From the IMG/VR virus record IMGVR_UViG_3300037258_001229, positions 1 to 24,841 of that record: a stretch of DNA of 24,841 nucleotides; one strand, given 5' to 3'. The stretch comes from a virus. A program made the translations under genes and the position numbers. Under the pieces are notes generated by a model that saw nothing but the letters and a program-made list of their open reading frames with translations, was not told where the DNA came from and did not search any database. Positions 1 through 24,841 of the stretch are shown piece by piece (the stretch's first letter is position 1; each line of letters opens with the position of its first letter).

Positions 1-45
1 ATGCTTGCGCCCTGGGCCGCCAGGGCGCCCGTTGAGCATTCGGAT

Positions 46-342
46 TCACCCCGGCGCGCTGTGTGCCTGGTGCCCGGGCCCTCCGGGGTCGTACCGTTCG
101 ATTGCAACTTGGATCCGCTCGGCGCCCCGCACTGCGAAAAAGAAGCCGCATGCGCGCCCGATGTCATCGCAAATCCAGCTTGCCGCAGTCAGTTCCGACC
201 TGGCCGCCTCGAGGATGGCCCGCAGGTCGACGCCCGGCGCGATCTCCCGCCATTCCAGCGCCTGCCGGTGGCCATTCCGGACCACCAGCCAAGTAGGCTG
301 CTGAAGCGGCTGCAGGGGATCTGGGCGATTTCGGCGGCCCAC
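46..342 (-). CDS. Conserved hypothetical protein, about 98 aa (GTG start)
   Basis: I do not recognise a function. The GTG start at 342 is chosen by comparison with a second copy in this window: the minus-strand sequence before 17439 aligns with it, sharing a CGCTAC block upstream and then an xxRR....DPLQPL protein start. The shared region is DPLQPL, then TWLVVRN, then EIAPGxDLRA, about residues 9-50. After that this copy continues with WICDDIGRACGFFF and an IQVAIERYDP stretch, which the other copy lacks, so this looks like the full-length member of the family. Third-position differences between the copies suggest both were coding while they diverged. There is no clear ribosome binding site. 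It lies outside the left module's terminator and is transcribed away from the gene at 463. Confidence 0.6.
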   Translation of the reverse strand: MGRRNRPDPLQPLQQPTWLVVRNGHRQALEWREIAPGVDLRAILEAARSELTAASWICDDIGRACGFFFAVRGAERIQVAIERYDPGGPGHQAHSAPG

Positions 343-462
343 GCATGGAGCGTAGCGTCGACTCCGGCATGACCAGCAAGCGAAGTCGCCGGTCCCTGGA
401 AGGCATACAGTACGGATCCGGGAAGGAACCTGGATAAAAACATGGAACTTTCGGGGGCAGGG

Positions 463-777
463 ATGAGCGTTCCACAACAGCAGCGCGCCGATCGGCTCCT
501 CGAGGAGCTCGCGCCGTGCACGGGCTGTCGTTTCGCCGCCAGGTGCGCCGCCGAGCTCCTGGCGTGTGAGGCCTTCGCCGCGTACTCGGGCGGCCTGAGC
601 GAGGTTCGTTGGTCGGTGGCACCACGGGTGCCCTCCAGAGCTCGGTACGATTCTATCCTGGGCCAGGAGAGCAGCGCAGCGGCCATCAAGCCCCGGCGGC
701 ACTCCCCCGCTCCTCCCGAGGGGTTGTTTGCCGCACTGATGAGGGACGGCACCAGCCGCGGCGATGACGCGACATGA
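463..777 (+). CDS. Small Cys-rich phage-type protein, 104 aa
   Basis: Hypothetical protein of a type often seen in proteobacterial prophages. The N-terminal half holds a four-cysteine pattern, CTGCRFAARC followed by LLACEAFAAY, which could bind zinc. A W..APRVPSRARYDSIL segment follows. The cysteine spacing plus the ACEAF and PRxPSRARY motifs are what I recognise from prophage accessory proteins; no biochemical role is known to me. The ATG at 463 has a GGGGGCAGGG stretch directly upstream. An in-frame ATG at 442 (seven residues longer) with GGAAGGA farther upstream is the alternative. It is divergent from the gene at 46-342 and is followed by a small gene at 815. Confidence 0.6.
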   Translation: MSVPQQQRADRLLEELAPCTGCRFAARCAAELLACEAFAAYSGGLSEVRWSVAPRVPSRARYDSILGQESSAAAIKPRRHSPAPPEGLFAALMRDGTSRGDDAT

Positions 778-814
778 AATCACGGCGCGCAGGCCCTTCA
801 GGAGTAGCAGGCGC

Positions 815-961
815 ATGCTGAGAGCGACCGCCGTTTCGCGCTACGAAATAGTCGGGTTCCCACCGCACTCTCTGGATCCGGAACTCGCCGCACTGGCAAA
901 ATGGCCTGACCTGAAGCGGCGAGCTATAGCGGCGCGGCTCGTGCGTGACCTCCGGGGCTAG
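815..961 (+). CDS. Small hypothetical protein, 48 aa
   Basis: A short basic protein whose start is an ATG at 815 with GGAG ten bases upstream. It begins 37 bases after the stop of the preceding small gene and probably belongs to the same transcript. The middle reads GFPPHSLDPELAALAKWPDL and the end is an Arg/Ala-rich helix. I do not recognise a family. The good start signal and the tight spacing are the support; length alone would not be convincing. Convergent with the long minus-strand phage operon, whose terminator lies just downstream. Confidence 0.4.
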   Translation: MLRATAVSRYEIVGFPPHSLDPELAALAKWPDLKRRAIAARLVRDLRG

Positions 962-1003
962 GGCAATAACTGTGGCGCCGCGCTGCCTCGCACCCCCTCG
1001 ATG

Positions 1004-1044
1004 AAAAAAGCGGCACGTCCTGTTCGAGGACGCCTTAAGGCCGC
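1004..1044 (-). terminator. Rho-independent terminator of the left minus-strand operon
   Basis: Read on the minus strand there is a two-part stem: an outer GCGGC/GCCGC and an inner CGTCCT/AGGACG around a CGAAC loop, followed directly by a run of six T. It overlaps the last codons of the gene ending at 1035. It is placed to end transcription of the phage operon before the plus-strand genes at 463-961. Confidence 0.65.
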
Positions 1045-1307
1045 GGCGCGGTGTGAATCTCGGCGCGCACATTCCTCAGCCGCCGCAGGTGCGCTCGGGC
1101 CCACGCGGTGGCGACGAGCCGAGTGCGAAATGAACGCTCGATAAGAACCTCAGCAGGATCCGGCTCTTTGCCCTCCTCAAGCACGGGCACCTGGTCGGCG
1201 CTCGCCGGATCGAACGCTCGTCCCGTACGCCAGAGCGTACGCGGACCCAGGAAGAAGACGATTGCCCGATAGGTCCTGCGCCGTTGTCCGCGGACGCTAT
1301 GCGCCAT
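1035..1307 (-). CDS. Hypothetical protein, last gene of the left operon, 90 aa
   Basis: A basic protein (RGQRRRTYRAIVFFLGPRTLW at the N-terminus, Arg-rich C-terminus) with no family I recognise. The ATG at 1307 overlaps the end of the upstream gene (stop at 1297) by 11 bases, which suggests translational coupling. A longer reading to 1394 would run far into the upstream gene and is not favoured. It is the last gene before the terminator at 1004-1044. In related phages this position, after the tail-tip genes, is often occupied by poorly conserved small genes, so function cannot be inferred. Confidence 0.45.
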   Translation of the reverse strand: MAHSVRGQRRRTYRAIVFFLGPRTLWRTGRAFDPASADQVPVLEEGKEPDPAEVLIERSFRTRLVATAWARAHLRRLRNVRAEIHTAPRP

Positions 1308-1752
1308 GGCTGACCTGGTCGAATCCATGTCGCGCGAAATGAGCCAGCATCGGCGCGGCGTGGCGAAGTAGCTCAGCATAGAGTTCGTGATCACGAGGAG
1401 CGGCGGTTGCCGCCTGATGAGGGCGCGCCACGGTGACTGCGGCGACCAGCGGCCCGATTATCCTCATGCCCTTGATAATCGGCAGGGGCGCATCCTCGGA
1501 CAGCCCCCAGAGCCTGCCGCCGATCCGCTGCAACACCTTGGCGTAGCGGACGGGCGCCCCTCCGTACGGGACCTCGATCAACACCATATCGCCCAGTCTC
1601 GGCATCACGCCAGAATCGCACCAAATCAAGGACCCTTCCGGCATAAAATTGCCCATACACATGCCCGAGGAGGTCCCTGGGCCAACAAGCGTTTGCGATT
1701 TGGGATCGAAGCCCCGAAAGTGACGCACGACGGGCAGAGGCAATGCGCTCAT
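1297..1752 (-). CDS. S24/LexA-like fold protein, probably without the catalytic serine, 151 aa
   Basis: Residues about 30-105 resemble the peptidase S24 (LexA/CI C-terminal, signal-peptidase-like) fold: an MPEGSLIW segment, a PRLGDMVLIEV strand, the strand RYAKVLQRIGGRLWGLSED containing a lysine, and a closing GMRIIGPLVAAV. The usual G-x-S-M-x-P serine motif reads GNFMPEG here, so the nucleophile appears to be missing and autoproteolysis is unlikely. There is no N-terminal HTH. The start overlaps the upstream stop by four bases (ATGA). It sits directly after a DUF6950 gene and a J-like fragment, where phages sometimes encode such a protein in the tail-tip region. A structural role is more likely than a repressor role. 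The fold assignment is by eye. Confidence 0.55.
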   Translation of the reverse strand: MSALPLPVVRHFRGFDPKSQTLVGPGTSSGMCMGNFMPEGSLIWCDSGVMPRLGDMVLIEVPYGGAPVRYAKVLQRIGGRLWGLSEDAPLPIIKGMRIIGPLVAAVTVARPHQAATAAPRDHELYAELLRHAAPMLAHFARHGFDQVSHGA

Positions 1753-2072
1753 TCCGCTGCGATGTAGTCGAGGAGAAACCGGCTCTCGACGCCCGACGTG
1801 CCGTAGTACGCCAGAAAGCCTGCCGTTCTGATCTGGCCGTAAATGAGCTGCTGATACTCCATCGTCCCGCGCGCGGTGATCATCCGCGACGCCGGTGTTG
1901 CGTTCTGGGTCGGGGAGAGCTTGCCGGCAAGCGCCTGGGTGATCTTGGAGACGGCAATGCTCACCGCAACATCGACTACAATCTCTGCGATGGCGCCGTA
2001 AAGTCCTCCCGCCGCCACCACGCCCTCGTAGGCGTCGTAAAGATACGCAATAGCTTCAACAACAACCGGCAT
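1749..2072 (-). CDS. Truncated J-like tail-tip (host specificity) protein fragment, 107 aa
   Basis: The N-terminus is an Ala/Val-rich hydrophobic stretch (residues about 1-50). It is followed by SRMITARGTMEYQQLIYGQ and RTAGFLAYYGTSG, resembling the start of phage J-type tail-tip proteins, where a YGxxRVGG motif precedes a very long protein. Here the frame stops about ten residues after that motif, whereas J proteins are usually many hundreds of residues. Either the gene is a remnant, or a short form functions with other parts. The start ATG has GGAGG eight bases upstream and overlaps the stop of the DUF6950 gene (TGATG). The order DUF6950 then J-like is the normal phage order. Coding is well supported; the J-like call is moderate. 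Confidence 0.55.
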   Translation of the reverse strand: MPVVVEAIAYLYDAYEGVVAAGGLYGAIAEIVVDVAVSIAVSKITQALAGKLSPTQNATPASRMITARGTMEYQQLIYGQIRTAGFLAYYGTSGVESRFLLDYIAAE

Positions 2073-2563
2073 CAGTCAATCCTCCATGCAAGGGGTGCCT
2101 CGTGGGTACGAATCATCGAACAGCCTTTTTTCGCTGGGAAAGCCGAATGCACCCCGACGCAGATTCCCAATGCCTCGGGCGCTGCGCCAAGTGCTGGGTG
2201 ATCGCGTATCGAAACGATGTCGCCGCACTGAGCGAGACTGCCGCGAACGGGGACCTTCGCGAGCAGCTGCGTGACCATCTTCTGCATTGAACCGTAGCGC
2301 GCGATGATCCTGTAGGCATCGAGCATTGAGTCGTACCCGCGAAGCTGCGCCGCGTAGTCGACGCCGGTTGCGATCTGCACCCAGTCAGCGCAGAAGAGCG
2401 CGCAGTCGAAGGCGCCATAGGAGAATTCGCGCTTCGTTGCTGCCTCAATGTATTCGCACAGCAGCTCCTGCCAGTTCGGCTTTCGCAGCAGTGCGCGTTC
2501 AACCTGGACCGCGTCCGCAACACGGATGCGGCGATGGTCGGATGCTGAGAGTTCCCCGGTCAC
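2072..2563 (-). CDS. DUF6950-type tail assembly protein, 163 aa
   Basis: The PNWQELLCEYIEAATKREFSYG segment, then DCALFCADWV, a TGVDYAAQLRGYD stretch, and a GDIV plus ALGICVGVH region match the DUF6950 family. That family is found next to tail-tip genes in many siphophages and has an NlpC/P60-like look: a Cys in the DCALF motif and a His later. Its precise role is not established; cell-wall cleavage during entry or tail-tip assembly is the usual guess. The GTG start at 2563 has a GAGGT eight bases upstream, which overlaps the stop of the preceding gene. Length is normal for the family. Confidence 0.75.
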   Translation of the reverse strand: MTGELSASDHRRIRVADAVQVERALLRKPNWQELLCEYIEAATKREFSYGAFDCALFCADWVQIATGVDYAAQLRGYDSMLDAYRIIARYGSMQKMVTQLLAKVPVRGSLAQCGDIVSIRDHPALGAAPEALGICVGVHSAFPAKKGCSMIRTHEAPLAWRID

Positions 2564-2569
2564 GATCGC

Positions 2570-2770
2570 TTACCTCGAGGACACAAGCAGTGCGCCGAGC
2601 ACCTGAACTCGGGCGGCCGCGCCTTGGTCGCCGGCACGCGCCGCTGCAACCGTGCTCGGCTCAATTGCGGACATCGCCTGCAGCTGCTCGTCACGGCGCG
2701 CCATGAGCTGGGCGATCTGGCGCTCGGTGTGTGCGTCCAGACGGCTAGGCACTAGACGGGTTCGTCGCAT
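2570..2770 (-). CDS. Small helical phage protein, 66 aa
   Basis: Start ATG at 2770 chosen because AGGAG lies seven bases upstream; a longer reading to 2860 has no such signal. The protein is Arg/Ala/Gln-rich and mostly helical by composition (AHTERQIAQLMARRDEQLQAM). I do not recognise a family. It lies between the capsid gene (157-base gap) and the DUF6950 gene, where a complete siphophage would carry head-tail joining and tail genes. It therefore sits at the apparent point of loss or streamlining. Confidence 0.5.
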   Translation of the reverse strand: MRRTRLVPSRLDAHTERQIAQLMARRDEQLQAMSAIEPSTVAAARAGDQGAAARVQVLGALLVSSR

Positions 2771-2927
2771 TTGGAGCTCCTGGGATAAATCAATTGCCCG
2801 CCGCGACCAACCATTGAGGTAGGAGTTTGGTCCGCGGGCGCTCGGGGTTCGTAACGCCACTGGCCGAGTAATGCGGTTGGGGCGCGCAATTTGCCTACAC
2901 GAGCGGCCGCCACAACGAGAAGCCCGC

Positions 2928-4100
2928 TCATGTTGCGGAATTTTGGAAAGCCTTGATTGCCCCCGCGTCGACGAGAGCCCCCCCGCAGCGGGCGATCGCG
3001 AGGAAGCCGACCTGGCCGAACTTGATGTATCCGCTGTCGTCCATTCGCAGCAGAGTTACCTGCAGCCCATCGCGAACCTTATAGCCAAGGTAGAAGTTTC
3101 CGAACCAGATCGACTTCGCGTTCGCGGCCATGACGGGCAAATCGTCGTTCACATCGACTGGGTACCCCATCAACGTCTCGCTCTCCTGTCCCACCTTGGG
3201 CAAGTACAGAGGCTGCCCGGCGGTGTCCTTCAACTTGCGCACCACCTTGAATGTCGCATCCGCCATGCTAAAGGCCAATCCGGTGCGGAATGTCTGCCGA
3301 TAGGCGGCGTTGACGCTGTGGATCAGTGTGACCAGATCATCATTGATGACGGTCGTAGTCTCCCCCGTGGTGCCCGTGACGCCGACAGTGCCGGCCGTTG
3401 CGAATCCCTGCGGCTCAGTTGTACCTGCGCCGGTTGTGAATTTCGTATTCGTGATCCTGCCGATGCGCGAGGCGCCGCGGCGAAAGACGAAGGCCTCGAT
3501 GTCGATGCTTGAATCCTGTAGCAACTCCAGGGGAACCGCGAACACTTTGCTCGAATACTTGAACGTGTTGAGCGGCGCGGTGCCGAAGCTTGGGTCGAGG
3601 CTGGCCGCGGCGGCGTTTTCACCAAGCTGCTCGCCAGTCTCGGCGGTACCGTCCGATGTCGGGTAACTGAGCGCATTGCCCTTCGCGGTAACGACTACCT
3701 CGGCGAAGCGGCGCACTCCGCCATAGTCCTTGAGCGCATCGACGAAGGCACTTGCGACGCCAATGCCCACCGTGTAGCCGCCCTGGCTGTTGGTGCCCTC
3801 CGACATGGTGTTGCGATACTGCGTGCGTTGCTCCTGAGTAAATGCGCCGAAGCCGCCTCGGATATACGCATTGCATGCTGCGTCGCGCTCTGTGATCCCG
3901 AGGCGCGAGAGCTGATTGGCGTCAGCGGTGCGATCTGCAGCGGCGATCTCGTGGTCGAGCCGATCGAGGTGCGCGAGATTGGAATCCCAGATCGCCATTT
4001 CGGTCGAATCGAGGTTTCGCGACCCGATCCGATCGCGCAAATTGCGCATTGCGCGGGCGACGCCGTTCCGCTGGTCTTGCAGCATCTGAAGTTTGTTCAT
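2928..4100 (-). CDS. Phage major capsid protein, HK97 fold, 390 aa
   Basis: The shell-forming protein of an HK97-type head. Residues 1-75 form a charged helical N-terminal domain (RNGVARAMRNLRDRI onward) like the delta/scaffolding region that a protease normally removes. The capsid domain follows with EGTNSQGGYTVG, then VVTAKGNALSYPTSDGTAETGEQLGE, FKYSSKVFAVPLELLQDSSIDIEAF, the ITNTKFTTGAGTTEPQG motif typical of the family, and a C-terminal LRMDDSGYIKFGQVGFLAIARCGGALVDAGAIKAF. Length is typical. AGGAGG lies eight to nine bases before the ATG, and the start overlaps the stop of the upstream gene (TAATG). Unusually, no portal or head protease gene lies upstream. Confidence 0.92.
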   Translation of the reverse strand: MNKLQMLQDQRNGVARAMRNLRDRIGSRNLDSTEMAIWDSNLAHLDRLDHEIAAADRTADANQLSRLGITERDAACNAYIRGGFGAFTQEQRTQYRNTMSEGTNSQGGYTVGIGVASAFVDALKDYGGVRRFAEVVVTAKGNALSYPTSDGTAETGEQLGENAAAASLDPSFGTAPLNTFKYSSKVFAVPLELLQDSSIDIEAFVFRRGASRIGRITNTKFTTGAGTTEPQGFATAGTVGVTGTTGETTTVINDDLVTLIHSVNAAYRQTFRTGLAFSMADATFKVVRKLKDTAGQPLYLPKVGQESETLMGYPVDVNDDLPVMAANAKSIWFGNFYLGYKVRDGLQVTLLRMDDSGYIKFGQVGFLAIARCGGALVDAGAIKAFQNSAT

Positions 4101-4642
4101 TACGGGAGCCTCCTGCGCACATCCTCGAGGGCGGCTGGAACGTCGGTGATATCACCAGGCTCGCCGGCAACGCGAATGCGGTCCACCTCATCGATAAGGG
4201 CAGACAACCCCCTCGCCGCGCGCGACCTATCTTCGTGCGTTTCGTACGTGCCTCGCAAAGTGCCGTCCGCGCGCCGCCTTTGAAGTTCCACCTTGAGCGC
4301 CTCGACACGGGGGTCGGAGTGCTTGCGAAGCTCCGCGTCCACCTGGCCGCGAAGTGCATCAAACTCCCCGCGAACCTGGTCCAGCCCCTGAGAGGCCTTC
4401 GCGAGATCGGCGACGGTCGCCTCGAACGCCTTGCGGGCGGCTTGGCAACGCTCATCGGCGGCGCTGACTCTGGCCTCGGCCTTGGGTCGCTCGATCAGGT
4501 AGCGATCGAACGCAGCCTTTTTGCGCAGCCGCGCTGCCTCGAACGCCGCGGCGCGAGTCTGCTCGTCCTCGCGTTCCAGCTGCTCGACCAGGCCGGAGCG
4601 CTTCACGAGCTCGGTTACGTGTCGTTCCCTTTCGGTGGTCAT
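4100..4642 (-). CDS. Coiled-coil protein between small terminase and capsid genes, 180 aa
   Basis: A charged, almost wholly helical protein with many Glu/Arg/Ala heptad-like stretches: residues 1-50 include EREDEQTRAAAFEAARLRKKAAF, and 60-125 contain DERCQAARKAFEATVADLAK and a DALRGQVDAELRKHSD segment. No enzymatic motif is visible. The ATG at 4642 overlaps the previous stop by four bases, with GAGGAAAGG just upstream, so translation is coupled on both sides (TAATG with the capsid gene). Position directly before the capsid gene and the coiled-coil character fit a scaffolding or head-assembly role, but this is inference. It occupies the place where a protease or portal gene is normally found. 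Confidence 0.65.
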   Translation of the reverse strand: MTTERERHVTELVKRSGLVEQLEREDEQTRAAAFEAARLRKKAAFDRYLIERPKAEARVSAADERCQAARKAFEATVADLAKASQGLDQVRGEFDALRGQVDAELRKHSDPRVEALKVELQRRRADGTLRGTYETHEDRSRAARGLSALIDEVDRIRVAGEPGDITDVPAALEDVRRRLP

Positions 4643-5094
4643 GCCTTTCCTCGTTTCTCTCGAAGTGCCTGCGAACGTCGCAGCGACTGTAGCGCAGCAA
4701 TTGGGACATTCCGTTCATGTCCCATTTCGAGGAGGGCTTGAATCCGACGCGCCACGGTCTTGCGGTCCGAGTGAAGTCGGGCCGCCGTGTCGCTGATACC
4801 GTTCGCGCGCTGAAGCGCCCGCAGAAGCTCCTCGTCCGTGAATTTTTTGCGCGCGCGTCGTCCTAATCCTCGCGCCTGGCGCCGGTATGCGGCCATCGGG
4901 CGCGAAAGCAGCACAAACGCCACCAATAGCCGCCGCATGACGGCCGCAGCCTTCGGGTCGCGCACCGCGTCGACGTACAGGGAGTCAAGCTGATTCAAGG
5001 CCCGCTGAGCGGCCTCGCTGTGCTTTCCGCCATCGCGGATCTGCCTCATCGCAATGTGCGAGAACGAGGCGAGCATTCGAGTCGTGGTTGTCAC
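4639..5094 (-). CDS. Helix-turn-helix protein downstream of small terminase, about 151 aa (start uncertain)
   Basis: The C-terminal half has a homeodomain-like HTH: KKFTDEELLRALQRANGISDTAARLHSDRKTVARRIQAL, with TAARLHSD as the turn region and RKTVARRI as the recognition helix. The preceding part is basic (MAAYRRQARGLGRRARKK) and would suit nucleic acid binding. No ATG follows the small-terminase stop in frame. Candidates are GTG at 5094 and ATG at 5076, neither with a clear ribosome binding site. It occupies the place where the large terminase gene is expected. A packaging-associated or late regulatory DNA-binding role is possible but unproven. Confidence 0.55.
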   Translation of the reverse strand: MTTTTRMLASFSHIAMRQIRDGGKHSEAAQRALNQLDSLYVDAVRDPKAAAVMRRLLVAFVLLSRPMAAYRRQARGLGRRARKKFTDEELLRALQRANGISDTAARLHSDRKTVARRIQALLEMGHERNVPIAALQSLRRSQALREKRGKA

Positions 5095-5131
5095 GGCCGC
5101 GGCAGAACTGGCAATCCACCAGGTCGCGCCG

Positions 5132-5587
5132 TCACTCCATGTCCCAAGGTTTTTTGACAGGCCCAGATCGGCGGCACTTCGCGCCCGCGGCGTCGGCCCG
5201 CATCGTCGTTTGCTGCGTGAGGCGCAGCTTTGTCGCCATAGACGCCATGAGCTGAATATTCCGATTCGCGCGCCCGAGCGCTTCGCAGTAGGCGCGAAAT
5301 TGGATGGAGTCGAAGCGTTTCCTCCGTTCGAATCGGTCGACGTCGATCGCCAACCTGTTCTGGGTGGCGACAGTCCTGCAGTAGATGGCAAGCAGCTGAC
5401 CACTCGCGGCGTCAAATCTGTCGGACGGCAGGCTCTCAACAATCGAATACCAAATATCCGTAGCAGACGGCGAGAGAAAGCCCGGCGGCGGCAGAAGACC
5501 CGCGCGAACCGTGTGCGCTTTGCGTGCTGGAAAGCGCACGACGTTGCCAGTCCGTCGTCGCGTATGTTTTTCGTCGTCGTGTGCCAT
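5132..5587 (-). CDS. Phage terminase small subunit, P27 family, 151 aa
   Basis: Small terminase subunits recognise the packaging site on phage DNA and recruit the large subunit. The N-terminus is Arg-rich. The PPPGFLSPSATDIWYSIVESLP segment and the following FDAASGQLLAIYCRTVATQNRLAIDVDRFER region match the P27-type arrangement (a proline-containing entry, a W in the first helix, then a helix bundle). The C-terminal third (FRAYCEALGRANRNIQLMASMATKLRLTQQT) also fits. It follows an HNH nuclease gene, the classic order in HK97-like phages, but no large subunit follows. The ATG at 5587 lacks a strong ribosome binding site. Confidence 0.75.
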   Translation of the reverse strand: MAHDDEKHTRRRTGNVVRFPARKAHTVRAGLLPPPGFLSPSATDIWYSIVESLPSDRFDAASGQLLAIYCRTVATQNRLAIDVDRFERRKRFDSIQFRAYCEALGRANRNIQLMASMATKLRLTQQTTMRADAAGAKCRRSGPVKKPWDME

Positions 5588-5670
5588 GAATTCTACGAAT
5601 TTTTAGTTAAAACGTGACCAACACGGTAGCCAGCGACGTGCTCCAGGGTTTTTGATACGCCACCCTGCTA

Positions 5671-5991
5671 CTACCGGTTCCACGGGTGATTCGGACTCGT
5701 CGGATTGCCGCTCGCATCGCATGCACCGCCGCTTGCTGAGCGACCACCGCCATTGTCGGCGCGAGTCTTTTGCGAATGGTGGGATGCACACAAACTCTGA
5801 AGATTGTCCGGATCGCGCGCATCGCCGCCGTCACTGATTGGTTTGATGTGATCGACCTGCGTCGCTGCCGTACACAGCCCTAATGCGAGGCAATGCTCGC
5901 ACAGCGGCTGATGTTGCAACTGCCACGGCCGCAGCCGATCGCGCCAAAAGCGCGAATCGTAGAACGGATTCTTTGGAGTCTCAGTGCGCAT
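5671..5991 (-). CDS. HNH endonuclease, 106 aa
   Basis: An HNH nuclease of the type placed next to terminase genes in cos-type siphophages, where it assists DNA cutting for packaging. Visible: FYDSRFWRDRLRPWQL at the N-terminus, a zinc-binding CEHC pair (residues about 31-34), QVDHIKPISDGGD carrying the first catalytic His (DHI), DPDNLQSLCASHHSQKT with the Asn and the final Cys/His pair. The C-terminus is Gly/Ser/Asn-rich tail sequence. Start ATG at 5991 chosen, overlapping the upstream gene by 11 bases; an ATG at 6003 is also possible. All core residues are present, so it looks active. Confidence 0.88.
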   Translation of the reverse strand: MRTETPKNPFYDSRFWRDRLRPWQLQHQPLCEHCLALGLCTAATQVDHIKPISDGGDARDPDNLQSLCASHHSQKTRADNGGGRSASGGACDASGNPTSPNHPWNR

Positions 5992-6331
5992 GGCGACGAG
6001 CATCGGCTTTTGACAGCAGCGCTTCGGTCTCGGCGGCAAACTGCGGTGAGACTGGAACACCGTTTGTACGCCCTCGATTCGCCGCCTCACGCGTAGCGAG
6101 CGCAAAGGACTCGATCAGTTGCAGAATACTTCCATCAATGGTCTGCGCTTCCGGATCCATCGCTAGGCTTGTGACGCCCCACATTGCCGCGAGGCGTACA
6201 AGCGCGTTTCGCATTCGATCGTGCGTGATGTGCTCGCGCCCGCACATCAATTCGATGATTCGGAAAAGCTCATGGCCGTCTCGAAGCTGCTGACAGCCAG
6301 GGCAAGCGACCTTCGGAAAGCGGTTACGCAT
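5981..6331 (-). CDS. Hypothetical phage protein with N-terminal CxxC, 116 aa
   Basis: Not recognised. The N-terminus carries CPGC (residues 10-13) and a further Cys near 30, possibly half of a zinc site. The rest is predicted helical and contains RMRNALVRLAAMWGVTSLAMDPE. GGGAGA lies about seven bases before the ATG, a good start signal. It opens the segment HNH-small terminase-capsid after a 134-base gap behind the DnaB-like gene, and overlaps the HNH gene at its end. Its place between replication and packaging genes suggests a middle or late regulator, but the sequence alone does not show that. Confidence 0.6.
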   Translation of the reverse strand: MRNRFPKVACPGCQQLRDGHELFRIIELMCGREHITHDRMRNALVRLAAMWGVTSLAMDPEAQTIDGSILQLIESFALATREAANRGRTNGVPVSPQFAAETEALLSKADARRHAH

Positions 6332-6465
6332 TTCGATCTCCCTGCACGAAACGTCTCAAAATAAAAACGGGCAAAACGTCACATTTAACGGTCTGGTTTG
6401 GCCAACACGGCTGCCAAGAAAACATCTGGAGCTTTGAAATACCCCGGGGTGTGCATAGGCCATGG

Positions 6466-7827
6466 CTATAGATCATTGGAATCGCCGCCACGACGCCGGC
6501 GCTGCGCGAGTGTCACACGGTACTGATGCCGATCGCCTGCATCGAGTACGGCAACGCGGGACAGCGCACCGTTGAATGTCCAAAGACATAGGCCGCGCTC
6601 TCCGTTTCGATGCTTGACTACGTTGCATTCCAGTACGTCGCGCATCGCGAAGCCATTGTCGTAGTGCCCTTCGCTGAATAGCAATCCGATAATGTCAGCA
6701 CTTTCCTCGATTGCGCCGCAGTCACGCAAGTCGCTTGCATTGGGCCGTTTATCGTCACGTGATTCGACGCCGCGATTCAACTGTGCGAGAGCGATAACGG
6801 GTATGGCGAGATCTTTGGCAAGCGCCTTCAGTGAGTAGCTCACATCGCGCAATTGATCGTACCGATTGTGTCCGACGCCGCGCAGAAGTTGCAGGTAATC
6901 GATGATCACCAGGCCAAGTCCGGCGCGCGCCTTCAGCGCAGTGCATTCTGATCTGACATGCGAGACCGTTGGTGCTGAGGAGTCATCGATCCACAACTTC
7001 AGCCGTGCAATCTTCGTCGCGGCCGGCGTGATGGCTTCCCACTCGGCGTCGGTCAGCTCCTTCGCAGTGCGAAGCTTTCCTTGCGGCACGCTACTTTCAA
7101 ACGCGACGGCTCGACGCATCAGTTGGCGCGCGGGCATCTCAGCAGAGAAAATAGCGACTTGGGCGCGCGTGGCGACGTGCGCGGCAATGCTGATGATAGT
7201 TGCTGTTTTTCCCATGCCGGGCCGACCTGCGAGCACCACCAGGTCACCAGGCTCAAGGCCATGCGTGAGCTCATCGAAGTCGCTCAGGCCGATCTGCAGT
7301 CCGTGTTGTCTGTCGCGGCGGGAGTCGAGTTCATCGATAAACTCGTGCGTCAGCGTCTCGCTGTGCACGAGCCCGGCGCCACGGCGCGTTGCGGCATGCA
7401 GCTGCAGCAGTTGCTCCTGAGCTCGAATCAACGCCGCGTGCCCATCGTCGGTGCCCGCGGAGGCTTGTCGGTCGAGCTGCTCGGCGAAGGCCTTCAGCTG
7501 CCGGCGCAAGGACCAATCGATCACTGTGGCAGCGTAGGCCTCGATATTCGCGACTCCCGGTGTGTCCTTTGCGAGCGTGCCGAGGTACGCAATGCCACCG
7601 GCGTCGAACAGCAGGCCGCGCCGCTCGAGGTAATCGCCGAGCACGACCAGGTCGAAGGGTTTGCCGACGCCAGCCAGTTGCTCGATCCCGGCGAATATCG
7701 TCCGATGATCGGGGCGGTAAAAGTCGGCGGCGGCGAGGCCTGTGAGCCGGCACCACGCAGCCGGCTCGAGCATGAGGCCGCCGATCACGGCTTGCTCCGC
7801 GGGCAGCGAGTAGAGATCAGCGGCCAT
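6466..7827 (-). CDS. dnaB-like: DnaB-type replicative helicase, 453 aa
   Basis: Phage-encoded hexameric helicase that would unwind the element's DNA at the fork. An N-terminal DnaB domain (EQAVIGGLML at residues 11-20, FYRPDHRTIF at 36-45) is followed by a RecA-like domain with Walker A GRPGMGKT (201-208), IFSAEMP (227-232), Walker B VIIDYLQLL (307-315), and ALAQLNRGVESRDDKRPNASDLRDCGAIEESADII with the sensor and arginine-finger region. Length is typical of DnaB. GGAG stands six bases before the ATG, and the start overlaps the DUF1376 gene by 11 bases, so loader and helicase are probably co-translated. All key motifs are intact. Confidence 0.93.
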   Translation of the reverse strand: MAADLYSLPAEQAVIGGLMLEPAAWCRLTGLAAADFYRPDHRTIFAGIEQLAGVGKPFDLVVLGDYLERRGLLFDAGGIAYLGTLAKDTPGVANIEAYAATVIDWSLRRQLKAFAEQLDRQASAGTDDGHAALIRAQEQLLQLHAATRRGAGLVHSETLTHEFIDELDSRRDRQHGLQIGLSDFDELTHGLEPGDLVVLAGRPGMGKTATIISIAAHVATRAQVAIFSAEMPARQLMRRAVAFESSVPQGKLRTAKELTDAEWEAITPAATKIARLKLWIDDSSAPTVSHVRSECTALKARAGLGLVIIDYLQLLRGVGHNRYDQLRDVSYSLKALAKDLAIPVIALAQLNRGVESRDDKRPNASDLRDCGAIEESADIIGLLFSEGHYDNGFAMRDVLECNVVKHRNGERGLCLWTFNGALSRVAVLDAGDRHQYRVTLAQRRRRGGDSNDL

Positions 7828-8698
7828 CGCGAGCTCCGTTGACGCGACCGCGATCGTCGTATTTTCCCTCGATCGTCTTCGCGAAATTCTCCGGTTTGAG
7901 CAACCAGGGCAGATCGGCTCGAAAATCTGTCTTGCGGCCGGTAAGGAACGAGCTCGCCGCCACCTTCTGGAAATATTTTTGCCAATACTCCGGGGAATCG
8001 GCAGGAAGGCCCTCGGCGACGCGCTCGAGGGCTCTGGCGGTCAGTGCGGCGGCGCGCGCCTTCGACCACACTTTGACTCGCGGCAGCTCGGGGAGGGTTT
8101 CGTGGTACGCGGCAATGACCTGGTCGTGGAACGGTTTTGCCCGGCACCTGGCCTTGTTCGAGGAATTGCGGCCGCGAGGCCGAGAGTCCGAGTCCTCGAG
8201 GACTCCAGAAACCGGAGACGGAGACGGAGACGGAGACGGAGACGGAGACGGAGACGGAAGCATCCCCTGGGCATATGCAGAATCGGATCCCACAGCATCT
8301 GCTGCAGCATGTGCCCCGGCATCTGCTGCGGCAGATGCCGCAGCATCATCGAATAGGTCAGGGCTATCAGCGTGCCACCGCTTTTCCGCCTTCTGCCGTG
8401 CAGTCTGGGATCGACGCCTGGACTCCGCTCGATGCTCCTCGAGCCGCGCGTTTACCAGGCCGCCGGCCGTTTCGGTGAACTTCTCGCGGATGCCCGGCCA
8501 AATCAGCGCGAATTCCTCGGCGCCGCAACCGACCAGGCGCCCGAGTCGCGCGAGATCAGTGGGAAGCGGTCCCGTTTCCCATGAGAAAAACAGCAGGTCC
8601 GTGTACGCGCCACGCTCAGCCAGGGATAAGTGGCGAGTGGCGGCGATGTAGTCGCGGACGAACCAGGGCAGCATTGCGAGCTGTGCACCGGTGCCCAT
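7817..8698 (-). CDS. DUF1376 (YdaU-like) phage replication protein, 293 aa
   Basis: The N-terminal 90 residues match DUF1376: MLPWFVRDYIAATRHLSLAERGAYTDLL, WETGPLPTDLARLGRLVGC, then W..IREKF and NARLEEHR. A low-complexity linker follows with alternating Ala-rich and Pro-Ser repeats (encoded at 8214-8255). The C-terminus, SFLTGRKTDFRADLPWLLKPENFAKTIEGKYDD, is the motif shared by phage O/DnaT-like replication proteins. In phages such proteins pair with a DnaB helicase, which is the next gene here, so it is probably the origin-binding or helicase-loading partner. Start at ATG 8698 overlaps the upstream stop (TGATG). Confidence 0.85.
   Translation of the reverse strand: MGTGAQLAMLPWFVRDYIAATRHLSLAERGAYTDLLFFSWETGPLPTDLARLGRLVGCGAEEFALIWPGIREKFTETAGGLVNARLEEHRAESRRRSQTARQKAEKRWHADSPDLFDDAAASAAADAGAHAAADAVGSDSAYAQGMLPSPSPSPSPSPSPSPVSGVLEDSDSRPRGRNSSNKARCRAKPFHDQVIAAYHETLPELPRVKVWSKARAAALTARALERVAEGLPADSPEYWQKYFQKVAASSFLTGRKTDFRADLPWLLKPENFAKTIEGKYDDRGRVNGARDGR
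8214..8255. repeat. Hexanucleotide tandem repeat (GGAGAC, seven copies)
   Basis: Seven perfect head-to-tail copies of GGAGAC on the plus strand, read on the minus strand as the Pro-Ser repeat in the linker of the DUF1376 protein. The unit is a multiple of three, so gain or loss of copies changes linker length without shifting the frame. Confidence 0.95.
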
Positions 8699-8922
8699 CA
8701 ATTGCGACGCCCAAGAAATATTTGTGTCGCCCTATACAGCTGCGCTCCGCGAAAGCACTGGATGCAGAGATTCCACCACGACGGTCGATCCATCAGCGGG
8801 TAGCCGCAGGACGCGCATACGCGAGGCGCGACGCGTTCCCGAAAGGGCAGGATTGCGGCGCCAGCAGCAGCAGATCCGCTACCCGGCGCCCCTGCGGCGG
8901 CCGGCTCGTGTAATCTTGGCAT
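8698..8922 (-). CDS. Small zinc-ribbon protein, 74 aa
   Basis: The C-terminal half has two CxxC pairs, CASCGYPL and CIQCFRG, about twenty residues apart with PSWWN between, a typical zinc ribbon. The N-terminal half is Ala/Gly-rich and probably disordered. The ATG at 8922 has GAGGA nine bases upstream and lies inside the upstream gene (44-base overlap); the stop overlaps the DUF1376 start (TGATG). Such mini-ribbons are common just before replication genes in prophages; a DNA- or protein-binding role is likely, but unknown. The compact overlaps on both sides argue that it is real. Confidence 0.7.
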   Translation of the reverse strand: MPRLHEPAAAGAPGSGSAAAGAAILPFRERVAPRVCASCGYPLMDRPSWWNLCIQCFRGAQLYRATQIFLGRRN

Positions 8923-9109
8923 CGTTGAAATCCTCAGCCCGCGGTGATGTCTGCCAGGACGCCGCGGGCTTTTTATTGGTGGTGGCAACAAGGGGCGAAG
9001 CGGCGCCAGTGCTGGCCAGGTCGGCCTCCTGCTCGATTTCCTCAATGACCAAGTCGGCCAGGAGGTCGAGCAGAGCGTCATAGCGCGGAATGTGCGAAGG
9101 AGGGCGCAT
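8879..9109 (-). CDS. Small phage protein with conserved N-terminus, 76 aa
   Basis: Function unknown. The first 30 residues (RPPSHIPRYDALLDLLADLV, then IEEIEQEADLA) form an amphipathic acidic helix. The rest is Ser/Ala/Arg-rich and probably disordered. Small proteins starting with a Pro-rich turn followed by a helix of this kind are common in the early operons of proteobacterial prophages. Start ATG at 9109 with AGGA four bases upstream, immediately after the stop of the MerR-like gene at 9110. It overlaps the zinc-ribbon gene by 44 bases in another frame; both readings are supported by start signals. Confidence 0.55.
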   Translation of the reverse strand: MRPPSHIPRYDALLDLLADLVIEEIEQEADLASTGAASPLVATTNKKPAASWQTSPRAEDFNDAKITRAGRRRGAG

Positions 9110-9313
9110 TTATCCTGCGGCGCGGCCTCTGTGGTTCATGCGCGCGGCATAGATTTCGCGAACCTTCGCCGCGGTCCCGGGCGCGAATAGCCTGTTCCCC
9201 CTGGAATCGACCGTGTAATTAATGAGTTTGAGGTTGGCGTACAAACGCACCGTCGGCGGGCTGACCTCGGCCTCACGGGCCAGCGTCCCCGTCGTCTGTT
9301 GAACTTCGCTCAT
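9110..9313 (-). CDS. MerR-like small DNA-binding regulator, 67 aa
   Basis: A single winged-HTH domain: TGTLAREAEVSPPTVRLYANLKLINYTVDSRGNRLFAPGTAAKVREIYAAR. The TLAREAEVSPPTVRLYANLKLI part matches the MerR/excisionase HTH (helix-turn-helix followed by the turn into the wing with R-LF). There is no effector domain, so it could be a phage repressor, activator or recombination directionality factor for the adjacent serine recombinase. Start ATG at 9313 chosen because AAAGG stands six bases upstream; an in-frame ATG at 9319 would leave no spacing. It heads the left operon, with its own promoter at 9358-9385. Confidence 0.78.
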   Translation of the reverse strand: MSEVQQTTGTLAREAEVSPPTVRLYANLKLINYTVDSRGNRLFAPGTAAKVREIYAARMNHRGRAAG

Positions 9314-9357
9314 ATCCATCCTTTCGCCTGGCATTGCGTTAACCGTGTAACGCGGCG

Positions 9358-9385
9358 ATACTAGGTCACGGATGCAAGGCGTCAA
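9358..9385 (-). promoter_or_regulatory. Predicted sigma-70 promoter of the left (early) operon
   Basis: On the minus strand: TTGACG (9385-9380), 16-base spacer, TAGTAT (9363-9358), giving a leader of about 38 bases to the ATG at 9313. A CGTTA/TAACG inverted repeat (9337-9352) lies at the expected transcription start and could be an operator. Two direct copies of GTCACGGATG (9365-9374 in the spacer, 9401-9410 upstream) are further candidate binding sites for the MerR-like protein. Confidence 0.55.
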
Positions 9386-9388
9386 TAA

Positions 9389-10069
9389 GTGACGGCATTT
9401 GTCACGGATGGGAAAGTGAACTCAGCGAAGCAAGCGTTACGGACCGCCTTCTGGTTCGATAAAAGGCTCCTTGAATCGGCTTTAGCGTTCGGGAATGGGG
9501 AAGCCGCGCGCGCTGCCTTTGGGTGGGTTGGGGCCGCGGTCGGGGATCGTGCCAAGGAGGCCGGCTTTACTGCAGAAGAAGTCAGAGCGCTGCGCTGGAG
9601 CGATGACTTTGTGCACATCGGCCCAGATGATCTGATTTGGAAGTTCCGTGCGGCCCTCGGATGGGCAAGCGCAATGGATCGAGAAAAATCGGAGCGGGGA
9701 TTTCGTGCGCGACAAGATGAGTGGTTCAGCGAAAAGCTCGCTTCGGTTCAGATTGTATCGAGGTGGCGCATGGTAAATGGCGTGCTGATCGAATCAGTGG
9801 TGCCCAAGATCAATTCCGTCGAGCGGTGCATCGCATATGCGGTCGGAATCTACTTGCTCGACAGACACGGTCTTCGGCAAGCCGTCAAGCAGTGTCCATT
9901 TGTCTCGAGTCCATTGAGCGGGTTAGAAGCATTTTTCGGACGTAGCAGACCTGGGAACGTTCCGCATTGGTTCCTGCAATGGCCTCTGTCGAAACGACGA
10001 TTTTGCTGCGACCAGCATGCGGCGACCTACAGACAGCGGGAAAAGCGGAAGCGGGACGAGCAAGCATAG
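9389..10069 (+). CDS. Hypothetical protein with C-terminal CGNR-like zinc finger, 226 aa (GTG start)
   Basis: Function unknown. The C-terminal region runs CPF, then GNVPHWFLQW, then RRFCCDQHAATYRQREKRKR. This resembles the CGNR-type zinc finger pattern (C ... RRxC...C/H..R..YR.R) of putative DNA-binding proteins. Cys and His are present, but the spacing is atypical. The N-terminal 170 residues are mixed helical with WFDKRLLESALAFGNGEAARAAFGW. The GTG at 9389 has AAGG eight bases upstream; GTG at 9416 is an alternative. It ends 15 bases before the serine recombinase and shares its strand, so it may be co-transcribed and act with it. It is divergent from the MerR-like regulator. Confidence 0.6.
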   Translation: MTAFVTDGKVNSAKQALRTAFWFDKRLLESALAFGNGEAARAAFGWVGAAVGDRAKEAGFTAEEVRALRWSDDFVHIGPDDLIWKFRAALGWASAMDREKSERGFRARQDEWFSEKLASVQIVSRWRMVNGVLIESVVPKINSVERCIAYAVGIYLLDRHGLRQAVKQCPFVSSPLSGLEAFFGRSRPGNVPHWFLQWPLSKRRFCCDQHAATYRQREKRKRDEQA

Positions 10070-10084
10070 GACGAATGGGGAATC

Positions 10085-11851
10085 ATGAAAGCAGCTATCT
10101 ACACACGCTTTTCGTCCGATCGTCAGCGCGAGGCCTCCACCGAGGATCAGGCGCGCAACTGTCGGCGCCGGCTCGAATCTGAGGGCTTCACGCTTGGCGC
10201 GCATTTCCGCGATGAAGCGATGTCTGGCTCGATATCAGCTCGACCCGGTTACCAGAAAATGCTGAAGGCCGCGGAGGCGCGAGAGTTTGTCGTCCTCGTG
10301 GTCGACGATCTGTCCCGCCTCTCTCGTGACCAGGTCGAGAGCGAGCGTACTATCCGCCGCCTGGAATTCAGCGGCGTGCGCATCATCGGCGTGAGCGACG
10401 GCTACGACAGTCAGAGCAAGAGCCGCAAAGTGCAGCGTGGCGTGCGTGGGCTGATGAATGAAATTTATCTCGACGATCTAAAGGATAAGACCCATCGAGG
10501 CCTCGCCGGTCAGGCGCTGAAGAAATATTGGGCGGGTGGCAAGCCGTACGGTTACAGCCTGGCGCAAATCAAGGATGAGAGCAGGAGAGATACGTACGGC
10601 AATCCGGAAGTCATCGGCACAACGCTCGCGATCGAGCCGACGCAGGCCGCAGTCGTGCGCGAGATCTTCGGGTTATACGCTGAGGATTACAGCCAGGTCG
10701 CGATCGCGGAGACACTCAATCGACGAAAGGTGCCTTCCCCTGGCTCGTCTTGGAAGGGCCGAACGGTGCGTCGCACTTCCGGATGGCTCGGCAGCACGAT
10801 CAACTCGCTGCTGGAGAACGAGCTGTATCGCGGGAAGTACCATTGGAACAAATCCGAGTGGCGAAAGGATCCGGACTCTGGCCGACGCAAGATGCGCGTG
10901 CGCCCGAAGTCGGAATGGATTACGAACGACATGCCGGAGCTTCGGATCCTCGACGAGGAGCTGTGGCATCGAGCTCAGGAGCGGCGCGCGCGCTCTAAGA
11001 TACGTGGCGCAGCTGTCGGCGCGGGTATCGCACGCGGCCATTCCGTCGGCGGTGGTCCGCGCTATGCCTTCAGCGGGTTGCTGAAATGCGAACTGTGCGG
11101 CAGCTCACTTGTAATCATTGGTGGCAGCGGCGAGAAGAATCGGACCTATGGCTGTTCGGGGAATAAGTTCGGTGGCTCGCCAGTCTGCGCGAATGCGATC
11201 GGTGTGCGGCAGACGCTCCTCGAGTCGAAGCTGTGCACGCCGATCAAGCGCGATCTGCTGACCCCGGCGTTCCTGGCCGATATCGAGCGACGCGTAATCC
11301 AGAAACAGGCGACCAGGTCGAAGGGCGCAACAGACAGTGCGCCGCGCGTTGCTGCTCTGCGCCAACAGATCGAGAATCTCGGCGAAGCTGTCGCCTCTGG
11401 AGGGCTGCGGAATTCGCCCGCATTGGCGCAGCGTCTGACGGCGGCCGAGGAGGAGCTGGCAACGCTTCTGGCGCAATGCGCTCGGCCAACCGCGCAGATC
11501 ATCGACCTGCCTGCGCGGTTGGCGAAGCGGATCGCTAAGCTCGTCGACGGCCTGGAGCTAAAGATCAATCAGCAGCCGCATCGGGCGAGGGCCGCGATTC
11601 GGGAGATCTGCGGCGATATTCCGGTGAGACCGGATCCGACGGGTAAGTTTTTGTTGGCCCGGGTGGGCCTGAGCCAGACGCTGCTGGCTGCAGTCGCTGG
11701 CTCCGAGAGGTTCATGGTAGCGGGGGCGCGCTATGTGACGTTCCGCAGGTTCCCGGTTCGGCGCTGCTTAGATAGGAAAAACAATAACTTACTGGCGTCT
11801 CGCTCTTGCTCAATCTTGCCGGATTTTGGCGGGACATTAGACGGCCGTTAG
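10085..11851 (+). CDS. Large serine recombinase (phage integrase type), 588 aa
   Basis: Site-specific recombinase that would integrate and excise the element. The N-terminal resolvase domain has YTRFSSDRQ with the predicted catalytic Ser10, then the VDDLSRLSRD motif with conserved arginines, and the long E helix. The recombinase domain follows (GGKPYGYSL; PTQAAVVREIFGLYAE; NRRKVPSP; STINSLLENELYRGKYHWNK), then a zinc ribbon with CELCG and a later C..C pair (about residues 335-370). A coiled-coil region (VAALRQQIENLGEAV; TAAEEELATLL) ends it. Length is normal for the family. GGGGAATC precedes the ATG. The last about 40 residues are unusual in composition and could be altered sequence. Confidence 0.93.
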   Translation: MKAAIYTRFSSDRQREASTEDQARNCRRRLESEGFTLGAHFRDEAMSGSISARPGYQKMLKAAEAREFVVLVVDDLSRLSRDQVESERTIRRLEFSGVRIIGVSDGYDSQSKSRKVQRGVRGLMNEIYLDDLKDKTHRGLAGQALKKYWAGGKPYGYSLAQIKDESRRDTYGNPEVIGTTLAIEPTQAAVVREIFGLYAEDYSQVAIAETLNRRKVPSPGSSWKGRTVRRTSGWLGSTINSLLENELYRGKYHWNKSEWRKDPDSGRRKMRVRPKSEWITNDMPELRILDEELWHRAQERRARSKIRGAAVGAGIARGHSVGGGPRYAFSGLLKCELCGSSLVIIGGSGEKNRTYGCSGNKFGGSPVCANAIGVRQTLLESKLCTPIKRDLLTPAFLADIERRVIQKQATRSKGATDSAPRVAALRQQIENLGEAVASGGLRNSPALAQRLTAAEEELATLLAQCARPTAQIIDLPARLAKRIAKLVDGLELKINQQPHRARAAIREICGDIPVRPDPTGKFLLARVGLSQTLLAAVAGSERFMVAGARYVTFRRFPVRRCLDRKNNNLLASRSCSILPDFGGTLDGR

Positions 11852-11858
11852 ACGGGCG
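11837..11858. repeat. Tandem 11-bp repeat at the recombinase stop codon
   Basis: Two head-to-tail copies, TTAGACGGCCG (11837-11847) and TTAGACGGGCG (11848-11858), differing by one base and overlapping the stop of the serine recombinase. Serine integrase attachment sites commonly adjoin the integrase gene, so this is one candidate region for an attachment-site arm, unproven. Confidence 0.5.
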
Positions 11859-11862
11859 TATA

Positions 11863-11878
11863 CTGTGAATACGTACAG
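11863..11878. promoter_or_regulatory. LexA-like (SOS) box
   Basis: CTGT (11863-11866), eight bases, ACAG (11875-11878): the core spacing of the proteobacterial LexA operator, with TA before the CTGT. It lies between the recombinase and the toxin-antitoxin genes. One match to an eight-base core is not strong on its own. Confidence 0.35.
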
Positions 11879-11898
11879 AAGGCGGGCACCCGGCTTCT
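11877..11898 (+). terminator. Imperfect hairpin after the serine recombinase
   Basis: AGAAG, mismatch, CGGG, two-base loop, CCCG, mismatch, CTTCT, then AAATATT. It could end the recombinase transcript, but it lacks a T run, so it is a weak terminator candidate. It could equally be a recombination or operator site. Confidence 0.3.
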
Positions 11899-11946
11899 AA
11901 ATATTCAACCAGCGTGACCCACTACCCGAAGCCGGGGTTGTGGCCA

Positions 11947-11962
11947 TATACTTTTGTGTATA
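11947..11962 (+). promoter_or_regulatory. Inverted repeat and -10-like element before the toxin-antitoxin genes
   Basis: TATAC (11947-11951) and GTATA (11958-11962) form an inverted repeat directly before the toxin ATG. A TATAAT hexamer overlaps the start codon (11959-11964). Toxin-antitoxin operons are usually repressed by the antitoxin at such short inverted repeats, so this is a likely operator; where transcription begins is unclear. Confidence 0.4.
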
Positions 11963-12367
11963 ATGCCTATCGACTATTTAGAGGGCGCCGAGCAGGACAT
12001 CCAAGCGCTAGAGGACACCGATCCCGAAGCGCTGGCAATCGTGCTCGCCTTTCTTGAAGAGGCAGACGCGGACCCTAAGCTGATCGAGAAGTTTACGAGC
12101 CGCGGCAATGTGGATTTTCAGAGTCACAAGGTCAATGTAAAGATTTGGCGCACTGCTCGTCGGGCCAACGCGAACTTATTTCGCATTCGAGTGCTGGATA
12201 CGCCAGCCACGAGCTACCGGATCATTTACGGGTACAACTGGCGCACTCGCCAGATAGGTATTTTGGCGATCGTACACAAGGAAAGTTTTGACTATGGGCT
12301 CTCCAGCGAAATCGGTGACCGAATCCAACGCGATTGGAGCATCGCTACCGGCGACGAATCCACCTGA
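11963..12367 (+). CDS. higB-like: RelE/HigB-type toxin, 134 aa
   Basis: Predicted mRNA-interferase-type toxin. The core shows the RelE/ParE fold order: an N-terminal helix pair (LEGAEQDIQALEDTDPEALAIVLAFL), a basic strand VNVKIWRTARRANANLFRIRVLD, the YRIIYGYNWRTRQIGILAIVHKESFDY segment matching the family's closing strands, then a C-terminal helix. ATG at 11963 is preferred over a TTG at 11954. The next gene is an XRE-type antitoxin whose start overlaps by 74 bases, and toxin-first order is typical of HigBA. Catalytic residues cannot be assigned by eye, so toxicity is an inference from fold and neighbour. Confidence 0.75.
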   Translation: MPIDYLEGAEQDIQALEDTDPEALAIVLAFLEEADADPKLIEKFTSRGNVDFQSHKVNVKIWRTARRANANLFRIRVLDTPATSYRIIYGYNWRTRQIGILAIVHKESFDYGLSSEIGDRIQRDWSIATGDEST

Positions 12368-12785
12368 TTCACAGGTTAGTGCGCCTGATGACGCGGCTCC
12401 AAAATCGTCGGGCCGAGTCATCACGCACGAATTCAGTGTGCCGCCAATGCTTCCGATGAAGGGAGGCCGGGCTCTTCGGGACGTCATGAAGAGGGTAGAG
12501 GCCAAGCCTGCCATGGCGGCGCTACTCGCCGATGCTCGGCGAAATCTTGCAAAAGAGATGGGAATTGACAGCCGTTCGTTTCGCATGCTGAGGCTGCAAT
12601 CTGGTCTTTCGCAAACGAAACTGGCGGAGCGAGCACGCGTAACTCAATCCTACGTGGCAAGGGTAGAAGCGGGGAGTGTTGATCCTGGCACGGAGATGAT
12701 TGTCCGCTTGTCTGAAGCTCTCGGCGCTCCGGCTGAAAAGGTCTTTGTCGCAATTATCGCTCAGCGCGTGAGCCAAAATGTCTGA
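12294..12785 (+). CDS. higA-like: XRE-family antitoxin (HigA-like), 163 aa
   Basis: The C-terminal 60 residues are a clear XRE helix-turn-helix: FRMLRLQSGLSQTKLAERAR, VTQSYVARVEAGSVDP, then a TEMIVRLSEALG helix. Residues 1-60 are a Ser/Pro-rich, probably disordered, extension that may wrap and block the toxin. The ATG at 12294 has GGAAAG eight bases upstream, so the frame overlaps the toxin by 74 bases. It would repress the operon at the inverted repeat at 11947-11962 and neutralise the upstream toxin. The next gene (12778) overlaps the stop, so the operon extends beyond the pair. Confidence 0.8.
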   Translation: MGSPAKSVTESNAIGASLPATNPPDSQVSAPDDAAPKSSGRVITHEFSVPPMLPMKGGRALRDVMKRVEAKPAMAALLADARRNLAKEMGIDSRSFRMLRLQSGLSQTKLAERARVTQSYVARVEAGSVDPGTEMIVRLSEALGAPAEKVFVAIIAQRVSQNV

Positions 12786-13230
12786 GCAGCGATTCGTTTC
12801 CACTATCTTTTGCGACGATATCCGGATGGAGGTCGGAAACAAACCTTCACTCATGGGGTGTTATTCCTCAGACATGTACGTTCAAAGTCTCCCTTTTGTG
12901 TTGCCAAAGTTCTGCGCACTGGTAAAGGCTTTCACGCCGATTGACCGCCCCTATATCAAGCTCGTAACGCGCATCCTCCGGGACGATGTGACTCTCGGGG
13001 AATTCTCTTTCCATTCGACCGACCTTGAGAACGTTGCAACAGCGCCCGAATTCCATCCGGGCGCCCACTATACAGCTGTGCCCATTCACTTCGTTCTAAC
13101 ACCCTTTGCCATCGACAATCCATGCCGTATTCGCGTTGAAGTGGAGACGGAAGACGCCACCCTCTATGGTGGATCAATTTGGATCGGTCTTCCGCCGTCA
13201 ACCGGGTTTTCGAATTCTAACGCGATGTAG
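12778..13230 (+). CDS. DUF6941 family protein, 150 aa
   Basis: The segment TIFCDDIRMEVGNKPSLMGCYSSDMYV followed by LPFVLPKFCALVKAFTP resembles the DUF6941 family, a mainly beta-strand family of unknown function: an FCDD-R-E-GxK-SLxGxY start, then alternating strands such as YIKLVTRILRDD and HYTAVPIHFVLTPF. No catalytic motif is evident. The start overlaps the antitoxin stop (ATGTCTGAG arrangement), so it is translated with the toxin-antitoxin pair and may be a third operon member or cargo. Family assignment is from the N-terminal motif and is moderately sure. Confidence 0.65.
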   Translation: MSEQRFVSTIFCDDIRMEVGNKPSLMGCYSSDMYVQSLPFVLPKFCALVKAFTPIDRPYIKLVTRILRDDVTLGEFSFHSTDLENVATAPEFHPGAHYTAVPIHFVLTPFAIDNPCRIRVEVETEDATLYGGSIWIGLPPSTGFSNSNAM

Positions 13231-13233
13231 TCA

Positions 13234-13329
13234 ATGCCTCAGGAGCACGAACAGGAGCTACGCGAGGCCGCGCGATTTTCTGAAGCGAGCGAACTGGCAT
13301 GTGGCTTAAACGCAAATGACCTTTCATAG
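13234..13329 (+). CDS. Possible 31-residue peptide
   Basis: A short reading frame between the DUF6941 gene and the 318-aa gene: a charged helical stretch (EHEQELREAARFSEASELA), stop at 13327-13329, overlapping the next start by 14 bases. There is no ribosome binding site. Kept only because it fills the gap exactly and would couple translation to the next gene; it may be leader sequence. Confidence 0.2.
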   Translation: MPQEHEQELREAARFSEASELACGLNANDLS

Positions 13330-14272
13330 CTACGAAGAAATCAGAAATAGGCCAAATTTCGACCCTGGCTGCACGATTTCTCCCGACAACGTGGGGGCGC
13401 TAATCGACAACTACGCCCTCGAAGGGGATCTTGAATATCAGTGTCAGGTCGTCAAGGAAGGCGGCCGCTGCGATGAAATGCACAGGAATGGCTGGCTGGG
13501 CTGCCGTGCAGACGACGGTCACGAAGCTCTAATAGGTCGAGACTGCGGTAGGAAAAAGTTCAATTTCAGCAAGGTTTTTCGATCAGAAAGAAAGCGGCTG
13601 AACAGCGAGCAGGAGCTACGAACGGCAGTTGAGCGGGTTCGGAAACACATCGACAATGTAGCTTACTCGCATGACCTCGATGGCCTCACGATCCGCCTGA
13701 GAGCGCTGCGCACTGCGATCGCAGATCTGAGGGCGGAAATCCCCGGCGAAATCGCAAGCGAATTGAAGACACGAGTTCGCGATAATCGTTCGCAGTTGTT
13801 GGCAAGCTTTCGCGTTCCGTACGATGAAGATAAGAAGGGCAACATCATCTATCGCTGGGACAGACCGGAAGTCATCGGTACGATCGCCGGGTTGAGCGTT
13901 TGGAATCCGGAACCGATGCGAGCAACATTTGCTACAGCGCATGACATTCGTGACGCTCTTCGAATCGCAAAGCCGGACCCACTCGTTGGAGCGCGCAAGT
14001 TGAAGAAATGGGCAAGCGTGCTCGACGAACTTCCCAGGTGTCTCACTTCGATCGCTGGATTTGAGGCCAGATGGCGCGAGTTCTCAACCCCTGAAAATTT
14101 GCGACTCTTGTGCCTTTTGATTCCTAACGAAGCTCGGGGAGTTGAGATGGCGCGTGTAGTCCTTTCTCGGGCTCAGCAAGCCCAGGCATCGCCCAAGGAG
14201 GCGCGTCAGTACTATGACGCGCTGAGAAAGTCAGTAAGTGCATTGCGTGGAAACAAGCCGTTCAAGATTTGA
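13316..14272 (+). CDS. Uncharacterised Cys/His-containing protein, 318 aa
   Basis: Function unknown. Residues about 40-80 hold a compact cluster: CQVVKEGGRCDEMHRNGWLG, then C-R-A-D-D-G-H, then EALIGRDCGRKKF. The pattern Cys-(6)-Cys-(3)-His, then GWLGCRADDG and LIGRDCG, looks like a zinc-binding mini-domain, and similar sequences occur in other proteobacterial mobile-element proteins I have seen. A long helical region (RNSEQELRTAVERVRKHIDN onward, basic) and a mixed C-terminal half with an Arg/Lys-rich tail follow. No ribosome binding site is clear; coupling to the preceding short frame is possible. Its accessory-zone position makes a defence or regulatory role conceivable, but nothing in the sequence proves it. 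Confidence 0.75.
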   Translation: MTFHSYEEIRNRPNFDPGCTISPDNVGALIDNYALEGDLEYQCQVVKEGGRCDEMHRNGWLGCRADDGHEALIGRDCGRKKFNFSKVFRSERKRLNSEQELRTAVERVRKHIDNVAYSHDLDGLTIRLRALRTAIADLRAEIPGEIASELKTRVRDNRSQLLASFRVPYDEDKKGNIIYRWDRPEVIGTIAGLSVWNPEPMRATFATAHDIRDALRIAKPDPLVGARKLKKWASVLDELPRCLTSIAGFEARWREFSTPENLRLLCLLIPNEARGVEMARVVLSRAQQAQASPKEARQYYDALRKSVSALRGNKPFKI

Positions 14273-14326
14273 CGCCACCCCTCGCCAGCGCTTGCGCATT
14301 CATGAGTATTCACGGATACTATTAGC

Positions 14327-14503
14327 ATGACGCCAAGAAAGCTACGCCCGCAACCGATCTACCTGGAGCCACAGAAGGCCGATTTACTCGATGCTTTGGC
14401 AGCTGAAACCCGCATTCCAAAGGCGGTTTTGCTGCGTGAGGCTGTCGACGATCTGCTGAAAAAGTACGGGCAGTTGCCCAAGGTGTCGAAGCCGAAGAAA
14501 TGA
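14327..14503 (+). CDS. Ribbon-helix-helix DNA-binding protein, 58 aa
   Basis: A complete Arc/CopG-type domain: a strand RPQPIYLEPQKADLLDALAAET, a turn RIPKAV, and a helix LLREAVDDLLKKYGQLP. The RIPKA.LLREAVDDLL signature (second helix) is typical. Such proteins dimerise and bind short repeats in operators. The ATG at 14327 has no ribosome binding site but lies four bases after a TACTAT hexamer (14317-14322), so the transcript could be leaderless. It stands directly upstream of the 14512-14546 hairpin and the four-gene operon; it may regulate that operon or itself. Confidence 0.75.
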   Translation: MTPRKLRPQPIYLEPQKADLLDALAAETRIPKAVLLREAVDDLLKKYGQLPKVSKPKK

Positions 14504-14511
14504 CCTGAAGC

Positions 14512-14546
14512 GGTCCGCACCGGTGCTAGTAACACCGGCACGGACC
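14512..14546 (+). promoter_or_regulatory. Strong RNA hairpin in the leader of the 14579-15976 operon
   Basis: GGTCCG (14512-14517), CA, CCGGTG (14520-14525), seven-base loop CTAGTAA, CACCGG (14533-14538), CA, CGGACC (14541-14546): twelve paired bases with a symmetric two-base internal loop. It begins nine bases after the stop of the RHH gene and is followed by CCACAACCGACC and then an AGGAGG ribosome binding site. No T run follows, so it is not a standard terminator. It could be an RNA structure that stabilises the transcript or controls translation of the gene at 14579. Confidence 0.6.
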
Positions 14547-14578
14547 TGACCACAACCGACCTGATGAGGAGGTCAGCG

Positions 14579-14749
14579 ATGGCTGTCCACGATTCTACCG
14601 GGCATCGCCCGAATCGCCACGTTCGCGCTCTGATGCTGCTGCTGCGGCTCAACGCCGACGCCCTGAACTACACGCCGAGGTCCCATCGTGGCCAGCGTGC
14701 CGAGCGCCTCATGCTGAAGCTACAGGCGATCCTTGAGGCGGTGTCATGA
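14579..14749 (+). CDS. Small basic helical protein, 56 aa
   Basis: Start ATG at 14579 has AGGAGG six to seven bases upstream, the best ribosome binding site in the region. The sequence is Arg/His-rich at first (GHRPNRHVRALMLLLRLNAD) and then helical (ERLMLKLQAILEAVS). I do not recognise a family, and no catalytic residues are obvious. The stop overlaps the next start (ATGA), so the two are translationally coupled. First of four unidirectional genes after the hairpin, ending at the terminator near 16002. Confidence 0.6.
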   Translation: MAVHDSTGHRPNRHVRALMLLLRLNADALNYTPRSHRGQRAERLMLKLQAILEAVS

Positions 14750-15024
14750 ATGCCGTCCGCCCCGAGGTGTCGACCGGCCCTGACGCCATCACGTCCCTGG
14801 CCCGCGCCCTGCGGCTCCTACAGGCCGCCTCGCCTGACTGGCAGCGTAAGGGTCCGACTGACGGCTCCGAGCCCCTCCACTGGCCTGCCGCGATCGCAGC
14901 AGCCCAGGCGCACATCGCGCACGCGCTTCGGCTGATGGAGCGTAGCTACCTCTTTCCCAACGCCGCCACGACCGTGATTGACCACGGCCGCGACGGCTCA
15001 TCACAACCAGTACAGGAGTACTGA
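14746..15024 (+). CDS. Hypothetical protein, 92 aa
   Basis: Ala/Leu-rich helical protein: AITSLARALRLLQAASPDWQ, then LHWPAAIAAAQAHIAHALRLME. It ends in a polar tail (HGRDGSSQPVQEY). No known family is evident to me. It begins inside the stop of the previous gene (four-base overlap), with GAGGCGG just upstream, and is followed two bases later by the 15027 gene. The first two genes of this operon are compositionally alike (helical, Arg/Ala/Leu) and may work as a pair. Confidence 0.6.
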   Translation: MNAVRPEVSTGPDAITSLARALRLLQAASPDWQRKGPTDGSEPLHWPAAIAAAQAHIAHALRLMERSYLFPNAATTVIDHGRDGSSQPVQEY

Positions 15025-15026
15025 CC

Positions 15027-15593
15027 ATGACTAAGCGAAGTGTACCCCGCCGCAAGGCGAAATCGTCCCCGTCAAAAAGCGCCAAGCGCCGCAAGCGGGA
15101 CAAATTCATCGAAATCGGACAGTTTCAGTATCCGGTTGTGGACGGACTTGTCGAAATAGAAGGACACAAGCTCAATCCACGCCAAGCGGAACTGTTCAGG
15201 CAAAAATACGATGAGCGATTACAGATCGCAGATCGACCAGGAAGCGACATTCGGCACCCCAGCCAATATGCCCGACAGCTGGCGCTCAGTGATCTTCTGT
15301 GGCAGTACAGGCCAACGGCGAAGGCTGAAAAGAGGCTCCTGGATCTGAGTGAAAACCTGCGCAAGGTCACCATGCAAATAGGGGATCTGCGTGAGTTCTC
15401 ATTCTACAGCGACGGGTTTGCGACACAGGAGGGCAGCGTATTTCTGCTGCGGCTTGTACAGGAGGCAGAACGGCGCCTTCTTAGGATCAAGCACTTTGCA
15501 AGCTCAATGGCCACGGAGCGTAAGACGAAGCTCCAGGATTGGACGAAGCGGGAAGCGGAGTTCGAACAGCTCGGAGAGGTGCAGTCATCATGA
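15027..15593 (+). CDS. Hypothetical protein with basic N-terminus, 188 aa
   Basis: The first 30 residues are extremely Lys/Arg/Ser-rich (RRKAKSSPSKSAKRRKRDKF), suited to nucleic acid binding. A compact region (FIEIGQFQYPVVDGLVEIEG, NPRQAELFRQKYDER) follows, then long helices rich in charged residues (KAEKRLLDLSENLRKVTM; LLRLVQEAERRLLRIKHF). No recognised domain or catalytic motif. AGGAG lies eight bases before the ATG. It overlaps the following gene by four bases, continuing the coupled operon. A role in regulation, conjugation or DNA handling is possible but not supported by any motif. Confidence 0.7.
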   Translation: MTKRSVPRRKAKSSPSKSAKRRKRDKFIEIGQFQYPVVDGLVEIEGHKLNPRQAELFRQKYDERLQIADRPGSDIRHPSQYARQLALSDLLWQYRPTAKAEKRLLDLSENLRKVTMQIGDLREFSFYSDGFATQEGSVFLLRLVQEAERRLLRIKHFASSMATERKTKLQDWTKREAEFEQLGEVQSS

Positions 15594-15976
15594 ACGCCAC
15601 CACCGTCACGCCGATTCGCACAGTAGCCAAGCGGCCAGCAAGCGCTCGCAAAACCAAGGACGTGGATGCGAGCCTACTCATGTCGGCGGCGAATCTAATC
15701 GGCCTTGTCGCTCACGTCTATGACTTCGCCGATGAGGATGAGATCCACCAGACCGTCCGCACCGCTCACTGCCAAGTTGAGCAATGGTGCTCCGACAATG
15801 AAAACGCTGACCTTTCCAGTCAGCTATTCGAGGCGTATGGCGTGCTCATGTTGATTGATATGGCACTGGAGGCCCGGCTGCAAAGCGCATCATCAACATG
15901 CGATGCAATCCGCTCCAGTCTTGATGCTGCCAAGAATCTGCTGCGCAAGGCTGCCAGCAAGCCCACCGACGACTGA
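15590..15976 (+). CDS. Hypothetical protein, last gene of the accessory operon, 128 aa
   Basis: Start ATG at 15590 overlaps the previous stop and has GGAGAGG about ten bases upstream. The N-terminus is basic (KRPASARKTKDV). The body is helical and acidic (LMSAANLIGLVAHVYDFADE, then DEIHQTVRTAHCQVEQWCSD), and the C-terminus is a helix ending KAASKPTDD. I do not recognise a family. It ends 25 bases before a strong terminator, which closes the operon. The helical repeats suggest a protein-protein interaction role, but this is only inference. Confidence 0.65.
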   Translation: MNATTVTPIRTVAKRPASARKTKDVDASLLMSAANLIGLVAHVYDFADEDEIHQTVRTAHCQVEQWCSDNENADLSSQLFEAYGVLMLIDMALEARLQSASSTCDAIRSSLDAAKNLLRKAASKPTDD

Positions 15977-16001
15977 CCGCGATCCTGCGACACGCACGAC
16001 G

Positions 16002-16027
16002 AGGCCCCTTCGGGGGCCTTTTCGTTT
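16002..16027 (+). terminator. Rho-independent terminator after the accessory operon
   Basis: Stem AGGCCCC / GGGGCCT around a TTCG tetraloop (16002-16019), then a T-rich tail TTTTCGTTTT. A textbook terminator for the plus-strand operon. It also faces the end of the convergent minus-strand gene at 16040. Confidence 0.9.
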
Positions 16028-16039
16028 TGCGGCCGATCC

Positions 16040-16249
16040 TCAGACACGTGCAGCGTCGGCAAGACTCTCGGCGATGATCAGTCGCTGCAAGGTGCCCAGA
16101 GTCCACACCTTACCGCAGCCGGCGCAATGGCCTTCGACCGGCACAGGCTCCAACAGATGAAGGATGAGGTCCACAATACTAGTGGATTCCACGTAGCGCG
16201 GCGCGCCGCAACTTGGACAATTGAGCGGGATTTGTCTGCGAATTGTCAT
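16040..16249 (-). CDS. Small zinc-ribbon protein, 69 aa
   Basis: Two cysteine pairs, CPSCGAPRY near the N-terminus and HCAGCGKVW about 35 residues later, form a zinc ribbon; the linker STSIVDLILHLLEPVPVEG is hydrophobic. The C-terminus is helical (LQRLIIAESLADAARV). No ribosome binding site is visible; ATG at 16249 is the likeliest start, with an in-frame GTG at 16324 (25 residues longer) as an alternative. It is the last minus-strand gene of the right module. Mini-ribbons of this kind are frequent in prophage ends and have no assigned function. Confidence 0.55.
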   Translation of the reverse strand: MTIRRQIPLNCPSCGAPRYVESTSIVDLILHLLEPVPVEGHCAGCGKVWTLGTLQRLIIAESLADAARV

Positions 16250-16371
16250 TGGGACGGAGCCATAGTGCCTTTCCACAAAATAGCGCGGCTGATGGCGTGG
16301 TCCGTGATTCGAATCACAACCCACTGGCGCAAATTCTCAGCGTCAAGAGCTTTCCGGGTCTTCATCTTGCG

Positions 16372-16545
16372 TCAGGTTCGCGGATGCCTCACGGCGTCAG
16401 CTGCCTTCTTCCATTGTTCGGATGCGAGTCGTGCGTTGGAAGAATCTTGCTGCCTCAGAGCCTCAATGTACTTCAATTCCGCCTCCGCCTCCGCCTCCGC
16501 TTCCGCGAGACGCGCGAGCTCCTCCGCAATCGTCGTCGTAGGCAT
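16372..16545 (-). CDS. Small coiled-coil protein with Glu-Ala repeat, 57 aa
   Basis: Start ATG at 16545 has GGAGG five bases upstream; a TTG at 16557 is inferior. The first 15 residues lead into an AEAEAEAEAE run encoded by repeated CCTCCG units on the plus strand, followed by LKYIEALRQQDSSNARLASEQWKKAADAV. It is highly charged, helical and probably forms a short coiled coil. No known family; low-complexity small proteins of this kind are common in phage accessory regions. The strong ribosome binding site is the main evidence that it is expressed. Confidence 0.55.
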   Translation of the reverse strand: MPTTTIAEELARLAEAEAEAEAELKYIEALRQQDSSNARLASEQWKKAADAVRHPRT

Positions 16546-16601
16546 GGCATCCTCCAATGGCCAGAACCATAACAGGCTTCTTGAGCTTCAGCATTGGGCG
16601 G

Positions 16602-16841
16602 TTAGGGATTGGCAGCCGACTGAATTGCCATGGCGATCTCGCTGGAGGCGTCTTCGAGCGTAGCGCCAGAAATATCGCGCTCTCTAAACAGAGCTCTGCC
16701 GCCGCTGCGGCCATGCTTTACGATCGTTAGCCGGACTATGCCGGAATTTGTTCGCCCGACGATAACCGTCCCGCCACAACTACGCTGCGCAAGGTCACGT
16801 GCAAGCGCATTCAGCGCATCGATGTCTGCCATGGTAAGCAT
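16602..16841 (-). CDS. Hypothetical protein, 79 aa
   Basis: ATG at 16841 has GGAG 11 bases upstream; an ATG nine bases later and a longer frame to 16931 are alternatives. The protein begins DIDALNALARDLAQRSCGGT (a helix), then strands VIVGRTNSGIVRLTIVKHGR, then a charged segment with RERDISGATLEDASSEIAMAIQ. Alternating helix and strands suggest a compact alpha/beta protein; no known family is evident. It lies between two small minus-strand genes, and direction and spacing agree with co-transcription. Confidence 0.5.
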   Translation of the reverse strand: MLTMADIDALNALARDLAQRSCGGTVIVGRTNSGIVRLTIVKHGRSGGRALFRERDISGATLEDASSEIAMAIQSAANP

Positions 16842-16956
16842 CGCGCCCGTTTCTCCGTGATAATCGCTTTCTGATTGTCCAACAATCCAATGTACGCGGT
16901 TGTTACAAATACCAACTTGGGCCGCCTCCATTGGGCGGTGTTTTCGGGTTCGGCGA

Positions 16957-17196
16957 TCAGTGCGGGTTTTTGCGCAACTTTACGCCCGTCCCGACTATCA
17001 GATAATTCTCCGGGTCGATGCGGTTCACGTGTTGACCGTTTGACTTGAATATCTGCATTCCCGCCGTCGAGTCTCGCGTGCCGTCCAACCTTGTCGTCGT
17101 GAGGTACTCCCGAAATTCAGTGACGGTGTATTGCTTGCCATCGTCGCCGGTTGCGGCGAATGCGTCTTCCCTTCGAATTTCTCTCGTCTGTTGCAT
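16957..17196 (-). CDS. Small conserved hypothetical protein, 79 aa, with an in-frame upstream extension
   Basis: The sequence TREIRREDAFAATGDDGKQYTVTEFREYL, then TAGMQIFKSNGQHVNRIDPENYLIVGTGVKLRK, resembles a short conserved proteobacterial protein that begins near MQQTREIRRE; function unknown. ATG at 17196 has an AGAGAGTA stretch six to ten bases upstream, so I place the start there. The frame stays open upstream to 17439, where it picks up a truncated copy of the protein encoded at 46-342. A product of 160 residues would therefore be a chimera. Located just after the baseplate hub gene. Confidence 0.6.
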   Translation of the reverse strand: MQQTREIRREDAFAATGDDGKQYTVTEFREYLTTTRLDGTRDSTAGMQIFKSNGQHVNRIDPENYLIVGTGVKLRKNPH

Positions 17197-17439
17197 GAGC
17201 TTACTCTCTATGATCGAATGGCCGCTGCACCGACCCTCGGTAGATCGGCATCCCGTGTCATTCTCCGATTCTACGCCGGCCGCCATGCGCTCGCTCCTGG
17301 CCGTCATCAGGACTGCCCGCAGGTCAGCGCCTGGCGCAATCTCGCACGATTCCAGCGGCTGGCGGTGCTTGTTCCTCACCACGAGCCAGGTCGCCTGAGG
17401 AAGCGGCTGGAGCGGGTCGTGGAGCGTTCGGCGGGACAT
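17197..17439 (-). pseudogene. Truncated duplicate of the 46-342 gene, fused in frame to the next gene
   Basis: The first 52 residues (RRTLHDPLQPLPQATWLVVR, then NKHRQPLESCEIAPGADLRA and VLMTARSE) align with residues 1-52 of the protein encoded at 46-342. The alignment breaks at AAG, after which the sequence is unrelated to that family. No ribosome binding site precedes the ATG at 17439. It is probably a recombination product: the 5' third of one gene joined upstream of an unrelated small gene. Whether the 160-residue fusion is made is unknown. Confidence 0.5.
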
Positions 17440-17530
17440 CGCGGAAGGGTAGCGCCGGCCTGGACATCCTCAGCAAGCGAACAGCGCGAGTACTGTATGG
17501 ACCTGTCCGCGGGATGGTTAACGCACGCGC

Positions 17531-18418
17531 TCAGGTGCTGGCGTAGGCGGAAGCCGGCGAACACAGCAACGTCGAAAACCAACGGCCATTGGGTTTGACG
17601 CTTTCCAGTTCATCGGTGGAATTGTATGGAAACCACAAGCCATCGGCTCCTGGAACTTGTGAGCCGGTGATCTTGATCGGCGCCCCGAGCTCAATGGCTG
17701 GCGAGAACAATACGGTCACGCTAATTCCGTTTCTACCGATAGTCGGGTACCCGACCATGCCCGTTTGCGCATTAACTGGTGCCGGAGTCTTGTTCTGCCG
17801 TGGCTGATTTCTTTGGCAGATGATCAGTGTGGATTTCGCATCGAAGTAGTAATCAAATCCTGCCGCATCGGCAAGGTCACGGAACTGCTCCATGAGTGTT
17901 CCGGCCAGATAGGGGCTTTGCAGCGTGGCTTGCACACCGTTGTTTTCGAAACCGAAGCCCATTTTTGTCGCCAGTTGCTGCGCCAATGTTGCCGCATCCG
18001 CACCGCCGTTCGTGGACGATGGCGCTGCTGATAAAATCTGCGCGCCATATCCAGCAGAGGCTTGGAGACTCAGGCATACATCGGGTGCGGCTCTATAGTC
18101 CGGCTGGCCCTCCTGGAACTGGCCTTCAAATATCTGAAGCCATCCGCCACCGTTGTTTGCCTCAAGCTTAAGAACCGCCCGCGCATTGATGGATTGGACA
18201 TTGCCGCCTTGCCAGAAAATCACCGATACGGCGTTCATGTCGGCCTGCTTCATGCCGAATATTTGCAGGTTGCACGTATTGGTGAAATTTCCCGCTCGCT
18301 CAAGCGTTGCCGACATGCGATTGCCAGTGAGCACCAGCGTATTGTTATTCGTTCCCGCGAAAGTACCTTGCGGGAGAATTAAGCTGGCACGCAGCAATTT
18401 TTGTGTAAAGGAACTCAT
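17531..18418 (-). CDS. Phage baseplate hub / tail protein, 295 aa
   Basis: Structural protein of a phage tail. The order of motifs matches a baseplate-hub family: SFTQKLLRASLILPQGTFAG, NNNTLVLTGNRMSATLERAG, CNLQIFGMKQADMNAVSV, ANNGGGWLQIFEGQFQEG, then a central region with ATKMGFGFENNGVQATLQSP, LADAAGFDYYFDAKSTLII, TGMVGYPTIGRNGISV, and a C-terminal KITGSQVPGADG/LESVKPNGRWFSTLL. Length fits. No strong ribosome binding site. It follows a secreted-type protein with a ten-base gap. It would be expected with tube, tape-measure and other baseplate genes, but those are not seen to its right. Confidence 0.8.
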   Translation of the reverse strand: MSSFTQKLLRASLILPQGTFAGTNNNTLVLTGNRMSATLERAGNFTNTCNLQIFGMKQADMNAVSVIFWQGGNVQSINARAVLKLEANNGGGWLQIFEGQFQEGQPDYRAAPDVCLSLQASAGYGAQILSAAPSSTNGGADAATLAQQLATKMGFGFENNGVQATLQSPYLAGTLMEQFRDLADAAGFDYYFDAKSTLIICQRNQPRQNKTPAPVNAQTGMVGYPTIGRNGISVTVLFSPAIELGAPIKITGSQVPGADGLWFPYNSTDELESVKPNGRWFSTLLCSPASAYAST

Positions 18419-18428
18419 GTGCGGCTGC

Positions 18429-19238
18429 TCACTTCATGAATTCCTGCTCGCGAAGACCGGCTGAGCCATTCATATGCTCAAAAGCCCAGAAACATCTTGG
18501 AGGATGGGGGGGTGCAGCGCTCGAAACCCACGTTGCCGCATACAGCTGCATCGCAGTGGAGCCGGTCACCGGAGTGCCCTGCAAGTTGTTGGAGCCGGAG
18601 CTGGTGAGTACGGTGTGTACCGTGCCTCCCATTCCTGGGAATGCCACGGTGTTGTCGTCAATGGTCCAGTTGGACGTGAAATTGTTCGAATTGTTGGTGG
18701 ACACAATGCCCAGCGCAATCTCATTGACGCTCGAGGTCGAGAAGCTCAGCGTCGCGGTGCCCGTGCCGAAACTACCTGCCGTGCCGGTCGCAACATCTGC
18801 CGTGGGGCTGGTGCCCATGCCGCTGATCTCGTAGACGCGGCTTTGGATCTGGATAGTCGCCGCCGCCGAGCTGTCCACGGAAATTGTGATGACGGTCGGC
18901 GCATTGGTGATATTGCCCTTTAGGGCCGCCGAAAATAATGCGGGGATAGTGCTCGCGTTGTATGGCGTGTTCGGCGTGTAGCTGTTGCCCTGATCGTCCA
19001 CGATGGAGGTGATGGTGGGCGTGCCGCCTGTGGCGCCAAACAAAACCGTGAGGCCCACCGCGTTGCCGGTGGTCACGGCGCCGGGCAGGGTCACAGTCAT
19101 CTGAAAGGAGGTACCGGGCGTTCCCTCGAAACCAGAAGATGCATTCGCCGCAGAGTGCACAACGGCCGGCGTCGCTGATGCCAGGTGCGGCAGCAGTCCG
19201 AAGAGGGCGAGGGACAGAAGCTTGATGGCGGATTTCAT
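18429..19238 (-). CDS. Secreted Ser/Thr/Gly-rich protein with Sec signal peptide, 269 aa
   Basis: The N-terminus is a clear Sec signal: basic start (K2, K6), hydrophobic core LLSLALFGLL, cleavage region ASA before TPAVVH. The mature part is rich in Thr, Ser, Gly, Asn and Val with strand-like repeats (TSFQMTVTLPGAV; TPTITSIVDDQGNSYTP; ATIQIQSRVYEIS; TATLSFSTSSVNEIALGIV), typical of extracellular beta-sandwich proteins or adhesins. Near the C-terminus a run of seven C changes the likely frame; see the finding at 18505-18515. The start overlaps the upstream 56-aa gene (ATGA). A secreted product between tail genes is unusual; a receptor- or surface-binding role is a guess. Confidence 0.75.
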   Translation of the reverse strand: MKSAIKLLSLALFGLLPHLASATPAVVHSAANASSGFEGTPGTSFQMTVTLPGAVTTGNAVGLTVLFGATGGTPTITSIVDDQGNSYTPNTPYNASTIPALFSAALKGNITNAPTVITISVDSSAAATIQIQSRVYEISGMGTSPTADVATGTAGSFGTGTATLSFSTSSVNEIALGIVSTNNSNNFTSNWTIDDNTVAFPGMGGTVHTVLTSSGSNNLQGTPVTGSTAMQLYAATWVSSAAPPHPPRCFWAFEHMNGSAGLREQEFMK

Positions 19239-19405
19239 TTCAGATACTTCAAGCCGGCCACCGAGCGCTTGTAGGTGCCATCATTGCGCTTTCTACGTGG
19301 CGGCGGCTTCGTGTCCCACGAAGGCGGCCGATGACTTCGCAGGCGCTCAGGATCGCGAGTCTCCGAAGCCTCGACTACCTTCTTGGTGTCGCGTGTGTGG
19401 GACAT
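19235..19405 (-). CDS. Small basic protein, 56 aa
   Basis: A short, strongly basic protein (TRDTKKVVEASETRDPERLR; PPPRRKRNDGTYKRSVAGLK) with no known family. Start ATG at 19405 lies nine bases after the stop of the upstream gene. Its stop overlaps the signal-peptide gene start (ATGA). The charge pattern suggests nucleic acid or capsid/tail contact, but nothing specific. It fills the gap exactly between two accepted genes, which supports it. Confidence 0.6.
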   Translation of the reverse strand: MSHTRDTKKVVEASETRDPERLRSHRPPSWDTKPPPRRKRNDGTYKRSVAGLKYLK

Positions 19406-19414
19406 GTCAGGGCT

Positions 19415-19681
19415 CTAAAGTGCCTCTATGATCGCTGCCAAGTACGTGTGGCAACGGGCACCCTGAATGGTAGGAGCATTGAGATTCGGAACCGGGTAGT
19501 CCAGCGACATTTGCGCCAGAAGCGCAGTCAGCACGTTCGCCAGATCGGACGGTACCGAGGGAGTTCCTACGCTGTACACAGATGTGTTATTGGCGGCCCA
19601 CGCCAGCAGCGCAGCTGCGTTGGGGCCGAGGCCTGGCGCGCTGTTGCCCTGAATGAGCGGAGAGGTTGGCACAGTAGCCAT
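19415..19681 (-). CDS. Hypothetical protein, 88 aa
   Basis: Pro/Ala/Leu/Asn-rich: MATVPTSPLIQGNSAPGLGP, NAAALLAWAANNTSVYSVGT, then SVPSDLANVLTALLAQMSLD and a C-terminal helix. No motif, catalytic residues or known family. The start overlaps the upstream stop (TGATG), so it is translationally coupled. Lies in the short run upstream of the secreted protein and the baseplate hub, and may be a virion component. Confidence 0.55.
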   Translation of the reverse strand: MATVPTSPLIQGNSAPGLGPNAAALLAWAANNTSVYSVGTPSVPSDLANVLTALLAQMSLDYPVPNLNAPTIQGARCHTYLAAIIEAL

Positions 19682-19884
19682 CAGGCGGCCTCATCAGGCA
19701 GCGGCTGCTTGGTCGCTTCGAACTGCACTTGATGCTCTTCGAGGAGCACGTCCGCCAACTCAAGCGCTTGTCGCGTCGCGTTTCTGACGGAATCCGGCGA
19801 AAGGGCCCCCTGCGTATTGATCTTAAAGCCGCAATGTCCGACGAGGGAGGCCGCGAGTAGTAGTCGAAGCTGGTCCTTGGGCAT
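19681..19884 (-). CDS. Small helical protein, 67 aa
   Basis: Start ATG at 19884 chosen for its AAGGTA eight bases upstream; a longer frame to 20070 overlaps the previous gene and is rejected. The protein is mostly helical: KDQLRLLLAASLVGHCGFKI, then NTQGALSPDSVRNATRQALELADVLLEEHQVQ. The ALSPDSVRNATRQALELADVLL stretch resembles small phage proteins that follow head or tail genes, but I cannot name a family. It is coupled to the next gene (TGATG). Confidence 0.55.
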   Translation of the reverse strand: MPKDQLRLLLAASLVGHCGFKINTQGALSPDSVRNATRQALELADVLLEEHQVQFEATKQPLPDEAA

Positions 19885-19921
19885 GATTTTATTACCTTGA
19901 TTGCTAAAACCGAACACGAGA

Positions 19922-20503
19922 TCAATGCCTCGGCTTGAGGCCAAATAAGGCATCCAGGTCCACGGCTTGGGTTGGGGAAGGACTGAATATGGCCTCGAAA
20001 TCGTGCAAATCCGGCTTGCCGTCTCGCGCAACGACCGGGCCGCTTGAATCGACACTACGAGCAGCTGCAAACATCGCGTCCAAATCGGACGGGCTATGGC
20101 TCATTACCGGACCGAGAAAGCCGAATTCCGACCGTATAACGCGCGCTTTGTAGTTGTCGCGACCGAATGCTGCGTCGTACGCCTGATCGAAAGTGCGGGA
20201 GTCTTTTGCCTTCTTGTCGCGCGCCTTCCTGCTGCGAGCCTTGTCGTAACAGGCAGCCTTTTCCTCATCGGTAAGAGTCACGCTCTCGCGCTTCTCATCG
20301 AGCGCCTCGGCTTCGGCCTTCGCCTTCTCCGACGCATCAAGCGTTACGACCGATTGTGAACGCGGTTGGCCGAGATCCTCCGGCTCAAGACCTAATTCGC
20401 CGGCAGCGAGCCTCGCATCGAGGGCAATTCGGTCGGCTGTGGTGATCATGATGCCAGCAGCGGCCAGTACAGCTTCGACCTGGCGGGCAATGTTCGCTCG
20501 CAT
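19922..20503 (-). CDS. Charged hypothetical phage protein, 193 aa
   Basis: Residues 1-40 form a helix (RANIARQVEAVLAAAGIMIT, ADRIALDARLAAGELGLEPE). A highly charged middle (EKAKAEAEALDEKRESVTLT, KARSRKARDKKAKD) looks like a coiled coil or scaffold. The C-terminus has repeated DLDAMFAAA, HDFEAIFS and DLDALFGLK blocks, three similar acidic-hydrophobic motifs. No enzyme motif. GAGG lies ten bases before the ATG. The triple D-L/F-xAxF motif is a peptide-like docking pattern, so it may be a scaffold or adaptor protein; unproven. Confidence 0.6.
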   Translation of the reverse strand: MRANIARQVEAVLAAAGIMITTADRIALDARLAAGELGLEPEDLGQPRSQSVVTLDASEKAKAEAEALDEKRESVTLTDEEKAACYDKARSRKARDKKAKDSRTFDQAYDAAFGRDNYKARVIRSEFGFLGPVMSHSPSDLDAMFAAARSVDSSGPVVARDGKPDLHDFEAIFSPSPTQAVDLDALFGLKPRH

Positions 20504-20561
20504 AAATTTCAGACCTCTTGGGATTGAAAGGAGGACATCGCAAGTGGCAGTAGGCGTCTGT

Positions 20562-20834
20562 TCACTTGCGCGTCGCTCTGGTTTTGAAAGGTGCAGCCAC
20601 TGCCGGGGACCTGATTACCCCGGCGGTGGCCGCGGTGCCGCCCCGAGACGCATGCACGACGTCCCGAGACAACGGCGGTTTGGCCACGCGGGCCAAGAAA
20701 GCACAGACGGCCATTGCGATCACTGCGCTGCGGGAGCGGTTATCAGTGTGTGCAAAAGCGTCAAGAGCCTGGATTTGATCAGCGCGAAGAATCGCGCTCA
20801 CCTGTCCTGTCTGAGTGTGATCACCTGTGTCCAT
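20562..20834 (-). CDS. Ribbon-helix-helix regulator, about 90 aa
   Basis: TGQVSAILRADQIQALDAFA, HTDNRSRSAVIAMAVCAFLAR is a ribbon-helix-helix domain: the first strand VSAIL, helix ADQIQALDAFA, turn DNRSRS and second helix AVIAMAVCAFLA. The C-terminal 40 residues are Pro/Ala/Arg-rich and probably flexible. The start could be ATG at 20834 (used here) or ATG at 20885; neither has a strong ribosome binding site. The upstream DNA carries repeated TTGACACA and a TTGGACAC palindrome, consistent with autoregulation by an RHH dimer. Confidence 0.65.
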   Translation of the reverse strand: MDTGDHTQTGQVSAILRADQIQALDAFAHTDNRSRSAVIAMAVCAFLARVAKPPLSRDVVHASRGGTAATAGVIRSPAVAAPFKTRATRK

Positions 20835-20884
20835 GTGTTTCACATTGACGAGCGGTTTTATTGAATGCAAGCGTTTGAGCGGCA

Positions 20885-20947
20885 TGTGTCAAGATTCTTT
20901 TTTGTGTCAACTGCGCACAGTGGTGGTGAGGTGTCCAAGTTGGACAC
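20885..20947 (-). promoter_or_regulatory. Repeat-rich operator/promoter region of the RHH gene
   Basis: Two copies of TTGACACA (minus strand, ending at 20885 and 20903; 18 bases apart) and a perfect 17-base palindrome GTGTCCAAGTTGGACAC (20931-20947). A related TGTGTCCA lies inside the gene start (20826-20833). The TTGACACA copies also contain -35-like TTGACA. Repeated short sites of this kind suit an RHH regulator. The -10 element is unclear, so the promoter assignment is tentative. Confidence 0.55.
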
Positions 20948-20983
20948 GTCCGCCGACGCCATCTGAGTGAATCTCAGCTCGGC

Positions 20984-21202
20984 ATGGTTGGTGCAAAACT
21001 TGAGCGGGTTGAGAGCGAGCGGGCGCGTAAAAGACAGGTAGCTAATTTGAACGTTGCAAAGGATGAGTTACACCCACGTGGGTGTAACTCGAATGAACCA
21101 AAAGGCGAAACCGCCCAAATCATCGGCGACAAGTTGGGCATCGGCAAGAACACCGTCAATCGCGCCATCAAGGGAAGGCGGAAAAGAAACTGGCGCCGAT
21201 GA
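20984..21202 (+). pseudogene. Fragment of a ParB/plasmid-type DNA-binding protein, 72 aa
   Basis: The sequence RARKRQVANLNVAKDE, then KGETAQIIGDKLGIGKNTVNRAIK, has the look of the HTH C-terminal region of ParB-like or plasmid replication/partition proteins (a KGxTAxxxxxxLGIxxxTVxRAI motif). The N-terminal ParB domain is absent, and the frame runs out after RRKRNWRR. It is followed in another frame by a second ParB-like segment, so this is a relic. It carries a perfect 26-base palindrome at 21065-21090. Confidence 0.5.
21065..21090. repeat. Perfect 26-bp palindrome
   Basis: GAGTTACACCCAC followed directly by its exact reverse complement, no spacer. The centre is CACCCACGTGGGTG. It is inside the ParB-like relic. 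It could be a protein-binding site or the centre of a former inverted arm. Confidence 0.9.
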
Positions 21203-21527
21203 GACCGAATCCCAGGCGCGACTATGGGAGATCGCCGAGAACCTGCACCGCGCCGAGCTGACCGAACTTGAGCGTGATTTACAGCTGGCCGAATGGATCA
21301 GGCTGACGGAGCAGGCGGAGGCGGAAACGCTCGCGGCGGAGATGGCGAAGAAGCGTGGGAAGACGAAGGAGGACAAACCCGCGCAATCTGCGCAAGTTTC
21401 TGCAGCAAAAGGCGGCAGGGGTAAGAAGTCCGGTATCAGTCAGGCCGCCCGCGAACTCGGCGTAGATCGTAATGATGCCCGCCGCGCTATCAAGGTTGAC
21501 AGCCTCACGCCGGGGGCCAAGGCATGA
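21192..21527 (+). pseudogene. Fragment of a ParB-like protein (mid/C-terminal region)
   Basis: Frame 3 here reads ADETESQARLWEIAENLHRA, ELTELERDLQLAEWIRLTEQ, then GKKSGISQAARELGVDRNDA and RRAIKVDSLTPGAKA. The RLWEIAENLHRAELT.LERD motif and the SQAARELGVDRxDARRAIKV motif are typical of ParB-like proteins. The N-terminal nuclease-like domain is absent, and the usual C-terminal tail is cut by a stop at 21525-21527, directly at the large terminase end. Fragmented at both ends, so a relic. The HTH of the previous piece lies before, not after, this part, an order unlike a normal ParB-like protein. Confidence 0.6.
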
Positions 21528-22982
21528 TCATGCCCAATCCGCATCATCCCAGTCATCTGCCGTAGACATTGGCTGATCGAGCAAGAGAAGCGCCTCGGCG
21601 CTGATGGTGATTCCAAGCGGCTGGCTCGATGCCAGCCACAGCGCGCCACAAGCGGCGTTGGCGGCGTCATCGTGCCCACGTGGGGGATGATCCACGCTGT
21701 CGCTGCGCCCGCCTGCGCGGGGTCGACGTTCGAGCAAACGCAGCTCCGTGGCCAGGCGCTTATCTTCGATGAGCTCCACACGACGCTCGGCGAAGAGCGG
21801 CAGCACCTCGCAATAGATGGCGGACTTGTCAAGTTCTGACTGTTCATACCTGATGCCAAACTTGCCGAAGGCATCTGAGACCCAAGCTCCCGCGTATCGA
21901 TCCCCGGTAACGGTGTGCAGCCCGTGATCCTTCAGCACCTTGGCGAAGCGCTCGACGATTGCGGCCGGCTCGTGCGGGGCTGGCACGCAATGCAGGGCGT
22001 CCAGGCGCACACTGGGTTTGTCGGCGCTCTCGGCATGGGCGATGGCAAGGGCGCTTGCATCATGACGGCCACCAGACATGTCCACGAAGGCAACTGCCGG
22101 ATAGGAGGTTCCACTCTTCAGGCGACCTGGCTCAAGGGCGGCATCGAGCAACTCATCCTCCAGCCACTGCGAAACATCCGAGCGAAATTCACCAAACCAC
22201 TCGGATCGCGCCGCCACTGGATCCTCCGCCATCGCCCGCTCGATGATCTTCGGGTCGATCGTGGGATTCATCCGCGTGTGAGTGGCCTGCATCACCAACA
22301 CATCGGAAGGCTTGCCGTAATGTGCCTGATACATGGCATAAAGATGGCCGCGGCGAGCGTGAGGGGAGGAGAGCCCGATCAGACGGCCGCCCAAGTTGGC
22401 AAGGCCAGGGCGCACCGCGCGCACCAGTTCAACGTCTGGATTTGCGGACATGTCGTCACGGTAAAATGCTAATTCGTCTAAAACAACGCACACATAGCTG
22501 AATCCGCGCGTACTGCGAAAGCTCGTGGTGTGCACTTCCAAGCGCACGCGATGCGAAAACGTGATGCTCTCGGCAGTGTCGCCGCAAACCTCAGCCGCGA
22601 TCATGGGCGAGTCGGCGATCAGGCCTTTGACGTAGTTCATCAGCTGCCGGGCCTGCCTACGATCGGATGCGATCATGGCGACCGTGGCGATCTCGCCAGG
22701 GCCCAGCCGGTCGCGGTAGTCCTGTAGCGCGGCATGCAGGCCCAGCGCCGCGGCGAAGAGAGTACCGCCCGCCCTGCGAGGCTTGACGAGGTAGGCTTCC
22801 GAGAACGGGTTTAGTGGCGGCTCTGCGCGTCCGGTTATCTCCCGATATAGCGCCAATTGCTCCATGTCGAGCGGCTGGCCGTCCAATATCCGAGCCACCG
22901 CGCGCCATGCTGCGAAAGTAGGGCCACCGAAGGTGCGGCCGAACAGGTCCGGATCGAGCATGCAGTCGTACAGGCACTTCAT
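21528..22982 (-). CDS. terL: Phage terminase large subunit, 484 aa
   Basis: Packaging motor ATPase and nuclease. Walker A region KPRRAGGTLFAAAL (67-80) has Lys at its start and GGT where most motors have GKS/T, a variant like that of phage lambda, whose ATP-binding lysine also lies early. Walker B is YVCVVLDE (163-170), the coupling motif LIGLSSPHAR (201-210). The nuclease domain shows VAFVDMSGGRHD (D301), TGDRYAG (D361) and a DHPPRGHDDAANA motif (D438/D439). Length is normal and the protein looks complete. The start overlaps the upstream stop (ATGA), so it is coupled with the putative small subunit. No portal gene follows. Confidence 0.88.
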   Translation of the reverse strand: MKCLYDCMLDPDLFGRTFGGPTFAAWRAVARILDGQPLDMEQLALYREITGRAEPPLNPFSEAYLVKPRRAGGTLFAAALGLHAALQDYRDRLGPGEIATVAMIASDRRQARQLMNYVKGLIADSPMIAAEVCGDTAESITFSHRVRLEVHTTSFRSTRGFSYVCVVLDELAFYRDDMSANPDVELVRAVRPGLANLGGRLIGLSSPHARRGHLYAMYQAHYGKPSDVLVMQATHTRMNPTIDPKIIERAMAEDPVAARSEWFGEFRSDVSQWLEDELLDAALEPGRLKSGTSYPAVAFVDMSGGRHDASALAIAHAESADKPSVRLDALHCVPAPHEPAAIVERFAKVLKDHGLHTVTGDRYAGAWVSDAFGKFGIRYEQSELDKSAIYCEVLPLFAERRVELIEDKRLATELRLLERRPRAGGRSDSVDHPPRGHDDAANAACGALWLASSQPLGITISAEALLLLDQPMSTADDWDDADWA

Positions 22983-23380
22983 GAGCGAGGCTCAGTCGAC
23001 GATTCGACACGAGCCGGATCACCTTCCATCACCTCGCGTAGCCGCTTTGCGGGGCGCTGGCGCCGATCAAGTCCAAGGAGGCGGTAAAGGCCCAGCAGCG
23101 AGTTGATCGCCTGTGTGTGGCCGCCCAGGTCGATTCCTTCGCCTGATGCGAGCTTCTGCTCTGAGTGCTCGATGATCGCCTCCAACCACACGACGCGGCG
23201 CACGAGGCTTTGCCTGGCGTGGCTCAGCCCGTCAGCGCCGCCCATGTCCGACTCGATGGCCTCGATGCGCCCGCAGATGGCTTTGGCGATATTGGTGCGC
23301 CGGTCCAGCCGCTCGGCGAAGTCCGGGCTGTACTTGTCGGGTATCGTCGCCAGGATCTTGGCGGAAGTGTCACGCGGCAT
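22979..23380 (-). CDS. Putative terminase small subunit-like protein, 133 aa
   Basis: Helical protein directly upstream of the large terminase with a four-base overlap. Middle and end: QSLVRRVVWLEAIIEHSEQK, LASGEGIDLGGHTQAINSLL, GLYRLLGLDRRQRPAKRLRE. The segment GHTQAINSLLGLYRLLGLDRR resembles small proteins encoded just before the terminase in several proteobacterial prophages. Start ATG at 23380 has GGAG eight bases upstream. The position strongly suggests a small terminase or packaging cofactor; the family is not certain. A DNA-binding domain is not evident. Confidence 0.6.
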   Translation of the reverse strand: MPRDTSAKILATIPDKYSPDFAERLDRRTNIAKAICGRIEAIESDMGGADGLSHARQSLVRRVVWLEAIIEHSEQKLASGEGIDLGGHTQAINSLLGLYRLLGLDRRQRPAKRLREVMEGDPARVESSTEPRS

Positions 23381-23571
23381 CAGGGCATCTCCGGGGTAAT
23401 TCCAACAACGTTTGTGCGGTAGACAAAGCAGGCACGTGCTTTTTCGACTTCAGCGAAATGCCTTGAATTTCAATCATTTGGTTAAATCCATTTGCGTCCG
23501 GTAAATCGCGGTGGATGACTTGATCGCTCGGATTCGCGGGCGAGATGCCGTAGTGACGCGTGTTGGTAAGA

Positions 23572-23595
23572 CCCTAGCCTCTACAGAGGCTAGGG
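23572..23595. other. Perfect ten-base-pair hairpin
   Basis: CCCTAGCCTC, loop TACA, GAGGCTAGGG. No T run follows on either strand, so it is not a classic terminator. It lies 16 bases from the first repeat triplet, so it may belong to the same cis-acting region. Confidence 0.6.
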
Positions 23596-23611
23596 GTAAA
23601 GCTGCCACTCG

Positions 23612-23638
23612 GGGTGCGATGGGGGCGATGGGGGCGAT
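23612..23638 (+). repeat. Three direct 9-bp repeats (iteron-like), left arm
   Basis: Head-to-tail GGGTGCGAT (23612-23620), GGGGGCGAT (23621-23629), GGGGGCGAT (23630-23638). Same unit as the inverted right arm. Candidate binding sites for an initiator or helicase. Confidence 0.75.
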
Positions 23639-23697
23639 GGTTTCCCCCCATTCCCCCTAATATGTACCTGCCACTTTGACCCGCGTACGGAGTAACC

Positions 23698-23724
23698 ATT
23701 GCACCTATTGCACCCATCGCACCC
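23698..23724 (-). repeat. Three direct 9-bp repeats (iteron-like), right arm
   Basis: Read on the minus strand: GGGTGCGAT (23724-23716), GGGTGCAAT (23715-23707), AGGTGCAAT (23706-23698), head to tail. The outermost copy is identical to the outermost left-arm copy. The right arm ends 16 bases after the helicase/primase stop. Confidence 0.75.
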
Positions 23725-23740
23725 CGGTTGATCCTTGCTC

Positions 23741-24841
23741 TCATCGGATCACCCGAAGTTGATAGCGACTCACGCCGTGCGTTCGGCCGTCTTGAACGAG
23801 CTTCCGCTGGCCTGCCACCTGGTCACGGTGTTCGCGAAGCCAGTAGCCAATTACCTTTGCATTGGTGGCATCGCTGCATCCGGCCGCCTCGATGGCGTGC
23901 CGCAGATCCTCCCCGTCATAGGCGTTGCAGCCCGTGGCGATATCGCTGGCGCTGAATGCGCCCTGGAACCGCTCCCGGGCGGCCAGTGCATCGAATGCGT
24001 CAATGAGCGGGGCGGTCTCCTCATCGGTCTCCAATTGCTGTGTGGTGACCGCATCGCCATAACCGATCCAGGCGATGGGGTCCCGTACGATGCGGCTCCA
24101 GGTCTCGAAGGATTCCAGTGGTCGAAGGCTTACTCGGTCCGACGCCAGCGCATAGGCGCGGATGACGGTGAGCGCGTCGACCAACATCTGCGGGCGCCGG
24201 GCGCGAACATAGGCCTTCAGGTCGGTAATGGCGAAATTCCTACCCCGTGCACTTTCAGTATTGGCGTCGAGTCGCACGACGATGCAGCGACGAGCAAGAT
24301 CCCCGGTAGGGCTGATATTGTTGCCCGTCAGCACGATCTGGCAGCGATTGGGCAGCGTAGGGGACTCGCTCACCCCCAGTTTGCGGTCCGAGTACACCGG
24401 GGCTGTCACGAAGGCGCACAGGATGGCCGAGCGCACCTTGGCGCCCGATGGCACGTTGTCGAAATAGATTGCTGAATCCCCGGCGAGCAGCACGCTCATG
24501 AGCACCTTGCGGATCTCCTCGGACTCATCCGTGTACGGCTTCATCCCAGGCTCCGTGCCGTCCGCAATGCGCACCGGCATGCCGGCGAGCAGCGTCTTGC
24601 CGGTTGCGGCAAGGGGCGCGGTGTAGGTAAAGATGGGTCTCGTGTCGATGGCATGGCGGGCGGCAGCGGTGAGAATGTGCGAAAGGAATGCGGCTTTCGC
24701 CTCATCCGTGGCAAACGGGAATTCCTTGAACGGCTCAAGTAGCCGCTCCAGAGCCGCGTCCGCATCGTCCTTGTTCGGGCTTTCCGGCATCGGCGGAAAT
24801 TGTGCATTCGGCGCGAGGTAGACGCGCGAGGCCGGATCGTA
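23741..24841 (-). CDS. Phage helicase/primase ATPase, C-terminal part (5' end cut by window)
   Basis: The frame is open to the edge of the window. The longest internal ATG is at 24790, but the frame continues upstream (LAPNAQFPP), so the gene is truncated by the window, not by mutation. It holds an AAA+-like ATPase: Walker A TAPLAATGKTLLA, then Walker B SAIYFDNVPSG, sensor region QIVLTGNNISPTGDLARR, CIVVRLD. The C-terminus (IGYWLREHRDQVAGQRK... DGRTHGVSRYQLRV) matches the winged-helix end of phage primase-helicases. It probably replicates the right module, together with the repeats just downstream. A DnaB-like helicase is already encoded on the left. Confidence 0.8.
   Translation of the reverse strand, partial: YDPASRVYLAPNAQFPPMPESPNKDDADAALERLLEPFKEFPFATDEAKAAFLSHILTAAARHAIDTRPIFTYTAPLAATGKTLLAGMPVRIADGTEPGMKPYTDESEEIRKVLMSVLLAGDSAIYFDNVPSGAKVRSAILCAFVTAPVYSDRKLGVSESPTLPNRCQIVLTGNNISPTGDLARRCIVVRLDANTESARGRNFAITDLKAYVRARRPQMLVDALTVIRAYALASDRVSLRPLESFETWSRIVRDPIAWIGYGDAVTTQQLETDEETAPLIDAFDALAARERFQGAFSASDIATGCNAYDGEDLRHAIEAAGCSDATNAKVIGYWLREHRDQVAGQRKLVQDGRTHGVSRYQLRVIR

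Follow-up and report, generated by a model that had tools for sequence, protein, structure and literature searches.

Replication origins of the SaPI type carry two opposed sets of iterons around an AT-rich region, 3′ of rep. The SaPI initiators and the SCCmec protein Cch2 bind iterons directly downstream of their own genes, just three of them in the case of Cch2, and two hexamers have been proposed in these systems (PMC7581432). In the Streptomyces plasmid pWTY27, repAB and an adjacent iteron make up the basic replication locus, with the primase on a separate gene; replication is bidirectional, and RepA binds the iteron specifically in EMSA, its footprint protecting positions 405–447 and 462–509 of a site that the authors interpreted as a stem-loop (PMC3583192). 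In the archaeal plasmid pRN1, which encodes ORF904, a 100-bp stem-loop is essential; it follows the primase-helicase gene on the 3′ side and was described as iteron-free (PMC4234260). Phage BIP-1 is said to carry a comparable stem-loop.

The window analyzed here, the whole 24,841-bp IMG/VR record of an uncharacterised phage, contains an array that begins 16 bp beyond the stop codon of a helicase gene and in which three 9-bp sites face three on the other strand across a 59-bp gap, exactly as an earlier note on this DNA had claimed, coordinates included (Table 1). The array is part of a longer inverted repeat (23610–23647/23689–23726) with 82% complementarity, and its centre holds a pair of G-runs (TTAGGGGGAATGGGGGGAAA on the − strand). 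Arrays were scored with a detector of opposed arms of three tandem units, which combines tandem period (6 to 13 bp) and opposition and is calibrated on dinucleotide-preserving shuffles. The array reached z = 13.1 at period 9, compared with a maximum of 3.3 among 60 such shuffles, and, when the whole window was scanned, ranked first with a normalised score of 0.75, about twice that of the runner-up (0.38). The motif GGGKGCRAT occurs six times in the window versus 1.14 expected, a count reached by none of 100 shuffles, and five of the six occurrences fall within the array, which is not a chance product. No second copy of the array was found elsewhere in the record, and a DNA-level similarity search of the interval against phages gave zero matches. 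Scans with the pattern of the window's iteron hit mostly coding repeats, such as APIAPI, and two non-coding sites (in loci L008 and L013); an Rfam match was a sub-threshold miRNA only and was discarded as spurious.

Table 1. Features of the window
Feature	Coordinates	Strand	Sequence or basis
First iteron triplet	23612–23638	+	GGGTGCGAT GGGGGCGAT GGGGGCGAT
Iteron unit	23612–23620	+	GGGTGCGAT
Iteron unit	23621–23629	+	GGGGGCGAT
Iteron unit	23630–23638	+	GGGGGCGAT
Central region between triplets	23639–23697		59 bp; strands proposed to be melted and primed here
Second, opposed iteron triplet	23698–23724	−	Outermost first: GGGTGCGAT GGGTGCAAT AGGTGCAAT
Iteron unit	23698–23706	−	AGGTGCAAT
Iteron unit	23707–23715	−	GGGTGCAAT
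Iteron unit	23716–23724	−	GGGTGCGAT
Perfect hairpin	23572–23595		CCCTAGCCTCT-AC-AGAGGCTAGGG; 11-bp stem, 2-nt loop
AAA+ initiator helicase (C-terminal 366 aa)	23741–24841	−	phrog_29234; predicted fold
133-aa ORF in small-terminase position	22979–23380	−	Position only
Large terminase	21528–22982	−	phrog_2, E 3.8e-17
Second replication module	6466–8701	−	DnaB-like helicase and lambda-O/DnaD-like initiator
GGAGAC hexamer run in O-like gene	8213–8258
Palindromic stretch in O-like gene	8286–8347		GCATCTGC/GCAGATGC
Large serine integrase	10085–11851	+	Resolvase, recombinase and zinc-ribbon domains

The 3′ end of the helicase gene is preserved, and the 5′ part, including the start, is lost at the contig end. 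The remaining 366 aa also match a DNA polymerase/primase PHROG, and single-protein searches of viral contigs retrieved zero close relatives for the helicase or the small terminase. Two sequences gave an unusable structure prediction (pLDDT 36), and a set of 24, drawn from viral and genome contigs, yielded a model with pLDDT 90.6. The best solved matches of this model in Foldseek were SaPI5 PriRep1 with dsDNA (7pds, E 2e-7) and the C-terminal region of NrS-1 PrimPol (6k9e), and the VIA Z to 7ola was 12.7 (200 residues, rmsd 3.3). African swine fever virus PrimPol and poxvirus D5/E5 were matched as well, with papillomavirus E1 and MCM ranking lower. The AAA+ fold of the model and these matches point to a D5/SF3-type initiator of the SaPI5 PriRep1/NrS-1/D5 group, and the end of the chain (approximately residues 298–364) is predicted to form helices followed by two strands, in a winged-helix-like arrangement. 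Among relatives, a Prim-Pol domain forms the N-terminus in L025 and L027, and the full-length L025 also has PriCT-2; the window gene is cut before the position where any such region would lie. The array indeed adjoins a helicase, as the earlier note had it, although the contig shows no primase domain such as the note included. The small terminase on the opposite side is recognizable by position only, as a 133-aa ORF with no PHROG or Pfam match. The large terminase, unlike this ORF, is solidly identified from its sequence. The hairpin described in the earlier note is real and lies 16 bp from the array, as claimed; located beyond the array, it probably acts as a transcription terminator, one lacking a T-run, and the origin mechanism proposed below does not need it.

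We gathered 76 loci encoding homologous helicases by protein similarity only, from phages and plasmids, genomes, and viral contigs, and called an array when, within 400 bp past the helicase stop, z exceeded 5 and the score was above every shuffle. Opposed tandem arrays were detected in 46 of these loci, starting at a median of 16 bp past the stop codon and with a median gap of 63 bp. The best period was 9 bp in 29 of the positive loci, 10 bp in 13, and 8 or 11 bp in two each, so that 42 of the 46 have a period of 9 or 10. Such arrays are rare elsewhere in the same DNA: a period-9 score of at least 20 was obtained for 15 of 40 downstream regions versus 3 of 1016 other 400-bp windows from the same loci, all three exceptions being located within the helicase 3′ end or a short way past it. 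When inverted repeats were picked blind to periodicity (49 of 76 loci), the autocorrelation of their arms peaked at a shift of 9 (0.49 versus a background of ~0.28). Iterons accompanied by an opposed partner include, for instance, AGTGGGTTT in three copies in an Azospirillum prophage, AGGGGTTTG in a Methylobacterium plasmid, GGTAGGGATA with period 10 in a 6.5-kb Psychrobacter plasmid (L023), and GCGGGTATT, GTGTGCATA, and CCGGGTTTA in other relatives.

The letters of the iteron vary from element to element, and this variation tracks helicase identity. Across the 46 positive loci, arm similarity correlates with identity in the AAA+ part (Mantel rho 0.37, p 0.001, n = 46) and in the C-terminal part (rho 0.24, p 0.003, n = 46), with p values that are indicative because the relatives are not independent; among the first 14 loci, the covariation was below significance. 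The comparison with related elements that the earlier note had envisaged turned out in its favor, with the layout recurring and the sequence shifting in step with the helicase. A central TGACA/TGTCA motif seemed recurrent on visual inspection, but its enrichment was weak, and we do not put it forward as a shared element. In 30 of the 76 loci, the detector found no array; some of these are truncated, some have an in-gene array, and the others may use another site. At period 9, neither Methanothrix pGP6 nor a Methanosarcinales virus (L016) has a three-copy array that reaches significance. In L035 and L036 (~2950–3350), an opposed array (GGGGAACGT and GTGAATGTT, respectively) is located within the helicase ORF itself, towards the 3′ end of its coding sequence. 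A further variation is seen in L062, where the region past the helicase and its array (~3500–4000) contains small ORFs that by eye resemble a stand-alone C-terminal winged-helix domain, one of which holds an opposed array of its own with a different unit, GCAGGGTTT; these possibly represent a spare DNA-binding domain plus origin cassette.

The closest characterized counterpart is pWTY27, whose RepA is homologous to the window helicase (BLASTP 4e-27 over 268 aa; hhalign 99.8% over 354 columns) and whose opposed, G-rich short repeats likewise lie 3′ of the initiator gene. Applied to the downstream DNA of this plasmid blind to the footprint, the detector placed the arms at 400–426 and 481–507, leaving a gap of ~54 bp within the ~105-bp inverted repeat that is bound by RepA. 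The pWTY27 site differs from that of the window in its units (GTGGGAAC), the larger array with further copies, and the actinobacterial plasmid host replicon. SaPI Rep/PriRep1 and SCCmec Cch2 (PDB 7pds, 7ola) share with the window the initiator fold and the location of iterons 3′ of the helicase gene, but belong to a different sequence family; relative to the SaPI-type layout, the window has the opposed sets and their position, and the centre of the array, with ~54% G+C versus 60% for the window, is only mildly, not strongly, AT-rich. In pRN1, we found that each arm of the stem is a tandem pair of 9-bp units facing the pair in the other arm (TTATGTCCATAGTGTCCA; z 7.7, 0/100 shuffles), so that this ~100-bp inverted repeat resembles the window array in its tandem 9-bp units, similar loop, and position 3′ of a primase-helicase gene, the difference being two units per arm versus three. 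The alpha protein of phage P4, according to a published summary, is also a winged-helix initiator helicase that binds short repeats, but one with a TOPRIM primase. The likeness to P4 suggested in the earlier note is confined to function; in predicted structure, the initiator is closest to SaPI5 PriRep1, NrS-1, and D5.

Taken together, the recurrence of the layout 3′ of homologous helicases, its scarcity elsewhere in the same DNA, the iteron-helicase covariation, and the pWTY27 footprint bear out the origin reading of the earlier note, and we conclude that the array is very probably a theta-type replication origin run by the adjoining helicase. The functional element could alternatively be a DNA (or RNA) stem-loop rather than double-stranded iterons, as preferred by the authors of the pRN1 (PMC4234260) and pWTY27 (PMC3583192) papers; indeed, the strand outperforms shuffles in folding (z −4.2), and units in stem-paired positions resemble each other more (0.84) than do cross-arm units that are not paired (0.74), a difference favored by the chosen register. 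However, a stem needs no tandem period, whereas the arms display one of 9 bp even in loci chosen for an inverted repeat alone, and so does the pRN1 stem itself. In the window, the arms mispair at several positions, yet every unit retains the iteron consensus, and the pWTY27 footprint covers the arms and leaves the loop free (PMC3583192). We thus regard a stem-loop as an unlikely explanation.

Pac sites are frequently found in or near small-terminase genes, and the location of the array between the helicase and terminase genes would suit a packaging (cos/pac) site read by the neighbouring small terminase, the alternative raised in the earlier note. This is disfavored by the observations that plasmids both small and large that lack a terminase carry the array after a homologous helicase, that the nearest helicase relatives (L055 and L070) carry a PDDEXK/RusA-like nuclease gene beside it, that the terminase genes of the window have no homologue in any helicase locus, and that the protein bound in pWTY27 is the helicase homologue (PMC3583192). 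The array therefore belongs to the helicase and does not travel with terminase genes in the manner of cos/pac sites, making a packaging role very unlikely. Iterons often double as copy-number control, and the array could serve the helicase as an autoregulatory operator or as incompatibility/copy-control iterons, without being an origin; this is highly improbable, given that in the positive loci the array sits 3′ of the gene to be regulated rather than at its promoter, and that replication of pWTY27 (PMC3583192) and pRN1 (PMC4234260) requires the corresponding region. As an intergenic imperfect inverted repeat, it might even be a functionless repeat or a REP/MITE-like mobile remnant, but its single occurrence in the record and the conservation of position and architecture, with a sequence changing in step with the helicase, render this barely conceivable.

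As an origin, the array would operate as follows. Copies of the helicase would use the winged-helix-like domain at their C-terminus to bind each 9-bp iteron, with the domains of neighbouring subunits occupying the three units of one triplet. At 10.5 bp per turn, a 9-bp pitch amounts by arithmetic to about −51 degrees per site, near the 60-degree step of a hexamer, to which it may be linked. Each triplet would nucleate one AAA+ hexamer, and the opposed orientation would make two hexamers face each other across the 59-bp centre, which their ATP-driven movement would melt. A primase partner, fused or adjacent in relatives and cut off in this contig, could then prime both strands, and two forks would depart in opposite directions. 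Specific binding, dependence of replication on the repeat region, and bidirectional replication are known from pWTY27, and pRN1 has an essential cis element 3′ of the gene; what the window and its relatives show directly is the array, its position and recurrence, the covariation, and the predicted helicase fold.

Elsewhere in the window, a second replication module combines a DnaB-like helicase with a lambda-O/DnaD-like initiator, and within the O-like gene lie a run of GGAGAC hexamers and a palindromic stretch (Table 1), repeats that sit where lambdoid phages keep their origin. Given this module, the array may not be the sole or main origin of the phage. The window also encodes a large serine integrase, which indicates that the element is probably temperate.

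Related arrangements extend beyond the helicase family of the window. In L013 (7935–8120), opposed GGGTGCAAT iterons near-identical to those of the window (z 12.6), together with a similar G-run pair, follow a DUF3987 primase-helicase that is unmatched by the helicase profile of the window. A survey of DUF families, based on the longest ORF per locus, recovered opposed arrays in 7 of 21 DUF927, 5 of 13 DUF5906, and 5 of 23 DUF3987 loci, counts that are indicative only and include a few probably coding repeats. Several of the loci L129–L175, which encode DUF927 proteins, related to SaPI Rep/Cch, and DUF5906 proteins, have opposed 9-bp arrays, such as GGTAACGCA in three copies (L159) and GGGCAACAT (L137). 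We tentatively suggest, at somewhat less than even confidence, that the initiator helicases of the window's family, DUF927, DUF5906, DUF3987, and pRN1 share one grammar, whereby two to three tandem sites of 9-bp pitch are opposed across ~60 bp just 3′ of the gene, the pitch is set by the hexamer, with one site per neighbouring subunit, and the stem-loops of pRN1 and pWTY27 are opposed double-hexamer iterons. As a site, the array is a probable iteron origin of an already known type, that of D5/SF3-type initiator helicases. What may be new is the wider rule of opposed triplets at 9 bp, into which the "stem-loop" origin of pRN1 also fits; we found neither this rule nor its indicative recurrence after DUF927, DUF5906, and DUF3987 helicases stated in the open-access papers that were searched, most subscription journals lying outside this scope.

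The array provides a compact, testable origin candidate for an uncharacterised phage. Should the 9-bp opposed rule prove general, it would tie origin anatomy to the two-hexamer loading of D5/SF3 ring helicases and offer a way to decide whether pRN1-type origins are better read as a "stem-loop" or as an "iteron" array. If the grammar is true, origins would be predictable from sequence alone, giving a simple origin-finding rule for many plasmids, prophages, and satellites in which the initiator bears the annotation "hypothetical."
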